From contig NZ_CP006951.1 in NCBI RefSeq assembly GCF_000830885.1, positions 1,054,001 through 1,118,000 of the forward strand: DNA of 64,000 nucleotides, read 5' to 3'. The notes beneath the pieces were generated by a model, which was not told where the DNA came from, made no database searches, and saw nothing but the letters and a program-made list of their open reading frames with translations. Below are positions 1 through 64,000 of this stretch, one piece after another. This stretch comes from Dehalococcoides mccartyi CG5. Lineage in GTDB: Bacteria; Chloroflexota; Dehalococcoidia; Dehalococcoidales; Dehalococcoidaceae. The translations under genes and the position numbers were made by a program. Each line of letters begins with the position of its first letter. Positions within the stretch are counted from its first letter, which is position 1.

Positions 1-332
1 ACACCCAGAAATCACTGACCGGCATTGAACCGGTAGTAACAGTGCTAAATGATATGCTCTGGGATATGTACCAGGGACGGGAAACAATTACCGGCGACTA
101 TAAAGCCATTTATAACCTGCATTCCAGCAATATCGGGCTTTCTACTGTCAATTTTGATGGTAAAAGCATTACCGTCACAGGTTACGGCCTGACCAAAACG
201 GCTGTACTGGAATATGCCGGTATACTCCGGGGCAGCAACCGCTGGCTGGACGTAGTAGTGATTAATATGGAAAAAGTTCTACTGGATGACCAACTCACAT
301 CCATATATAGTTTCGAATTCCTTTTGAAATAG
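1..332 (+). CDS. PilN-like type IV pilus assembly protein, C-terminal part (5' end outside window)
   Basis: The reading frame is open from the window edge, so the start lies outside; about 109 residues are visible. The fragment has the alternating pattern of a PilN/fimbrial-assembly C-terminal domain (short beta strands such as GKSITVTGYG followed by a helix and a second strand with DVVVINMEKV). It stops 16 nt before pilT, so the two are probably one operon. In the pilus machine, PilN-family proteins sit in the inner membrane and link the cytoplasmic ATPase platform to the rest of the apparatus. The assignment rests on the domain pattern and the pilT neighbour; the membrane helix that would settle it lies outside the window. 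Confidence 0.6.
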   Translation, partial: TQKSLTGIEPVVTVLNDMLWDMYQGRETITGDYKAIYNLHSSNIGLSTVNFDGKSITVTGYGLTKTAVLEYAGILRGSNRWLDVVVINMEKVLLDDQLTSIYSFEFLLK

Positions 333-348
333 AATAGTCTGGTAAAAT

Positions 349-1464
349 ATGGACGTTATAAAACTCATCTACGAAGCCGAAGAGAAAAAAGGATCAGACC
401 TTCATCTGGTAGCCCAAAGCCCGCCGCTGGTTCGGGTAAGGGGCGACCTGGAGGCCTTGAATGGTTATGAACAACTTCAACCGGCAGATATCAAAACCGC
501 TTTTGAGCAACTGACCACCCACGAAGAGCGCGAAACCTTTTACCAAGAGTGGGAGCTGGATTTCGGTTATTCACTGGACGGAGTGGGACGATTGCGGTGT
601 AATGCCGCTATGCAAAGGGGGGCTATCAGTCTGGCTATCCGCCTCCTCCCGCCCAATATACCGACTATTAGTGAACTGGAACTACCGGATATATGCCAGA
701 AACTGGTTACCAAACCCCGTGGCTTGGTGATAGTTACCGGCCCTACCGGCAGCGGCAAGAGCACTACTCTGGCGGCCATGATACAGCACCTGAACAACAC
801 CGAGAGCAAACACGTGGTGACTATTGAAGACCCTATTGAATATGTTCACCCCTGTATAAAATGTGCCGTTACCCAGCGTCAGCTTGGTTCGGACACACTT
901 TCCTTTGGGCATGCCCTGAAGCATGTACTCCGCCAAAACCCTGATGTGATAATGGTGGGAGAGATGCGTGACCTGGATACAGCCGCCGCTGTACTGACCA
1001 TTGCCGAAACAGGCCATCTGGTACTCTCCACCTCCCACGCACCCAGTGCCTACCAGGCACTGGAGCGGATTATAGACCTGTTCCCGCCCCATGAAAGGCA
1101 TCTGGCCCAGACCCGTTTGGCTTCGCTGATTGAGGGTGTGCTCTGCCAGACCCTGATACCCCGCTCAAACACCGATGGACGGATAGTGGCGGTGGAAATA
1201 ATGCTGGGAAGCCCGGCGGTCAGAAACCTTATCCGTGAGGGCAAGTTTTACCAGCTGCCGAATGTTATCCGCACCAGCCATGACGAGGGCATGATAACCA
1301 TGGATGAAGCTCTGGTGGAGCTGTACCGCCAGCAGGTAATCAGCCGTGAAAATCTGTTTAACTACTGTCAGGACGCGTCAGAAGTGGAAAAGCTGATAAG
1401 CAGCAGCCCCAGCAGCCAGAAGCGGAAAAAACTTATTGAAAGCAGCAAGAGCCTGCTCTTCTAG
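349..1464 (+). CDS. pilT: Type IV pilus retraction ATPase PilT
   Basis: A 371-residue PilT/GspE-family hexameric ATPase. Walker A is GPTGSGKST near residues 131-139, an Asp box includes EDPIEYVH, Walker B contains VIMVGEMRD, and the His box reads GHLVLSTSHAPSA where typical PilT has a THTNSA-like sequence. The length is normal for PilT (340-380) and short for PilB, so it is read as the retraction motor that powers pilus depolymerisation at the inner membrane. The ATG follows pilN by 16 nt with no clear SD, which suggests translational coupling. A strong hairpin terminator follows the stop. A PilU-type paralogue cannot be excluded. Confidence 0.88.
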   Translation: MDVIKLIYEAEEKKGSDLHLVAQSPPLVRVRGDLEALNGYEQLQPADIKTAFEQLTTHEERETFYQEWELDFGYSLDGVGRLRCNAAMQRGAISLAIRLLPPNIPTISELELPDICQKLVTKPRGLVIVTGPTGSGKSTTLAAMIQHLNNTESKHVVTIEDPIEYVHPCIKCAVTQRQLGSDTLSFGHALKHVLRQNPDVIMVGEMRDLDTAAAVLTIAETGHLVLSTSHAPSAYQALERIIDLFPPHERHLAQTRLASLIEGVLCQTLIPRSNTDGRIVAVEIMLGSPAVRNLIREGKFYQLPNVIRTSHDEGMITMDEALVELYRQQVISRENLFNYCQDASEVEKLISSSPSSQKRKKLIESSKSLLF

Positions 1465-1487
1465 AGGGCATTTTACCGAAATAAATT

Positions 1488-1519
1488 AAAGGGGCGGTTT
1501 AAATGAACCGCCCCTTTTG
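1488..1519 (+). terminator. Rho-independent terminator after pilT
   Basis: An inverted repeat (AAAGGGGCGGTT, 5-nt loop, AACCGCCCCTTTT) runs into a T-rich tail. It lies 24 nt after the pilT stop and separates it from the convergent pilin gene. Confidence 0.8.
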
Positions 1520-1548
1520 TTTACCCTTGCACTGCCGATAGATATAAT

Positions 1549-1574
1549 AAAGGTCTGCTTTAAAGCAGACCTTT
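1549..1574 (-). terminator. Terminator after the pilin gene, perfect 26-nt palindrome
   Basis: The perfect palindrome AAAGGTCTGC-TTTAAA-GCAGACCTTT lies just past the pilin stop codon. On the minus strand it is followed by a T/A-rich stretch. Symmetry allows it to act on transcripts from both directions. Confidence 0.75.
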
Positions 1575-1587
1575 ATTAATTAGCTAA

Positions 1588-1947
1588 TTAAGTGACACTG
1601 GTTGCCTTGGCACCCTGCGTAACTACACCCTCAGCTGTCCATGTGTATGTATACGCCGATGAATTAATTACATAGGGACCAAGTATTGTAGTACCAGGAG
1701 TAATTTGGACTGCAGTAGTCACCGGTGTGATAGCAGTTCCGGGATTATCAGCCATGTAGGCTGTCATGGCCAGCTGAATATTGGCCAGTTCAGTTGCTGC
1801 AGCTTCCTCAGTACCGGAACCGATGAATTTAGCGACATTGGGAACTACTACGGCCGCCAAAACACCCAAGATGGCAACCACTACCAAAAGCTCAATCAGG
1901 GTGAAGCCTTTCTGGTGTTTGCGGAGTTTCCTCATGAAATTGTACAT
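1588..1947 (-). CDS. Type IV prepilin / pseudopilin
   Basis: A pilin subunit of about 119 residues. A short basic leader (MRKLRKHQKG) is followed by the class III signal G^FTLIELLVVV with Glu at +5, then a hydrophobic helix ending in AAVVVPNVAKF. The downstream globular part is Thr/Ala-rich. I chose the ATG at 1947 because a good SD-like AAAGGTGGTG lies 9 nt before it; a GTG at 1962 has no SD. The gene faces pilT and has its own promoter and terminator. Processing would be by the prepilin peptidase encoded just upstream on the other strand. Whether it is the major pilin or a minor pseudopilin cannot be told. Confidence 0.88.
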   Translation of the reverse strand: MYNFMRKLRKHQKGFTLIELLVVVAILGVLAAVVVPNVAKFIGSGTEEAAATELANIQLAMTAYMADNPGTAITPVTTAVQITPGTTILGPYVINSSAYTYTWTAEGVVTQGAKATSVT

Positions 1948-2014
1948 TTGTTTGTTCACCACCTTTCGTTTTTCGTATTATGTTTTACCATGTTTTGTAA
2001 TGATAGTTACTTTA

Positions 2015-2044
2015 AAGATAGTTTATATACCCTTATAGGGTCAA
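2015..2044 (-). promoter_or_regulatory. Promoter of the pilin gene with a palindrome over the -35 box
   Basis: On the minus strand TTGACC (2039-2044) and TATCTT (2015-2020) are separated by 18 nt. The 13-nt palindrome ACCCTATAAGGGT (2029-2041) overlaps the -35 box and fills part of the spacer, a likely operator. The predicted leader is about 60 nt. Confidence 0.5.
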
Positions 2045-2171
2045 TAGTTATATAGTAACACCTCTACACTGGGATTATAATACACCCTGTGCCCATTTGT
2101 ATATATCCCGCCAGTACTTTCGTATATAAACCCTCTTGACGGTTCGGCCAAAAAAAGCCACAATATATTTC

Positions 2172-2939
2172 ATGCTTATCAGTTGGATTATTTTCTTTTT
2201 CATCTTGGGGGCTATACTGGGCAGTTTTATAAACATGCTGTCTGACCGCCTGCCGGCTGAAAAATCCATTGTTGCTCCCGGCTCCGGGTGTGATGTCTGC
2301 GGCAAAAGGCTGGGCATTGCTGACCTGATACCCATTTTCAGTTATATTTTTCTAAAGGGGCGTTGCCGTTACTGCGGGGCGGGCATACCTCAAAGAGCTT
2401 TGTGGGTAGAGATAGCCACAGCCTGCCTGTTTGGCCTGTTCTGGGTGATGCTGGGGCCAAGTGTGGAACTGGGTATAAGCCTTTTATACCTTTGCGTATT
2501 TATCACCCTTTTTGTAATAGATCTGGAAAAAGGGCTAATTTTAAACGTAATTATTTATCCCTTTATGATGCTGGCACTGCTGCTTTCGCCCCTCTACCTT
2601 CAGGGAGACGGTCTGCTGGCAAACCTGTCATCTTCGTTTTTTGGCGGGCTGACCGGTTTCGGACTGTTTCTGCTGATATATATTGCCTCACGCGGGGGCA
2701 TGGGGGAGGGGGATATAAAAATGGCCGGCTTTATCGGGCTGGTCTGCGGTTTCCCGAATATTTTTGTGGCCATTTTTGCAGGCATAGTGCTAGGCGGTCT
2801 GGCAGCAGCCGGGCTAATGCTTTCAGGAAAACGCCGCAAAGGTCAGACTATCCCCTTCGGACCTTTTCTGGCTGTGGGTGCGGTAACTGCCATGCTGTTT
2901 GGCAGCCAGATTATGGAGTGGTATCTGGCTCTGGCCTAA
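2172..2939 (+). CDS. pilD: Prepilin peptidase (type IV leader peptidase/N-methyltransferase)
   Basis: An A24-family aspartic protease of about 255 residues that cleaves the prepilin leader and methylates the new N-terminus at the inner membrane. The N-terminal methyltransferase part has two CxxC pairs (CDVCGKR and CRYCGAG). The first catalytic Asp is in VIDLEKGLILN and the second in the GxGD motif (GEGDIKMAGFIG). About seven or eight hydrophobic segments are present. I chose ATG 2172, right before the first membrane helix. A TTG at 2136 would add 12 polar residues, but it lies in a TTGACG that may itself be a -35 box. The gene is divergent from the pilin it should process. Confidence 0.9.
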   Translation: MLISWIIFFFILGAILGSFINMLSDRLPAEKSIVAPGSGCDVCGKRLGIADLIPIFSYIFLKGRCRYCGAGIPQRALWVEIATACLFGLFWVMLGPSVELGISLLYLCVFITLFVIDLEKGLILNVIIYPFMMLALLLSPLYLQGDGLLANLSSSFFGGLTGFGLFLLIYIASRGGMGEGDIKMAGFIGLVCGFPNIFVAIFAGIVLGGLAAAGLMLSGKRRKGQTIPFGPFLAVGAVTAMLFGSQIMEWYLALA

Positions 2940-3062
2940 GCTTTTTTACCAAAACCCTTTCTTGATTATCACTAGCACCTTGATACCCATCCGGTTTCCG
3001 CCTAGAATAAGGCATATCTGCCGTACAGTGCATTTATACCTGTTTAAAGGAGTTTCCCCGTT

Positions 3063-5147
3063 ATGCGAATTGAAAGCCTGCGTCCCGCCGAACATCTGGG
3101 TAATGTAACCATCCACGGCGTAAGGCGTTTTTTAGAACTTGATTCCGGAGCTTCCAACCTGCCCCATCTTCAGGAAAGCCGCGAAGTGGAGATTGTGGAC
3201 CAGCAAGCTATTTCAGACGTTGAAAAGAAAATGGCTATTGTTCTGCCCATAAAGGACGAAGACCTAAAGGTGTTTGAAGGTGTACTAAGCGGCATACCCC
3301 ATGACTGTCTGATGATAGTTATCAGCAACAGCTCCAAACAGGAAGTAGACAATTTTAAAAACGAAAAAGATATTGTCAACCGCTTTTGCCGCATTACCCA
3401 CCGCCAGGCTTTCGTAGTCCACCAGAAAAACCCCGAACTGGCCAATGCCATTGCAGATGCCGGCTACCCTGAACTGCTGGGTGAAGACGGGCTTATCCGC
3501 AGCGGCAAGGCTGAAGGCATGATACTGGGCATTATACTGACCATGTTCAGCGGGCGTGACTATGTGGGTTTCATAGATACCGACAATTACATACCGGGGG
3601 CAGTCTGGGAATACGCCAAGCACTTCGCTACCGGTTTTAATCTGGCTCAGTCACCTTATTCCATGGTACGCATACTCTGGAAATATAAACCCAAGCTGGT
3701 GGGAGACCTATATTTCAAACGCTGGGGGCGAGTGTCCGAGGTTACCAATAAACACCTGAACCACCTGATATCCAGCAAAGGCAAATTTGAAACCGAGATT
3801 ATCAAAACCGGCAATGCCGGTGAACATGCCATGAGTATAGAGCTGGCTAAACGCCTGACCTACGGCACCGGCTATGCGGTGGAAACCAAAGAGATTATGT
3901 CTATACTGGAACAGTTCAGCGGTATACTGCCTATAGAAGACAGGGAAGTGGCCGAAGAGGGAGTGGAAATACTCCAGACTGAAACCATTAACCCCCACCT
4001 GCACGAGGACAAGGGCGGTGACCACCTGCTTCAGGATATGCTTTTACCCAGCCTGGCGGTCATTTATCACAGCCCGCTGGCAGATGATACCGGCCGGAAA
4101 ATGATTGAAACCCAACTGGCAGGGATGGAGGGTTTCGATGCCGGTATACAGATACCTCAGATAAAGCTGATTCCCCCTCCCCAGAAAATGGACTTGCCGA
4201 AATTTTCAGCCATAATTGAAAAGTATCTGCCCCAAATTATCCTGCCGGATGGAGAGCTTTTTTCGCGGGCAGGACGCCCGTCCCGTTTGCCTTCATTAGG
4301 CCAGTTCAAAAAGATTGTCTATACAGACTTGGACGGCACTCTGCTGAACCCCTTAACCTATTCGTATTCAACCGCACTTGATGCCCTGCGTTTGTTAAAA
4401 GACAAACAACTTCCTTTGGTATTCTGTTCCGCCAAAACCATGGGCGAGCAAGACCTGTACCGCAACGAATTAGGTATAAAAGACCCCTTTATAACTGAAA
4501 ACGGGGGGGCTATATTTATCCCCAAAGATTATTTCCGCCTGCCTTTCGCCTATGACAGGATAGCCGGTAATTATCTGGTAATTGAACTGGGGATGGCCTA
4601 TAAAGATATCCGCCATATCCTTAAAAAGGCGCTGGCTGCCGCCTGCGCCGAAATAGAAAACTCTGAAAAGGCCGGTAATATATTCATTACCAGCTTCGGG
4701 GATATGTCTGTTGAAGATGTGAGCCGCCTTACTGACCTTAACCTAAAACAAGCTGAACTTGCCAAACAACGGGAGTACAGTGAAACCGTACATATAGAGG
4801 GTGACAAACGAAGCACCAATATGGTTCTGAACCATATACAACAAAGCGGACTGGAATATAGTTTCGGAGGGCGTTTTTACGAGGTCACCGGCGGCAATGA
4901 CAAAGGCAAAGCTATCAAGATACTGAACGAGTTGTTCCGCCTGAATTTCGGCAATATCCATACCTTTGGTCTGGGTGACAGCGAAAATGACTACTCCATG
5001 CTGGAGACAGTGGACTCACCCATACTGGTGCAACGCCCCGGCAACAAGTGGCACAAGATGCGTTTGCGTAACCCCAGTTACGTCAAAGGGGTAGGGCCTG
5101 AAGGTTTCAGCCGGGCAGTCACTGACATAATAATACCCATGGAATAA
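3063..5147 (+). CDS. mgsD: Bifunctional mannosylglycerate synthase (mannosyl-3-phosphoglycerate synthase + phosphatase)
   Basis: A 694-residue fusion. The N-terminal ~400 residues form a GT55 mannosyl-3-phosphoglycerate synthase with the metal-binding FIDTDNY near residues 170-176. It transfers mannose from GDP-mannose to 3-phosphoglycerate. From residue 418 on there is a HAD-family mannosyl-3-phosphoglycerate phosphatase: motif I YTDLDGTLL (~420), motif IV GLGDSENDYSML (~635). Most organisms encode the two steps separately; the fused form was described in Dehalococcoides. The product is the compatible solute mannosylglycerate. The ATG has a good SD (AAAGGAG, 3046-3052). The gene stands alone, with 120-140 nt gaps on either side. 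Confidence 0.93.
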   Translation: MRIESLRPAEHLGNVTIHGVRRFLELDSGASNLPHLQESREVEIVDQQAISDVEKKMAIVLPIKDEDLKVFEGVLSGIPHDCLMIVISNSSKQEVDNFKNEKDIVNRFCRITHRQAFVVHQKNPELANAIADAGYPELLGEDGLIRSGKAEGMILGIILTMFSGRDYVGFIDTDNYIPGAVWEYAKHFATGFNLAQSPYSMVRILWKYKPKLVGDLYFKRWGRVSEVTNKHLNHLISSKGKFETEIIKTGNAGEHAMSIELAKRLTYGTGYAVETKEIMSILEQFSGILPIEDREVAEEGVEILQTETINPHLHEDKGGDHLLQDMLLPSLAVIYHSPLADDTGRKMIETQLAGMEGFDAGIQIPQIKLIPPPQKMDLPKFSAIIEKYLPQIILPDGELFSRAGRPSRLPSLGQFKKIVYTDLDGTLLNPLTYSYSTALDALRLLKDKQLPLVFCSAKTMGEQDLYRNELGIKDPFITENGGAIFIPKDYFRLPFAYDRIAGNYLVIELGMAYKDIRHILKKALAAACAEIENSEKAGNIFITSFGDMSVEDVSRLTDLNLKQAELAKQREYSETVHIEGDKRSTNMVLNHIQQSGLEYSFGGRFYEVTGGNDKGKAIKILNELFRLNFGNIHTFGLGDSENDYSMLETVDSPILVQRPGNKWHKMRLRNPSYVKGVGPEGFSRAVTDIIIPME

Positions 5148-5332
5148 AAGCCGAAACCATTACCAAAATAAACTTGTCAGTATTTTTCCCGAAGACAACC
5201 ACGGGTAAAATCTGCTTCGGAGAACTTTCGCCAATCCCCAATAGCCTTAGCCCTGCCTTTGGGTTACTAGGATTAGACCTTGTTTAGATGTATAATACCC
5301 ACAGCCAGGTCTGGCAGGAGTGTGTACCAATA

Positions 5333-5833
5333 ATGATCCACTTGAAAAGCCCTTTGGCTCTGGAATTTGCCGGCTTCTGGCGGCGTTTCGGAGCATTTAT
5401 CATAGATAATATAATCATCAGCATAATCTCTTCAGCCTTTGTACCTGTACACTGGTTTGAAATACCTGTTTTCTGGAACATAGACAGTCTGTCAGGTATT
5501 TGGTGGCTGGCAGCCCCGATTATAGCTTTTTCAAACGTACTTTCATTATTAGCCATGGTGGCTTACTTTGTATTTTTCTGGTACTGGCGCGGTCAAACCC
5601 CCGGCATGATGATTGCCCAGATAAAGGTTATCAGGGTAGATGCTTCAGGGGTTTCTTTAGGAAACTCCATTATCCGTTTTCTAGGGCTTATTGTATCAAC
5701 CTTGCCTTTAGGTCTGGGGTTTTTCTGGATTGCCTGTGACCGCCGCAAACAGGGCTGGCATGATAAAATGGCTGATACAGTAGTAGTCAAACTACCCAAA
5801 CCGCCTGAGGTTACCGCTCCTCAGGCTACTTGA
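5333..5833 (+). CDS. RDD-family membrane protein
   Basis: A small integral membrane protein with the RDD pattern: an Arg-rich start to helix 1 (FAGFWRRFGAFIIDN with conserved R and D), two to three more helices, and a C-terminal CDRRKQGWHDKMADTVVV segment with the third conserved Asp. RDD proteins are of mixed or unknown function; some act in ion homeostasis. I prefer ATG 5333 because an ATG at 5288 overlaps a good -10-like TATAAT (5291-5296); GGAG lies about 13 nt upstream of 5333. It may be cotranscribed with gltX 60 nt downstream. Confidence 0.75.
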   Translation: MIHLKSPLALEFAGFWRRFGAFIIDNIIISIISSAFVPVHWFEIPVFWNIDSLSGIWWLAAPIIAFSNVLSLLAMVAYFVFFWYWRGQTPGMMIAQIKVIRVDASGVSLGNSIIRFLGLIVSTLPLGLGFFWIACDRRKQGWHDKMADTVVVKLPKPPEVTAPQAT

Positions 5834-5893
5834 AGTTCACTATCAAAACGCCTTTCCCGTTAGGGCAGGCTGTATTTATAAGGCAGGAACAAG

Positions 5894-7357
5894 ATGACAA
5901 ACGAAGTGAGAGTACGCTACGCCCCCAGCCCCACCGGCTACCCCCATCTGGGCAATATCCGCACTGCTATGTTCAACTGGCTGTTTGCCAGACACAATGG
6001 CGGCAAATTTATTGTCCGGATAGAAGACACTGACCGTGAACGCTATGTGGAAGGGGCGGTGGAATCCATACTGGAAAGCCTGAATTGGCTGGGATTGGAC
6101 TGGGACGAAGGCCCGGACAAAGGCGGGGATTACGGCCCCTACTACCAATCAGAAAGACTCCCTCTTTACCGGAAGGCCGCTGAAAAACTGGTTGCCGAAG
6201 GCAAGGCCTATTACTGCCACTGTTCTTCCGAAAAGCTGGATAAAATGCGGGAAGACCAGATAGCCCGCAAAGAACCCCCGGGTTATGACCGCTGTTGCCG
6301 TGATATGGGTCTGGGACAAAAAGAAGGTGCGGTTATCCGCTTTAAAATACCGCTGGACGGGCAAACTGCCTTTACCGACCTTATACGGGGAGAGGTTACC
6401 TTTGATAATGCCAAACAGGACGACTTTGTCATATTAAAATCAGATGGCTTCCCCACCTATCACCTGGCCAGTGTGGTAGATGACCATGCCATGCAGATAA
6501 GCCATGTCCTGCGGGCGGAAGAATGGCTGCCCTCCACCCCCAAACACCTTATGTTATATAAGGCTTTGGGCTATACCCCGCCCCTGTACGCCCACTTACC
6601 CATGATACTTGGACCAGACCGTTCCAAACTTTCTAAACGGCATGGTGCTACTTCAACTATAGAATACAAACAGGCCGGCTATCTGCCTGAAACCATGGTG
6701 AATTTCCTGTCCCTGCTGGGATGGGCTTATGATGACAAAACCGAGCTATTCAGCCGTGAACAGCTGATAGAGTATTTCTGTCTGGAAAAGGTCAGCAAAA
6801 CTGCCGCCATTTTCAACTATGAAAAGCTGGACTGGATGAACGGCATGTATATCCGCACACTTTCTGCCCAAGACCTTGCCTGCCGGGCTATGCCGTTCTT
6901 GGAAAAAGATGTACGCATTGCCGCATCCGGTCACTTAAACCTTGACTATACCGTAAAAGTTATGCCTCTGATACAAGAACGGGCCAAGAAACTGAATGAG
7001 CTTGCAGAACTTTGCTGGTTTATATATTCAGATGATATCAGCTATGACCCAGCTTTGCTTATCGACAAGAAACTGACCAAAGAAACCAGTTTGTCCGCCT
7101 TGAAAGCGGCAAATGCCCGTCTGGAAGCTTTGCCTAACTTTGATGCCGCCAGTATGGAAGAACATATCCGCCCGCTGGCTGCCGAACTGGAACTAAAGCC
7201 GGGACAGCTGTTTGGCATGCTCCGCACCGCTTCCACCGGCCAGCAGGTTGCCCCTCCCCTTTTCCAGACAATGGAAGTGCTGGGCAGGCAAAGATGCCTC
7301 TGGCGGATAGCCATGGCTATTGCCAGACTGTCTGAAATGCCTTTCCAGAGGAGCTAA
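5894..7357 (+). CDS. gltX: Glutamate--tRNA ligase
   Basis: A 487-residue class I aminoacyl-tRNA synthetase. The HIGH-type signature is PSPTGYPHLGNIRTA (residues 10-24) and the KMSKS-type signature is KLSKRHG (about 245-251). The tRNA Glu recognition and anticodon-binding parts follow. It charges tRNA Glu in the cytoplasm; in lineages with GatCAB, a GluRS of this kind often also mischarges tRNA Gln, which this window cannot decide. The ATG follows AGGAA at a suitable distance. Confidence 0.95.
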   Translation: MTNEVRVRYAPSPTGYPHLGNIRTAMFNWLFARHNGGKFIVRIEDTDRERYVEGAVESILESLNWLGLDWDEGPDKGGDYGPYYQSERLPLYRKAAEKLVAEGKAYYCHCSSEKLDKMREDQIARKEPPGYDRCCRDMGLGQKEGAVIRFKIPLDGQTAFTDLIRGEVTFDNAKQDDFVILKSDGFPTYHLASVVDDHAMQISHVLRAEEWLPSTPKHLMLYKALGYTPPLYAHLPMILGPDRSKLSKRHGATSTIEYKQAGYLPETMVNFLSLLGWAYDDKTELFSREQLIEYFCLEKVSKTAAIFNYEKLDWMNGMYIRTLSAQDLACRAMPFLEKDVRIAASGHLNLDYTVKVMPLIQERAKKLNELAELCWFIYSDDISYDPALLIDKKLTKETSLSALKAANARLEALPNFDAASMEEHIRPLAAELELKPGQLFGMLRTASTGQQVAPPLFQTMEVLGRQRCLWRIAMAIARLSEMPFQRS

Positions 7358-7374
7358 ACAGCTAATAGGGTAAA

Positions 7375-7581
7375 ATGGGCAGGCTATGTTATTGCGGGCT
7401 CTATTGCGGAAACTGTTACCACTTAAAATAGATAGCAGTTAGCTGGCAATGCACTGACTATCCAGCTTGCCGGAAACTGGACTTTCTGAAGCAGGTTCAT
7501 GGTGAGTTGCAACTGGCAAACCTGACAGCTATTGAAAAAACGGGTTTGGAGAAGTGGTTTAATGGCAAACCAGGGTTTTAA
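7375..7581 (+). pseudogene. Remnant of a DUF3795-type cysteine-rich gene
   Basis: One frame reads from ATG 7375 to TAA 7581 through a single in-frame TAG at 7429-7431. Before the stop it gives MGRLCYCGLYCGNCYHLK, the typical DUF3795 N-terminus. After it comes DYPACRKLDFLKQVHGEL...NLTAIEKTGLEKWF, the typical DUF3795 C-terminus. The middle third of the domain, with the other Cys residues, is missing. So the copy has lost an internal segment in frame and gained a nonsense codon. Its tail overlaps the SD and start of the intact DUF3795 gene next door, suggesting an old tandem pair. Confidence 0.7.
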
Positions 7582-8131
7582 TTTTCAAAAGGAACATCCC
7601 GGTATTGCCCTGTGCGGGCTGGACTGTTACGCCTGCCCGCGTTACCACACCATCGGTTCATCACGCTGTCCGGGCTGTGCCGGCAAGTATTTCTCTGAAA
7701 AACACCCCTCCTGCGGGTTTATCAGCTGTGCATTTAAACATGGAAGATTGGAGAGCTGCGGACTTTGCCCCGAAATAGATACCTGTAACCGCATCACCCG
7801 ACTAAAAACAGTTATCAAAGACCAGCCCGGTTATCCTTCATACCAAAACCGCATAGCCAATCTAATAAAAATAAAAGGAACAGGATTTGAAGCCTTTGCA
7901 GATACCTGCATACACAAAGAAGCCCTTCTGAAAACCCTGATTGATAAATATAATGACGGCCGCAAGAAGGCATTTTACTGCCGTGCCGTCCAGTTATTGC
8001 CCTTGCCAGACCTTGAAAATTTACTTGATGAAAATGCCAAAAAGGGGTATAAATCAGTAGATGACGCCGCTTTGGCTGTAAGTAACAGCCTGAAAGAGCT
8101 GGCAAATAAACTTGGCATAGAGGTCTGCTGA
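7562..8131 (+). CDS. DUF3795 domain protein, cysteine-rich
   Basis: About 189 residues. The N-terminal half has many paired cysteines (ALCGLDCYACPRY, SRCPGCAGK, CGFISC, CGLCPEIDTC), which look like metal or Fe-S ligands, and the C-terminal half is mostly helical. DUF3795 proteins are found in anaerobes and have no firmly known function. The ATG at 7562 is preceded by GGAGAAG at 7 nt, a better start than the TTG at 7532. It lies directly after the broken relative at 7375-7581. Confidence 0.7.
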   Translation: MANQGFNFQKEHPGIALCGLDCYACPRYHTIGSSRCPGCAGKYFSEKHPSCGFISCAFKHGRLESCGLCPEIDTCNRITRLKTVIKDQPGYPSYQNRIANLIKIKGTGFEAFADTCIHKEALLKTLIDKYNDGRKKAFYCRAVQLLPLPDLENLLDENAKKGYKSVDDAALAVSNSLKELANKLGIEVC

Positions 8132-8146
8132 ATATGACAATAGGTC

Positions 8147-8222
8147 ACTCCTCGTTTATCCCGCCTCCCCACCAGCACTGATACTGCCTTATTTTTTAAA
8201 AAGACTTAAATTAACGAGGAGT
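8147..8222 (+). promoter_or_regulatory. Possible SD-sequestering inverted repeat upstream of the 85-aa gene
   Basis: ACTCCTCGTT (8147-8156) is a perfect 10-nt complement of AACGAGGAGT (8213-8222). The second arm contains the whole SD of the gene starting at 8231. If the transcript includes both arms, the 56-nt loop would close a stem that hides the ribosome-binding site. If transcription starts inside the loop, the SD would be free. Confidence 0.45.
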
Positions 8223-8230
8223 AAATATAT

Positions 8231-8488
8231 ATGAGCCAGCAGGTAAATAAAGAAGAAGCTATAAACTGGTTGATAAAGATAGGCACCATTCCCTACTGGG
8301 ATTCCATAGATAACCGCCCCCTGTTCCGCAGGATTGTAAAGAAGAATGACGGCACTAAGGTTGACCGGGTAACTGAAGAAGAAGCCTGGCCGTTTATAAT
8401 AAACGCTTTGGGCATGAAAACCGAAGCCGAAACTGAATCTTTACGCAAAACTATTGAAAAAGCCTTGAAACTGCAGGGAAGGATTTAG
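8231..8488 (+). CDS. Small soluble protein of unknown function (85 aa)
   Basis: Not recognised. It is highly charged, with no membrane segment or cysteine. It contains an aromatic/basic centre (IPYWDSIDNRPLFRRIVKK) and ends in two amphipathic helices rich in Glu and Lys. The start is clear: GAGGAG lies 8 nt before ATG. It ends 1 nt before the radical SAM gene, so the two are probably translated from one mRNA. The SD lies in one arm of an inverted repeat, so translation may be regulated. Confidence 0.7.
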   Translation: MSQQVNKEEAINWLIKIGTIPYWDSIDNRPLFRRIVKKNDGTKVDRVTEEEAWPFIINALGMKTEAETESLRKTIEKALKLQGRI

Positions 8489-8489
8489 G

Positions 8490-9494
8490 TTGAATCAGGA
8501 AACTTCCGAATACACTCCCAGATACCTTGAGCTTTATGAATCCGGAGAGCTACAAAAGAGGCTCATGCGGCTTGATGAGCGCATGGCGGAGTGTGACCTT
8601 TGCCCCAGAAAGTGCGGGGTAAACCGCCTTTTAAACGCCGAAGGCGGGTACTGCCACAGCGGAAACGCCCCCATAGTGGCTTCGGTATGCGACCATCTGG
8701 GTGAAGAGCCGGCTATATCCGGCGATAACGGCTCCGGCACGGTCTTTTTCTCCAATTGCAACCTGCGCTGTGCCTTTTGCCAGAATCACCAGATAAGCCA
8801 GGACTTTGAAAGCCAAAAATCCAACCTGACAGACTGCCAGACTCTGGCCGGACAGATTATAGACCTCCAGAATACCAAGGGTGTGCATAATATAAACTTC
8901 GTATCGCCCTCGCACTTCGTACCCCAGATGCTCCGCACCATAATAGAAGCCATACCCTTGGGACTGAAGGTGCCTATTGTTTACAATACCAACGCCTATG
9001 ACTCTCTGGAAACACTTTATGAGCTGGACGGGGTAGTAGATATATATCTGCCGGATTTGAAATATTCCAATGATGAATGGGCACGCCAAATTTCCGGTTG
9101 CCCAGACTATGTCAGCCACGCCCGTGCCGCCATACGGGAAATGTTCCGCCAGGTAGGACGGGTGCGTTATAATGCCGAAGGCATTGCCGAGAGGGGGCTT
9201 ATTGTACGCCACCTTATCCTGCCGAATGATCTGGCCGGCAGTAAAGAATCACTTATGTGGATAGCGGATTTATCAACTGAAATTACCGTCAGCCTTATGG
9301 CACAGTACTACCCCTGCCACCGGGCTTTGGATATGCCCCCGCTTGCCCGGACTATATCTACGGCCGAATACCGCACCGCCATAAACATGCTGGATATTTT
9401 GGGAATAGAAAACGGGTGGCTTCAAGAACCGGAAGCCAAGGATTACTATATCCCTGATTTCCAGCGCAACGGCCACCCGTTTATAAGTTACTAA
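8490..9494 (+). CDS. PflX-like radical SAM protein (COG1313 type)
   Basis: 334 residues. The radical SAM cluster motif is CNLRCAFC (CxxxCxxC, near residues 91-98). It is preceded by a second Cys set, CDLCPRKCGVNR (near residues 36-47), and a GYCHSG segment, the arrangement of PflX-type relatives of pyruvate formate-lyase activating enzyme. These bind [4Fe-4S] and cleave S-adenosylmethionine; the substrate of this subgroup is unknown. The start is a TTG with only a weak SD, directly after the 85-aa gene, which fits translational coupling. No glycyl-radical enzyme is encoded in the window. Confidence 0.8.
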   Translation: MNQETSEYTPRYLELYESGELQKRLMRLDERMAECDLCPRKCGVNRLLNAEGGYCHSGNAPIVASVCDHLGEEPAISGDNGSGTVFFSNCNLRCAFCQNHQISQDFESQKSNLTDCQTLAGQIIDLQNTKGVHNINFVSPSHFVPQMLRTIIEAIPLGLKVPIVYNTNAYDSLETLYELDGVVDIYLPDLKYSNDEWARQISGCPDYVSHARAAIREMFRQVGRVRYNAEGIAERGLIVRHLILPNDLAGSKESLMWIADLSTEITVSLMAQYYPCHRALDMPPLARTISTAEYRTAINMLDILGIENGWLQEPEAKDYYIPDFQRNGHPFISY

Positions 9495-9512
9495 GAAAAA
9501 ACTTTTTGAAAA

Positions 9513-9662
9513 CTAACCGTGGCGTTTACGGTTGCAGAAAGCAAAGTGGATCTTCAGACCGCTGACCTTGTCTTTTTTGTTTACGCCGGTCATAAAAGTC
9601 TTCAGGTCAGGCAGTTCCTGAGCGGTTTTGGTATTTTCAATCTTCTCGGTTTTACAAGCCAT
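9513..9662 (-). CDS. Small basic protein of unknown function (49 aa)
   Basis: A short gene on the strand opposite its neighbours. ATG at 9662 is preceded by GGAGTAAATATA, a good SD at 8 nt. The 49-residue product begins MACKTEKIENTKT and ends in a basic, Cys-containing tail (HFAFCNRKRHG). It has two Cys, many Lys, and no membrane segment. I do not recognise a family. A longer frame on the plus strand across the same bases lacks an SD and I treat it as a shadow. Confidence 0.6.
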   Translation of the reverse strand: MACKTEKIENTKTAQELPDLKTFMTGVNKKDKVSGLKIHFAFCNRKRHG

Positions 9663-9762
9663 TATATTTACTCCGTAATTTTATACAAACTGAACCAGCA
9701 TTATAGCATGTATTCGCTTTCAACAAAAGCCGCTTTAAAACAAGCTCTCCTTTAAACCCCGA

Positions 9763-9791
9763 TTGTGCCCCTTTTGGGGCTGTGATATTAT
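9763..9791 (+). promoter_or_regulatory. Promoter of ybeY with a hairpin in the spacer; leaderless start predicted
   Basis: TTGTGC (9763-9768) and TATTAT (9786-9791) are 17 nt apart. The perfect palindrome GCCCCTTTTGGGGC (9767-9780) fills most of the spacer. Only 8 nt separate the -10 box from ATG 9800, so transcription would begin at or next to the start codon. Confidence 0.55.
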
Positions 9792-9799
9792 TTAGACAT

Positions 9800-10282
9800 A
9801 TGGAAATAAATATAATAGTTAAACCGCCTTTTAAAAAACTGGTATCCGCCCAATTTCTAAAAAAAATAGCCTCTGAAACCCTTAAAGCCCAGGCCGCAGA
9901 CCCAAGTTCGGAACTGGGTATTGTTATTACCGGGCAGGAAGAAATAAAAGAACTCAACTGTAAATACCGCCAGCTTGATGAACCTACAGATGTGCTTTCG
10001 TTTTATATGCTGGAGGAAAACCCCGAAAACCTGACCGCACCGGATGATTTTCCCACCCCTCCTGATGAAGCCACCCATTTGGGAGAAGTGATAATCTCTT
10101 ATCCGCAGGCGGAGCTTCAGGCTGGTGCTGCCGGCCACAGCGTCAACCATGAACTAGCCTTTTTGCTGATTCACGGGGTACTCCACCTGCTGGGGTATGA
10201 CCACCATGAAACCGCCGCCGAAGCAGTTATGAAATCCCATCAGGATATAGCCATGAAACATATACGGGAGATACTGAAATGA
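9800..10282 (+). CDS. ybeY: Endoribonuclease YbeY (rRNA maturation factor)
   Basis: 160 residues. The zinc-binding signature is HGVLHLLGYDHHE (H-x3-H-x5-H) near the C-terminus, and the LNCKYRQLDEPTDVLSF segment is also typical of the family. YbeY takes part in 16S rRNA 3' end processing and ribosome quality control in the cytoplasm. I use ATG 9800 (MEINIIVK); a GTG at 9782 lies inside the predicted promoter. No SD is present. The stop overlaps the next gene's start (ATGA). Confidence 0.92.
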   Translation: MEINIIVKPPFKKLVSAQFLKKIASETLKAQAADPSSELGIVITGQEEIKELNCKYRQLDEPTDVLSFYMLEENPENLTAPDDFPTPPDEATHLGEVIISYPQAELQAGAAGHSVNHELAFLLIHGVLHLLGYDHHETAAEAVMKSHQDIAMKHIREILK

Positions 10283-10851
10283 GAGTACTGGGTTTATCAG
10301 GCAGTCCCCGTTTGGGAGGCAACAGCGACACCCTGCTGCACGAAGCTATAAAGGGTGCCAAAGACAAAGGGGCGGAAACCCATATTATTTACCTGTCAGA
10401 CCTGACTATAGGTCACTGCCCTGCCTGTGATGACTGTTTTTATACCGGTGAGTGCCGTTACCGCGATGATATGGACGAAGTAATAAGCCAGATGGAAAAG
10501 GCTGACCGCATAATAGTTTCCAGCCCTATCCACTTTATGGGTGTCAGCTCACAACTTAAGGTTATGATAGACCGCTGCCAGTCACTCTGGGCACGCAAGT
10601 ACAAACTGAAAGCCTCCCCCTTGGGTGATGAGCGTGAACGCAAGGGTATGTTTATGGCAACCGGCGGCATGAAAAACGGTGAGGTTTTTGAAGGTGCCAG
10701 AGCTACCATGAGGTCTTTCTTTGCAGTACTGAATATAAAATATTCATACGAACTGCTGGTAAGCGGAGTGGACAATCTGGGTGCTATCCAGTCCCAGTCC
10801 GATACCCTCAAGAAGGCTTATGAACTGGGTCAGATGCTGGCAGATAAATAA
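10279..10851 (+). CDS. Iron-sulfur flavoprotein / NADPH-dependent FMN reductase family
   Basis: 190 residues with a flavodoxin-like fold. The FMN phosphate loop is GLSGSPRLGGNSDTL at residues 4-18. A compact Cys motif (CPACDDCFYTGEC) follows near residues 47-59, as in archaeal iron-sulfur flavoproteins that hold a [4Fe-4S] cluster. SSPIHFMGVSSQLK is the second flavin-binding region. It likely passes electrons between Fe-S and flavin partners in the cytoplasm; the partner is unknown. It overlaps ybeY by 4 nt and is convergent with pyrD, whose stop lies 1 nt away. Confidence 0.82.
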   Translation: MRVLGLSGSPRLGGNSDTLLHEAIKGAKDKGAETHIIYLSDLTIGHCPACDDCFYTGECRYRDDMDEVISQMEKADRIIVSSPIHFMGVSSQLKVMIDRCQSLWARKYKLKASPLGDERERKGMFMATGGMKNGEVFEGARATMRSFFAVLNIKYSYELLVSGVDNLGAIQSQSDTLKKAYELGQMLADK

Positions 10852-10852
10852 A

Positions 10853-11785
10853 CTAGCCTCTGGCTACCCCTACTATTTCCCTTATGCTCTTTAACCCCTC
10901 AGCTTTGGCATAGGCTTCCAGCCCTTCAAGTATATCCATGGGGGCGCGCGGGTTGACCAAATTGGCAGTGCCTATCTGAATTGCAGTTGCCCCGGCCATC
11001 AGGAACTCCAGAGCATCTTCAGCATTCATAATGCCTCCCCCCCCGATAACCGGTACGTTTACCGCACCCGCTACCTGATATACCATGCTGATAGCCACCG
11101 GTTTTATAGCCGGGCCTGAGAGCCCTCCGGTATGGTTACCCAACACGGGACGCCGTTTTTTGATATCTATGCGCATACCCCGAAGGGTGTTTATAAGTGA
11201 AATCGCATCTGCCCCGGCATCTGCCACCGCCTTAGCCAGTTCGGTAATGCTGCTGGTATTGGGGGTAAGTTTTACGATAAGAGGCAGGGTAGTAGCATTC
11301 CTGACTACGTCAGTCACTCTGGCGGCAGATTCGGGAGAAGAGCCAAACTCTATACAGCCGCACTTTACATTGGGACAGCTGATATTTACCTCTATACCGC
11401 TTACCCCGGGCACTTTGTCCAAACGGCGGGCAAGTTCGGCATAGTCTTCTATACTCTCGGCGGCAATGTTTACTATCACAGGCACATCCCAGGTATACCA
11501 CTGGGGTGCTTTGTCACGGATAACCGCCTCTACCCCCATATTTTGCAGTCCTATAGAATTCAGCATGCCGTTAGGGGTTTCGGCTATGCGCGGCTGGGGG
11601 TTTCCCTCCCGCGGTTTCAGGGTGGTAGCCTTGCAGACAATGGCACCCAGACGGTTGCGGTCAAACAGGTGGGGGTATTCGTCACCATAGCCGAAAGTTC
11701 CGGAAGCCGCCATAACAGGGTTTGAAAGCCTGAGCTGGCGGGGATTGTAAGGGGCGATGTCTACATTTAAATTAAGTTCAGCCAT
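10853..11785 (-). CDS. pyrD: Dihydroorotate dehydrogenase, class 1B catalytic subunit
   Basis: About 310 residues with a TIM-barrel FMN enzyme pattern: [15 protein letters not shown] near the N-terminus, the catalytic-base motif [10 protein letters not shown] (Cys as in class 1), [11 protein letters not shown], and the FMN-phosphate region [20 protein letters not shown]. It oxidises dihydroorotate to orotate in pyrimidine synthesis. Class 1B enzymes usually work with a PyrK electron-transfer subunit, which is not in this window. I place the start at ATG 11785. The frame extends upstream, but a TATAAT lies only 9 nt before this ATG. Confidence 0.92.
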
Positions 11786-11794
11786 ACGCCCAAG

Positions 11795-11824
11795 ATTATA
11801 AGGCTTGGAGACGGCAGAACACAA
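11795..11824 (-). promoter_or_regulatory. Promoter of pyrD, leaderless start predicted
   Basis: On the minus strand TTGTGT (11819-11824) and TATAAT (11795-11800) are 18 nt apart. The -10 box ends 9 nt before ATG 11785 and no SD fits between them. Confidence 0.6.
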
Positions 11825-11858
11825 CATCTCCTTCAAAGCTATGCACTAATATTTTATC

Positions 11859-12122
11859 TTGCTTATTTGGGTTTTATAGACTACACTGAAACCATGAAGC
11901 GAAACACCTCCTGTTTTGGCTTTGTTGTTATTAGGGGATATAAAAAATCCCGCTTGGGTAGTTTGTTTTTTACGCATAGCGGAGAGGCCGGGCAGATTTC
12001 AGGCGGGCTTCTTCCCGAATGCTAAGTTAAAAACCGGATTTAAGTTTCTCATTCGGAATTTTCGGCAAACCGGCACATTACCGAAGCATACCCGAAGTTA
12101 TCATAGCAACCAGGAGGACCCG
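11859..12122 (+). promoter_or_regulatory. Promoter and long leader of the DksA/TraR-type gene
   Basis: TTGCTT (11859-11864), a 17-nt spacer and TACACT (11882-11887) form a plausible promoter about 230 nt before the coding start. The leader contains a stem with arms CCGAATG (12015-12021) and CATTCGG (12050-12056), then the SD GGAGG. The frame upstream of the gene stays open but has no conserved feature. Confidence 0.4.
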
Positions 12123-12494
12123 ATGGTGGCAAAGAAAAATAGTGGATTAAGCCCGATATATCGTTCACGCCTGGAGGCTGACCTTAAAAGGCTGACTGAC
12201 CAGATTGAACAAATGCGTGCTTTACGTGTATCCGAAGACCGGCGTGAAGGAAGCCCTTTTGGCAAACGTGAAGAAGAGGCAACCGAAACAGCCGACCTTG
12301 AAAATGGGCTGGCTATGGAAAAGAAACTGCTTGACCAGATTGCCGAAACTGAGTATGCCCTGGATAAATATACCCGGGGTATTTACGGCTTGTGCGAAAT
12401 GTGCAAAGAGCCGATAGACCCTGCCAGACTTGAGGCTTTGCCACAGGCCAGACTGTGTATGCAGTGCAAGTCCAAATCAGCTAAGTCTTACTAA
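12123..12494 (+). CDS. DksA/TraR-type C4 zinc-finger protein
   Basis: 123 residues. An N-terminal coiled coil (about 20-80, with charged heptads and a TADLENGLAMEKKLLDQI stretch) is followed by a C4 zinc finger with CEMCKEPID and CMQCKSK. DksA/TraR proteins bind the RNA polymerase secondary channel. Short members such as this may be stress-response regulators; the acidic DxxDxA tip of true DksA is not obvious. ATG 12123 is preceded by AGGAGGACCCG. It may be cotranscribed with lspA and the rluD-type gene. Confidence 0.82.
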   Translation: MVAKKNSGLSPIYRSRLEADLKRLTDQIEQMRALRVSEDRREGSPFGKREEEATETADLENGLAMEKKLLDQIAETEYALDKYTRGIYGLCEMCKEPIDPARLEALPQARLCMQCKSKSAKSY

Positions 12495-12520
12495 ATCAGG
12501 TTTAAAAGGGTTGGGGGTTA

Positions 12521-13003
12521 ATGACCAGGGGATTAGTATTTTTTGTCAGCACCGCTTGCGGCATTTTGGCTGACCAGTTAAGCAAATTTATTATCACCGC
12601 TAACCTTGCCACAGGCACATCCATACCGGAAAGCGGTTTTTTTCAGATTGTCCACGTACACAATACCGGTGCGGCTTTCAGTATCTTTCGGGGACATATA
12701 GAGTGGCTTATTGCCGCCAGCGTTCTGGGAGTAATACTGGCAATGACCGCCTTTTTTATAAGGAAAAAGCTGCCGTTTTTAGACACCCGCCCCGGTTTGA
12801 TAGCCTTGGGGGTGATTCTGGCTGGTACAGTGGGCAACCTGATTGACCGGGTGCGGCTGGGCTATGTTACTGACTTCATACGGGTGGGAGACTTCCCTAC
12901 TTTCAATATTGCTGATTCATGCCTGACAGTAGGTGTTATCGGTCTGCTACTTTTGTACATTGTCTCATCCCATGTATCCGGAGATACCAGTGAAAACGTT
13001 TAA
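12521..13003 (+). CDS. lspA: Lipoprotein signal peptidase (signal peptidase II)
   Basis: 160 residues with four hydrophobic helices. The family motifs are all visible: DQLSKF near residues 18-23, NTGAAFSIF, GNLIDRVRLGYVTDFI with the first catalytic Asp, and FNIADSCLTVG with the second. It removes the signal peptide from prolipoproteins at the inner membrane; the rhodanese lipoprotein at 29.5 kb is a likely substrate. SD GGGGG precedes the ATG. It overlaps the next gene by 14 nt. Confidence 0.95.
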   Translation: MTRGLVFFVSTACGILADQLSKFIITANLATGTSIPESGFFQIVHVHNTGAAFSIFRGHIEWLIAASVLGVILAMTAFFIRKKLPFLDTRPGLIALGVILAGTVGNLIDRVRLGYVTDFIRVGDFPTFNIADSCLTVGVIGLLLLYIVSSHVSGDTSENV

Positions 13004-13892
13004 ACTGGTAGCCGAAACTGCCGGCGAAAGACTGGATAAATATATTACCCAAAAGGAATCAGGGCTTTCCCGCAGTTTTATTCAGGAACTGGTGAGTTCA
13101 GGTCATATACTGGTAAACAACCAGTCTGCCAAACCCAGCCTGAGGCTTAAAACCGGCGATACAATAACTATAGAAATCCCTCCCGAAACCCCCTCTGAAC
13201 TTAAAGCCGAAGATATACCGCTGGAAATAATCTTTCAGGATAAAGACCTGTTGCTTATAAACAAGCCTCCCGGACTTACCGTACATCCTGCCCCCGGTCA
13301 CCCTGACCACACACTGGTAAACGGGGTATTGGCACTGGAACCTGAAATGGAAGATTTTGATGACCCTCTTCGCCCCGGAATAGTCCACCGTCTGGATAAA
13401 GATACCTCCGGACTGCTGCTGGTAGCTAAAAACCGTCAGGCACTGGCCAACCTGTCTGCCCAGTTTAAAGAACGGACCATACGCAAGTACTATCTGGCAC
13501 TGGTAAAAGGTGAACTGCGGCCTGCCGAAGGGTTTATTGAAGCCCCTCTGGGGCGTGACCCCCAAAACCGCCAGAAAATTGCAGTGGTGTCTGACGGGAG
13601 GCATGCCCGTACCGGGTATAAAGTACTGCGGTATATTCAGGGATACAGCCTGCTTGAAGTCAAACTTGAAACCGGCCGTACCCACCAGATACGTGTCCAT
13701 TTTGCCGCCATAGGCCACCCGGTGGCAGGTGATGCAGTTTACGGCCAAAAGGAATCCTGGGTAAAACGGCAGTTCCTTCATGCGCACCGCCTTAGCTTTG
13801 CCCTGCCTTCAAACGGGCAGGTAGTGGAGTTCACCTCCCCTCTTCCGCCGGATCTGGAAGAAGCCCTGAAAATACTGGAAACCCCCTCCTGA
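12990..13892 (+). CDS. RluD-family 23S rRNA pseudouridine synthase
   Basis: 300 residues. An N-terminal S4 RNA-binding domain (RLDKYITQKESGLSRS...) is followed by the pseudouridine synthase domain with the catalytic motif PGIVHRLDKDTSGLLLVAKN and the later LETGRTHQIRVHFAAIGHP. It isomerises uridines in 23S rRNA. I chose GTG 12990, which follows GGAGA at a good distance and gives the usual N-terminus; a longer frame from 12933 lies inside lspA. The subgroup (RluD or RluC/A) cannot be fixed. Confidence 0.9.
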   Translation: MKTFKLVAETAGERLDKYITQKESGLSRSFIQELVSSGHILVNNQSAKPSLRLKTGDTITIEIPPETPSELKAEDIPLEIIFQDKDLLLINKPPGLTVHPAPGHPDHTLVNGVLALEPEMEDFDDPLRPGIVHRLDKDTSGLLLVAKNRQALANLSAQFKERTIRKYYLALVKGELRPAEGFIEAPLGRDPQNRQKIAVVSDGRHARTGYKVLRYIQGYSLLEVKLETGRTHQIRVHFAAIGHPVAGDAVYGQKESWVKRQFLHAHRLSFALPSNGQVVEFTSPLPPDLEEALKILETPS

Positions 13893-13991
13893 AATATTTT
13901 TTAAAAAATTTAAAACTGGGGGGTTATATTCGGCTTGCATGGCATAGTATAATAGTAACTCCATAGTAGATAGTAATGGGTCAAAAGGGTT

Positions 13992-14273
13992 ATGAGATTA
14001 GACCGCAGACGTTCTAGTATAGAGATTATCGCTGACATGCTCAGGCTGGGTGAAGCCGGCAAGACTGAGATCATGTATAGCGTCAATATGTCTTATTTCC
14101 AGCTTCAGAAATATTTGAACTTTATGCTGGAGAGGGAGCTTATTGACCGTGTACAGCTTGGCAACCCCTCTGTTACCTATAGAGTAACCGCCAAGGGGCT
14201 TGAACTTTTGCGCAGTATTGATAATATATTAGACACACTGGACCTTAAAGATAATGAACAGGACGAAGCCTAA
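13992..14273 (+). CDS. Winged-helix DNA-binding protein
   Basis: 93 residues that fit a single winged helix: helix 1 (SSIEIIADMLRLG), helix 2 (TEIMYSVNMS), recognition helix (YFQLQKYLNFMLERELI), a two-strand wing (VTYRVTAKG) and a C-terminal helix that could dimerise. The pattern matches archaeal-type HTH_45/PH0730-like regulators. A -10-like TATAAT lies about 40 nt upstream. It is followed 28 nt later by an unknown gene on the same strand, likely one operon closed by a terminator at 14741. Confidence 0.75.
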   Translation: MRLDRRRSSIEIIADMLRLGEAGKTEIMYSVNMSYFQLQKYLNFMLERELIDRVQLGNPSVTYRVTAKGLELLRSIDNILDTLDLKDNEQDEA

Positions 14274-14300
14274 CTTACTGGGGCAGTAAAAGGAGATACC

Positions 14301-14711
14301 ATGTCTGACAAACGAATGCTGATTGTACCGGCGGAGCTGGTAAGGCGGATTGACGAAAACCGCGGCGATCTTAGCCAAGCGGATTTTCTGAATTACCTTA
14401 TTGACTCTCAGCTTGGCGGTGAAAGCCGCAAGGAAAACGGAATCTCCAACCAGGAGTTTGAGGCCCTGAAGCAGGATGTAAAGAAACTGCTTGAAAAATC
14501 CAACAAGTCTGCCAGCAGAGAAGAATTGGTCTCCTTCCAGGAAGATACCAAGAAGCTCCTTAAGAGTTTCGTAGATTTCTTTGTAGGCTACGGGTTGGAA
14601 CTGGGCAAAGGATCTTCTGCCATGAGCGACCTTGAAGCCCTTAGCAAACTGGGTAGCACCGGCAGCAAAGATGAAACCCCCGGCGGCGAAGTAAAACTTA
14701 AGTGGAAATAA
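14301..14711 (+). CDS. Protein of unknown function, helical and charged (136 aa)
   Basis: Not recognised. The N-terminus (MLIVPAELVRRIDENRG...FLNYLIDSQL) has the length and strand-helix-helix rhythm of a ribbon-helix-helix domain. Residues 45-95 form a likely coiled coil (heptads rich in Lys and Glu), followed by an FVDFFVGYGLELG segment. The C-terminus is Gly/Ser-rich and probably flexible. It has an AGGAG SD. Its position after the winged-helix gene suggests a partner or modulator of that regulator. Confidence 0.6.
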   Translation: MSDKRMLIVPAELVRRIDENRGDLSQADFLNYLIDSQLGGESRKENGISNQEFEALKQDVKKLLEKSNKSASREELVSFQEDTKKLLKSFVDFFVGYGLELGKGSSAMSDLEALSKLGSTGSKDETPGGEVKLKWK

Positions 14712-14740
14712 TCTAAAACAGGTTTTTAAAAGCTTTTTTT

Positions 14741-14775
14741 AAGCCCTCTTCATACGAAGAGGGCTTTTATTTTTT
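14741..14775 (+). terminator. Rho-independent terminator
   Basis: AAGCCCTCTT-CATACG-AAGAGGGCTT forms a 10-bp stem followed by TTATTTTTT. It closes the winged-helix operon. Confidence 0.88.
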
Positions 14776-14851
14776 CTCCTCAGCTTTAATAGAACATTGT
14801 TCTAGTATTCAAAACCTTCCAAGGGTATTTTCTGTCTGCCATATTTAGAAC

Positions 14852-15442
14852 ATGTTTTATGTATTTATTGGCGCAGTCGGTTTTTCTCTGGTCCACATCT
14901 TTGATTTTGTGGCTCTGAAAAGGTTGCCACTCCTCAAACCCGTACTCTGGCTGTCAGGCTCTGCCCTGCTCCTTTATTCGGGTTTCATGGTCTGCTTCAA
15001 TGGCGATTCATTAGCTCTGCCCGTCTGGCTCAGTGCCGCCGGCTGGGTGGTATTTGCCATCGGCATATATTTTTTCCTTTATTCCCTCTTTATCAACCTG
15101 CCTTTCGGTAAAACTTATGTTAAAACCGGAGTAGGAGACAAACTGGTTACCAGCGGGTTTTATGCCCTGGTGCGCCACCCCGGCGTACCCTGGTTTGTAC
15201 TAGCTATGGCAGGTATGACACTGGGCGCAGGTACTTACTTCGCCCTGTGGGCAGCCATTATCTGGAGTCTCCTGGATATAGCACTGGTATACATCCAAGA
15301 CCGCTGGGTATTTGGCAGGATGTTTCCGGGTTATACCCAATACCAAAAAACTACCCCCATGCTGGTACCAAACCGCAAAAGCATTGCGGCTTATATAAAA
15401 CAGCGTAATTTTTCAAATACTATAAAAGGAGTAGCCAAATGA
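14852..15442 (+). CDS. Isoprenylcysteine carboxyl methyltransferase-like membrane protein
   Basis: 196 residues with about five hydrophobic helices. The C-terminal part carries the ICMT/PEMT-type SAM-binding pattern: LVTSGFYALVRHPGVPWF, then a helix pair and DRWVFGRMFPGYTQYQKTTP. Such enzymes methylate lipids or protein C-termini at the membrane. The substrate is unknown. It overlaps the GH3-like gene by 4 nt (ATGA), so the two probably act in one pathway. No clear SD is present; the ATG at 14852 is the first in frame. Confidence 0.72.
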   Translation: MFYVFIGAVGFSLVHIFDFVALKRLPLLKPVLWLSGSALLLYSGFMVCFNGDSLALPVWLSAAGWVVFAIGIYFFLYSLFINLPFGKTYVKTGVGDKLVTSGFYALVRHPGVPWFVLAMAGMTLGAGTYFALWAAIIWSLLDIALVYIQDRWVFGRMFPGYTQYQKTTPMLVPNRKSIAAYIKQRNFSNTIKGVAK

Positions 15443-17070
15443 CTCAGCTTGGTGAACTATTTGCACAGGGTAAACTTGAGGAAATCTGGGACCGTTGCTG
15501 TGGTTTTATAGACCTTAGCCTTGAAGATTTTATGAAGATACAGGAAAGACTCCTTCAGGAGCAGCTGGAGCTTCTCAAAAAATGTGAACTAGGCAAGCAT
15601 ATCTTCAATGGGGCTGTACCCACCAATTCAGAGGAACTGAGGCGGAGTGTACCCCTGACTACCTATGCAGACTATGCCCCTTTCCTGACAAAAAGACGCA
15701 TGGACATACTTCCCAAAAGACCTATCCTCTGGCAATATACCTCCGGTAAAAACGGCGAATACGCCCACCGCTGGGCACCGGTAACTGCCCGACAGATGGA
15801 CGAAGTAGAGTCACTGGTATGGGCAATGGCTCTCTTCAGCAGCTGCAATAAACGCAAGGACATAAATATCCGCCCCAATGATGCAGTGCTTTACGGCATG
15901 GCACCCCCGCCCTACGCCACCGGCACTATTGCCCGCTGTTTCCCCCACGAAAAGTTTAACTTCCTGCCCAAGGTGGAAGAAGCCGAAAGAATTCCTTTTG
16001 AAGACCGTATAAAGAAAGGTTTTCAGCTGGCTCTTTCTGAAGGGCTGGATTACAGTCTGGCTATGTCCAGTGTAACTGTGGCCATGGGCAACCGCTTCAG
16101 CCAGAGCAGCGGTAAAATGAGTATGAAATTCCTTCTGTCCAACCCTAAAGCCCTGTTGCGGCTGGCAAAAGGTAAAATCAAAGCCAAACTGGCCGGACGC
16201 CCCATGCTCCCTAAAGACCTCTGGAAGGTAAAGGGAATTATGACCTACGGTATTGACGGCAGTGTTTACCGTGAGAAAATAAAGGAACAGTGGGGACGGT
16301 ATCCGCTGGATTTCCACGGTTGTACCGAGGCCTTTTTAATAGCTACCCAAACCTGGGATTATTCCAGTATGACCTTTGTTCCCTATATGCAGTTCTTTGA
16401 GTTTATACCTGAAGAAGAGGCTATAAAGAGTTGGCGTGATACCAGCTACCAGCCCAAGACCCTGCTGATGAATGAATTGAAACCCGGCAACTACGAAGTG
16501 GTTATAACCAGCTTCCATGGCGGCCCATTCATCCGCTACCGGTTAGGACATCTGGTGCAGATAACATCTTTGCGTAACGAAGCTTTAAATATAGATATCC
16601 CCCAGATGATTTACCTGACCAGAGTAGATGACCAGATTGATATCGCCGGTTTTACCCGCCTGTCGGAAAAAGGCATCTGGCAGGCAGTGGAAAACAGCCA
16701 TATAGAATATGTGGATTGGATGGCCTGCAAGGAACGGGTAAACAATACACCCCGCCTGCACTTGTATATTGAACCCAAAGACAACACTACTCAGGACAAG
16801 GAACAGGCAATAGCATCTATCCACGAAGAACTGAAAAAAGTACACCCCGGTTATGCAGACTTGGAGTCGTTTATAGGTTTGATGCCGCTGGATGTTACCT
16901 TCCTGCCCAAAGGCTCTTTCAAACTGTATAAAATACGCCAGCAGAATGCAGGGGCAGATTTGGGCAACTTGAAGCCACCCCATTTGAATCCTTCCGCCGA
17001 GGATTTGGAATTTATGCTGCATACCACCACCAGAGTGACTGTGAAACAGGAAGAACCTGTAAGAGTCTAA
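15439..17070 (+). CDS. GH3-family acyl-adenylating (acyl acid-amido synthetase-like) protein
   Basis: 543 residues with GH3 superfamily features: an N-terminal VPLTTYADYAPFL segment, the Ser/Gly-rich ATP loop WQYTSGKNGEYAHRWAPVT near residues 95-113, an ATP-binding region around FHGCTEAF, and a C-terminal lid domain (KGSFKLYKIRQQ). In plants GH3 enzymes adenylate a carboxylic acid and join it to an amino acid; bacterial members are poorly understood. It is coupled by an ATGA overlap to the ICMT-like methyltransferase. A strong terminator follows. Confidence 0.78.
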   Translation: MTQLGELFAQGKLEEIWDRCCGFIDLSLEDFMKIQERLLQEQLELLKKCELGKHIFNGAVPTNSEELRRSVPLTTYADYAPFLTKRRMDILPKRPILWQYTSGKNGEYAHRWAPVTARQMDEVESLVWAMALFSSCNKRKDINIRPNDAVLYGMAPPPYATGTIARCFPHEKFNFLPKVEEAERIPFEDRIKKGFQLALSEGLDYSLAMSSVTVAMGNRFSQSSGKMSMKFLLSNPKALLRLAKGKIKAKLAGRPMLPKDLWKVKGIMTYGIDGSVYREKIKEQWGRYPLDFHGCTEAFLIATQTWDYSSMTFVPYMQFFEFIPEEEAIKSWRDTSYQPKTLLMNELKPGNYEVVITSFHGGPFIRYRLGHLVQITSLRNEALNIDIPQMIYLTRVDDQIDIAGFTRLSEKGIWQAVENSHIEYVDWMACKERVNNTPRLHLYIEPKDNTTQDKEQAIASIHEELKKVHPGYADLESFIGLMPLDVTFLPKGSFKLYKIRQQNAGADLGNLKPPHLNPSAEDLEFMLHTTTRVTVKQEEPVRV

Positions 17071-17098
17071 AACAAAAAACCACCAGTGTCAGCCAAAA

Positions 17099-17133
17099 AG
17101 GGGCGGTGCTCAAAGCTACCGCCCCTTGGTTTT
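17099..17133 (+). terminator. Rho-independent terminator after the GH3-like gene
   Basis: The stem GGGGCGGT...ACCGCCCC (17100-17125) with a 10-nt loop is followed by TTGGTTTT. It lies about 30 nt after the GH3-like stop codon. Confidence 0.75.
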
Positions 17134-17242
17134 ACCAGTTGTCCGTATTTGACAACAACCAGCTTGTACTTCATAATGGCTCAATACAAGCTTGATTTTT
17201 AACTATTCACCCGGATATAACGGGTAATAAAGAGGCATTTTC

Positions 17243-19768
17243 GTGACTATCTGGGCTCTGGTACCGCTTGTAACCAGTATTGCATATTTAGTGCTGCTGG
17301 CGGTTGTTCTGCTTTCAAAACGGCAGTCTATCACCAGAGTTTTTTCCGTGTTTTTAGGTGCCGCTGCTTTCTGGAGTTTCACCTCTTTCATGCTCCATAT
17401 TGATGCCCCGCCGGAGCAAACCCTGATCCGGCACAACCTGCTGAATATTGCCCTGTTTGCCACCATGCTTATGTACTACCAGTTTATCCGCGCCTATACC
17501 AACCGCAGAGGCAAACTTTTTCTGATAATAGGTTACATGGCACTGGCGCTGGATATTTTCCTTAACCTGACCGGACAGCTGGTCACATCCGCCTACATAG
17601 AGGACAATGTTGTTTACCACACAATAACTCCCGTGTTTTATTCTGTTTTTATATTTGCGTTATCATTCATCGGGGTAATTATTTACCACCTAGTCCAGAA
17701 ATATCGCCAATCTACAGACCCAGCTGAACGCAACCGCACACTGTATTTGGTACTGGGATGGGTAATAGTAGTCCTTTCAAGCTATACCAATCTTAGCGAC
17801 AACCCCCGTATCTACGGCCTTCCCCTTGACCATGTGGGCAACTTTATAAATGCGGGGATTATCGTTTACGCTATCACCCAGTACCGTTTGATTGATATCA
17901 AACTGATAGCCCGCAAAACCCTTACTTACGTCCTTCTATTCTTCTCCATGATAACTGTATATGCAGGAGCTATATTTATAGCTACGCGGATATTCCCTGC
18001 CGAAGAAATGTCTACTATCATCCTTATGGCAACCCTGATTGTACTGATACTGGCCATGACAGCCCGCCCGTTGAGAACATTTATTGAAAAGCGCATAGAC
18101 CGTCTGTTTTACCAGGAAACCTATGAATCCCGTCTGTCCCTCATGGGCTTTTCCCGCAAGATGGGCAATATACTTAATCTGGAGGAACTGGCCAAATCGC
18201 TGTTACCTGATCTGGCTAAGTCTTTAAATATAAATAAAGCTGCGCTGCTTTTCCCTGATGTTGCCAGCGGCGAATTCTCTATGGAGTACATCTACCCCGC
18301 AGATGACCACCTTAAAACCCAGTTCAAATTGGCGGCGGACAACCCCGTTATTTCCTGGCTGGATAAAAATAACGCCCAGCTTTATCTGAATAAACTGGAC
18401 AATCTGCCTGAACTGAAAGGCTTATGGCAGATAGAAAAAGAGCAACTCCAAAAATCAGAGATGGGGTTGTTGTATCCCATTAAAAGCCGCGACAAACTTA
18501 TAGGCATTATCGGGCTGGGAAACAAGAAGCGGGGGGGTATATATTCTACCGAGGATTTGGATATGCTGATAAGTGTGGCTAATCAGGCTGGTGTTATTAT
18601 AGAAAATGCCCAGCTCTACACTCAGGCCACTATCCGAGCCAATACCGATGAACTTACCCGCCTGTATAATCACCGCCACTTCCATGAGCGCATAGAACAG
18701 GAAATAGCCCGCGGTTCACGCTTCGGCAATACCTTTTCCCTGATACTGCTGGACCTTGACCTGTTTAAGGTCTACAACGACGTATACGGCCATCTGGCCG
18801 GTGACCAACTGCTACGCAGACTGGGTAAAATACTGGAAAACTCCATCCGCTCTATCGACATGGCTTTCCGCTATGGCGGTGAGGAATTTGCCATAATGCT
18901 ACCCGGCACCAAGATTGAAGACGCTTACCATGTAGCTGAACGTATCCGAAAGAATATTGAGTCTAAATCTTCCTTCCGTGACATGCCGATAACTGCTTCT
19001 CTGGGTCTGGCTAACTGGCCGACTGACGGGGTAATGAAAGAGGAGATTATAGCCAAGGCTGATGCCGCCCTGTACCGTTCAAAGGAAACCGGACGAAACC
19101 GCACCAGCCTGCCTGCTGACCTGAATAATAACTCCACCCAGATAATCAGCTCTGAATTGGAAGCCCGCCCCAAAGCCATGTCCATTATCTATGCTCTGGC
19201 GGCCACGGTTAACGCCAAAGATCACTATACTTACGGGCATTCCCGCAAGGTTAGTGAATATGCGGTGGCTCTGGCAGAGATATTGAAGCTCTCTGAGGAA
19301 AAAGTGGAAACTATACGGGCAGCCGGACTATTGCACGATATCGGCAAGATAGGCGTACCTGACCATATCCTGACAAAACCCTCCGCTCTGGACGATGAAG
19401 AATGGGAACCTATCAAGACCCACCCGGAACTGGGAGTGGAGATATTAAAACGTATCATGGATCTGGTTAACTGCCTTCCGGCTATACTCCATCACCATGA
19501 ACACTTTGACGGCAGCGGGTATCCTTTTGGACTGAAGGGTGAAAACATACCTCTGGAAGCCAGAATACTCAGCATAGCAGATGCCTATGATGCGGTTACT
19601 TCACCCCGCCCCTATCGCACCCAGCTTCACACTGAGCAAGCGGTAGCCGAACTGAAACGTTGTGCCGGCTCCCAGTTTGACCCTGAGCTGGTAGATATCT
19701 TCTGCCATGTTATTAAGCCTGAAGATTCCCCGCAGCTAAAAGCCTCACCTGAAACCGGCACTGAATAA
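17243..19768 (+). CDS. 7TM-GAF-GGDEF-HD-GYP cyclic-di-GMP signalling protein
   Basis: 841 residues. An N-terminal block of about seven or eight membrane helices (1-250) resembles the HisKA 7TM sensor module. A GAF-like domain follows (about 300-455), then a GGDEF domain with an intact GGEEF active site (about 544-549), and an HD-GYP domain with HDIGKIGVPD (about 698) and HHHEHFDGSGYP (about 750). An RSID sequence five residues before GGEEF fits the product-inhibition I-site. Both synthesis and breakdown of c-di-GMP look possible. The GTG start follows AGAGG. The gene is alone between a terminator and the convergent nadC. Confidence 0.9.
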   Translation: MTIWALVPLVTSIAYLVLLAVVLLSKRQSITRVFSVFLGAAAFWSFTSFMLHIDAPPEQTLIRHNLLNIALFATMLMYYQFIRAYTNRRGKLFLIIGYMALALDIFLNLTGQLVTSAYIEDNVVYHTITPVFYSVFIFALSFIGVIIYHLVQKYRQSTDPAERNRTLYLVLGWVIVVLSSYTNLSDNPRIYGLPLDHVGNFINAGIIVYAITQYRLIDIKLIARKTLTYVLLFFSMITVYAGAIFIATRIFPAEEMSTIILMATLIVLILAMTARPLRTFIEKRIDRLFYQETYESRLSLMGFSRKMGNILNLEELAKSLLPDLAKSLNINKAALLFPDVASGEFSMEYIYPADDHLKTQFKLAADNPVISWLDKNNAQLYLNKLDNLPELKGLWQIEKEQLQKSEMGLLYPIKSRDKLIGIIGLGNKKRGGIYSTEDLDMLISVANQAGVIIENAQLYTQATIRANTDELTRLYNHRHFHERIEQEIARGSRFGNTFSLILLDLDLFKVYNDVYGHLAGDQLLRRLGKILENSIRSIDMAFRYGGEEFAIMLPGTKIEDAYHVAERIRKNIESKSSFRDMPITASLGLANWPTDGVMKEEIIAKADAALYRSKETGRNRTSLPADLNNNSTQIISSELEARPKAMSIIYALAATVNAKDHYTYGHSRKVSEYAVALAEILKLSEEKVETIRAAGLLHDIGKIGVPDHILTKPSALDDEEWEPIKTHPELGVEILKRIMDLVNCLPAILHHHEHFDGSGYPFGLKGENIPLEARILSIADAYDAVTSPRPYRTQLHTEQAVAELKRCAGSQFDPELVDIFCHVIKPEDSPQLKASPETGTE

Positions 19769-19810
19769 ACTCCGTGCTGATTATTCTTTTTTAAGAGTTA
19801 CTTTAACCGG

Positions 19811-20671
19811 CTATTCCTGTGCCTGCTGCTGAACGGGAAACTCCAAACTGAAGTCCAGCGCCGGAGCCGAATGAGTCAAAGCCCCCACTGAAATAACATC
19901 AACCCCGGTCATGGCCACTTCACGGACATTATCCAGATTGATATTGCCGGAAGCCTCTATCTTTATGGTCTCCGGTATAATATCAACTGCCTTTTTCATA
20001 TCGGCAATGCTCATATTATCCAGTAAAATGGAATTGGGCGCAGCCTCTATGGCTTGTGCTACCTGTTCCAGAGTATTTACTTCTATAGTTACCGGCAGTT
20101 TGCTCTTGTTGGTTTTAGCCTTCTCAATGGCTTCTTTTACACCTATGCCTTTGGCAGACAAAGCCATCAGGTGGTTATCCTTTATAAGTATCCCGCAAGC
20201 CAGATCAGGTCTGTTGCTTTTGCCGCCTGCGGCATATACAGCATATTTTTCCAGTATCCGCATACCGGGTATGGTTTTACGGGTATCTGCCAGAGAAACA
20301 TTCAATCCATCTACTTTGGAAATATACTTGGCCGTAAGAGATGCAATGCCGCTTAAGTGGGTTATGAAATTCAGGGCGGTACGTTCACACTTGAGTATGT
20401 TTATCACCCTGCCGTTAAGCACCATGATAACATCTCCGGTTTTTACCCTCTTGCCGTCTTCTATCAGTATTTCCACTTCCATGGTAGGGTCATGCTTTAC
20501 AAATACTATCTTGGCTACTTCAGCTCCAGCCAGTACCCCATCCTGCTTGGCAACTATAATAGCCCGTCCTGCCAAAGAAGACGGGATAAGTGTTTCAGTA
20601 GTAACATCACCCCGGGCAAAATCTTCGTTACAGGCATTGTCGATAATTTTCTCAATTTGAGACTGGGACAT
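19811..20671 (-). CDS. nadC: Nicotinate-nucleotide pyrophosphorylase (carboxylating)
   Basis: 286 residues. Motifs include ARGDVTTETLIP near the N-terminus, the quinolinate-binding region LADTRKTIPGMRILEKYAV and the C-terminal IEASGNINLDNV. It converts quinolinate and PRPP to nicotinate mononucleotide in NAD synthesis. The ATG follows GGAGG. It starts 1 nt after the nadB stop, so the two are translated from one mRNA. Confidence 0.94.
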   Translation of the reverse strand: MSQSQIEKIIDNACNEDFARGDVTTETLIPSSLAGRAIIVAKQDGVLAGAEVAKIVFVKHDPTMEVEILIEDGKRVKTGDVIMVLNGRVINILKCERTALNFITHLSGIASLTAKYISKVDGLNVSLADTRKTIPGMRILEKYAVYAAGGKSNRPDLACGILIKDNHLMALSAKGIGVKEAIEKAKTNKSKLPVTIEVNTLEQVAQAIEAAPNSILLDNMSIADMKKAVDIIPETIKIEASGNINLDNVREVAMTGVDVISVGALTHSAPALDFSLEFPVQQQAQE

Positions 20672-20672
20672 G

Positions 20673-22220
20673 TTAATCCTCCTTAATAAAGACTATATGT
20701 TTTTCCCATTCGGGCTGGTGGTCAGGAAAATCAGTACGGTAATGTGCCCCGCGGCTTTCCTGCCTGAGCAGGGCTGATTCTACCATAAGCCTTCCGGCCA
20801 AAATAAGGTTTGCAAGTTCAATCCCTTTGCGGTTGGAAACGTCACCCAGACTGTATTGCCAGCCTGAGAGTATCTCCTGAGCTTTCACCAAACCGCCATA
20901 GCTTCTTATTATACCAGAGTCTTCCCAGAGAAGCTTCTGGAGAGCGGGTATTGAAGGCTCGGGTAAATCACGCACGTATTTGCCCCATCCCAGCAATCTT
21001 TTAGTCAGTTGGGGCAGCGGAGCAAGCATTTCAGGCTGGTTTTCACCGGCAGTGTATTCTATAATCCGCCTACCGAATACCAACACCTCTAAAAGCGAAT
21101 TTGAAGCCAGACGGTTCGCCCCGTGAACACCGGTACAGGCTACTTCGCCGCAGGCAAAAAGCCCCTTGATATTGGTTTCTCCCCAGCTGTCTACTTTTAT
21201 CCCGCCTATCATATAATGGGCCGCCGGAGAAACAGGTATGGCCTCACGGGTAATATCCAGTCCGTGATCCAGACAAAAACGGTATATCTGAGGAAAGCGG
21301 CTGCTTACTTTGTGGGGAGGCAAATGGGTAACATCCAGATAAACATGGTCAGCACCGGTTTTAAGCATCTCAAGGTGAATACTGCGAGCTACCACGTCTC
21401 TTGGGGCAAGTTCGGCCTGAGGGGAATATTCGAGCATAAAGCGTTTGCCCTCTATATTCCGCAAAATACCGCCTTCTCCCCGAACTGCCTCTGAAATAAG
21501 AAAAGGGGCAACCCCCGGCAGGTGAATAGCGGTAGGATGGAATTGGTAAAACTCCATATCTTTTATCTCAGCCCCAGCCCTGAAAGCCAGAGCTACCCCA
21601 TCAGCAGTGGCAACCTCCGGGTTAGTGGTAAAACTGAAAAGCTGACCAGCTCCGCCGGTTGCCAGTATCACAAAACGGCACAGGTAGTTCTGGATGGCAC
21701 CGGTATTTGTATCCAGAGTTGCCACACCCTTGATCTGGCCGTTTTCTATAATCAGCTCTTTGGCCAGAGTATCTTCCAGAACCTCAATCTCGGTAGTCCG
21801 TACCCAGTTGTTCAGGGTGATTTCAATGTGTTTGCCGGTGGCATCCCCCCCGGCATGAAGTATACGGGGACGACTGTGAGCAGCCTCTAAGGTAAGAGCT
21901 ATTTCACCGTTTACACTGTCAAAAGGCACTCCCAGATAAACAAGCTCGGCAATACGCTGTGGAGCTTCGTCTGCCAGCAAACGCACCATCTCACGGTCAC
22001 ATAAACCGTCTCCGGCTATCAGGGTATCTTCAAAATGCAAACGGGGAGAATCATCCGGGCCAATGGCGGCGGCTATGCCTCCCTGAGCATGGCGGGTATT
22101 GCAATCCTGTATCTTGCCTTTGGTAACCAGCAAAACACTTCCCCGGCCACGCGCCAGTAAAGCAGTATACAAACCGGCAATACCGCTGCCCACAATTATA
22201 TAGTCGTACCTGGAGTTCAA
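20673..22220 (-). CDS. nadB: L-aspartate oxidase
   Basis: 515 residues. The FAD dinucleotide-binding motif is VGSGIAGLYTALLA at residues 10-23. The succinate-dehydrogenase-like active-site segment is RHAQGGIAAAIG, with EFYQFHPTAIHLPG and SPAAHYMIGGIKVD further on. It oxidises aspartate to iminoaspartate for quinolinate synthase. NadA, which would complete the route, is not in this window. The start is a TTG with a weak SD. The operon order is miaB, yajC, nadB, nadC. Confidence 0.94.
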   Translation of the reverse strand: MNSRYDYIIVGSGIAGLYTALLARGRGSVLLVTKGKIQDCNTRHAQGGIAAAIGPDDSPRLHFEDTLIAGDGLCDREMVRLLADEAPQRIAELVYLGVPFDSVNGEIALTLEAAHSRPRILHAGGDATGKHIEITLNNWVRTTEIEVLEDTLAKELIIENGQIKGVATLDTNTGAIQNYLCRFVILATGGAGQLFSFTTNPEVATADGVALAFRAGAEIKDMEFYQFHPTAIHLPGVAPFLISEAVRGEGGILRNIEGKRFMLEYSPQAELAPRDVVARSIHLEMLKTGADHVYLDVTHLPPHKVSSRFPQIYRFCLDHGLDITREAIPVSPAAHYMIGGIKVDSWGETNIKGLFACGEVACTGVHGANRLASNSLLEVLVFGRRIIEYTAGENQPEMLAPLPQLTKRLLGWGKYVRDLPEPSIPALQKLLWEDSGIIRSYGGLVKAQEILSGWQYSLGDVSNRKGIELANLILAGRLMVESALLRQESRGAHYRTDFPDHQPEWEKHIVFIKED

Positions 22221-22241
22221 AATATGCCCGTCCTGGGGATT

Positions 22242-22520
22242 TTACTTTTTATCTTCGGGGGATTTTTTAAAACCGATAGCACCTCTGGAAACCTTAAGCA
22301 GAGTGCCTGACTCTACTTTGATAACTACGCTGTCTTCAGCTACAGATTCTATCACCCCGTGAATACCGCCTATAGTAATAACGCCGTCACCCTTGGCAAT
22401 TGATGACATAAGATTGGCATGATCCTTTTGACGCTGGCGTTGCGGCCTGATGATAAGAAAGTAGAACATACCAAAGAAAAGAGCCAGTAAAACAAACATC
22501 GTGATAGTCTGCTGATCCAT
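22242..22520 (-). CDS. yajC: Preprotein translocase subunit YajC
   Basis: 92 residues: one N-terminal membrane helix (TMFVLLALFFGMFYFLIIRP) followed by the conserved RPQRQRQKDHANLM and a small beta domain (GDGVITIGGIHGVIESV). YajC associates with SecDF at the inner membrane. SD AAAGGAG precedes the ATG. It follows miaB by 10 nt. Confidence 0.93.
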   Translation of the reverse strand: MDQQTITMFVLLALFFGMFYFLIIRPQRQRQKDHANLMSSIAKGDGVITIGGIHGVIESVAEDSVVIKVESGTLLKVSRGAIGFKKSPEDKK

Positions 22521-22530
22521 TTTTTCTCCT

Positions 22531-23787
22531 TTAACTTTCCAGGATATTTACCAGCTTTGCCTGCAAAGACCATGGGCTGGTTTTAAATATCTTAACCTTT
22601 ACCAGACATCCTTCAAGCGGTAAATCGCTCTCCAGAAATACCAGTTTACCACCTAAAGTGCGTCCCTGCCACTTATTCTTTTGCAACCCTTCCACAAGCA
22701 CCTCGGCAAATGTGTCCATGAGAGCGGCGTTTGCCTTGCCTACTGTTTCTTTCTGCAGGTCTTCTATAAGCTTCAGGCGGCGTTTTTTCTCTATAACGGG
22801 GACATCATCTGCCATGTCACGGGCAGCCACAGTCTGGGGGCGGGGTGAATAAGCGGCCACATGTATGGCATCATAACCTATATCGGCCATCAGTTTGTAG
22901 CTTTGATTAAACTGTTCTTCGTTTTCAGACGGAAAGCCTACTATCAAATCTGTCTGGAGGCTGATATCCGGCATGGCGGTTTTTATACGTTCCACCAGCT
23001 CACGGTATTGCTGATTGGTATATCCCCGCCGCATAGAGGCCAAAATGGTATCATCACCAGACTGCACCGGCAAGCTGAGCGAGCGGCAGACCTTAGGCAA
23101 GTGTGCCATGGCATCTATAAGCTTCTGGCTGATATCCTTGGGATGGCTGGTTAAAAAACGTATCCGTAACAGCCCCGTAATGTCATGAAGTGCCGAAAGC
23201 AAATCTGCCAGACAGGGCTTTTCAGGCAGGTCATGCCCGTAGGAATCTACATTTTGCCCCAGCAGTACCACTTCACGGCTGCCCCGCCTGACCAGTTCAG
23301 CCACTTCACAGCCTATTTCAGCTATACTTCGGCTTTTTTCCCGTCCGCGGCGGTAAGGCACAACACAGTAGGTACAGAAATTGTTACAGCCCTGCATAAT
23401 GGTCACATTGGCACTTACAGGCGGCCTAAGCGGCAGAATAAACCCTTCCGGAATTTCGCGCCAATCCGGCATACTGCCCGGACCAAAAATATAATCTACG
23501 AATGGAAATTTTTTCTTTATGAGGGAAATATCTTGCCCAACCAAACAGCCGGTCAGGGCTATTTTGAGTTTAGGATTTTTATTCTTCAAACTGCGTAAAA
23601 GATGCAAGCGGTTAACCACTTTGTTTTCAGCATGTTCACGGACAACACAGCTGTTTACCAGTACCAGTTCGGCATCTTCAGCTTTATCGGCTAAAGAGTA
23701 ACCCCACAGTTCAAAAAGCCTACCCAACCGGTCTGATTCGGCTTGATTCATCTGGCAGCCAATAGTCCAGAGGTAATAACCGGGCAT
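22531..23787 (-). CDS. miaB: tRNA-2-methylthio-N6-dimethylallyladenosine synthase
   Basis: 418 residues. The N-terminal methylthiotransferase domain has its three cluster cysteines in TIGCQMNQAESDR, VNSCVVREHAENK and ALTGCLVGQ. The radical SAM motif is CNNFCTYCVVPYRRGREKSR. A TRAM domain closes the C-terminus. It adds the methylthio group to i6A37 of tRNAs. I chose ATG 23787: GGAGAG lies 9 nt upstream, while the TTG at 23793 would be only 3 nt from it. Confidence 0.92.
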   Translation of the reverse strand: MPGYYLWTIGCQMNQAESDRLGRLFELWGYSLADKAEDAELVLVNSCVVREHAENKVVNRLHLLRSLKNKNPKLKIALTGCLVGQDISLIKKKFPFVDYIFGPGSMPDWREIPEGFILPLRPPVSANVTIMQGCNNFCTYCVVPYRRGREKSRSIAEIGCEVAELVRRGSREVVLLGQNVDSYGHDLPEKPCLADLLSALHDITGLLRIRFLTSHPKDISQKLIDAMAHLPKVCRSLSLPVQSGDDTILASMRRGYTNQQYRELVERIKTAMPDISLQTDLIVGFPSENEEQFNQSYKLMADIGYDAIHVAAYSPRPQTVAARDMADDVPVIEKKRRLKLIEDLQKETVGKANAALMDTFAEVLVEGLQKNKWQGRTLGGKLVFLESDLPLEGCLVKVKIFKTSPWSLQAKLVNILES

Positions 23788-23883
23788 AAGCAAAATCTCT
23801 CCGTATCCAGACTAAACTGAATATAGATTATACCCTAATACGAAGAAATATCATAAATACCAAAGAGGTATTCCAGTTTCAGT

Positions 23884-24228
23884 TCAAATACGGTTGCGAT
23901 AAGCCACAATCAGGCTGCTGGCAAAAACGAGTATTCCCAGACCCCAAAAAAACGGGCTGAAAGCCAAACCTACTACTGAAAAGATATACCCCGTAAAAAA
24001 CAGGGTAGAGCCCACTGCCGCTCTGGCATTCAGTTTGTCTTTAAGAACCAGAAAAAAACTTGCACCCATCACCAATCCGGTTATCAGGTACTCCACCCCT
24101 ACCAGTGTATCCGCATCTACAAACAGCTTGAAAATAGCCATAAACATAAACAGGGCAAAGGCTACCCCCAGCAGAACAAGCCATACTTTGAAAAATTTTT
24201 GGTCCAGAGTACTGTTTCCTTCAGTCAT
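23884..24228 (-). CDS. Small four-helix membrane protein of unknown function
   Basis: About 114 residues with four predicted membrane helices: VWLVLLGVAFALFMFMAIF, YLITGLVMGASFFLVL, a central Gly/Phe-rich helix and FFWGLGILVFASSLIVAY. No catalytic motif is seen. ATG 24228 is favoured because GGAG lies 7 nt upstream; the in-frame ATG at 24234 is too close to it. It may belong to the miaB transcript that follows on the same strand, 96 nt away. Confidence 0.6.
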   Translation of the reverse strand: MTEGNSTLDQKFFKVWLVLLGVAFALFMFMAIFKLFVDADTLVGVEYLITGLVMGASFFLVLKDKLNARAAVGSTLFFTGYIFSVVGLAFSPFFWGLGILVFASSLIVAYRNRI

Positions 24229-24483
24229 ATACATTCTCCTTATTCACCATTACAGGCAAGCACCTTATGCCCAAAATGGCATCCCTATTATTCCAAATAA
24301 CCTTAAACCCATGCGGATATTGCCAGTGATAAATAAACCTTCCGCCTGAAGTAGTGTATAAACCGGCATACTCATCTGTCAATGCCCCTCAGGTAAAATG
24401 TGCGGTGCTATGATTAACTGGATGTCTTGTATTTGCACTGCAGCGGTATTAGTATGCAATGAAACCGGTTGAGAGGAGGATGT

Positions 24484-24948
24484 ATGTTTAAAGAGTTTAA
24501 AATCTTTATCATGCGCGGCAATGTAGTAGATCTGGCTGTGGGTATTGTAATTGGCGCAGCCTTCGGGGCTATTGTAAACTCACTGGTAAAAGATGTGCTG
24601 ATGCCCCCTATCGGCTTGCTTTTGGGCAATGTTGATTTTGGCAATCTGTTTATCGTCCTTAAGGAAGGTGCCATTGGCGGGCCGTATGAATCCCTGCTGG
24701 TTGCCCAAACAGCGGGCGCTGTAACCATAAACTACGGGGTATTTATTAACGCCTTAATCAACTTTTTAATACTGGCTATGGCTATCTTCTTTTTTGTGGT
24801 AAGGCCGCTGAACCAGCTGGCTGCCCGCCAGAAAAGTAAAGAAGCTGTCATTCCTGCCCAAACTGATAAGAAAGATTGCCCTTACTGCGCTACCCAAATA
24901 CCCTTGAAAGCCAGTAAATGCCCTTACTGTACTTCAGAGCTTATGTAG
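24484..24948 (+). CDS. mscL: Large-conductance mechanosensitive channel MscL with C-terminal zinc ribbon
   Basis: 154 residues. The pore helix region FKIFIMRGNVVDLAVGIVIGAAFG and the second helix LINFLILAMAIFFFVVRPLNQL are typical of MscL. Instead of only the usual C-terminal helix, the protein ends with two CPYC pairs (DCPYCATQIPLKASKCPYC), a zinc ribbon. It releases solutes under osmotic down-shock. The ATG follows GAGGAGG. Its C-terminal domain could sense or stabilise the pentamer; that part is inference. Confidence 0.92.
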   Translation: MFKEFKIFIMRGNVVDLAVGIVIGAAFGAIVNSLVKDVLMPPIGLLLGNVDFGNLFIVLKEGAIGGPYESLLVAQTAGAVTINYGVFINALINFLILAMAIFFFVVRPLNQLAARQKSKEAVIPAQTDKKDCPYCATQIPLKASKCPYCTSELM

Positions 24949-24995
24949 GCAGAAGATGAAAATAAACAGGTGAGGATAAAAAGACTGAATTCTGA

Positions 24996-25087
24996 TGGCG
25001 GAGGGGGAGGGATTCGAACCCTCGACCCCGGTTTCCCGGGGCAAGCGCTTAGCAGGCGCCCGCACTAGACCACTATGCGACCCCCCC
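24996..25087 (-). tRNA. tRNA-Ser(GCT)
   Basis: On the minus strand the sequence folds as a class II tRNA: a 7-bp acceptor (GGGGGGG with CCCCTCC, one G-T pair), a D arm, an anticodon arm GGCGC-CTGCTAA-GCGCT with anticodon GCT, a long variable arm (CCCCGG/CCGGGG), a T arm GAGGG-TTCGAAT-CCCTC, discriminator G and an encoded CCA. The long variable arm and anticodon identify Ser (AGC/AGT codons). Confidence 0.95.
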
Positions 25088-25106
25088 AGTGCCCAAACAA
25101 GAAGAT

Positions 25107-25135
25107 AATATAGCATAAGAACCTAGTTCATACAA
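25107..25135 (-). promoter_or_regulatory. Promoter of tRNA-Ser
   Basis: On the minus strand TTGTAT (25130-25135), a 17-nt spacer and an extended TGC-TATATT (25107-25112) lie about 20 nt before the tRNA 5' end. Confidence 0.65.
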
Positions 25136-25165
25136 CCAAAAGCCACTTTCAAACGGACTGGGGTG

Positions 25166-25978
25166 TCAGGACTGGCAACGGGGACAGAAGTAACAGGCTC
25201 GCTGGCGTATCAGCTGGCGGGTTATGGGAGCACCGCAAACCGGGCAAGATTCGCCCCTGCGATGGGCAACATTAAACTCCAGCTGGGCACCGCCCTTTGA
25301 GCCGTCAGGGCGATGATAGGTGCTGACACTTGCCCCCTTGTTTTGTATAGCTTTATGTAAAACTGACTGAATAGCTGAATGCAGTCTTTCCACCTCTGCC
25401 ATACTCAGGCTTTCAGCCGAACGGAGCGGGTTCAGGCAGGCTTTAAACAGGGCTTCATCTGCGTACATATTGCCCACCCCAGCCAGTACCTTCTGGTCAA
25501 GCAGTACCGCTTTTATAGGTCCTTTGCGCCCTGAGAGACGATGCCAAAATACACCGGCGGTAAAAGTTTCCTCCAGAGGTTCAGGCCCCAGTTTTTCTAA
25601 AACAGAGTTCAAACCGGCAAGCAGGGTTATCCTCCCGAATTTGCGTATATCGGTAAAATATACCTGCTCTCCATTTTCCAGATGGAAAATGGCTCTGGTA
25701 AAGCGGGGGGCTTGACCGTTTTCAGCCCTGATTGCCGTCAGTCCGCCGCTCATTTTCAGGTGGACACTGATAAATAACCCGCTGCTCAGGCTAATGATAA
25801 TATACTTGCCACGGCGGCTCAGCCCGGTTACACATGTACCTGATGCCAGTGCGTTAAAATCCGCTTCGGGCGGGCAAAGAGTTTTGGCCCACAAAGCTTC
25901 CATGCGGATTATCTTTTTACCCAGCAAATGGGGCATTATTTCATTCTTTACCGTTTCAACTTCAGGCAATTCAGGCAT
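25166..25978 (-). CDS. mutM: Formamidopyrimidine-DNA glycosylase (Fpg/MutM)
   Basis: 270 residues. The mature N-terminus PELPEVETVKNE gives the catalytic Pro and Glu. The helix-two-turn-helix region has KAVLLDQKVLAGVGNMYADE, and the C-terminal zinc finger has CPVCG and CYFCPRCQ. It removes oxidised purines such as 8-oxoguanine. The start overlaps the PAP2 gene stop by 8 nt, so polA, PAP2 and mutM look like one repair-linked operon. Confidence 0.95.
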   Translation of the reverse strand: MPELPEVETVKNEIMPHLLGKKIIRMEALWAKTLCPPEADFNALASGTCVTGLSRRGKYIIISLSSGLFISVHLKMSGGLTAIRAENGQAPRFTRAIFHLENGEQVYFTDIRKFGRITLLAGLNSVLEKLGPEPLEETFTAGVFWHRLSGRKGPIKAVLLDQKVLAGVGNMYADEALFKACLNPLRSAESLSMAEVERLHSAIQSVLHKAIQNKGASVSTYHRPDGSKGGAQLEFNVAHRRGESCPVCGAPITRQLIRQRACYFCPRCQS

Positions 25979-26594
25979 GGTTTACTCCTTTGGCTAATCT
26001 CTGCCACAGATAGGTCAGCCCTATACCCAGCACTGCCCCTGCCAGCAGGTAAGACGCCAGTACATCACTGGGCCAGTGGGCATTCAGATATACTCTGGAA
26101 ATGCCCATAAAAAGTATGGGGACAAGGCAGACCAGTCTTAGCACCAAACGCAGTAAAGGATCCCGGATAAAACGGGGTATCAGAAAGAATATCACCCCGT
26201 AGCAAGCCAAAGCATAGGCGGTATGCCCTGATGGGAAACTGGTGCCGCCGTCTTCAAGGCCGTAAGGACGAGGACGATCAATAATCCATTTAGATATACC
26301 CACTATCAGGGCGGTAACAGCCGGAACCAGCCCGCAAATTACAGATTGCAACCGATAGCCTTTGCACCACAGCCAGATTACCGCCGCAACCGGTGAGATA
26401 ACCCAAGCCGGGAAGTTTCCAAGACGGGAAATGAAACCCATAAATCCGTTAAAACCGGGCAGTGAAATGCCCTGAATAAACCCCGAAACAGTCGTATCCA
26501 CCCCTAAAACAGGGTTTAAATAAACCAGCCATGCCAGCAGGCCAAACATGCCCAGCAGTATCAGGTACGGCAGATAATTACGCAGTTTTGCCAA
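25971..26594 (-). CDS. PAP2-family membrane phosphatase
   Basis: 207 residues with about six hydrophobic helices. The three phosphatase signature motifs are present: KWIIDRPRPYG, PSGHTAYALACYG and SRVYLNAHWPSDVLASYLLAG. Family members dephosphorylate lipid phosphates such as phosphatidate or undecaprenyl diphosphate. Dehalococcoides is generally thought to lack a peptidoglycan wall, so a role in membrane lipid turnover seems more likely than in wall recycling. It begins 8 nt after the polA stop. Confidence 0.85.
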   Translation of the reverse strand: MAKLRNYLPYLILLGMFGLLAWLVYLNPVLGVDTTVSGFIQGISLPGFNGFMGFISRLGNFPAWVISPVAAVIWLWCKGYRLQSVICGLVPAVTALIVGISKWIIDRPRPYGLEDGGTSFPSGHTAYALACYGVIFFLIPRFIRDPLLRLVLRLVCLVPILFMGISRVYLNAHWPSDVLASYLLAGAVLGIGLTYLWQRLAKGVNHA

Positions 26595-26602
26595 GTCCGG
26601 TC

Positions 26603-29314
26603 TTACTCCATATCTCCCCAGTTTGCTCCGGACTTAAGCTCAACCTTAAGCGGTATTTCAAAGGTGACTGCACCTGACATAGTTTCCATAAGCAAAGCAC
26701 TCATACGCTTAAGCTCTGCGTCAGGCACTTCAAATATAAGCTCGTCATGCACCTGAAGTAGCAGGCGGCTTTCCAGCTTTTCTTCTTTCAGTTTTTCATC
26801 CAGCCTGACCATAGCCAGCTTGATAATATCCGCAGACGTACCCTGAACAGGCATATTTATGGCCATACGTTCGGCCGATTCACGCAAAATCCGGTTGGGC
26901 GAATTGATTTCAGGTATATACCGGCGTCTTCCCAGCAGGGTCTCAACGTACCCGTTAGTCCGAGCCTGATGCTTAATCTCCGCAAAGTAAATAGCTACCC
27001 GCGGGTATTTTTCAAAATATGCCTTGATAAATTTGTCGGCCTCTGCCAGTGAAAGCTCGGTAGCCTGTTCCAACCCGTAGCTGCTCATGCCATATATCAC
27101 TCCGAAATTCACCGTTTTAGCCAGACGGCGTTGTTCCTTTGTCACTTCAGACGGGAGTATATTCAGCAATCTGGCAGCGGTAGCAGTGTGGATATCCTGG
27201 TCCTTAAGAAAAGCCTCTATCAGGGCAGGGTCTCCGGAAAGATGGGCCAGCACCCGCAGGTCTATCTGGGAGTAATCTCCAGCCAGCATTACGGTACCCT
27301 TCGGGGCAATAAATGCCCGCCGTATTTCTCTGCCCATTTCACCCCTGACGGGTATATTTTGCAGATTCGGTTCACTGGAAGACAATCTGCCGGTAGCCGT
27401 TCTGGTCTGGTTGAAACTGGTATGCAGGCGACGGGTATGCGGATTCACCATACGCGGCAGAGTATCCAGATAGGTAGATTTCAGTTTGACCAGCATACGA
27501 TATTCAAGTATCAGGTCTACAATCCGGTGTTCACCCTTCAGTTCATCCAGTACCTCTGCCCCGGTGGAATAACCGGTCTTGGTTTTTTTGATAACCGGCA
27601 GTTTCAGTTCGTCAAAAAGTATCCGCCCCAGCTGCTGGGGAGAACCTATGTTGAAGCTGTGTCCCGCTTGGGCATATATGGCTTCTTCCAGTTTAAATAT
27701 CTGCCCGCCCACCTTTTCGGCCATACCTTTGAGCAAATCGGTATCCAGCATAATACCGCTACGCTCCATACCCAGTAATATAGGTACCAAAGGCATTTCA
27801 ACATTGACAAACAAATCTATCAGCTTGGTTTCGGCAAGCTGGGCGGCAAACAGACCCTTGAGGCGGAAGGTGTAATCAGCCACCAACTGGGCGGCTTCTG
27901 AAAGCTCTGATGCACTGAAGCTCTTTTTCTTGCCGTTCTGAGTAAGTATGTTTTCAACATCAGCAATTTCCACCCCGAAGTGTTCAAATACCAAGTCTTT
28001 TATACCCAGATTTTTTTCACCCAGCAGGTGGGCAGAAAGCATGGTATCAAAGTCCAGTCCCTGTATTTCCTGCCCGGCTGAAGCCAGCAGATTCATGAGG
28101 TACTTGGCATTATGAGCGGTCTTGGTTATATTTTTATTCGTAAGCAGGGCAATCAAACCCGGGTGACCTTCGGAAACAAACATCTGCCCATCCGAAGCAC
28201 TACCGATAAATTCTGCAGAAATAAAATAGGCTTCGCCCTCTGCCGGTGAAATTGCCAGCGCAGTCAGGCGGGCATCTATAGCTTCTTCGGAAGTGCCCGA
28301 AACTGCCAGTGCCAGCTCTTTGGTTTCCGTGAACCGCTTCACGATGCTGTCTAGATTCTGCCCGTTGGCTACAATATAGCGGGTTTCAACCTTTTGGGGG
28401 GTGTTAAACATATCTGTCATACCGCCGCCAGGATTTTCACCGCCTGGCAGGCGGTTAATCAGCCTGAAAAACTCCAGTTCACGAAAAAGGTCTACCACCT
28501 TTTGGCGGTTATAGTGTTCCGATCTACATTCCTGAATACTGAAATCCAGCGGCAGATCACACACAATCGTAGTTAATATTTTACTCTGGCGGGCTACTTC
28601 GGCGTTGTCTGCCAGTTTCTTTTGGAGACCGGGCGGGCTTATTTTATCCAGATTTTTATATATATCTTCTATGCCGCCGTATTCTTCTATAAGTTTCTGG
28701 GCAGTTTTCGGGCCTATGCCGGGTACTCCGGGTATGTTGTCAGACGGATCACCCATAAGGGCTTTGTAATCTGCGACATGCTCCGGCCCTAAACCGTACT
28801 TTGCCCTTACTGCCGCCTCGTCATACAGACTGGTATTGGAAAAAGAACCGGCCGGGCCGGGATACAGAATACGAATATCCGGACTGACCAACTGCATGGA
28901 GTCTGCGTCTCCGGAGGCTATTATAACCTCCATGCCTTCGGCGGCGGCTCTGGTAGCCAGTGTGCCCAGCACATCATCTGCCTCAAAACCGCTCTGTTCG
29001 TATACAGGCATATTGAAAGCATCCACAATCTGGCGTACCCGTCCCAGCTGGCTGACAAGCTCGTCAGGCATGGGCGGACGTTGGGCTTTGTAGTCCTTGA
29101 ACATCTCATGCCTGAAGGTAGGGCCTTTTTTATCAAAGGATATAGCGTAACAATCCGGTTTCAGGTCGGTTAAGACTTTTATAAGTATAGAGGCAAAACC
29201 AAAGGCCGCCCCCACCACTTCACCTGTTTTGCGGACTGTAAGAGGTGGCAGTACATGATATGCCCGATGAACCAGATTTGTGCCGTCAAAAAGGACAATT
29301 ACAGGTTTACTCAT
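26603..29314 (-). CDS. polA: DNA polymerase I
   Basis: About 903 residues. The N-terminal 5' nuclease (1-290) has VLFDGTNLVHRAYH and the H3TH region with GDPSDNIPGVPGIGPKTA. The C-terminal polymerase domain has RRAFIAPKGTVMLAGDYSQI (motif A), RRLAKTVNFGVIYGMSS (motif B) and LLLQVHDELIFEV (motif C). The middle 3'-5' exonuclease-like domain lacks the catalytic acids: the first site reads LALAVSGT and the second AHNAKYLMNLL. So it should lack proofreading, as in Taq or Bacillus Pol I. I chose ATG 29314; an in-frame ATG at 29341 lies upstream of the -10 box. Confidence 0.95.
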   Translation of the reverse strand: MSKPVIVLFDGTNLVHRAYHVLPPLTVRKTGEVVGAAFGFASILIKVLTDLKPDCYAISFDKKGPTFRHEMFKDYKAQRPPMPDELVSQLGRVRQIVDAFNMPVYEQSGFEADDVLGTLATRAAAEGMEVIIASGDADSMQLVSPDIRILYPGPAGSFSNTSLYDEAAVRAKYGLGPEHVADYKALMGDPSDNIPGVPGIGPKTAQKLIEEYGGIEDIYKNLDKISPPGLQKKLADNAEVARQSKILTTIVCDLPLDFSIQECRSEHYNRQKVVDLFRELEFFRLINRLPGGENPGGGMTDMFNTPQKVETRYIVANGQNLDSIVKRFTETKELALAVSGTSEEAIDARLTALAISPAEGEAYFISAEFIGSASDGQMFVSEGHPGLIALLTNKNITKTAHNAKYLMNLLASAGQEIQGLDFDTMLSAHLLGEKNLGIKDLVFEHFGVEIADVENILTQNGKKKSFSASELSEAAQLVADYTFRLKGLFAAQLAETKLIDLFVNVEMPLVPILLGMERSGIMLDTDLLKGMAEKVGGQIFKLEEAIYAQAGHSFNIGSPQQLGRILFDELKLPVIKKTKTGYSTGAEVLDELKGEHRIVDLILEYRMLVKLKSTYLDTLPRMVNPHTRRLHTSFNQTRTATGRLSSSEPNLQNIPVRGEMGREIRRAFIAPKGTVMLAGDYSQIDLRVLAHLSGDPALIEAFLKDQDIHTATAARLLNILPSEVTKEQRRLAKTVNFGVIYGMSSYGLEQATELSLAEADKFIKAYFEKYPRVAIYFAEIKHQARTNGYVETLLGRRRYIPEINSPNRILRESAERMAINMPVQGTSADIIKLAMVRLDEKLKEEKLESRLLLQVHDELIFEVPDAELKRMSALLMETMSGAVTFEIPLKVELKSGANWGDME

Positions 29315-29320
29315 GAACAC

Positions 29321-29346
29321 ATTATAGCAGATGAACCGCAAAGAGG
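29321..29346 (-). promoter_or_regulatory. Promoter of polA, leaderless start predicted
   Basis: On the minus strand the extended -10 TGC-TATAAT (29321-29326) ends 6 nt before ATG 29314, so RNA would begin at the start codon itself. The -35 region is a weak CTGACC-like match about 19 nt upstream. Confidence 0.6.
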
Positions 29347-29476
29347 GTCAGCTATTTTGCCCGCCACGACCCCAACCTGATCAAGCTTGGTCAAAATATG
29401 GAGTACATACTGCGGATTGGAGAATACCCCGCTGGTTTACCGAAAAAAGCCCGACAGAGAATGACTGACGCGGTAG

Positions 29477-29923
29477 CTAGGTTGCCAGCGGCAGTCCATT
29501 CGCAATCCAGACGTTTATACCGCCCAGCATGTTATATATGCTGGTAAAGCCATTATCCACCATAAGCTGGGAGGCAGAGACAGAGCGGTTACCTGAACGG
29601 CAATAGACAAGGTAAGTTTTATTTTTATCCAAAGCGAAAAGCGAATTTTCAAAGGAAGCATAATAATCCAGATTTACAGCACCGGCAATATGCCCTTGAG
29701 CATATTCGGAGGGGGTACGCACATCTAAAATAACAAATTCAGTTGAGTTGGTATTCCGGTCTATAAGGTCTTTGGCTTCGTCAACAGATATATCCTGCAC
29801 CTTAGTCAAATTACTATCAGTATTATCTAAAGGGTCAGTTCTATCTGTATCACAGCCTGTCAGAGTTCCGGTAAATACCATGCATAACGCCAGTACGGCG
29901 GTCAGACTACGTTTGAAAGACAT
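29477..29923 (-). CDS. Rhodanese-domain lipoprotein
   Basis: 148 residues. A signal peptide ends in the lipobox LTGC (Cys near residue 24), so the protein should be lipid-anchored outside the membrane. The rhodanese domain includes EFVILDVRTPSEYAQGHI and the active-site loop YCRSGNRS with the catalytic Cys. It may transfer sulfane sulfur outside the cytoplasm or serve as a redox scaffold. It lies 3 nt after the unknown gene at 29927 and is probably cotranscribed with it. Confidence 0.88.
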   Translation of the reverse strand: MSFKRSLTAVLALCMVFTGTLTGCDTDRTDPLDNTDSNLTKVQDISVDEAKDLIDRNTNSTEFVILDVRTPSEYAQGHIAGAVNLDYYASFENSLFALDKNKTYLVYCRSGNRSVSASQLMVDNGFTSIYNMLGGINVWIANGLPLAT

Positions 29924-29926
29924 ACT

Positions 29927-30505
29927 TTAAACTCCAATAAAATTCGGCTGGAGTTTAACCCCTGAATAACCGGCCATTGTCTGCAGGCAGGTTTCTTCAC
30001 GCTGGGTAATCCATGTGGATACGCTGGTCAGACCGAAGTCAGACAACTGGCAGAAAGTTACCATAAGCTCGTTGCAATAGCTGTAATAACGCGAAGAACG
30101 GTTGTCAAAGCTGACATTCCCCGTATCAGCCATTTGTTCTATCAAAGCGCGCAATTTCAGGCGGTTATAATACGTAGCCCTCATGCCGGCCAGCATACCC
30201 TCAAAGAAGAGCTGTGCCCGAAAGTTTATCAGCTGACCTTGATTATTAAAAACCACATCAAAAGAGCCGCCGGTAGCACCGGATTCTTTAAACTGGAAAA
30301 CCTTCTGCTCATAACCTATAGGCAGGGGCGGAGTAAGCTCTGGCAAACGGATTTCAGGAGCTTCGGTAATATCGGTCAGGCTTTTACCGCCGAACCGGCG
30401 GATTATATCCTGGGGAGATTGAAAAGCGCTGTAATCACCCAAAACTTCTGACACAAGTGTAAGGTAAGACAGTGATTCTTTTGGGTCATACTGACGCAGT
30501 CTCAT
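29927..30505 (-). CDS. Soluble protein of unknown function (about 192 aa)
   Basis: Not recognised. No signal peptide, membrane helix or clustered Cys is seen. The middle part is beta-rich (FDVVFNNQGQLINFRAQLFF), followed by a helix with a RATYYNRLKLRAL segment and an aromatic region SSRYYSYCNELM. ATG 30505 has GGAGGAAGT directly upstream; the ATG at 30520 lies before that SD. It precedes the rhodanese lipoprotein gene. Confidence 0.65.
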   Translation of the reverse strand: MRLRQYDPKESLSYLTLVSEVLGDYSAFQSPQDIIRRFGGKSLTDITEAPEIRLPELTPPLPIGYEQKVFQFKESGATGGSFDVVFNNQGQLINFRAQLFFEGMLAGMRATYYNRLKLRALIEQMADTGNVSFDNRSSRYYSYCNELMVTFCQLSDFGLTSVSTWITQREETCLQTMAGYSGVKLQPNFIGV

Positions 30506-30557
30506 ACTTCCTCCATGCACATTCGAGTAAAGCTAATTGAAACAGGTGCAAAATATG

Positions 30558-30761
30558 TCAAACGGCTATGCTTGCCTTTTCTATATCCGAAAGATATCCG
30601 GTAACCACTGCCCCCAACCGGACAACGACATGAAGCGAAATAACAACAAGAATCCGCCATTTAGTAATAAAGCGGATATTTCTTATACTTTCTTCACGGG
30701 CAAGTTCCCTGAACTTCTCCTGAAGCTGAACACCGGAGGCTATAAATTTATCTTTTGTCAT
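30558..30761 (-). CDS. Small protein resembling DUF4342 (67 aa)
   Basis: The pattern is a basic/acidic helix (LQEKFRELAREESIRNIRF) followed by a hydrophobic segment (ILVVISLHVVVRLGAVV) and a short polar end. It resembles DUF4342 proteins, whose function is unknown; the match is from memory of the pattern only. A strong promoter lies upstream, but no SD is seen before ATG 30761. Confidence 0.5.
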   Translation of the reverse strand: MTKDKFIASGVQLQEKFRELAREESIRNIRFITKWRILVVISLHVVVRLGAVVTGYLSDIEKASIAV

Positions 30762-30786
30762 AGTTGTCGCAAGTGATGATTACATT

Positions 30787-30814
30787 ATAATACCCCCTGT
30801 GAAGCGGGTGTCAA
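30787..30814 (-). promoter_or_regulatory. Promoter of the 67-aa gene with CCC...GGG element
   Basis: On the minus strand TTGACA (30809-30814), a 16-nt spacer and TATTAT (30787-30792). The spacer contains ACCC...GGGGGT arms similar to those in three other promoters of this window. Confidence 0.6.
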
Positions 30815-30891
30815 GTGCAGCCCTGAAACCAAAGTTTGGGTATGTACATTGCCGGTAAATACGGTACTCTATTTCGGTTTTTCCCCAAGCA

Positions 30892-30912
30892 CCATTACTA
30901 ATGGTATACCAT
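30892..30912. promoter_or_regulatory. Overlapping palindromes between the 67-aa gene and argF
   Basis: CCATTACTAATGG (30892-30904) and ATGGTATACCAT (30901-30912) share four bases. Together they look like a double operator about 80 nt upstream of the argF -10 box. They do not match the usual ARG box. Confidence 0.35.
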
Positions 30913-30993
30913 GTATCAGTTGTTTATATATATTTTTACAAACCGACCACCTACACCCTGACGGCTAAAGTATCCAGACCAGTACATTAATGC

Positions 30994-30999
30994 TATAAT
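30994..30999 (+). promoter_or_regulatory. -10 box of argF
   Basis: TGC-TATAAT, an extended -10, lies 30 nt before the chosen argF start. No good -35 is seen, which fits an extended -10 promoter. Confidence 0.5.
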
Positions 31000-31028
31000 T
31001 AGGGGTAATTGTGTGCCGGAGGCGAAAA

Positions 31029-31964
31029 GTGAACACCAAGGATCTGCTCTCTATTTCAGACCTTTCCCCTGATGATATCGGGCGTCTGCTTTCAGATGCC
31101 GTTGAACTTAAAGCCAGGGGCTGGAACAACAGCCTCTCAGGTAAAACTCTGGCTCTGGTATTTGAAAAACCCTCCCTACGTACCCGTGTCAGCTTTGAGC
31201 TAGCCATGAAGCAGATGGGCGGAGAAGCACTATACCTTTCTCCGGCTGAAGTGGGTTTGGGCAAACGCGAACCGGTGGCTGACGTAGCCAGAGTCCTTTC
31301 CCGTTTTGTAGATGTTATCGCCTGCCGCACATTCGGGCATGAAACTCTGGTGCAACTGGCAAAATATGCGGATATACCCGTTATCAACGCTCTCTCGGAC
31401 TTGGAGCATCCCTGCCAAGCGCTGGCAGATATCCTAACCATTTACGAGAAGAAGGGCGACCTGAAGGGACTTAGTCTGGCTTATATAGGTGATGGCAATA
31501 ACTGTGCCAACAGCCTCCTGCTGGCCTGCGCCATGACTGGTATAAACTGCCGGCTGGCTTCACCTAAAGGCTATCTGGTAGACAAAGACCTGTTTGCCAG
31601 AGCGGAAGCCTATGCTGAGGACAGCGGGGCTGAACTCTACAGCGAAACAGACCTTAAAACCGCTCTGCGCGGAGCAGATGTAATTTATACAGATGTCTGG
31701 ACCAGCATGGGACAGGAAGCTGAAACTGAAAAACGCCTCAAGGACTTTACGGGGTTTCAGGTTAATGCCAAGCTGGTTTCCATGGCTAAGAAAGATGCCA
31801 TCATCATGCACCCTCTGCCGGCTCACTACGGCGAAGAGGTTGACCGGGAAATACTGGAATGCCCTCAGTCTGTTATCTTTGACCAGGCCGAAAACCGGCT
31901 GCATGCCCAAAAGGCTGTTTTAAGAGATATGCTGGGTGGACTGGAGATAGGCGGCCGGCATTAA
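31029..31964 (+). CDS. argF: Ornithine carbamoyltransferase
   Basis: 311 residues. Carbamoyl-phosphate-binding motif SLRTR (in EKPSLRTRVSFE), HPCQALADILTIYE, and the ornithine-side DVWTSMGQEAE loop are all present. The usual HCLP motif reads HPLPAHYGEEV, with Pro in place of the Cys that contacts the substrate in most family members. It makes citrulline from ornithine in arginine synthesis. I chose GTG 31029, which has GGAGG 7 nt upstream; a GTG at 31011 lacks an SD. It is followed by der after 20 nt. Confidence 0.9.
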   Translation: MNTKDLLSISDLSPDDIGRLLSDAVELKARGWNNSLSGKTLALVFEKPSLRTRVSFELAMKQMGGEALYLSPAEVGLGKREPVADVARVLSRFVDVIACRTFGHETLVQLAKYADIPVINALSDLEHPCQALADILTIYEKKGDLKGLSLAYIGDGNNCANSLLLACAMTGINCRLASPKGYLVDKDLFARAEAYAEDSGAELYSETDLKTALRGADVIYTDVWTSMGQEAETEKRLKDFTGFQVNAKLVSMAKKDAIIMHPLPAHYGEEVDREILECPQSVIFDQAENRLHAQKAVLRDMLGGLEIGGRH

Positions 31965-31984
31965 GCCTGCTGTGAAAATTATAT

Positions 31985-33313
31985 ATGAGTAATACTACCA
32001 CCCCTATTATAGCCATTGTAGGGCGACAAAACGTGGGTAAATCCACTTTGCTAAACCGCCTTGCCCATAAAAATCTGGCCATTACCGAAGACCTGCCCGG
32101 TACTACCCGTGACCGCCTGTTTGCTACCGTAAGCTGGCTGGACCGCAGGCTGATTATGGTGGATACCGGCGGACTTGACCCGGATATTGAAAGCGTTATT
32201 GGCCAGCAGGTCAATATCCAGATAAGCCTGGCCATAAAGGAAGCTGACCTGGTGCTTCTGGTGGTAGATGTAAAAGACGGTTTGATTACGCCTGATTATG
32301 AAATGGCCGATATCATCCGCCGCACCGGCAAGCCGGTTATACTGGTTGCCAATAAAGCCGACAACCTGAAAATGGGCCAGGAAGCCACCGAATTTTACAG
32401 TTTGGGTTTTGGCGAACCTGCGGTTATAAGTGCTTTCCACGGCACCGGTATTTCAGACCTGATGGACCGCGTAATGGAGGAATTGCCCGACCAGCCCATT
32501 GCCACCCCTGAAGAAGACACTTCAGTTAAACTGGCACTTGTCGGCAGAACCAATGTCGGTAAATCCACTCTGCTTAATACCTTCCTGGGAGAGGAACGCT
32601 CAATAGTAAGCAATATACCCGGTACTACCAGAGATGCCATTGACACACCTCTTGACTTTGATGGTACTAATGTGCTACTTATAGATACTGCAGGGATAAG
32701 GCGACGCGGCAAAGTTGAGAGCGGTGTTGAGAAATACAGTGTACTCAGAGCCCTGAAGGCCATTGACCGGGCGGATGTAGTTCTGCTGGTTATGGACACC
32801 GAAGAACTGGTTACTGCTCAGGACACTCACATTGCCGGATATGTCCGGGATACCGCCAAAGGTATTATCATTATCCTGAATAAATGGGATCTGGGTAAAG
32901 GCCAGGATAAAGCGGAAGTGACGCAGACTATCCAGAGTAGATTTAAGTTCCTAGATTACGCTCCGATATTGTTTGTCTCAGGCAAAACCGGACGTGGTGT
33001 TGATACTATTATCCCCATGGCCCTAAAGGTACAGGAAGAACGCAGCAAGCGTATCCCCACCGCCAAGGTAAACAGCGTGGTTACCGAAGCCCTTTCCGCC
33101 CATACCCCGCCCCGTCAGGGCAAAGTCCAGTTAAAAATCTTCTACGCTACCCAGGCAGAAACCAATCCGCCTTCGTTCGTATTTTTTGTCAACAACCCTA
33201 AACTGGTTCATTTTTCTTATGAACGTTTTATTGAAAATCGTCTCAGGGAGTCTTTCGGATTTTTTGGTACGCCTATCCGTTTAACTTTTAAAGCCCGAGG
33301 TGAAAAATGTTAA
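31985..33313 (+). CDS. der: Ribosome-associated GTPase Der (EngA)
   Basis: 442 residues with two tandem GTPase domains. G1 motifs are GRQNVGKST (about 12-20) and GRTNVGKST (about 187-195). G3 motifs are DTGG and DTAG, and G4 motifs are NKAD and NKWD. A C-terminal KH-like domain follows. It acts in assembly of the 50S subunit. The stop overlaps plsY by 7 nt. Confidence 0.96.
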   Translation: MSNTTTPIIAIVGRQNVGKSTLLNRLAHKNLAITEDLPGTTRDRLFATVSWLDRRLIMVDTGGLDPDIESVIGQQVNIQISLAIKEADLVLLVVDVKDGLITPDYEMADIIRRTGKPVILVANKADNLKMGQEATEFYSLGFGEPAVISAFHGTGISDLMDRVMEELPDQPIATPEEDTSVKLALVGRTNVGKSTLLNTFLGEERSIVSNIPGTTRDAIDTPLDFDGTNVLLIDTAGIRRRGKVESGVEKYSVLRALKAIDRADVVLLVMDTEELVTAQDTHIAGYVRDTAKGIIIILNKWDLGKGQDKAEVTQTIQSRFKFLDYAPILFVSGKTGRGVDTIIPMALKVQEERSKRIPTAKVNSVVTEALSAHTPPRQGKVQLKIFYATQAETNPPSFVFFVNNPKLVHFSYERFIENRLRESFGFFGTPIRLTFKARGEKC

Positions 33314-33957
33314 TTGCCAAGCTGCTGCTTGTTGTTATAGTAAGTTATATCCTTGGTTCAATACCCTTTGGCTATCTGGTCAGCCACCGCGGCTCCAAAA
33401 TAGATATCCGCAGTTTCGGCAGTGGACGCACCGGTGCCACCAATGTACTGCGCACCATGGGCAGAAAAGCCGCTTTGCTGGTGGCCTCTTTGGATGTTAT
33501 CAAAGGGGCTTCGGCTGTAGCTTTTGCCGGGCTGGTCATAGGCACTGAAGCACTGGCTTTCGGTACCAATGGCATGGCTCTTCTATTCGCTCAGGTTCTA
33601 GCCGGGCTGGCGGCGGTTGCCGGTCATATCTGGCCGGTATTCCTCAAATTCCGCGGTGGACGGGGTGTGGCTACTTTCTTCGGAGGCATGATTGCCCTGT
33701 GTCCGGTGGCTGCTATATTCGGCGGCGAAGTGCTGATAATAGGTGCCGGACTTTCCGGTTTTGCCTCTCTGGGTTCCATAACGGGGGTGGTTGGTGCTTA
33801 TGCTTTGCTGGTACCCCTTACCCTGATCAGCGGATTCCCCACCGAATATATGATATACGCGGTTATAGGTTCACTCCTTATCACCATTATGCACCGCGAT
33901 AATATTAAGCGGCTTCTGGCAGGTAAAGAACGCAAGCTCAACGAAAAAGCCCGCTAA
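33307..33957 (+). CDS. plsY: Glycerol-3-phosphate acyltransferase PlsY
   Basis: 216 residues with about five membrane helices and the three PlsY motifs: [28 protein letters not shown] and [14 protein letters not shown]. It acylates glycerol-3-phosphate from acyl-phosphate at the membrane, the first step of phospholipid synthesis. The next gene, gpsA, makes its substrate. It overlaps der by 7 nt. Confidence 0.95.
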
Positions 33958-34005
33958 ACACCCTCCGGTTTAACCCAATTTGGCATTAGAAAGCTTGGAT
34001 TTTTT

Positions 34006-35085
34006 ATGTCTAAAGTTTGTATTATAGGCACTACTACCTGGGGTATTACTCTGGGTACAATTATAGCCCACAAAGGGCGTGAAGTAATGCTCTGGGCACG
34101 CACCGAGGACGAAGCTATGCTTCTTTCCACTCAGCGCCGTCCGGCTGACTTTTTGCCGGAAAACTATCATTTCCCCGAATTCATGAATGTAACTGCCTGT
34201 TTGGAAGAAGCTGTAGCCGGGGCAGACATGGTCTTGCTAGCTGTACCTTCCCAGCGGATGCGCCCCAATATACGGCTGGTTGCACCCCTGCTGACTAAAA
34301 GCATGCTGATTTGCAGTGCCGCCAAGGGGCTGGAAATAGGCACTGCCAAACGTATGAGCCAAGTAATTACCGACGAGATTTCCCCTGATTTCGCAAAGAA
34401 TATCTGCGTTCTTTCAGGCCCGAATTTGGCTATGGAGATATTAAAAGGGTTGCCGGCTGTAACTGTGCTGGCTGCCGATACTGAAAAGACAGCTAAAAAA
34501 GCCGCCAAACTGATAACCGCTGCCAATTTTTCTGCCTATACCAATACAGATATTATAGGGGTGGAACTGGGCGGCTCACTCAAAAACATTATCGCTCTGG
34601 GGGCAGGCATAGTAGACGGGCTGAATTTGGGCAACAACGCCAAGAGCGCCCTTATTACCCGTGGCCTGACTGAAATTTCCGCACTTGGGGCAGCTTTGGG
34701 GGCTAACCCCCTGACCCTATCCGGTCTGGCTGGTCTGGGTGATTTGATTGCCACCTGCTCAAGCAATCTCTCACGCAACCATTTTGTGGGAGTGGAACTG
34801 ACCAAAGGCCGAAGCCTGAATGATATCATGTACAATATGAGCAATGTAGCCGAAGGTGTATCTACTACTGCGGTAGCTTATGAAATGGCCCGCTCCATGG
34901 ATTTGGAAATGCCGGTAACTGAAAACATCTATAATGTGCTTTACAATAATGCAGACCCGAAAGAAGCCGCCAGAATACTTATGGATGCCCAAGCTACCCA
35001 TGAGCTGGCAGGGCGTAAATGGAATCTGTTTAAAATGTTCAGAAAACGCAAAGCCCGCAAAACACCCGAACTTAACCCTGATTAA
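34006..35085 (+). CDS. gpsA: Glycerol-3-phosphate dehydrogenase (NAD(P)+)
   Basis: 359 residues. The nucleotide-binding N-terminus is VCIIGTTTWGITLGTIIA (the usual GAGxWG is altered to GTTTWG). Other motifs are SAAKGLE, LSGPNLAMEI and the catalytic-region Lys in GVELGGSLKNIIALGAG. It reduces dihydroxyacetone phosphate for membrane lipids. It ends 3 nt from the convergent dnaJ stop. Confidence 0.93.
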   Translation: MSKVCIIGTTTWGITLGTIIAHKGREVMLWARTEDEAMLLSTQRRPADFLPENYHFPEFMNVTACLEEAVAGADMVLLAVPSQRMRPNIRLVAPLLTKSMLICSAAKGLEIGTAKRMSQVITDEISPDFAKNICVLSGPNLAMEILKGLPAVTVLAADTEKTAKKAAKLITAANFSAYTNTDIIGVELGGSLKNIIALGAGIVDGLNLGNNAKSALITRGLTEISALGAALGANPLTLSGLAGLGDLIATCSSNLSRNHFVGVELTKGRSLNDIMYNMSNVAEGVSTTAVAYEMARSMDLEMPVTENIYNVLYNNADPKEAARILMDAQATHELAGRKWNLFKMFRKRKARKTPELNPD

Positions 35086-35088
35086 GGG

Positions 35089-36168
35089 TTAAGTTGCCTG
35101 TTTTTTATCCTCAGCAAAAGACTTCTCCAGCTCTTCAAAGAGCTGCTTCTGTTTCCGGCTAAGTTTCTCAGGGGTAACTACATTCAAGTGTACCATTTCA
35201 TCACCGCTGCCAAAGCGATTCAAATGGGGAATGCCCTTGCCTTTCAACACAAAGTACTTGCCGTTTTGACTGCCTGACGGGATTTTCAGCTTGTGTTCGG
35301 TATTAAGCCCCGGCACATTTACTTCAGTACCCAAAGCCGCCTGGGCAAAATTTATCTCAAGTTCGTAGATAACATCATCACCGTCACGTTTGAAATCCGC
35401 ATGCTCGGCAATGCCTACGTTTATATACACATCTCCAGCAGAAGCGCCCTTGTCACCTACTCCGCCGTAGCCGTTAAGGCGTATTTGGTTTCCGTCTGCC
35501 ACACCGGCAGGTATTTTTACCTGAACAGTCCGCTTGACGTATTCTTTACCCGTACCCCGGCACTTGGTGCAGGGTTCGCCAATAATAGTCCCCTCACCAC
35601 GGCATTTGGGACAGGGAGTTACACTGGTAAAACGCCCGAAAACGCTTTTTTGCACCTGGTATACCTGTCCGGTACCGTTACAGCTGGTACATTTTACCGG
35701 CGAAGTGCCGGCTTTGGCACCTGTGCCGCTGCACTCGGTGCAATATTCAAGTCTTTCAGTGGTAATATCTTTTTCAACACCGGTTGCGGCTTCTTCAAGG
35801 CTTATCTTTATATCATAAGACATGTCAGGCCCGCGACGAGGACCGCGTTTGGCACCCTGGGTAGCACCGCCAAAGAAGGTTTCAAAGATACTGCCCAAAC
35901 CGCCAAAATCAAAGTTTTCAAAACCGCCCTGTCCGAAGGAATCCGCCCCGGCGCTGAAACCGAAACGGTCATAGGCCGCCCGTTTTTCAGGGTTGGAAAG
36001 AACCTCGTAGGCTTCGTTGACTTCTTTGAACTTGTCTGCCGCACCCTCTTCGTGATTACGGTCAGGGTGATGCTTCATAGCCATCTTGCGGAAGGCCTTT
36101 TTTATATCTTCGTCAGAAGCACTGCGTTCAAGACCCAATACTTCGTAATAATCTCTTTTATTAACCAT
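35089..36168 (-). CDS. dnaJ: Chaperone protein DnaJ
   Basis: 359 residues. The J domain (1-70) has HPD (KHHPDRN). A Gly/Phe-rich linker, four zinc repeats ([32 protein letters not shown]) and the C-terminal peptide-binding domains follow, so it is a class A DnaJ. It works with DnaK and GrpE. It is last in the hrcA-grpE-dnaK-dnaJ order. A hairpin lies between dnaK and dnaJ and a TATAAT 8 nt before the ATG, so it may have its own leaderless transcript. Confidence 0.95.
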
Positions 36169-36176
36169 AATTAATC

Positions 36177-36182
36177 ATTATA
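36177..36182 (-). promoter_or_regulatory. Possible internal -10 box of dnaJ
   Basis: TATAAT on the minus strand ends 8 nt before ATG 36168 and no SD lies between. The -35 region is weak. Confidence 0.4.
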
Positions 36183-36262
36183 ACCTAAAAATTCATTTTA
36201 TAAAAATAAGCCGGTTCAAACAGAATACATCTATATTTGCTACAGACCTGCCAAATAAAGGC

Positions 36263-36287
36263 GGGAGGGGGCATCACACCCCCTCCC
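36263..36287 (-). terminator. Hairpin between dnaK and dnaJ
   Basis: GGGAGGGGG-7 nt-CCCCCTCCC forms a 9-bp GC-rich stem after the dnaK stop. On the minus strand it is followed by GCCTTTATTTGG, a weak T tract, so it may be a partial terminator or an RNA-processing/stability element. Confidence 0.55.
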
Positions 36288-36319
36288 AGAGGCCGCAGAA
36301 CCAAATTCCCGGCCTTTAT

Positions 36320-38230
36320 TTAGACTTCGCGGAATTCTCCCTCTACCGTACCTTCATCGTCAGCCTTTTTGCCTTCTGCTGAAGGTTCTTCCTGAGCGGG
36401 AGCACCCTCCTGTTGTTTGCCGTAAACGGCACTGCCTACACTCTGAAGAGCAGTTGAAAGCTCCTGAGTGGTTTTCTTGATAGCTTCCACATCATTGCCC
36501 TGCAGAGCAGTGCGGACTGCGGCTATCTTGCTTTCCAGTTCGGTATTCAGTTCAGCCGGTATCTTGTCCTTGTTGTCACGCAGGGTCTTTTCAGCATTGT
36601 AAGCCAGATTGTCCGCCACATTGCGGGCTTCTATTTCTTCTTTACGTTTGGTATCTTCGACAGCATGGGCTTCTGCCTCACGGGTCATCTTTTCCACTTC
36701 TTCCTTGGAAAGACCGGAAGACGCGGTGATGGTTATCTTCTGCTCACGCCCGGTACCCTTATCCTTGGCTTTGACGGAAAGCATACCGTTAGCGTCAATA
36801 TCAAACGTAACTTCTATCTGGGGGACGCCTCGCGGGGCAGGCAAAATGCCGTCCAGCATAAAGCGGCCCAGAGTGCGGTTATCCGCCGCCATGGGGCGTT
36901 CACCCTGAAGTACATGGATTTCTACGCTGGGCTGGTTGTCAGCCGCAGTCGAAAATACCTGGCTCTTGGAAGTGGGTATGGTGGTATTGCGGGTAATGAG
37001 TGCAGTGGATACACCACCCAATGTCTCAATGCCCAGAGTCAGGGGGATGACATCCAGCAGGAGTACATCACTAACTTCACCCTTGAGCACGCCGGCCTGA
37101 ATGGCAGCACCTATGGCAACCACTTCGTCAGGATTCACACCCTTGTTGGGTTCCTTGCCGAAGAAATCTTTGACCTTTTGCTGTACCAGCGGCATGCGGG
37201 TCTGTCCGCCCACTAGAATAACTTCGTTGATTTCGGCGGAAGTCTTGCCCGAATCTTTTAAAGCCTGGCGGCAGGGTTCAAGGCTCTTTTCAACAAGATC
37301 CATCACCATCTGCTCCAGCTTTGAGCGGGTAAGGATAATATTAAGATGCTTAGGGCCGGAAGCATCCGCTGTAATAAAGGGCAGATTTATCTCTGTCTGC
37401 TGAACAGTGGAAAGCTCTATCTTGGCCTTTTCAGCCGCTTCTTTCAGACGTTGCAGAGCGGTCTTGTCCTTGGAAAGGTCAATGCCCTGATCTTTCTTGT
37501 ATTCAGCTATCAGCCAGTCAATAATCTTCTGGTCAAAGTCATCGCCTCCCAGATGAGTATCACCGGCAGTGGATTTTACCTGAAAAGTGCCTTCGCCCAG
37601 TTCCAGTATGGAAATATCAAAAGTACCGCCGCCCAAATCATAAACGGCTATAGTTTCATCTTTTTTCTTATCCAGACCATAGGCCAATGCGGCAGCGGTG
37701 GGTTCGTTGATAATCCGCAGAACTTTCAGCCCGGCAATAGCCCCGGCATCTTTGGTAGCCTGACGCTGGGCATCGTTGAAGTAAGCCGGTACGGTAATAA
37801 CCGCTTCGGTTACTTTTTCACCCAGATAAGCCTCGGCATCTGACTTCAGCTTCTGCAAAATCATGGCGGAAACTTCGGGGGGGCTGAAATCCTTGTCGCC
37901 CATGACTACCCGGACTTCATTGTTATTCCCCTGAATCACCTTGTAAGGTTTGCGCTTGGCATCTGCCTCAACCGGCAATTCACGTCCGGCCGGTTCGCCC
38001 CATTTGCGTCCCATAAAACGCTTGATGGAATAAACTGTATTTTCAGGATTCAAAATTGCCTGATTTTTAGCCTGACGACCAACGATGCGTTCGCCGTTTT
38101 TATTTATCGCCACTACCGAAGGGATAAGCGTACTGCCTTCGGCAGAGGGGATAACTACCGGCTCGCCGCCCTGCATGACGGCAACTTCACTGTTTGTAGT
38201 ACCAAGATCTATGCCAACTACTTTACCCAT
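36320..38230 (-). CDS. dnaK: Chaperone protein DnaK (Hsp70)
   Basis: 636 residues. The ATPase domain has [30 protein letters not shown] and [11 protein letters not shown]. The linker [16 protein letters not shown], the substrate-binding domain and a helical lid follow, with a Glu/Gly-rich tail. It is the central chaperone of the heat-shock operon. The ATG follows AAGGAGG. Confidence 0.97.
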
Positions 38231-38265
38231 TAAATTTTCGTACCTCCTTGTTTGTTAAAAGAAAT

Positions 38266-38829
38266 TTATTTCATATCTGAATTTTGCTGGCAGGGCTGGC
38301 TTCCATTGCCCACCACCACCAGCGAGGTCCTAAGTACCCTATCCCCTACCGTATAACCCCGGCGGGCTTCGTGAAGAATTATGCCTTCCGGCCCGTCTTC
38401 ACAGGCAACTGCTTCATGCAGGCGGGAATTAAACTGCTCTCCGGCGGCCGGAATAGCCTTAACCCCCTGATTATCCAGTATGGCCTGAAACTTGCGGACT
38501 ATCAGGTCCAAGCCCTCTATAAATGGTTGCCCGGCAATATTAGCGGGAACAGATGTCAAAGCCCGTTCCAAATCATCCAATACCGGCAGAACCAGCATAA
38601 AGGCATTGCCTCTGGCCATATCACCCTGTATATTTCTTTCCTGTTCTATGTACCTTTTGTAGTTTACAAATTCGGCTCTGGCCCGTTTTAAGCTATCCAG
38701 ATATTCCTCTGAACGCTTCTTTTCCTCTGCCAGTTGGGCATTCAGATTTTCCAGTTGCCCATCAGTTTTAGCCTGGGTATTTTCAGGGTGTTCATTTTCT
38801 TCTTTATCTTGCATTTTTCTATCTGTCAT
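38266..38829 (-). CDS. grpE: Nucleotide exchange factor GrpE
   Basis: 187 residues. A long coiled coil (30-90) leads into the C-terminal beta domain with LDLIVRKFQAILDNQGVKAI and HEAVACEDGPEGIILHEARRGY. It speeds ADP release from DnaK. SD GAGGAAGG precedes the ATG. It lies between hrcA and dnaK. Confidence 0.95.
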   Translation of the reverse strand: MTDRKMQDKEENEHPENTQAKTDGQLENLNAQLAEEKKRSEEYLDSLKRARAEFVNYKRYIEQERNIQGDMARGNAFMLVLPVLDDLERALTSVPANIAGQPFIEGLDLIVRKFQAILDNQGVKAIPAAGEQFNSRLHEAVACEDGPEGIILHEARRGYTVGDRVLRTSLVVVGNGSQPCQQNSDMK

Positions 38830-38878
38830 AATACCTTCCTCAATTGAAATGAAAATGCGTTACGGAATAAAGATGGTG

Positions 38879-39916
38879 CTATTCATCTTTGTCAACAGGC
38901 GCTTTGCCGTAAAGTTCGGCTACCAGAGTACTCATAACCAGAGACAAATAACTGACCGCCGACAATGCCCTTTCGTAGGCCATGCGGGTAGGTCCTATAA
39001 CCCCGATAGTGCCCACAGCTTCATCAGGTATGCCGTACTGGCTGACTATCAGACTGTAATCACGTATTTCGGCAGAGGCATTTTCCTGCCCTATGTATAC
39101 CTGTACACCCCGGTTAAAAGGCATGGGCGGTACAATCATCTTGGAAAGTTTCTTCTGCTCCAGCAGCTGCATTATCTCCTGAGCTCTCTGGTTCTGGTGA
39201 AATTCGGGCTGTTCCAGCATATAATGCAGCCCGTCAAAAAAGGGCTCACGGCTTTCCTGCTCATCTTCACCCCGCATCATCTTGACCAGACTGTCCTTGA
39301 CCTTCAGTTCATCATGGTTCAGACCAAGCGGTTTCTGATCTATCTGGAAACGGGTCAGACCATCATATGCGTCATTTAAGCGGTTTGATATAAGCGTAAG
39401 CTCAGGCTGGGAAACAACATTCTCAAAGTTTACAAGCTGCTGTTTTACCTTGGCTCCCCGAAGTATCAGGACTACCAGCACCAGATTATCCTGCAGGCTG
39501 ACCAGCTCTATATGATGCACTTTGCCCTGGGTCTGGCGGGGCATGGTAACAACTGCCATACTCTGTACACGCTGGGAAAGCACAGCTACTGTCAGATTAA
39601 GCCATTCCTCCATCTCTTTTTCTACCTGATGAAAAAGATGGCGGATAAGAAACTTGTCATTGGTAGGCAGTTCCACATCTTTAAGGGATTCTACGTAATA
39701 GCGGTATCCCTTATCAGCCGGAATGCTGCCGGCAGAGTGATGGGGACGAAGGATATAACCCTCAATCTCCAGCCGTACCACTTCGTTCCGTATGGTGGCT
39801 GAACAAATGTCCAAACCGCAATCTTCCAGTATGGAAGATGACGAAACCGGTACTGCTTTGGTTATATACTGCCTTACTATAGAACGCAGTATTATCTCTG
39901 CCCGTGATGTTAGCAC
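38879..39916 (-). CDS. hrcA: Heat-inducible transcription repressor HrcA
   Basis: 345 residues. The N-terminal winged helix (ILRSIVRQYITKAVPVSS...ATIRNEVVRLE) is followed by the HrcA GAF-like dimerisation region with IGPTRMAYERALSAV near the C-terminus. It represses this operon through the CIRCE element just upstream. The start is GTG (39914-39916), preceded by GAGG at 8 nt. This GTG lies inside an extra copy of the CIRCE half-site, so HrcA binding might also interfere at the start site. Confidence 0.94.
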   Translation of the reverse strand: MLTSRAEIILRSIVRQYITKAVPVSSSSILEDCGLDICSATIRNEVVRLEIEGYILRPHHSAGSIPADKGYRYYVESLKDVELPTNDKFLIRHLFHQVEKEMEEWLNLTVAVLSQRVQSMAVVTMPRQTQGKVHHIELVSLQDNLVLVVLILRGAKVKQQLVNFENVVSQPELTLISNRLNDAYDGLTRFQIDQKPLGLNHDELKVKDSLVKMMRGEDEQESREPFFDGLHYMLEQPEFHQNQRAQEIMQLLEQKKLSKMIVPPMPFNRGVQVYIGQENASAEIRDYSLIVSQYGIPDEAVGTIGVIGPTRMAYERALSAVSYLSLVMSTLVAELYGKAPVDKDE

Positions 39917-39956
39917 TCTTGCTACCTCGTTAGCACTCTATTAGCCCGTTTGCTAA
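39910..39956 (-). promoter_or_regulatory. CIRCE operator plus an additional half-site
   Basis: On the plus strand TTAGCACTC (39930-39938), 9 nt, GTTTGCTAA (39948-39956): the CIRCE layout with one perfect and one 7-of-9 arm. A third arm, TTAGCACTC (39910-39918), lies 11 nt further toward the gene and overlaps the hrcA start codon. Confidence 0.88.
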
Positions 39957-39965
39957 TACAGGTAT

Positions 39966-39994
39966 AATTTAGCATGACTGCCAACTACTGTCAA
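39966..39994 (-). promoter_or_regulatory. Promoter of the hrcA operon
   Basis: On the minus strand TTGACA (39989-39994), a 17-nt spacer and TAAATT (39966-39971). The CIRCE element begins about 9 nt after the -10 box, close to +1. Confidence 0.8.
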
Positions 39995-40044
39995 GGGTAA
40001 TCCGCCGGACAGATACCAAATAAATAATAAAGTGACAGCTTCAA

Positions 40045-40073
40045 TTGACCCTCTGAAGGGGGTCTGATATAAT
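40045..40073 (+). promoter_or_regulatory. Promoter of the metallo-hydrolase gene, leaderless start predicted
   Basis: TTGACC (40045-40050), a 17-nt spacer and TGA-TATAAT (40068-40073). The spacer region carries GACCC (40047-40051) and GGGTC (40060-40064) as inverted arms. The ATG is 8 nt after the -10 box and there is no SD. Confidence 0.7.
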
Positions 40074-40081
40074 TCACCCAT

Positions 40082-40714
40082 ATGGAAATTAAATGGTTAG
40101 GTCACTCGTGCTTTCGCCTTAAAGGCAAAAATACTACTATAATTACTGACCCGTTCCCCCCGAATTTGGGGTATGCGATGGGCAAACAGAGTGCTGAGGT
40201 AATTACCGTCAGCCATGCTCATCCCAATCATTCGTTTACTTCGGCTATTGATGGCAATCCCCACATTGTAAGCGGCCCCGGTGAATATGAAATCGGAGAT
40301 GTTATCATCCTGGGTCTTTCCACCTTTCATGATGACTCCAAGGGCAGCGAGCGGGGTAAAAACACCATTTACCAGATGGAGATAGATGACCTGTCCATAT
40401 GCCATCTGGGGGACATTGGCCAGGGTCTGACTGACAACCAGATTGAAGAGCTGGGACGGGTGGATATACTTCTTCTGCCGGTTGGCGGGGGCAATACCAT
40501 CAGCCCGGGCAAAGCCGCCGAGATAATGCGCAAGCTGGAACCAGCTGTTGTTATTCCCATGCACTTCCAAAGTGATTTATCAACCAGTTCCCTTTTGCCT
40601 ATAGGCCAGTTTCTCAAGGAAATAGGTATAAGCAGTCTTGAACCCCAATCAAAGCTGAATATAACCAGAGGCAATTTGCCTGTTACCACCCAGGTTATGT
40701 TACTGCAGCCCTAA
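40082..40714 (+). CDS. Metallo-beta-lactamase-fold hydrolase (UlaG/Lactamase_B_3-like)
   Basis: 210 residues. MEIKWLGHSCF opens the fold, followed by ITDPFPP, the metal motif SHAHPNHSF, GPGEYEIGDV, ICHLGDIGQGL with a metal-binding Asp, and VVIPMHFQSD with the last His. In the family the first motif is normally HxHxDH; here the Asp is Asn. The substrate is unknown. It is divergent from hrcA and has a strong promoter. Confidence 0.82.
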   Translation: MEIKWLGHSCFRLKGKNTTIITDPFPPNLGYAMGKQSAEVITVSHAHPNHSFTSAIDGNPHIVSGPGEYEIGDVIILGLSTFHDDSKGSERGKNTIYQMEIDDLSICHLGDIGQGLTDNQIEELGRVDILLLPVGGGNTISPGKAAEIMRKLEPAVVIPMHFQSDLSTSSLLPIGQFLKEIGISSLEPQSKLNITRGNLPVTTQVMLLQP

Positions 40715-40753
40715 AACCCGGAAAACAAGAACTGTGCGGGAGGATAGCACTGA

Positions 40754-42286
40754 ATGCACTACCTGAAACGGGTTGTCATTTCCTTCATTCTGGCTCTGGG
40801 GCTGGCCGCAGGTCTTCTGCCCCAAACGCCGGTTTTGGCTGTTTCCTCACATGAATACTGGGCAGTAGTGGTGGGTATTTCAGATTACCAGAAAATTACA
40901 GATGTAATAGGTCTGGCTAACGGTGCCCAGAAATTTGCAAATTCCCTCAAACAAGCTTGGGGGGATGACCATGTAGTGTTGCTGACCGACAGCAAAGCGG
41001 ACAAATATTCCATAAAGTCAGCTTTGGACTGGATGAAAGATAAAGAAGATGACAATGATACTGTTATCTTTTTCTTTGCCGGACATGGCGACAGCCATTC
41101 ATATATAGCCCCGTATGATGCTTATTATGCCTCAGACTGGATTTCTAGCCAGGAGCTTTCAAACTGGCTTTCACCTATGGAGTCTCACTATCAGGCTATC
41201 ATACTGGAATCCTGCTATTCCGCCAGCTTTGCCACTGATTTAAGCCAGACCGGACGGATAGTTCTCTATTCATCACTGGCTACTGAAGTTTCCTGGGCAG
41301 ACGGAGACAGCGGGCTTTTTTCCGGATATATAAATGACGGACTCAGCTATGTACCCAACGCAGACATAAACGGTGACAATATAATAACCTTGGAAGAGCT
41401 TTTTTACTACGCACAGCCCCTCACTACATATGAATCCCAATTAGCATCCTCCCTTCAGCACCCTCTCCTTTCGGATGGAATAGGCGGAGAGCTCAGCCTT
41501 ATCGGCAAACTCATCCTTAGCACTTCGGTGCCTATAACCGGCAACTATAACTATCTGATAGTGGATGGCAAAACCTATTCACTTAGCTATACACAGTTCA
41601 ACTTCACTCCCGGCACAACCCACGAAATTACCGCTCTAAATGTAGAAATACTTCAGGGAATCCGTTACCTCTTTAAAAACTGGGCAGATGGAAATACCTC
41701 AGCCAGCCGTTCGTTCATAAGCGGTGCAAATCTGCAGGCAGTTTATTCCCGCCAGTATCTTTTAACCATAGACTCCCCTGCCGGTACGGTTACCGGTGCC
41801 GGATGGTATGACCAAAACACCTTTGCTTCACTTTCTGCCCCAAATATTGAAGATGGCGGAATACGCTACACATTTACCGGCTGGAGCGGTGATATCAGCG
41901 GGAGTTTGGCCAGCACCCGCCTTGTAATGGACAAACCCAAAACGATAAAGGCGAACTACAACACCGAATATCAGCTTAACCTGTCCTCTCCGTATGGCAC
42001 ACCTGACGGCGCCGGCTGGTATGCCGCAGGCAGCACCGTGAAATTAAGCGCACCCTCACCGGAGGGGTTTTTAATCCGCCAAGTATTTGAAAGCTGGAGC
42101 GGAGATTATAGCGGCACAGACGCAGGTGCAATCATTACACTTAATAAACCTATGAACATAACCGCCAATTTCAAGGCTGATTATACTTTTCTTTATATTG
42201 CCATCGGATTGGGATTACTGATAATTGTCTTGGTCATACTGGCAATATTCAAACGCCGAAAGAGCTATTATTACAATACTATCTGA
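40754..42286 (+). CDS. Secreted, membrane-anchored caspase-like (peptidase C13/C14-type) protein
   Basis: 510 residues. A signal peptide (to about residue 30, TPVLA) leads into a caspase-fold domain with YWAVVVGISDY, the catalytic His in FFFAGHGD (His112) and Cys in LESCYSAS (Cys154). A calcium-loop-like DINGDNIITLEE follows (about 213-224). Three repeats of the bacterial InlB-like/Flg_new_2 type then follow (e.g. GAGWYDQNT...FTGWSGD). The C-terminus is one membrane helix (YIAIGLGLLIIVLVILAIF) and a basic tail. It should face outward. It may process surface proteins; the target is unknown. Confidence 0.8.
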   Translation: MHYLKRVVISFILALGLAAGLLPQTPVLAVSSHEYWAVVVGISDYQKITDVIGLANGAQKFANSLKQAWGDDHVVLLTDSKADKYSIKSALDWMKDKEDDNDTVIFFFAGHGDSHSYIAPYDAYYASDWISSQELSNWLSPMESHYQAIILESCYSASFATDLSQTGRIVLYSSLATEVSWADGDSGLFSGYINDGLSYVPNADINGDNIITLEELFYYAQPLTTYESQLASSLQHPLLSDGIGGELSLIGKLILSTSVPITGNYNYLIVDGKTYSLSYTQFNFTPGTTHEITALNVEILQGIRYLFKNWADGNTSASRSFISGANLQAVYSRQYLLTIDSPAGTVTGAGWYDQNTFASLSAPNIEDGGIRYTFTGWSGDISGSLASTRLVMDKPKTIKANYNTEYQLNLSSPYGTPDGAGWYAAGSTVKLSAPSPEGFLIRQVFESWSGDYSGTDAGAIITLNKPMNITANFKADYTFLYIAIGLGLLIIVLVILAIFKRRKSYYYNTI

Positions 42287-42330
42287 CAAACTGTTCCCCG
42301 TGTTTGAGAAAAGGACAACATTAAACCTGC

Positions 42331-42828
42331 ATGGAAGCATATTTAGATATTGAAACAACAGGCCTTTCACCTTATCAGTCTGAGCTGACAGTCATAGGTA
42401 TCCATCTGGTAAACGGCAGTTCGATACCGGGACTGATTCAACTGGTAGGCAGAGAATGCACTGCCGAAAACGTAATGTCATCTCTGGCAGGTGCAGATAC
42501 AATTTATACCTATAATGGCAAGGGATTTGACCTGCCGTTTATTCACCGAAAACTTGGGATAGACCTGAGCCGCCATTTTAACCATCGTGACCTGATGTTT
42601 GACTGCTGGGCTAAAAACCTGAAGGGCGGATTAAAGAAAGTGGAATGCCAGTTGGGTATTCCCCGCCAGTTGACCGAGGTTAACGGATACGTAGCTGTCC
42701 AGCTATGGTGGAGTTACATAAACAAATCTGATATCGGGGCACTTGAAACACTGCTGGCCTACAACCGTGAGGATATAGTAAATCTTAAAACCCTTAAGGA
42801 CATGTTATTAACTAACTGTACCTATTGA
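42331..42828 (+). CDS. RNase H-like exonuclease domain protein (YprB type)
   Basis: 165 residues. AYLDIETTGLSP carries the DxE of a DEDD exonuclease, TYNGKGFDLPFIHRKL has the second Asp, and YNREDIVNLKTL has the last Asp. This matches the YprB ribonuclease H-like domain. It probably trims nucleic acid 3' ends. There is no close SD (AAAGGA lies about 17 nt upstream). It lies on the same strand as the caspase-like gene, 44 nt away. Confidence 0.8.
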   Translation: MEAYLDIETTGLSPYQSELTVIGIHLVNGSSIPGLIQLVGRECTAENVMSSLAGADTIYTYNGKGFDLPFIHRKLGIDLSRHFNHRDLMFDCWAKNLKGGLKKVECQLGIPRQLTEVNGYVAVQLWWSYINKSDIGALETLLAYNREDIVNLKTLKDMLLTNCTY

Positions 42829-42883
42829 CTGGCAAGTTTATCCTGACTATAATCATCAATAATGTATTTTAGGAGGCGTTAAT

Positions 42884-43009
42884 ATGGAATGGTATGAAAT
42901 CCTTCTTATTGTGGTTGTACTTTGGGCGGTAGCTCATACTTACATGGACATGCAGATGAAGAAACAGGTAGAAAAACTTCAGAAAGAGTTTGATTCCCAC
43001 AAGCATTAA
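42884..43009 (+). CDS. Small single-pass membrane protein (41 aa)
   Basis: A 41-residue gene with a very good SD (AGGAGG, 7 nt before ATG). The product has one hydrophobic helix (YEILLIVVVLWAVAHTYM) followed by a charged amphipathic tail (KKQVEKLQKEFDSHKH). A terminator follows 20 nt after the stop. I do not recognise a family. The SD and terminator make it a strong candidate for a real gene. Confidence 0.7.
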   Translation: MEWYEILLIVVVLWAVAHTYMDMQMKKQVEKLQKEFDSHKH

Positions 43010-43029
43010 TCAGTTTTTGTTTTTAGCCT

Positions 43030-43061
43030 AAAGGGCCGGAGAAATCCGGCCTTTCTTTTTT
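43030..43061 (+). terminator. Rho-independent terminator
   Basis: AAAGGGCCGGA-GAAA-TCCGGCCTTT followed by CTTTTTT closes the small membrane protein gene. Confidence 0.88.
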
Positions 43062-43265
43062 CAGCCAAACTCCATTTTAGGCCATTATCCCCACCCGCCA
43101 GTATGCCATTTCAGCCATTTTCTAGTCCGTTCCGGCCGGGCATCTTCCCCTAAATTCCAAGTGCCCAGTTTTTGCCCGTAGACCCTCTCATGCAAGTAGC
43201 ACCACTTTATGTAGAGTTATATTTTCATCAGGCGCAATCACACGGATAAACTAGCATAAATATAA
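43062..43265. other. Gene-free stretch between terminators
   Basis: About 200 nt between the terminator of the 41-aa gene and that of the S-layer-like gene. No SD-supported frame, tRNA, promoter pair or long inverted repeat is evident on either strand. Confidence 0.5.
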
Positions 43266-43289
43266 GAGCCCCCCGTTTCCGGGGGGCTC
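43266..43289 (-). terminator. Terminator of the S-layer-like gene
   Basis: GAGCCCCCC-6 nt-GGGGGGCTC, a 9-bp GC-rich stem. On the minus strand it is followed by TTATATTTAT. Confidence 0.8.
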
Positions 43290-43335
43290 TTTGACTTACT
43301 TTAGGACCGTCAATCCTTTTTCACTTTGTAGTTTA

Positions 43336-46300
43336 TTAGACTACGCGGCGAGTGCGGACAATCAGGACGATTACGGCGAGAGTCAGTATAGCACCGACAG
43401 CCACAATCAACCAGATATAGACAGGAGTTTCAGCCTGAGGTACGGTCAAAGTGATAGCCGGAGGATTATTGACCTCTACCGGGGCTGCATCAGCCTTAAC
43501 GGTGGTAAAGACGGCCGGGAACCATTCACTGGTGCTGTTGGCAGTATTGATGCGAACTCTCCAGTAATAGCTGGTTGAGTTGGTCAAAGTGCCGTCATAG
43601 GCCCAGTAATTGGTGGTCAGGCTCTTGGTAGCCAAAACCTTGGTAGCATCAGCGAAGGTAGGATCGGTGCTGAGTATCAGGTCATAGCTGACAGCAGTAG
43701 CAACTGAATCCCATGCAAACACGGGTTTAATGGGGATATTGATAGCGCCATTGGTAGGCATCAGGTTAACAGTGTAGTCGGGACGATCAGGCTGGGTGGA
43801 GACTGAAGCAGTACCCACGAAGCTCATGACCGGATCAACAGCCCAGACGCTTACCTGATACACAGTATCAACATCAAGATCATTAATCTTAAAGCTGGTT
43901 CCGACAGTGGTACCATCGGAAGTAAAGGCAGATGTGGTCATATAAGCAACTTTAGCACCGGTAGCAGCATCTGTGATGTATACATAGTACATTACTTCAA
44001 TGTTGCTATTGTCAACATTCAAGGCATCCCAAGTTACAGTCAAGGATGTGGTGGTGATCTTGGTTATCTGAACATTGGCAACAGGTACTGCCATCTTGTC
44101 AGTGTAAACATACAGTTCGGCACCAAAGATACCGTAAAGCATGTTAGCACCGGGGGCGGCAATACCAATCAGTTTAGTGCCTACTGCAGTACCAGGGGTA
44201 GCGACAGAACCAGCATAGCTGGTAGTGCCAACCATGGTAAAGCGAGAAAGACCATCGGCAACGGCATTAGCGTCCAGAACATAGAGTACGCTACCACCAG
44301 AAGCAATGCCGGAGAAGATACCTACGCCGTTAACAACAGCGGAGGTAGCAGCCCAGTCAAAGTCGGTAACGGGAGTAGCAGTGCCCAGTTCTTTCCAAGC
44401 GGGAGTGGTAGCGGCAAAGTCATACTTGAATGCGCCACCGTCGCTACCGGTCAGGTAGACAACGCTGTTGCTGCCATTCTGGAAAGTTACCAGAGATGTT
44501 GCAGAAACGGTAGGAGCAGCGGCAGAAGGAGTGCTCCAGGTAACGCCGCCATCAATGGATTTGGAAACCTTGCCGAGAGAACCGGTGGCTACTAATACAG
44601 AACCATCAGTTGAAACAGCAAAGGAGGTAACAATACCAACAGCACAGGGGCGGCCAAACCAGAGAACGCCATTGGTGCTGGTCTGGTAAACTACATTAGC
44701 ACCACCAACCAAGATGGTGTTGGCATTGGAAACAAACCAAGAAGAAATAAGAGCAGCACCGTCAACAGTGGTAATGTTGCTTACCTGAGCGGTGAAGGTC
44801 TGGCCGTTATCCAGTGAGCGCCAGATCATAGTACCGCCGAGGGAAGCTACAAATACTGCATCACCAGCGGGTGAAACAGCAACATCAATGTCGCCATCTT
44901 CGCCAACCATGGAGGTTGAGAAGACACGTTCGTAAACACCACCGGACAGACGCCAGACACTCTGTTCAACATAGTCATAGGTGACTACAAACAGGTTGCC
45001 GGCAATGTTTGCAACTTCGTTGATAGCCTGGCGCATCATAGAAATGGTATTCCATGTTTTGCCAAAGTCAGCAGTGTAAGAAACACCGCAGTCCCAACCG
45101 CCGGTACCAGCAAGGGCTTTACCGGAGGTGGCGAAGTCAGCCAAAGCCAAAACGGTTACATCCTCATCAAACCAGCTATGAGAACCGGTAGGGGCTTTGC
45201 TGGTCTTGGTGAAGGTAAGGCCGTCGGCAGAATACCAAGTTTTGGGTTTCCAATCTGAGGTATTGGTGTAACCACCGATAATCAGCTTGGCAGTGCCGAC
45301 GCCGCCGGCGCCGTCAATATCAGAGACTTCGGTTTCGGTGTCAAGGCCGCTGACGTTAAGGTCAATGGTCTTGGTGCTGTTACCATACCACAGGTAGACA
45401 TCACCCTGATCATACATAGTGGCCAAGGCCAGCCAGGCCTGGAATTTGCCGGAGGTCAGGCTGGAGCTGAAATCAGAGGGCAGCCAGAGTTCGGCATGGT
45501 AAACACCAGAGATGGAAATATCGTTGCCCTGCATTACTTCTGCATCTTTGCAGGTAGCAGGCTGGTTCCACTGATTGCCAAAGTATTTGGCGGTAATATA
45601 GGTAGCTTCAGAACCATCTGTAGTGTCTTCGGCTACAGCAATAATACCCTGCTTGGTGGCAAAGTCAGTGGGGTCTACAACTACGTCCCAGACATTACAA
45701 CTATCCCAAGCATCATCACGCTGACCAATGACATCAAGGTCAGTCCAGGGCATACCAAAGGCGGTTTCCTGGCACATATATACGCCGTTAATACCAACGC
45801 CGCCAAAGGTGGCGGTGCCAGCAAAGACGTATTTGTTAGCGCCGGCATAACCGACATCCAAAGTTACAATATCACCATCAGGAATGGCGGTCACAAAATT
45901 GGAAGTTGCATAAGTGACAAGATTTGACAGCTTGTTCCAGGTTACACCACCGTCCTTGGTGGTATAAATTTCAGAACCGTCAGTGAAGTAAACTTCATTG
46001 GCGTTTACGCTGGAAGCACAGACATCAAAGATATAGTCACCATCAAGAACGGGGTTAGAACCGTCCCAGTTGCTGAAAACCATCTTCCAGGTGCGGCCGG
46101 CATCGGTTGACTTGAAGACGCGTACGAGAGTGTCGTCTCCATCATCATAAACAGCGGTCGCATAAACAGCGGTTTTGTCAGCATTCCATTCCAGAATACC
46201 GATGTCATAGAAACGCATGTCAGTGTCACTGACAACATAGCCGCCGGTGGCGCCGGAACCGGGCAGGGCGATCTTGCTCCAAGCCTGGTTGGCAGCAGCT

Positions 46301-46386
46301 ACGGGGGTAGCGACAGCGAACATGGACAGAACCATGGCAGCAGTCAGGACTACGCCCAGTACTTTACTTATTTTTGTCTTAAACAT
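43336..46386 (-). CDS. Putative S-layer protein with Asp-box (BNR) repeats
   Basis: About 1016 residues. The signal peptide (MFKTKISKVLGVV...TPVAA) leads into a long beta-propeller-like region with several Asp boxes (STDAGRTW, TKDGGVTW, TADFGKTW, SLDNGQTF, SIDGGVTW). Two fibronectin type III-like domains follow (TTTSLTVTWDAL and GAINIPIKPVFAWDS). The C-terminus is one membrane helix (IWLIVAVGAILTLAVIVLIV) and RTRRVV. The layout resembles the abundant BNR-repeat protein proposed as the S-layer of Dehalococcoides. ATG 46386 is chosen because it gives a proper signal peptide; a TTG at 46422 would add 12 residues. The mRNA has a ~150-nt leader. Confidence 0.85.
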   Translation of the reverse strand: MFKTKISKVLGVVLTAAMVLSMFAVATPVAAANQAWSKIALPGSGATGGYVVSDTDMRFYDIGILEWNADKTAVYATAVYDDGDDTLVRVFKSTDAGRTWKMVFSNWDGSNPVLDGDYIFDVCASSVNANEVYFTDGSEIYTTKDGGVTWNKLSNLVTYATSNFVTAIPDGDIVTLDVGYAGANKYVFAGTATFGGVGINGVYMCQETAFGMPWTDLDVIGQRDDAWDSCNVWDVVVDPTDFATKQGIIAVAEDTTDGSEATYITAKYFGNQWNQPATCKDAEVMQGNDISISGVYHAELWLPSDFSSSLTSGKFQAWLALATMYDQGDVYLWYGNSTKTIDLNVSGLDTETEVSDIDGAGGVGTAKLIIGGYTNTSDWKPKTWYSADGLTFTKTSKAPTGSHSWFDEDVTVLALADFATSGKALAGTGGWDCGVSYTADFGKTWNTISMMRQAINEVANIAGNLFVVTYDYVEQSVWRLSGGVYERVFSTSMVGEDGDIDVAVSPAGDAVFVASLGGTMIWRSLDNGQTFTAQVSNITTVDGAALISSWFVSNANTILVGGANVVYQTSTNGVLWFGRPCAVGIVTSFAVSTDGSVLVATGSLGKVSKSIDGGVTWSTPSAAAPTVSATSLVTFQNGSNSVVYLTGSDGGAFKYDFAATTPAWKELGTATPVTDFDWAATSAVVNGVGIFSGIASGGSVLYVLDANAVADGLSRFTMVGTTSYAGSVATPGTAVGTKLIGIAAPGANMLYGIFGAELYVYTDKMAVPVANVQITKITTTSLTVTWDALNVDNSNIEVMYYVYITDAATGAKVAYMTTSAFTSDGTTVGTSFKINDLDVDTVYQVSVWAVDPVMSFVGTASVSTQPDRPDYTVNLMPTNGAINIPIKPVFAWDSVATAVSYDLILSTDPTFADATKVLATKSLTTNYWAYDGTLTNSTSYYWRVRINTANSTSEWFPAVFTTVKADAAPVEVNNPPAITLTVPQAETPVYIWLIVAVGAILTLAVIVLIVRTRRVV

Positions 46387-46569
46387 CGACCTAAAAATTT
46401 CCTTTTTTATTATTTTATGCAAATGTCTTCATATTATATATGTATATATGAAGACCAAGAGTGGTCCAATTTCGCATCAATCAAAGACGCTTCCCCTTAC
46501 GGGTGCATACAAATTACACCACCACCTTTCATGGTTTAACCTATCTTATATAATAACACAGGCTGTCAA
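46387..46569 (-). promoter_or_regulatory. Promoter and long leader of the S-layer-like gene
   Basis: On the minus strand TTGACA (46564-46569) is followed by TATAAG/TAAGAT (about 46543-46550), with a short 13-15 nt spacer. The leader to ATG 46386 is about 150 nt and holds an AT-rich stem with arms CTTCATAT and ATATGAAG (within 46427-46453), a possible 5' stabiliser. Confidence 0.5.
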
Positions 46570-46660
46570 TACTTTATTAGTATTTTGCCCCAATTTGGCT
46601 AATAAATACTATAGTTTTGATACCCTCTACGTTTGAAAATATTTTTTTATCCTTTTTAGC

Positions 46661-47935
46661 TTACATTTCCTTCTGGAGGTTAGCCAAAAATTCAGCATTG
46701 TTCTTGGAGCGGCGCAGGCGGTCCAGCAGGCGCTCGTTAACCTCTGTATAGTGGTTGGCGTCATCAGCGATAATAGCTACCATTCTCCGCAGGAGCTGTA
46801 CCTGCTTGTAGTTGTCACCCAGCAGAAGCTCTTCACGGCGGGTGCTTGAGCGGGGTATATCCAAAGCCGGGAATACACGGCGTTCGGCCAAACGGCGTTC
46901 CAGATGAAGTTCCATATTGCCGGTGCCTTTGAACTCTTCATAAATAAGGTCATCCATGCGGCTGCCGGTTTCCACCAGACAGGTGGCAATGATGGTAAGA
47001 GAGCCGCCTTCTTCGGTATTGCGGGCAGCCCCGAAGAATTTCTTGGCGGGGTGGAGGGCTACCGGGTCAATACCGCCGGAAAGGGTGCGGCCTGATGAGG
47101 GCATGGCCAAGTTGTAGGCACGGGTAAGGCGGGTAATGCCGTCCAGCAGGATAAAGACGTCTTTGCCGCTCTCTACCATGCGCTTGGCCCGTTCCAGTGC
47201 CAGTTCGGCTACCCGGGTCTGGTTTTCTACCGGTTCGTCAAAGGTGGCGGCCATTACCTCGCCCCGCACGTGGCGGCGCATATCGGTTACTTCTTCAGGG
47301 CGTTCACCTATAAGGACTACCATTATGTGTATATCGTTATAATTGGTAGCGGTGGCATTAGCTATGTTTTTCAAAATGGTGGTCTTGCCGGCCTTGGGCG
47401 GGGAAACAATAAGACCGCGCTGTCCCCTGCCTATGGGGGCTATCAGGTTTATGAGGCGGGTGGCCAGTTCGGTGGGGGTGGTTTCCAAATTTATCAGGCG
47501 GTCAGGAAAGGTGGGAACCAGAGCACCGAAATTCGGGCGGCGTTTGGCCATTTCGGGGTTAAGGTCATTGATAGCTTCCACCCGCAGAAGACTGTAATAT
47601 TTCTCACCCGGCTTGGCCGGCCTCCCTTGGCCTATTACCATATCACCGGTGCGAAGTCCGAAACGGCGTATCTGGGACTGAGACACATATATGTCTGATG
47701 AGCTGGGCAGGAGAGATGCCTGTCTAAGGAATCCGTATCCGTCCGGCATTATTTCCAGAATACCCGAACAAAATACATTCCCTTGGGATTCGGTATAAAC
47801 CTGAATAAGGCGCATCACCAAGTCCTGCTTTTTAAGGGCAGTTACCCCGTTTATACCCATTTCTTTGGCAATATCCAGAAGCTCTTCGCGAGTCTTCTTT
47901 TCAAGTTCACTCAGTTCAAATTGTCCGATTTCCAT
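46661..47935 (-). CDS. rho: Transcription termination factor Rho
   Basis: 424 residues. A Rho N domain (KKTREELLDIAKEMGING) and a cold-shock-like RNA-binding domain (GYGFLRQAS) precede the ATPase with Walker A SPPKAGKTT, VLIGERPEEVTDM, and the Walker B region VFILLDGITRLTRAYN. It ends transcripts that lack hairpins. The ATG is preceded by GGGGGTGAG. It is upstream of the S-layer-like gene on the same strand. Confidence 0.96.
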   Translation of the reverse strand: MEIGQFELSELEKKTREELLDIAKEMGINGVTALKKQDLVMRLIQVYTESQGNVFCSGILEIMPDGYGFLRQASLLPSSSDIYVSQSQIRRFGLRTGDMVIGQGRPAKPGEKYYSLLRVEAINDLNPEMAKRRPNFGALVPTFPDRLINLETTPTELATRLINLIAPIGRGQRGLIVSPPKAGKTTILKNIANATATNYNDIHIMVVLIGERPEEVTDMRRHVRGEVMAATFDEPVENQTRVAELALERAKRMVESGKDVFILLDGITRLTRAYNLAMPSSGRTLSGGIDPVALHPAKKFFGAARNTEEGGSLTIIATCLVETGSRMDDLIYEEFKGTGNMELHLERRLAERRVFPALDIPRSSTRREELLLGDNYKQVQLLRRMVAIIADDANHYTEVNERLLDRLRRSKNNAEFLANLQKEM

Positions 47936-48021
47936 TGTGTCTCACCCCCTATCTAAAACGAATTATTTGTATTTTGGTTTCTATATATAAAGGAAGCACC
48001 TTTAATAAACAAACGTCAGTG

Positions 48022-48672
48022 TTACTTCTGGACTCTTTTCCAGTCAGCCATGAAACGGGCAACACCCGAATCTGTCAGCGGGTGGTTCATCATCTGCATA
48101 AGCACCTTGTAGGGTACAGTGGCAATGCTTGCCCCGGTTTGGGCCGCCTGAGTGCAGTGAAGCGGATGGCGGATACTGGCGGCAATCACACGGGTTTCAA
48201 ACCCGTATTCCTTATATATATTAACTATATCATTTATCAGCATCATGCCGTCATGCCCGGCGTCGTCCAGCCTGCCCACGAACGGGCTGACAAAGGCCGC
48301 CCCGGCCAAAGCCCCCAGCAAAGCTTGGTTAACCGAAAAACAGAGTGTCATATTGAAACGGACACCCTCTTTGCTTAGCTTGGAAATTATCTCCAACCCT
48401 TCAGTAGTGGCAGGTATCTTAACCACTACATTGGGTGCCCATTTGGCTATTTCACGGGCCTGTTTCAACATTTCGGCGGGGTCTTCAGCCGTAATTTCGG
48501 CAGAAACATCACCCTCCGGCAACAAAGCGCATATCTGCTGAACTACAGATTTATAATCACTTATGCCTTCTTTGGCAACCAGTGTGGGATTGGTAGTTAC
48601 ACCACTCACCACCCCGAGTTTCAGGCCTTTTTTAATTTCTTCAATATTGGCGGTATCCAGAAAAATGCGCAT
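48022..48672 (-). CDS. Transaldolase-like aldolase (TalC/FSA type)
   Basis: 216 residues. MRIFLDTANIEEI, VVSGVTTNPTLVAKEG, the Schiff-base Lys in NVVVKIPAT and FVSPFVGRLDDAGHDG are typical of the small transaldolase/fructose-6-phosphate aldolase family. It probably serves sugar-phosphate exchange. Transaldolase and F6P aldolase activity cannot be told apart here by eye. It lies between pyrG and rho on the same strand. Confidence 0.9.
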   Translation of the reverse strand: MRIFLDTANIEEIKKGLKLGVVSGVTTNPTLVAKEGISDYKSVVQQICALLPEGDVSAEITAEDPAEMLKQAREIAKWAPNVVVKIPATTEGLEIISKLSKEGVRFNMTLCFSVNQALLGALAGAAFVSPFVGRLDDAGHDGMMLINDIVNIYKEYGFETRVIAASIRHPLHCTQAAQTGASIATVPYKVLMQMMNHPLTDSGVARFMADWKRVQK

Positions 48673-48710
48673 TTCTACCTCAGGACCGATTTATATTCAT
48701 GCCCGTATTT

Positions 48711-50345
48711 TTAGGGCGAAAGCGGCAAAGAAGGCTGTTCACCATCACGTATAACCTTTTTGGCAGCATTTATAAATTCCCGGAACAAGGGATGGGGACG
48801 GTTGGGACGGGAAAGAAATTCCGGGTGAAACTGTGAACCCATCATAAAGGGGTGGCCGGTAACTTCACAAATTTCTACCAGTTTACCGTCAGGAGACAAC
48901 CCGCTAAATAACATACCGGCTTTGGAAAGGGTATCACGATAATCATTGTTAAACTCAAAACGATGGCGATGACGTTCATTTATCAGGTTATTCCCGTATG
49001 CCTGCCCAGCCATGGTACCCGGCTGGATAACACAGGGATAATTGCCCAGACGCATAGTGCCGCCCTTGGAATCCACTCCCCTCTGCTCCGGCAAGAGGTC
49101 AATAACCGGATAAGGTGAATCTGGTTCAAATTCGGTAGAATGAGCTTTGTCTGAGCCAAGCACGTAACGGGCAAATTCAATCACCATAACCTGCATACCC
49201 AGACATAACCCCAGATAGGGTATGCCATTTTCACGGGCATACTTGACGGCACTTATCATGCCTTCAATACCTCTTATGCCGAATCCGCCCGGTATAATAA
49301 TGCCCTGAACATGTTTCAAATATTCCTCAGGGCCATTCTTTTCAATATCTTCTGCATGTACCCAGTCTATCTGGATATCCCGCCCGTTATGAATGGCGGC
49401 ATGACAGAGAGACTCGCGCACTGAATAATAAGCATCTTTGAGTTCCACATACTTGCCAACCAGCGCTATCCTGACTGTCGGGGTGGGTTCTTTAATCTTT
49501 TCCACCAACCCGCGCCAGACGCTGAGGTCAGACGGAGAAGCATTCAGGTGAAGACGGCTGACCAGCAAATCCCCCACACCCTCGGACTCGAGCTTAAGGG
49601 GAACTTCATATATGGTGGAAACGGTAGGCATAAAGATAACTGCCTTGCGTTCTACGTCACAGAACAAAGAAATCTTGTCTCGGATACCCTCTGATATAGG
49701 GTAATCTGCCCGGCAGACTATAATATCAGGCTGGATACCTATCCGCCGAAGCTCGTTAACACTATGCTGGGTAGGCTTGGTTTTAAGCTCCTGGGTGGAC
49801 TGTATGTAAGGAAGCAGGGTGACATGAATATACAGAACATTATCCCGGCCGGTATCATTCCGCATCTGGCGGATAGCCTCAAGGAAAGGCTGACCTTCAA
49901 TATCACCGACTGTGCCGCCCACTTCCACTATCACCACATCAGCTTTGGAACGGTCTGCCAGACGCTGTATTCTGGCCTTTATCTCCTGAGTAACATGGGG
50001 CACTACCTGTATGGTACCTCCCAGATAATCACCCCGGCGTTCTTTGTTTATAACCTCGGAATACACCTGCCCGGAGGTAACGGTGGAATCAGCAGTAAGT
50101 TCGATATCTATAAAGCGTTCATAACTTCCCAGATCAAGGTCGGTTTCAGCCCCGTCTTGGGTTACAAAAACCTCGCCATGCTGGTAGGGGGACATGGTAC
50201 CGGGGTCCACGTTCAGATAGGGGTCAAGCTTCTGAACCGAAACACTCAAGCCCCGGCTTTTGAGAATATTTCCCAATGAGGCAACGGTAATACCTTTGCC
50301 TACAGAACTAACTACACCGCCAGTTACAAAAATAAATTTTGACAT
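48711..50345 (-). CDS. pyrG: CTP synthase
   Basis: 544 residues. The synthetase domain opens with [17 protein letters not shown] and has [18 protein letters not shown]. The C-terminal glutaminase has the oxyanion-type GGFGIRG and the catalytic Cys in YLGLCLGMQ. It makes CTP from UTP and glutamine. The start is divergent from the DnaJ-like gene, with a 282-nt gap that holds promoters. Confidence 0.96.
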
Positions 50346-50566
50346 AATAACCTGCTAAGACTTGATAAGATGAGAGTAAAATAGAAAGGCAAATCTTGAA
50401 TCTTTGCCATAAATTTGGAAACCCATGGAAAAAGCAGAAGTCTGATTCATTAAATCGAGTTTTATTATAAAGATGTACCGAAGGCTTGTCAACATCATAT
50501 ATACATGGAAATGCAATATACCTTAAACTATACTAACACCATTTTATTAACTTTGATAATACCTCA

Positions 50567-50596
50567 TTGACACTATTTATACCATCATATTATAAT
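50567..50596 (+). promoter_or_regulatory. Promoter of the DnaJ-like-hspR-clpC operon
   Basis: TTGACA (50567-50572), an 18-nt spacer and TATAAT (50591-50596). No canonical HAIR (CTTGAGT...ACTCAAG) is seen around it. Confidence 0.7.
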
Positions 50597-50627
50597 ATTA
50601 AACAGATATTTCCCAAGGGGGAATTAT

Positions 50628-51620
50628 ATGGCAAATGAAAAAAACTTATACGAAACGCTGGGCGTCCCTAAAACCGCCAGTGCGGACGAAATAAAAAAGG
50701 CATACCGTAAGCTTGCCCGCAAATACCACCCTGACTTGAATCCGGGGGACAAGGCGTCTGAAGAAACCTTCAAGAAGATAAATCAGGCTTACGAAATATT
50801 GAGCAACCCGGAAAACCGGACCAAGTATGACAAGTACGGGGAGCAGTGGCAGTACGGTGAGCAGTATGAAAAAGCCCGCACCAGCCAGCAGCAAACCCAG
50901 GGCAGTCCCTTTGGCGGATATGACTTTAACTTTGGCAGTTCCGAAGGCGGCGGATTTGAAGATATCTTAAGCCAGATGCTGGGCGGACGCACCGGCAGAC
51001 GCCGAAGCCATCCCCAGCCTGGACAAAGCATTGAACAACCCGTAGACATTTCGCTGGAGGAAGCCGCCAGCGGTACCAGCCGTCTGCTAAGTTTCCAGAT
51101 GCAAAAACCCTGTGAAACCTGCGGGGGCAGCGGTGCAAAAGATAAAAAGATCTGCCCAACCTGTCAGGGTACGGGTATAAATCCGGGGATTGAAAGGCTG
51201 GAAGTCAAGATACCGGCCGGTGTTAATACTGACTCCAAAATCCGTCTGGCAGGCAAAGGCGGGTATGGACAGGCGGGTGGACAAAGGGGTGACCTGTACC
51301 TTCGCATCCATGTACGCCCCCATGAAAAGTTTGAACGCAAAGACGATGACCTTACGGTAAATGTACCGGTAAACCTGACTACCGCCATGCTGGGCGGGGA
51401 AATATTTATCCCCTCGCTCAAGGGCAAACTGGCGCTTAAAATACCGGCTGAAACCCAGAACGGTCGCACTTTCCGCCTTAAAGGACAGGGTATCCCCCAT
51501 CTGGGGAAGGATGGAAGCGGAGATTTGCTGGCTAAAGTCAGCATTGTACTGCCTGAAAAACTTACAGATACCGAAAGAGACCTTTTTGAAAAACTGCGCC
51601 AGCTTCGGCCGGACAGTTAA
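50628..51620 (+). CDS. DnaJ-like co-chaperone with a two-repeat zinc region
   Basis: 330 residues. The J domain has KYHPDLN. A Gly/Phe-rich part follows, then only two zinc repeats (CETCGGSG and CPTCQGTG) where class A DnaJ has four, then the C-terminal peptide-binding domains. It is intermediate between DnaJ and CbpA. It heads an operon with HspR 12 nt downstream and ClpC, so it is likely heat-shock-controlled. SD AGGGGG precedes the ATG. Confidence 0.85.
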
Positions 51621-51632
51621 AGGGAGATACTC

Positions 51633-51938
51633 ATGGAAAATACCAATCAGCCACGTTATGTAATCTCGGTAGCCGCCGAAATACTGGGCATGCAGACCTA
51701 CACCCTGCGTTATTACGAACGGGTGGGCATTATCAAGCCATTCCGTTCACAGGGCAGGATAAGGTTATACTCGGAGCAGGATATTGAACGACTGAAACTG
51801 GCCAAGACTCTGCTGGATGAGCTGGGCATAAATATGGCCGGGGTGGAAGTGATACTAAATATGCGTAATCGTATTCAGGAGCTTATGTCCGAAAATGAAG
51901 CCCTGAAGGAAGAAATACAACTACTCAGAGAGGAGTAA
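51633..51938 (+). CDS. hspR: MerR-family heat-shock repressor HspR
   Basis: 101 residues. The MerR-type winged helix has YVISVAAEILGMQTYTLRYYERVGIIKPFRSQGRIRLYS, and a C-terminal coiled coil (IQELMSENEALKEEIQLLREE) follows. The DnaJ-like/hspR/clp context matches HspR of Actinobacteria and others, which represses with DnaK as co-repressor. The SD is GGGAGA. Four nt separate it from clpC. Confidence 0.87.
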   Translation: MENTNQPRYVISVAAEILGMQTYTLRYYERVGIIKPFRSQGRIRLYSEQDIERLKLAKTLLDELGINMAGVEVILNMRNRIQELMSENEALKEEIQLLREE

Positions 51939-51942
51939 ACCC

Positions 51943-54381
51943 ATGAGACAGGAAAAATTTACCGAACAAGCCCAGGAAGCCCTCAGCGCTTCACAGATGC
52001 TGGTACAGGAATATCAGCACAGCCAATGGGATGTTGAACATGTACTGCTGGCTCTTGTCCGTCAGGAAAAAGGGCTGGTGGGTGAAATAATCAAAGAGCT
52101 GAAACTAAGCTCCGAGGAAATAACCAAACAGCTGGTAGAGGCTTTGAAACGTTCGCCTAAAGCAGTAGGCGGCAATGTTCAGATATACCCCACCCCCCGC
52201 ATTATCAGCCTGCTGCAAACCGCCAACAACGAAGCAGACCGCCTGCGGGATGAATTCATAGGCACGGAACATCTGCTGGTAGCTATAGCAGGAGATACCC
52301 AGGGAGAATCTGCCCGCATCCTGAAGCATTTTGGTATTGATCAGGAAAAAGTCTATTCCGCCCTCCAGAAAATAAGGGGCGGACACCGGGTGACTGATGC
52401 CAGAGCCGAAAGCAAATACAGGGCACTGGCCAAATACAGCCGTGACCTTACCGAACTGGCTAAACAGGGCAAGATAGACCCGGTAATAGGCCGTGATCAG
52501 GAAATCCGCCGGGTTATGCAGATACTCTCCCGCCGCACCAAGAACAACCCTGTGATAGTGGGGGAAGCAGGTGTAGGCAAAACTGCCATTGCCGAAGGGG
52601 TTGCCCAAAAAATTGCGGATAACGACGTACCCGAATCCCTGCGTGACCGCAAGGTAATGGCACTGGATATGGGTGCATTGGTTGCCGGAAGCAAGTTCCG
52701 GGGGGAGTTTGAAGAACGCCTCAAAGCCGTAATGGACGAAGTGCGCCAATCTGCCGGTGAAATTATTTTGTTTATAGATGAAATCCATACCGTAGTCGGG
52801 GCAGGGGCAGCCGAGGGGGCTATTGATGCCTCAAACATGCTGAAGCCGGCCTTATCCAGGGGTGAACTCCAGACTATTGGGGCTACCACTCTGGATGACT
52901 ACCGCAAATATATTGAAAAAGACACCGCTCTGGAGCGCCGCTTCCAGCCGGTATATGTGGAAGAACCTACAGTGGAACAAACTATTGAGATACTAAAGGG
53001 TATCAGACCCAAGTACGAAACCCACCACAAGCTGAAGATAAGTGACGCCGCTCTGGAGGCAGCCGTCAGGCTGTCCAGCCGTTACATAACTGAACGCCAA
53101 CTGCCCGATAAGGCTATAGACCTTATTGACGAAGCCGCAAGCAAACTCCGTCTGGATAGCGAAAGCGCCCCGCCGGAAGTAAAGAAGCTGGAAAATGAAT
53201 TTCGTCAGGCAGGCATTGAGGAAGAAGCCGCCTCCCAACTGCAGGATTATGAAAAAGCGGCTGAACTCAAGGCTGAAAAAATACGCTTGGAAGAAAAGTT
53301 CAACACTGCCCGTGAGGAATGGCTGAAACAGGAGAAAATAGCCGAAGAAGTAACTGACAAACAGATAACCGAGCTGGTTTCCTCTATGACCGGCATACCT
53401 GTCAGCCAGATGCTTGAAGGCGAGGCTTCCAAACTGCTGAATATGGAAGAGCGTATCCACGAGCGGATGGTAGACCAGGAAGAAGCCGTAAAAGCCGTTG
53501 CCGAAGCTATCCGCCGCAGCAGGGCAGGTCTTAAAGACCCGCGCCGCCCTATAGGCAGTTTCCTGTTTTTAGGCCCGACCGGGGTGGGCAAAACAGAACT
53601 GGCCCGAAGTCTGGCCTGGTTTTTGTTTGACGATGAAACCGCCATGGTAAGGCTGGATATGTCCGAATATCAGGAAAAGCACACCGTATCCCGTCTGGTG
53701 GGGGCACCTCCCGGATATGTGGGCTACGATGAAGGCGGGCAACTAACCGAATTGGTTCGCCGCCGCCCTTATCGGGTTATCCTGCTGGATGAAATTGAAA
53801 AAGCCCATCCAGATGTCTACAATTCCTTGCTCCAGCTATTGGATGACGGCCGTCTGACAGACGGGCAGGGCAGAACAGTGGACTTTAAAAATACGGTCAT
53901 TATAATGACCTCTAACGCAGGCATAGAAACCATAAAACGCGAATCTGCTCTGGGTTTCGCAGTCAGAACCGATGACACCAAAACCCGCCATGACAGCTAT
54001 GAACGCATGAAAGACAAGGTCATGACCGAAGTCAAAAAGACCTTCCGTCCGGAGTTCATCAACCGGGTAGATGAAATAATTGTCTTCCACGAGCTGGCAG
54101 AGGAACAGATACGCCAGATAGTAGATTTCATGATAAAAGACGTTTCCAAACGTCTTGAGGAACGCAAACTCAAACTGGAGCTGACCGACGAGGCTAAGGG
54201 CTGGCTGGCCAAGGTGGGTTATGACCCGGCTTTCGGTGCCAGACCCCTTCGCAGAGCCATTGAAAGATACGTGGAAAGCCCGCTGGCGGGCAAGCTGCTT
54301 CGCAATGAGTTTAGTGAAAATGCTACAATACTGGTGGACAAGGCGGATGAAGCTCTGAGTTTCAGCCAAAAGGCCGCCTGA
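51943..54381 (+). CDS. clpC: ATP-dependent Clp protease ATP-binding subunit ClpC
   Basis: 812 residues. A Clp N domain, AAA-1 with GEAGVGKTA, a short middle domain ([16 protein letters not shown]) and AAA-2 with [13 protein letters not shown] tripeptide (SALGFAVR) stands where ClpC has its ClpP-binding loop. The middle domain is too short for ClpB. So it should unfold substrates for ClpP, which is not in this window. It is the third gene of the DnaJ-like/HspR operon. Confidence 0.9.
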
Positions 54382-54398
54382 TACCAGAAAGACCTTAG

Positions 54399-55055
54399 AT
54401 GGCAGAGCTGCCCGAAGAAGAAATATCAATATGTGCAACCGGTGCCGAGCTAAAGACCCGTACATGGTTTAAAAAGTGGGGAATTTGGCTCGGCGTTCTG
54501 GTTATTATAATCAGCATTGCCCTTTCGGTTTGGCTCATCATCCGCCGGGATATTATTCAGGATTTGGCCGGCTATGGATATATAGGCATGTTTGCCATCA
54601 GTTTTCTGGGTAGCTCCATTTCTATTGTTCCGGTACCCATGCTGGCTGTCCAGTTTACGCTGGGCGGGGTCTTGCCGCCGCCGGTGGGAGATCCGATACT
54701 GGGGCCGCTCTTCGCCGGAGTGGTAGCCAGCTTAGCCGAAGCTCTGGGGGGCTTTTCCATTTACATGACCGGCTATTCAGGTAAATCCAGTCTGGCCGGA
54801 TCAGATTCAGGCAGCAAACTAAACCGCTTGTACTGCAGAATGCTGAAGCTGATGGAAAGGCGGGGTTCACTTATGGTTTTTATACTTTCAGCTATTATCA
54901 ACCCTTTTTTCTACCCCATGACTCTGGCCGCCGGAGCAGTAAATTTCGGTATCCGCAAATTTATGCTGATTTCACTGGCCGGCAAGTTTATTAAATGCAC
55001 TGCCATCTGCTATGCCGGCTATTTCGGCCTGACCCGCCTGTTTGGCCTTGAATAG
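54399..55055 (+). CDS. VTT/DedA-like membrane protein
   Basis: 218 residues with about five hydrophobic helices. Segments such as GYGYIGMFAISFLGSSISIVPVP, ALGGFSIYMTGYSG and AINPFFYPMTLAAGAVNFG match the VTT (SNARE-associated) pattern. DedA-type proteins affect lipid flipping and membrane potential. It is 17 nt after clpC, possibly cotranscribed. Confidence 0.72.
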   Translation: MAELPEEEISICATGAELKTRTWFKKWGIWLGVLVIIISIALSVWLIIRRDIIQDLAGYGYIGMFAISFLGSSISIVPVPMLAVQFTLGGVLPPPVGDPILGPLFAGVVASLAEALGGFSIYMTGYSGKSSLAGSDSGSKLNRLYCRMLKLMERRGSLMVFILSAIINPFFYPMTLAAGAVNFGIRKFMLISLAGKFIKCTAICYAGYFGLTRLFGLE

Positions 55056-55074
55056 GTTTGCATCGCAGCTTAAA

Positions 55075-55103
55075 TTGACCCGTTCCAAAGCTTAGCGTAT
55101 AAT
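55075..55103 (+). promoter_or_regulatory. Promoter of purF
   Basis: TTGACC (55075-55080), a 17-nt spacer and TATAAT (55098-55103), followed by a ~30-nt leader with AGAGG. Confidence 0.75.
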
Positions 55104-55140
55104 AAAAAATTGTCATTCAGATATAAAGAGGCTGTCTATT

Positions 55141-56559
55141 TTGCATGAATCTTGCGGCGTTTTCGGTGTATTTGCCCCCGGTCAGGATGTAGCCCGACTC
55201 ACATTTTTCGCTCTGTTTGCCTTGCAGCACAGAGGGCAGGAAAGTTCAGGCATATCTACATCTGATGGACAGGAGCTTAAGCTTCATTCCCAGATGGGTC
55301 TGGTTTCCCATATTTTCACTGAAGATATACTTAAAAAACTGGACGGCCATATTGCCATAGGCCACAACCGCTATTCCACCACCGGTTCAAGCCAGCAGAT
55401 TAACGCCCAGCCCTTTGTAATGGGGCAGGGAGATAATGTTATAGCCATAGCCCATAATGGCAACATCGTAAATTCCGAAGCTTTGAATACAGAACTTACC
55501 TCTCAGGGATACACCTTTAAGACATCCACTGATACCGAAATAATCAGCCAGCTTATCCTTTCATCTATTGAAACTGACTGGGTCAAACGGATACGTTATG
55601 CCATGAACCGCCTGAAAGGGGCTTTTTCCTGCACCCTTATGACCAAAGACACCCTATTTGCCATGCGTGACTCACTGGGTGTCCGTCCCCTGTGCTTGGG
55701 TAAAATTCAGGGCGGTTATGTAGTCACTTCTGAAAGCTGTGCTCTTGACCATATCGGAGCTGATTTCGTGCGTGAAATAGAGCCAGGCGAGATTGTAGCT
55801 ATAAACGGAAACGGCATAACCAGTTTTAAACAGCAAAGCTCCAGACGGGCTTTGTGTATATTTGAGTTCATTTATTTTGCCCGCCCAGATAGCCTGATAG
55901 ACGGGCGTCTTTTGTATTCCGCCCGCCAAGCCATGGGGGTAGAACTGGCCAAGGAATACCCGGTAGATGCAGACCTGGTTATAGGCGTACCTGACTCTGC
56001 CACGGCTGCCGGTATCGGCTATGCCGTAGGTTCAGGCATTCCTCCAGCCGAAGGCCTTATTAAAAACCGCTACATGGGGCGAACCTTTATTCAGCCTGAC
56101 CAGCGTCTGCGTGATTTGGGCGTGAAACTAAAGTTCAATCCCCTTAAGAGCGTTCTGGAAGATAAGCGGGTAGTACTGGTAGATGACAGCATAGTCCGGG
56201 GAACTACCACCCCACAGGTTATCCGCCTGTTACGTAAAGCCGGCGCCAAAGAAGTCCATATGCGGGTATGCGCACCCCCCATAACCAACCCATGTTTCTT
56301 CGGGGTAGATATGGCCACCCGTTCAGAACTTATTGCCGCCAGAATGAGCATACCTGAGATACAAAAATACATAGGAGCAGATTCACTTGGCTATCTTAGC
56401 CTGCCCGGGTTGATAAATGCCGTGGGGCTGCCTGAGAAGAATTTCTGTCTGGCCTGTTTCACCGGCGAATATGCCCTGCCAGTTCAACTGGAAATGGATA
56501 AATTTGCACTTGGCAATCAACGACACAACTGTTGCCAGATGCCTTCACCCGAAAGCTAG
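55141..56559 (+). CDS. purF: Amidophosphoribosyltransferase
   Basis: 472 residues. The N-terminus MHESCGVFGVF gives the nucleophile Cys5 after a short propeptide. GHNRYSTTG and the PRPP loop VVLVDDSIVRGTT follow. The C-terminal FCLACFTGEYALP has Cys residues matching the Fe-S ligands of the Bacillus-type enzyme. It makes phosphoribosylamine, the first step of purine synthesis. The start is TTG; the nearby ATG is out of frame. AGAGG lies upstream. Confidence 0.95.
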   Translation: MHESCGVFGVFAPGQDVARLTFFALFALQHRGQESSGISTSDGQELKLHSQMGLVSHIFTEDILKKLDGHIAIGHNRYSTTGSSQQINAQPFVMGQGDNVIAIAHNGNIVNSEALNTELTSQGYTFKTSTDTEIISQLILSSIETDWVKRIRYAMNRLKGAFSCTLMTKDTLFAMRDSLGVRPLCLGKIQGGYVVTSESCALDHIGADFVREIEPGEIVAINGNGITSFKQQSSRRALCIFEFIYFARPDSLIDGRLLYSARQAMGVELAKEYPVDADLVIGVPDSATAAGIGYAVGSGIPPAEGLIKNRYMGRTFIQPDQRLRDLGVKLKFNPLKSVLEDKRVVLVDDSIVRGTTTPQVIRLLRKAGAKEVHMRVCAPPITNPCFFGVDMATRSELIAARMSIPEIQKYIGADSLGYLSLPGLINAVGLPEKNFCLACFTGEYALPVQLEMDKFALGNQRHNCCQMPSPES

Positions 56560-56620
56560 TTTTCCACCCCAAAAGAGCTATCCCGCGCCTGATACCGCTT
56601 GAAGTTTAACGCCTTCGGCG

Positions 56621-57697
56621 GTGTTTTATTCGTTGCAGTTGATAGTTATTTCTGATAATCTTAGTTACCACGATTTGAGAGGTGGCCACATCAAAGATAC
56701 ATATGCAGGGGCAGGAGTGGATATAAACTCCGCCTCAAAATCAAAAGAACTCATCAAACAATACGCCAAAGCCACTCTTGGACCTCAAGTGCTGGCAGGT
56801 CCGGGATTTTTCGGCGGAATGTACGAATTCAAGGGTTACAAAAACCCGGTACTGGTTTCCAGCTGTGACGGCGTAGGCACCAAACTGAAAATTGCCGGCG
56901 TGCTGAATAAACACGATACTATAGGCATTGACATTGTCAATCACTCTGTCAATGATATATTGACCTCCGGGGCTGAACCCATCTTTTTCCTTGATTACAT
57001 TGCCATGGGCAAGCTATCACCAGGAAAGATAACCGAAATTGTCAAGGGACTGTCAACCGCCTGTCTAGAGGCGGGATGTGCCCTTATCGGCGGTGAAACT
57101 GCCGAAATGCCCGGCCTTTACCACGGGGAAGATTACGATTTGGCCGGATTTATTGTCGGGGTAGTTGAAAAAGAAAATATGCTTATCAACCGGGGCATCA
57201 AACCGGGAGATGTGATTTTGGGTCTGGCTTCAAACGGACTCCATACCAACGGTTATTCTCTGGCACGCAAAGTTCTGGGTGAAAGCCGTGAATCACTGGA
57301 CAAATACTATCCTGAACTCGGGCAAACAGCAGGCGAAGCCATGCTGGTACCCCACCGCAGTTATCTAAAAGAAATAAAGCCCAACCTCCTTCTCATAAAA
57401 GGGTTAGCCCACATAACCGGCGGCGGCCTGACGGATAATGTCCCTAGGACACTGCCTGAAGATGTGTCCGCCCGTTTTGAAACTAAAAACTGGGAAATAC
57501 CGCCCTTGTTCCAGCTTATCCAAAAAACCGGTGGAATAGACCGCGAAGAGATGTTCCATGTGTTCAATATGGGTATAGGTATGGTTATAATAGCCGGCAC
57601 TGAAGAGGCCGGGCTTATTATGAAAAACCTGCCGGAAGCAAAAATCATCGGGGAGATTATTGCCCGCCAGAGCGGAGCACAAGTGATAATTGAATGA
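56621..57697 (+). CDS. purM: Phosphoribosylformylglycinamidine cyclo-ligase (AIR synthetase)
   Basis: The conserved region starts with TYAGAGVDINSASK; PGFFGGMYEF, SCDGVGTKLKIA, NDILTSGAEPIFFLDYIA and GGGLTDNVPRTLPE follow. It closes the imidazole ring in purine synthesis. The start is not clear: the frame opens with GTG 56621, but family length suggests the true start may be nearer TTG 56675. No SD fits either. It lies 61 nt after purF. Confidence 0.93.
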   Translation: MFYSLQLIVISDNLSYHDLRGGHIKDTYAGAGVDINSASKSKELIKQYAKATLGPQVLAGPGFFGGMYEFKGYKNPVLVSSCDGVGTKLKIAGVLNKHDTIGIDIVNHSVNDILTSGAEPIFFLDYIAMGKLSPGKITEIVKGLSTACLEAGCALIGGETAEMPGLYHGEDYDLAGFIVGVVEKENMLINRGIKPGDVILGLASNGLHTNGYSLARKVLGESRESLDKYYPELGQTAGEAMLVPHRSYLKEIKPNLLLIKGLAHITGGGLTDNVPRTLPEDVSARFETKNWEIPPLFQLIQKTGGIDREEMFHVFNMGIGMVIIAGTEEAGLIMKNLPEAKIIGEIIARQSGAQVIIE

Positions 57698-58314
57698 GCA
57701 GCCGGGATTACTTCAATCAGGTAGCCGACAACTGGGATGAAATGCGTCAGGGCTTTTTCTCAGACCGGATACGCGAAGCTGCCCTTGAAGCCGCAGATGT
57801 AAAACCGAACAGCATAGCCGCTGATATAGGGGCAGGCACAGGATACTTGACCGCAGGACTGCTGCAAAAGAATTGCCGGGTTATAGCCGTTGACCAGTCA
57901 GCCGCCATGCTTGAAAAGATAAAGTCCAAGTTCGGGGTGCGAAATGTCTCCTGCCTACAGGCAGATGGAAACGCACTCCCTTTAAAAAACCAAAGCGTAG
58001 ATTACAGCTTTGCCAATATGTTTCTTCATCATGCCGAAGATCCGGCAGGGGTGATAAATGAAATGAGCCGGATACTTCTGCCGGGCGGACGGCTGGTCAT
58101 AACAGACCTTTGCCTCCATACCCATACAAATATGCAAAAAGAGCATCACGACCGCTGGCCGGGGTTTGAACTGAAAGATGTCAAGGGTTGGTTTGAACAG
58201 GCCGGTCTTCAAAATATCCGGGTTGAAACCTTGAACCAGAAATGTACCGCATCAAGCTGCACCTGCCAAGAGCAGATTGCCATAGATATTTTTCTGGCCT
58301 CAGGTGAGAAATAA
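57694..58314 (+). CDS. Class I SAM-dependent methyltransferase
   Basis: 206 residues. The SAM-binding motif is AADIGAGTGYLTAGLL, followed by VIAVDQSAAMLEKI and ADGNALPLKNQSVDYSFANMFLHH, the pattern of UbiE-like Methyltransf_11 enzymes. The substrate is unknown. A CTASSCTCQEQIA segment near the end has three Cys. It overlaps purM by 4 nt (ATGA) and precedes purH. Confidence 0.82.
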   Translation: MSSRDYFNQVADNWDEMRQGFFSDRIREAALEAADVKPNSIAADIGAGTGYLTAGLLQKNCRVIAVDQSAAMLEKIKSKFGVRNVSCLQADGNALPLKNQSVDYSFANMFLHHAEDPAGVINEMSRILLPGGRLVITDLCLHTHTNMQKEHHDRWPGFELKDVKGWFEQAGLQNIRVETLNQKCTASSCTCQEQIAIDIFLASGEK

Positions 58315-58342
58315 AATTTATTTAACATAAGGAGGGATTGTC

Positions 58343-59884
58343 ATGAGGGCTATCCTAAGCGTCTCAGATAAAACCGGTCTTATCGAATTCGCCAGGGGCT
58401 TGTCAGAACTGGGTTTTGATATATACAGCACCGGCGGAACCAAGAAATCACTCCAGCAGGCAAATGTAACTGTTCACAGTATTTCAGACATGACCGATTC
58501 ACCCGAAATACTGGACGGACGGGTTAAAACCCTGCACCCCAAGGTACACGGTGGCATACTAGCCCGGCGTGACCTGCCCGAACATATGGCCGAACTGGAA
58601 AAATACAATATCCAACCCATTGACATGGTGGTAGTCAATCTCTATCCCTTTGTCAAGACTGTGTCGCGTCCGGATGTCAGCCTGACCGATGCACTGGAGA
58701 ATATTGATATTGGCGGCCCGACCATGATACGTGCTTCTGCCAAAAACTTCCCCAGTGTGACAGTGGTGGTAGACCCCCAGGATTACCCCCGTGTTCTGGA
58801 ACACCTCAAGACCGGCACTTTGAGCCTAGATGAACGCAAGAAGCTTGCCCAGAAGGCCTTTCAGCATGTAGCTATGTACGATACTGCTATCTCCCAATAT
58901 CTCTGGCAGGGAGAAGAGGGCTTCCCCGAGAATATGACCATAGCCCTTTCCAAGCGCTATGACCTGCGTTACGGTGAAAATCCCCATCAGCCGGCAGTTT
59001 TCTATGCTGAAAACAGGGTAGGGCACGGGCAGAACACCGGCATTACCTGGGCACAACAGGCCTGGGGCAAACAGCTTTCCTTTAACAATATCCTGGATGC
59101 CGACGCCGCATGGGGAGCCGCCACTGATTTTTCGGCCGCCACAGTAGCCATAGTCAAGCATACCAATACCTGTGGTCTGTGCAGCCGCGAAGACGTAGCC
59201 GAAGCCTACAAGAGAGCTTTTTCCGGAGACCCTGTTTCAGCTTACGGGGGCATCGTAGCCTCAAACCGCAAGGTGACTCTGTCCATGGCCGAAGCCATGA
59301 AAGGCACCTTTTATGAAATTATTATTGCCCCCGAATACGAGCCGGAGGCGCTGGAATTCCTTAAAACCCGCAAGGATTTACGCATACTTATAGCCGAGCT
59401 TCCCAAACATAATGAGGCCGAAACCCGTTCACTGGATTACCGCAGGGTAAAGGGAGGGCTGCTGGTACAAGCCGCTGATGAACTGGCGGAAAATGCCGTC
59501 CAGACCAAGGTGGTAACCAAGCGCGAACCCACCCCTGAGGAAATGTCAGATTTGAAATTTGCATGGCGGGCAGTCAAGCATATCAAATCCAACGCCATTG
59601 TGCTGGCTAAGAACAATGTTCTGCTGGGTATGGGAGCCGGACAACCCAACAGGGTAGTCAGTGTAGACATTGCCAAGAGCAAAGCCGGTGAGGCTTCAAA
59701 GGGTAGTGTCATGGCCTCTGACGCCATGTTCCCCTTCCCTGACAGCGTTGAACAGGCTGCCGCTGCCGGAGTGACCGCCATTATCCAGCCAGGCGGTTCT
59801 ATCCGTGACCAGGAGTCTATTGATGCCGCCAACAAGCACAACATAGCTATGGTCTTTACCGGCACCCGTCACTTCCGCCATTAG
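58343..59884 (+). CDS. purH: Bifunctional AICAR transformylase/IMP cyclohydrolase
   Basis: 513 residues. The IMP cyclohydrolase (MGS-like) N-terminus has SVSDKTGLIEFARGL and STGGTKKSLQQ. The transformylase domain has LRYGENPHQPAVFY, KHTNTCGLC and GVTAIIQPGGSIRDQESIDAA. It catalyses the last two steps to IMP. SD AAGGAGGG precedes the ATG. Confidence 0.96.
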   Translation: MRAILSVSDKTGLIEFARGLSELGFDIYSTGGTKKSLQQANVTVHSISDMTDSPEILDGRVKTLHPKVHGGILARRDLPEHMAELEKYNIQPIDMVVVNLYPFVKTVSRPDVSLTDALENIDIGGPTMIRASAKNFPSVTVVVDPQDYPRVLEHLKTGTLSLDERKKLAQKAFQHVAMYDTAISQYLWQGEEGFPENMTIALSKRYDLRYGENPHQPAVFYAENRVGHGQNTGITWAQQAWGKQLSFNNILDADAAWGAATDFSAATVAIVKHTNTCGLCSREDVAEAYKRAFSGDPVSAYGGIVASNRKVTLSMAEAMKGTFYEIIIAPEYEPEALEFLKTRKDLRILIAELPKHNEAETRSLDYRRVKGGLLVQAADELAENAVQTKVVTKREPTPEEMSDLKFAWRAVKHIKSNAIVLAKNNVLLGMGAGQPNRVVSVDIAKSKAGEASKGSVMASDAMFPFPDSVEQAAAAGVTAIIQPGGSIRDQESIDAANKHNIAMVFTGTRHFRH

Positions 59885-59901
59885 AATGAACCGGAGGAGT
59901 T

Positions 59902-60903
59902 ATGACTTTTAAACCGAAGTTTAATATACCCGGAAACCTGCTGGCAGGGGATACCACAGATATCTATTTTGCCCGGACAGTGGAAATACTGGCTAAAGAA
60001 AACCGGAACCCTGTAGCGGTAATGGAAGTATTCGCCACCCGGCCCGGCATTCTGTGCGGTCTGAGCGAGGCTGTAGAGCTTCTTCAGGCGATATTGCCGG
60101 CAGGTGAGGGAGAAATATGGGCACTGGAAGACGGTGACCAGATTTCAGCCAAGGAAGTCGTGATGCGTATCAAAGCTCCTTACCTAAGCTTCGGCCTTTA
60201 CGAGACTGTTTATTTAGGCATGCTGGCTTCGGGTACTGGCTGGGCAACCGCCGCCCGCGAATGTGCGGAGGCGGCAGGGGATATACCTGTTACCAGTTTT
60301 GGTGCCCGGCATATTCACCCGCTGGTAGCCGGCCGCATGGATTATGCCGCCATGGTGGGCGGGTGCGAAGGCTGTTCGTCCATTGAAGGGGCGCGCCTTT
60401 CGGGCATCAACCCTTCTGGTACTATTCCCCACGCCCTGATACTGGTTATGGGTGATACTTTAAAGGCCACTCTGGCCTTTGACAAATACATGCCGTCCCA
60501 GATACCCAGAGTAGCTCTGGTAGACACCTTTAAAGACGAGGTTGAGGAAAGCCTGCGGGTAGCCGAAGCCATGGGACAAAGGCTGGACAGCGTCAGGCTG
60601 GACACCCCCCTTGAGAGAGGGCGGGTTACGGCAGATTTAGTTAAAGAAGTGCGTGCCAATCTGGATATGGCCGGACACAGGCATGTCAAGATATTTGTTT
60701 CCGGCGGCCTTACCCCGGAACGCATACGCTACTTTGCGGAAAATAATGCCCCGGTAGACGGCTACGGAACAGGCAGTTATATAAGCGGTGCCCGCCCCAT
60801 TGACTTCACCGCAGACCTGCACGAAATTGAAGGCAAACCGGTAGCCAAACGGGGGCGCATACCAGGTCTCGCCCAGAACCCCCGCCTTAAAAAAGTGCGT
60901 TAG
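59902..60903 (+). CDS. Nicotinate phosphoribosyltransferase (short form)
   Basis: 333 residues, close in length to archaeal-type NAPRTase. SFGARHIHPLVAGRMDYAAM carries the catalytic His region. VDTFKDEVEESL, SVRLDTPLERG, IFVSGGLTPERI and GYGTGSYISGA are PRPP/nicotinate-site segments. It salvages nicotinate to nicotinate mononucleotide. SD GGAGGAG precedes the ATG. It follows purH by 17 nt. Confidence 0.9.
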   Translation: MTFKPKFNIPGNLLAGDTTDIYFARTVEILAKENRNPVAVMEVFATRPGILCGLSEAVELLQAILPAGEGEIWALEDGDQISAKEVVMRIKAPYLSFGLYETVYLGMLASGTGWATAARECAEAAGDIPVTSFGARHIHPLVAGRMDYAAMVGGCEGCSSIEGARLSGINPSGTIPHALILVMGDTLKATLAFDKYMPSQIPRVALVDTFKDEVEESLRVAEAMGQRLDSVRLDTPLERGRVTADLVKEVRANLDMAGHRHVKIFVSGGLTPERIRYFAENNAPVDGYGTGSYISGARPIDFTADLHEIEGKPVAKRGRIPGLAQNPRLKKVR

Positions 60904-60925
60904 CTATATTTAAACTCTAGATTAT

Positions 60926-60960
60926 AAAGCGGCCTTAACCAGCCGCTTTTTCTTTTGTTT
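60926..60960 (+). terminator. Rho-independent terminator
   Basis: AAAGCGGC-8 nt-GCCGCTTT followed by TTTTCTTTTGTTT. It closes the purH/NAPRT operon. Confidence 0.85.
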
Positions 60961-61016
60961 GCCAGTTTGATACGTCTAAATAAAACTCTAAAAAGCAGTG
61001 GCCCCCGTTATATTAT

Positions 61017-61059
61017 TTGACAGAAAAAACCAATTGGAGTATTATTCAGTATATTCTGA
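61017..61059 (+). promoter_or_regulatory. Promoter and operator-like site of the AbrB-fold/arsM operon
   Basis: TTGACA (61017-61022), a 17-nt spacer and TATTAT (61040-61045): a near-ideal promoter. Right after it TCAG-TATATT-CTGA (61046-61059) is an inverted repeat at about +1, a good operator position. A further TTTACTGATTTAC lies downstream. Confidence 0.65.
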
Positions 61060-61086
61060 TTTTACTGATTTACTAGTGAGGCAAAT

Positions 61087-61335
61087 ATGGAAGAAAAGTG
61101 CTGTTGCGGGATAGATGCCATCTTAAGCATAGACGCCCGTGGTCAGCTGGTACTCCCAAAGGAAATCCGCACCAAACTGGATATCCAGCCGGGAGACAAA
61201 CTGGCGGCCATTACCCAGCATTCAGGTGGAAAACCCTGTTGCCTGCTACTCATAAAAGCAGACGAGTTTTCGGAACTGGCCAAAGAAATAGTCAGCCCCA
61301 TTTTAAAAAACATGACAGTTGCAGGAGGAGATTAA
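61087..61335 (+). CDS. AbrB/SpoVT-fold protein with N-terminal cysteines (HgcC-like)
   Basis: 82 residues. The swapped-hairpin DNA-binding pattern is IDARGQLVLPKEIRTKLDIQPGDKL. It is preceded by MEEKCCCGI and contains a CC pair in GGKPCCLLLI, so five Cys in total. It resembles the small family annotated in databases as HgcAB-associated, but no hgcA or hgcB is here. The start follows TGAGGC. It lies 3 nt before arsM, so the Cys may bind As(III) and control the operon; that is inference. Confidence 0.72.
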   Translation: MEEKCCCGIDAILSIDARGQLVLPKEIRTKLDIQPGDKLAAITQHSGGKPCCLLLIKADEFSELAKEIVSPILKNMTVAGGD

Positions 61336-61338
61336 CCC

Positions 61339-62175
61339 ATGACAGACATCAAGAAACTGGTGCGTGATGAATACGGACAGATAGCCGAAAGAGCGGCTTC
61401 ACCCGCCAGCGGTTGCAGTTGCTGCAGCAGCAGCTCTAATATGGCGGCAGAATCCAGCCTTCAGGCAGGCTACAGCCCTGAAGAAATAAACTCCGTCCCC
61501 GAAGGTGCCAACCTGGGATTGGGCTGCGGTAACCCTCTGGCGCTAGCCGAAATAAAAGAAGGTGAAACTGTACTGGATTTGGGGTCAGGCGGCGGTTTTG
61601 ACTGTTTTCTGGCCAGCCCGCGGGTGGGTGAAAAAGGCAAAGTAATAGGTGTAGACATGACACCCCAAATGTTGTCTATAGCCAAACGCAACGCTTTTCA
61701 GGGTGGTTATACCAATGTGGAATTCATTCAGGGGGAGATTGAAAACCTGCCGCTTGAGGCAAACAGTATAGACCTTATTATCTCCAACTGCGTTATAAAT
61801 CTGTCACCGGACAAGCCTGCAGTCTTCAAGGAAGCCATGCGGGTACTCAAGCCGGGAGGTCGGATAGTCATTTCGGATATTGTGCTGGAAGGAGACCTGC
61901 CAGACGAAGTCCGCAAATCTGCCGCCGCCTATGTGAGTTGCATTGCCGGAGCAGAACAGATGTATGATTATCTGGATATTATCAATGATGCCGGTTTTGT
62001 TGACATAACATTACTATCCAAAGAAACCTACGGCTCAGACAGCTGTGGTGACGAGGGTTGCGGCTGTAGTTGCAGCTGTTCAGATGAATCCTGCCACAGC
62101 CACCAAGATGCCGAAACCAACGAACTAGACGGTTTAATCAGCAGTTTAAGGCTCAAGGCCTACAAACCGCTTTAA
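61339..62175 (+). CDS. arsM: Arsenite S-adenosylmethyltransferase ArsM
   Basis: 278 residues. SAM motif VLDLGSGGGFDCFLASP; LGLGCGNP, SNCVINLS and YVSCIAGAEQ carry the three Cys expected to bind As(III). An N-terminal SGCSCCSSSS segment and a C-terminal GCGCSCSCSDESC stretch are extra Cys-rich parts. It methylates arsenite in the cytoplasm. SD GGAGGAG lies upstream. The stop overlaps the convergent tilS stop by 4 nt. Confidence 0.93.
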   Translation: MTDIKKLVRDEYGQIAERAASPASGCSCCSSSSNMAAESSLQAGYSPEEINSVPEGANLGLGCGNPLALAEIKEGETVLDLGSGGGFDCFLASPRVGEKGKVIGVDMTPQMLSIAKRNAFQGGYTNVEFIQGEIENLPLEANSIDLIISNCVINLSPDKPAVFKEAMRVLKPGGRIVISDIVLEGDLPDEVRKSAAAYVSCIAGAEQMYDYLDIINDAGFVDITLLSKETYGSDSCGDEGCGCSCSCSDESCHSHQDAETNELDGLISSLRLKAYKPL

Positions 62176-63602
62176 CCCAACAGCCTGAATTCCACCCGAA
62201 GCACCCGGCGGGTATTTTCATCTACCTTGGCGGATTCGCCAATACGGTAACCCACCAGCCAGAGTATTTCCTTGCTGGATATAAGCAGGGGTACTCTGGC
62301 CCGCCAGTTTCGGGGAATCTTATTGTCTATCATAAATTCCTTCAGGCTCTTGGCGTCTTCCATACCCAGCGGCTGAAACTGGTCACCCTCGGCGCGGGTA
62401 CGAACTATCAGGTCAGTCCCGGCTTTATCCATATCCAGATAGGCTACCAGACTGCTTTCACTTAAATCCAGACCTATCGGCGAAGGCAGTATTTCAGTTT
62501 TTACTACCCAGCCGTCCAGAAAAGTTTCCGTCCCCACTCCCAGCCTGTATTCCCCCTGACAAGGCGGGTATGGACAGAGTTCGTCAATCCCCCAGCCCAG
62601 CAAATAATGTTCATAATCTACCTGAAAAACCAGCTTATATGGCAGGTCTATCCGCCGCCCGGCAGGCTTATCCATGGTCTGGACAATGTTCTCTATGTGA
62701 CGGGCTTCTATATCCTTCAACCCGCCCAGCAGTTCTTCCATCATCTGGCGTAAAAGGTTTCGCTTAAGTGCCGGATGAAGCCGCTGCATCTCTATTTTTT
62801 CAATCATAAGCACATCGTCTTGGCGGATTACCAATTCGGCTTTCATCTGGGATGTAACCTCATCCAGCAGAGCCATTTCCTCACCCGCAATAAAAGCAGT
62901 ACGGAGTATAGTTTCCTCAAAGGCGGGGTTAATTGTCTTTAACAGAGGCAATACCTCAAGGCGTATTCGGTTTCGCAGAGGTTCTGTGCTCAGGTTCGTA
63001 ATATCCTGTCTGGGCAAAAGCCCAGCTTCGCGGCAGTACACTTGAGTTTCTGCCCGGCCAAGACACAGTAAAGGGCGGATTACCCTTAGACAGCCTGCAC
63101 CGGCTATGGTTCGGTTTAAAACCGGCCTGAGTCCTTGAAGTCCGCGGGTTCCGCTACCCCTAACAAGGTGGAGCATAACGGTTTCAATATTGTCGTCCAG
63201 GGTATGTCCTACCGCTACTGCTGCTGAACCGAATTCGGCCGCGGTTCGGCAGAGAAAAGCGTAACGCATTTCGCGGGCGGCTTCTTCCAGTGACAGGTGG
63301 TGTTCAGCCTGATAAGCCTTGACACTGACTTTCTGCTGGCAAAGGGGTAATCCCAAAGCACTTGCCAGTTCGGTTACATAGGCGGCATCACGGTCAGATT
63401 CTTCTGCCCGCAGACCGTGATTCAGATGTGCCAGCCGCAAACTGAAACCCATTTCCCTGCTTAGTTTATGCATTATGTAAAGCATACAAACGGAGTCAGG
63501 TCCGCCGGAAACTGCCAGCAATATTTCGTCGCCGGCTGAAACCAGTCCCTGTTTTTTTATATATTTACTTACCCGTTCTGTTAAAATCTCGGTATTGTCC
63601 AA
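62172..63602 (-). CDS. tilS: tRNA(Ile)-lysidine synthase
   Basis: 476 residues. The PP-loop ATPase motif is LLAVSGGPDSVCML (about 28-41), with RLAHLNHGLRAEES and VAVGHTLDDNIETVMLHLVRGSG. The C-terminal substrate-binding domains end with IPRNWRARVPLL. It modifies the CAT anticodon of tRNA Ile to read ATA. It is convergent with arsM. Confidence 0.95.
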   Translation of the reverse strand: MDNTEILTERVSKYIKKQGLVSAGDEILLAVSGGPDSVCMLYIMHKLSREMGFSLRLAHLNHGLRAEESDRDAAYVTELASALGLPLCQQKVSVKAYQAEHHLSLEEAAREMRYAFLCRTAAEFGSAAVAVGHTLDDNIETVMLHLVRGSGTRGLQGLRPVLNRTIAGAGCLRVIRPLLCLGRAETQVYCREAGLLPRQDITNLSTEPLRNRIRLEVLPLLKTINPAFEETILRTAFIAGEEMALLDEVTSQMKAELVIRQDDVLMIEKIEMQRLHPALKRNLLRQMMEELLGGLKDIEARHIENIVQTMDKPAGRRIDLPYKLVFQVDYEHYLLGWGIDELCPYPPCQGEYRLGVGTETFLDGWVVKTEILPSPIGLDLSESSLVAYLDMDKAGTDLIVRTRAEGDQFQPLGMEDAKSLKEFMIDNKIPRNWRARVPLLISSKEILWLVGYRIGESAKVDENTRRVLRVEFRLLG

Positions 63603-63644
63603 GGGTATATTACCGCCTTTTAAAACTTATTCAACAAGATATTT

Positions 63645-64000
63645 TCAAATACAACGGCTGTCCTGGTGAAAGCCATTTTCATTAAAAAGTGCCAGATAAG
63701 CTTGGTTGCCCTTAAACTCTATCAGACTTAGACTGCCGATGTGAAGCCTGAAATTGCCCATTTTTTCCAAAGGCAAATCAAGCACCTTGCAAATAATGGA
63801 GAGTATCACGAAATAATGACAGACCACGGCCACATTCTGGTCAGGATGGTCTGCGGCTATTTTGGTGATAACCCGCCATGCGCGGGTCTGAACATCGGTA
63901 AGGGATTCGCCGCCGGGAATGCGGGGCAAGCCGCCCTCAGGATGGGGTTCGGTAAACAGCTCTGTAACCTTCATATTGGTACTGCCCATGTCAACACCTT
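63645..64000 (-). CDS. Histidine phosphatase family protein, C-terminal part (5' end outside window)
   Basis: The frame is open through the right edge, so the N-terminus with the RHG motif lies outside. The visible part has GGESLTDVQTRAWRVITKIA and the second catalytic His in VAVVCHYFVIL, as in phosphoglycerate mutase-like enzymes. The substrate (sugar phosphate, cobalamin intermediate or other) cannot be told. It lies 42 nt after tilS in window coordinates, upstream in transcription. Confidence 0.72.
   Translation of the reverse strand, partial: GVDMGSTNMKVTELFTEPHPEGGLPRIPGGESLTDVQTRAWRVITKIAADHPDQNVAVVCHYFVILSIICKVLDLPLEKMGNFRLHIGSLSLIEFKGNQAYLALFNENGFHQDSRCI

Follow-up and report, generated by a model that had tools for sequence, protein, structure and literature searches.

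The question raised by this locus is whether genes that carry a sigma-70-type -10 box directly ahead of their start codon are transcribed without a 5' leader, so that the RNA would begin at or just before the AUG. In the window analyzed here, a stretch of 64,000 nucleotides that is part of the single-contig genome (1,362,151 bases) of Dehalococcoides mccartyi CG5, the original prediction had named five such genes. All five boxes were located as TANNNT hexamers ending 8, 9, 6, 8, and 8 nt before the start codons of ybeY, pyrD, polA, dnaJ, and a metallo-hydrolase gene, respectively, that is, within the range of about 5 to 9 nt expected of such boxes, and the five gene identities were borne out by NCBIfam and Pfam. 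The accompanying remark that the remaining gap holds no Shine-Dalgarno (SD) sequence is correct but uninformative, since 6 to 9 nt leave no room for an SD sequence at a working distance. The observation itself is therefore confirmed, while its leaderless interpretation is partly supported by the comparisons presented below, with five good candidates, four of them very good. We consider it highly probable that these are sigma-70-type promoters set so that the RNA would begin at or a few nucleotides from the start codon, and that polA, pyrD, the metallo-hydrolase gene, ybeY, and probably dnaJ of Dehalococcoides are leaderless or nearly so, as a minority mode of initiation. The features concerned are the following.

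40045..40073, + strand: metallo-hydrolase promoter, with a -35 box TTGACC (40045-40050), 17 nt, and an extended -10 element TGATATAAT with TATAAT at 40068-40073, separated from the ATG by 8 nt
40082..40714, + strand: metallo-hydrolase gene (beta-lactamase superfamily; PF13483, E 1.5e-53), predicted leaderless
11795..11800, - strand: pyrD -10 box TATAAT, 9 nt before the ATG
10853..11785, - strand: pyrD (dihydroorotate dehydrogenase; NF005574, E 5.6e-151), predicted leaderless
9786..9791, + strand: ybeY -10 box TATTAT (TGATATTAT), 8 nt before the ATG
9800..10282, + strand: ybeY (rRNA maturation RNase; TIGR00043, E 5.2e-38), predicted to have no leader or one of a few nucleotides
29321..29329, - strand: polA extended -10 element TGCTATAAT, with TATAAT at 29326-29321 and 6 nt between it and the ATG
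26603..29314, - strand: polA (DNA polymerase I; NF004397, TIGR00593; conserved start MSKP or MKKP), predicted leaderless
36177..36182, - strand: dnaJ -10 box TATAAT, 8 nt before the ATG, found within the family only in Dehalococcoides
35089..36168, - strand: dnaJ (TIGR02349), possibly leaderless

The boxes were compared across the family, represented by 11 genomes from two genera, 3 of Dehalococcoides and 8 of a sister genus, which we take to be Dehalogenimonas; protein identity between the two genera is 46 to 68%. The spacing between box and start is conserved across the genera in four of the five genes (not in dnaJ), while the flanking DNA has diverged. The TGn motif of an extended -10 element is present at polA (40/40 genes), the metallo-hydrolase gene (11/11), and ybeY (7/11), and is not a feature of pyrD or dnaJ.

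The most extensive comparison is that of polA, for which the upstream regions of 29 further genomes of the order were added to those of the family, giving 40 genomes from about 22 families; since the genomes were picked by protein score, they were not selected by promoter. All 11 family genomes carry TGnTATAAT with a gap of exactly 6 nt, and across the order the same element precedes the ATG or GTG without exception, with a gap of 6 nt in 37 genomes, 7 nt in 2, and 8 nt in 1. Relative to the aligned start, the start codon is displaced to -24, -9, or +3 nt in seven genomes, and the box has shifted along with it, the spacing still being 6 nt; two sister-genus polA genes begin 24 nt further upstream, and here the box is again found 6 nt before the new start. 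The base at -1 is a pyrimidine in 39 of the 40 genomes, and there is no conserved -35 box, the corresponding position holding little information. Of the 23 polA genes compared in the phylum outside the order, 22 lack such a box and the remaining match is weak; in one that belongs to the same class, an SD sequence is accompanied by a box lying about 27 nt upstream. Leaderless transcription of polA, or transcription with a leader of up to about 5 nt, is strongly supported by this conservation. It can be speculated, although we regard it as doubtful, that the leaderless state of polA is actively maintained across Dehalococcoidales, as the near-invariant TGCTATAAT-N6-AUG with no conserved -35 box might indicate, perhaps tying synthesis to a state of the ribosome that favors leaderless mRNAs.

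The metallo-hydrolase promoter, given in the original prediction as TTGACC, 17 nt, and TATAAT, is present in that form, matching the consensus at 11 of 12 positions in addition to the TG. Its TGn and perfect TATAAT are kept in 11/11 family genomes, with a gap of 8 nt in Dehalococcoides and 6 nt in the sister genus, and the promoter block is conserved across the three Dehalococcoides genomes, whereas conservation does not extend to the DNA immediately upstream. No other in-frame start precedes the ATG, and the N-terminal MEIK(W/Y) aligns across the 11 genomes. For this gene, too, conservation provides strong support for a predicted transcript with no leader or one of up to about 5 nt. An inverted repeat, GACCC..GGGTC, occupies positions 40047-40064 in the promoter spacer and is likewise conserved in the three Dehalococcoides genomes; it could represent a putative operator between the -35 and -10 boxes.

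On the other side of this intergenic region lies a divergent hrcA promoter on the - strand (TTGACA at 39994-39989, 17 nt, and TAAATT at 39971-39966), followed by a CIRCE-like element, TTAGCAAAC-N9-GAGTGCTAA, at 39956-39930 and a third half-site, GAGTGCTAA, at 39918-39910. This block (39910-39994) is largely conserved in the three Dehalococcoides genomes. A leaderless 8-codon open reading frame at 39974 was rejected as a candidate on the grounds of a frameshift in one relative (G002) and its overlap with the divergent hrcA promoter.

A perfect TATAAT precedes pyrD in 11/11 family genomes, with gaps of 6 to 9 nt, and in-frame start codons further upstream, at -42 and -39, do not occur in all relatives. 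The box is limited to the family and a few neighbors; elsewhere in the order, most families have an SD-led pyrD. At ybeY, a TATNAT box is found in 11/11 family genomes, with gaps of 8 to 11 nt, and all eight sister-genus genomes have a -35 box, CTGACA or CTGACC, at 17 nt. Judged by this conservation, leaderless transcription of pyrD (or a leader of up to about 5 nt) is strongly supported, and a leaderless or near-leaderless ybeY is well supported.

The gap lengths allow a variant of this explanation that is compatible with it, namely, that the RNA begins 2 to 5 nt upstream of the AUG, especially at ybeY and pyrD; we give it a sizeable chance, somewhat short of even. The usual distance from the -10 box to the transcription start point is 6 to 7 nt, compared with gaps of 9 to 11 nt at ybeY in the sister genus and of 9 nt at pyrD in Dehalococcoides, and these gaps fit a leader of 2 to 5 nt equally as well as none. 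On the other hand, the gap of 6 nt at polA and at the sister-genus metallo-hydrolase gene would place position +1 on the A of the AUG. The two cases would hardly differ in function, since review work (PMC9031893) describes initiation either right at the 5' end or very close to it.

The fifth gene, dnaJ, differs from the others. Its box is present in 3/3 Dehalococcoides genomes, whereas 8/8 sister-genus genomes have a GAGG-type SD sequence and an upstream AT-rich box instead; in Dehalococcoides the -35 box is poor, the TG is missing, and further upstream there is a second AT-rich box. The gap between dnaK and dnaJ contains a strong G+C-rich hairpin (36263-36287; GGGAGGGGGU-GUGAU-GCCCCCUCCC), followed by an only partial U run, which suggests a separate dnaJ transcript. 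Leaderless dnaJ is thus plausible as a lineage-restricted state, reflecting a mode of initiation that may have changed between the genera; a misleading box in Dehalococcoides is less likely.

A second alternative, to which we attach very little probability, is that AT-rich hexamers occur near start codons by chance and that transcription really starts further upstream, producing an unrecognized leader. AT-rich intergenic DNA yields such matches easily, and the raw pattern is indeed uninformative: the window holds 7 copies of TATAATN{6,9}ATG compared with 2.9 in shuffles (4/100 shuffles reach 7), and TATAATN{5,9}ATG occurs 107 times in the whole genome compared with 98 for a reversed control, so that most raw matches must be regarded as chance. 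Raw genome-wide counting was therefore dropped as too noisy in favor of starts fixed by orthologues; first-ATG starts without homology were also dropped, as they blurred the box-distance peak. Gene starts were fixed via N-terminal conservation between orthologues, with upstream signals not used, genes were split into likely transcript heads and operon-internal genes, and boxes at 5 to 9 nt before the start were counted against 200 shuffles per genome. The statistics cover 704 kb (52%) of this genome, consisting of evenly spaced stretches and the window, and 800 kb of each of two sister-genus genomes.

At such starts, the proposed comparison with shuffled controls does reveal an excess. A box at 5 to 9 nt precedes 12/123 transcript-head genes in this genome (shuffle mean, 4.4; shuffle maximum, 10) and 19/163 and 13/143 in the sister-genus genomes (shuffle means, 5.2 and 2.7), and the observed count was reached by 0/200 shuffles in all three; close boxes are thus concentrated genome-wide beyond chance. 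Among operon-internal genes, the box was found in only 1/115 here and in 1/90 and 1/107 in the sister genus. Boxes before the comparatively fixed starts of transcript-head genes are bimodally distributed, with peaks at 6 to 9 nt and at about 24 to 35 nt. The box state is common to orthologues between the two sister-genus genomes (odds, 15.7; p 9e-7), and its contingency between this genome and the sister genus is weak (p 0.06 and 0.018); control windows at 26 to 32 nt likewise show box sharing between orthologues, as expected for leadered promoters. With E. coli as a control, 1/61 transcript-head genes was boxed, a comparison that is supportive only, since p is 0.06 versus this genome, and Thermus pTT27, intended as a positive control, gave no strict box among only 14 transcript-head genes. 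The box signal accordingly appears only at real gene starts and in conservation, and it is there that the chance explanation meets (i) a TATAAT without mismatch, held at a constant distance, in 40/40 polA genes and in 11/11 pyrD and metallo-hydrolase genes, with flanks otherwise diverged, and (ii) a box that shifts together with the start and a pyrimidine signature at -1.

The excess in this genome is nevertheless small, about 8 genes in 238 start-fixed genes, or about 3% of all genes and about 6% of transcript heads over shuffles. The view that leaderless transcripts are common in this genome did not hold: they would be a minority, below the share of at least 20% of genes that marks a leaderless-rich genome, and the window happens to be rich in candidates. 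SD-led leaders, with the box 24 to 35 nt upstream, constitute the predominant mode.

The signature just mentioned concerns the base at -1, which is a pyrimidine in 36/44 boxed starts compared with 334/697 others (p 8.5e-6); the bias at boxed starts is strongest at -1, and unboxed genes are without it. Transcription tends to begin at a purine with a pyrimidine before it, and the -1 pyrimidine therefore suggests that transcription starts at the A or G of the start codon. An atypical dipyrimidine signal ahead of start codons is reported for other phyla (PMC3160421). In this genome, an SD sequence of 4 or more nt is found at 3/12 boxed genes compared with 169/226 others, a scarcity that is partly forced because the box occupies the SD space. 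Genes outside the boxed set thus mostly have SD sequences, as the original prediction had stated, and since the anti-SD end of 16S rRNA (GGATCACCTCCTTT) is also present in the genome (stretch L022), both modes of initiation coexist, in line with the two peaks of box distance. That the AT-rich element is not a promoter but a signal for the translation of a leadered mRNA (e.g., a site for ribosomal protein S1) is the least probable of the readings considered. S1 sites have been invoked for AT-rich signals that precede non-SD genes (PMC5397173), but what is found here is a specific TGnTATAAT at fixed spacing, a -35 box is present in the metallo-hydrolase gene and ybeY, and the element is nearly absent from operon-internal genes.

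Two further starts were noted in passing. A pair of sister-genus orthologues (L114:3447-6293 and its orthologue in G004) has TATAAT 8 to 9 nt before a conserved TTG start and possibly represents a candidate leaderless UUG start. In the window, a palindrome-like ATATATACATATATAATATGAAGACAT at 46422 (- strand) lies before the TTG start of a 1028-codon open reading frame (43336-46422), with a box gap of 10 nt and an uncertain start.

From the conserved promoter placement, we infer the transcription start points and the mechanism of translation as follows: (i) RNA polymerase would start at, or a few nucleotides from, the start codon of the boxed genes; (ii) the mRNAs of polA, pyrD, the metallo-hydrolase gene, ybeY, and probably dnaJ in Dehalococcoides would have no leader or almost none; (iii) the ribosome, mainly as 70S by analogy with studied bacteria, would bind the 5'-terminal AUG directly; and (iv) the leaderless state would be inherited gene by gene in a genome using mainly SD-led leaders, appearing fixed for polA across the sampled order and for pyrD, ybeY, and the metallo-hydrolase gene across the family, and gained or lost between genera for dnaJ. 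In the bacteria studied so far, it is mainly 70S ribosomes that bind the 5'-terminal AUG of leaderless mRNAs, GUG being accepted in some (PMC9031893).

A literature search covering few subscription journals yielded no paper on gene-level conservation of leaderless starts, above all that of polA, and nothing usable on Dehalococcoides transcript starts. In the literature within reach, leaderless genes of Chloroflexota are represented by predicted genome percentages only, and the present analysis adds named, testable cases from organisms employed in bioremediation, among them one that is deeply conserved (polA, in about 22 families) and one lineage-specific switch (dnaJ). Annotation programs that rely on an SD sequence may place such starts wrongly, and polA offers an occasion to ask why a predicted leaderless start persists at this gene when most others in the genome lack one.

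With respect to known systems, 4/12 Chloroflexi genomes in the survey of Zheng et al. (2011; PMC3160421) had predicted leaderless genes, at 4.0 to 5.7% of genes, so that the general finding is a case of a known kind. Their TA-led genes share the TANNNT/TATAAT core about 12 nt before the start, the lack of an SD sequence, and the status of a gene minority, at a proportion close to the excess of about 3% found here. The available text of that survey, however, does not name the Chloroflexi genomes ("Dehalococc" is absent) and does not deal with how single genes, polA with its fixed promoter for instance, are conserved in the order. The leaderless transcriptomes of mycobacteria and Deinococcus have the same -10 box directly upstream of AUG or GUG, with SD-led genes alongside, but comprise 20 to 60% of genes (PMC9031893) compared with a few percent here. 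Finally, extended -10 sigma-70 promoters offer the same TGnTATAAT as polA and the metallo-hydrolase gene, polA having no conserved -35 box; what distinguishes the promoters described here is a placement that would leave no 5' leader.
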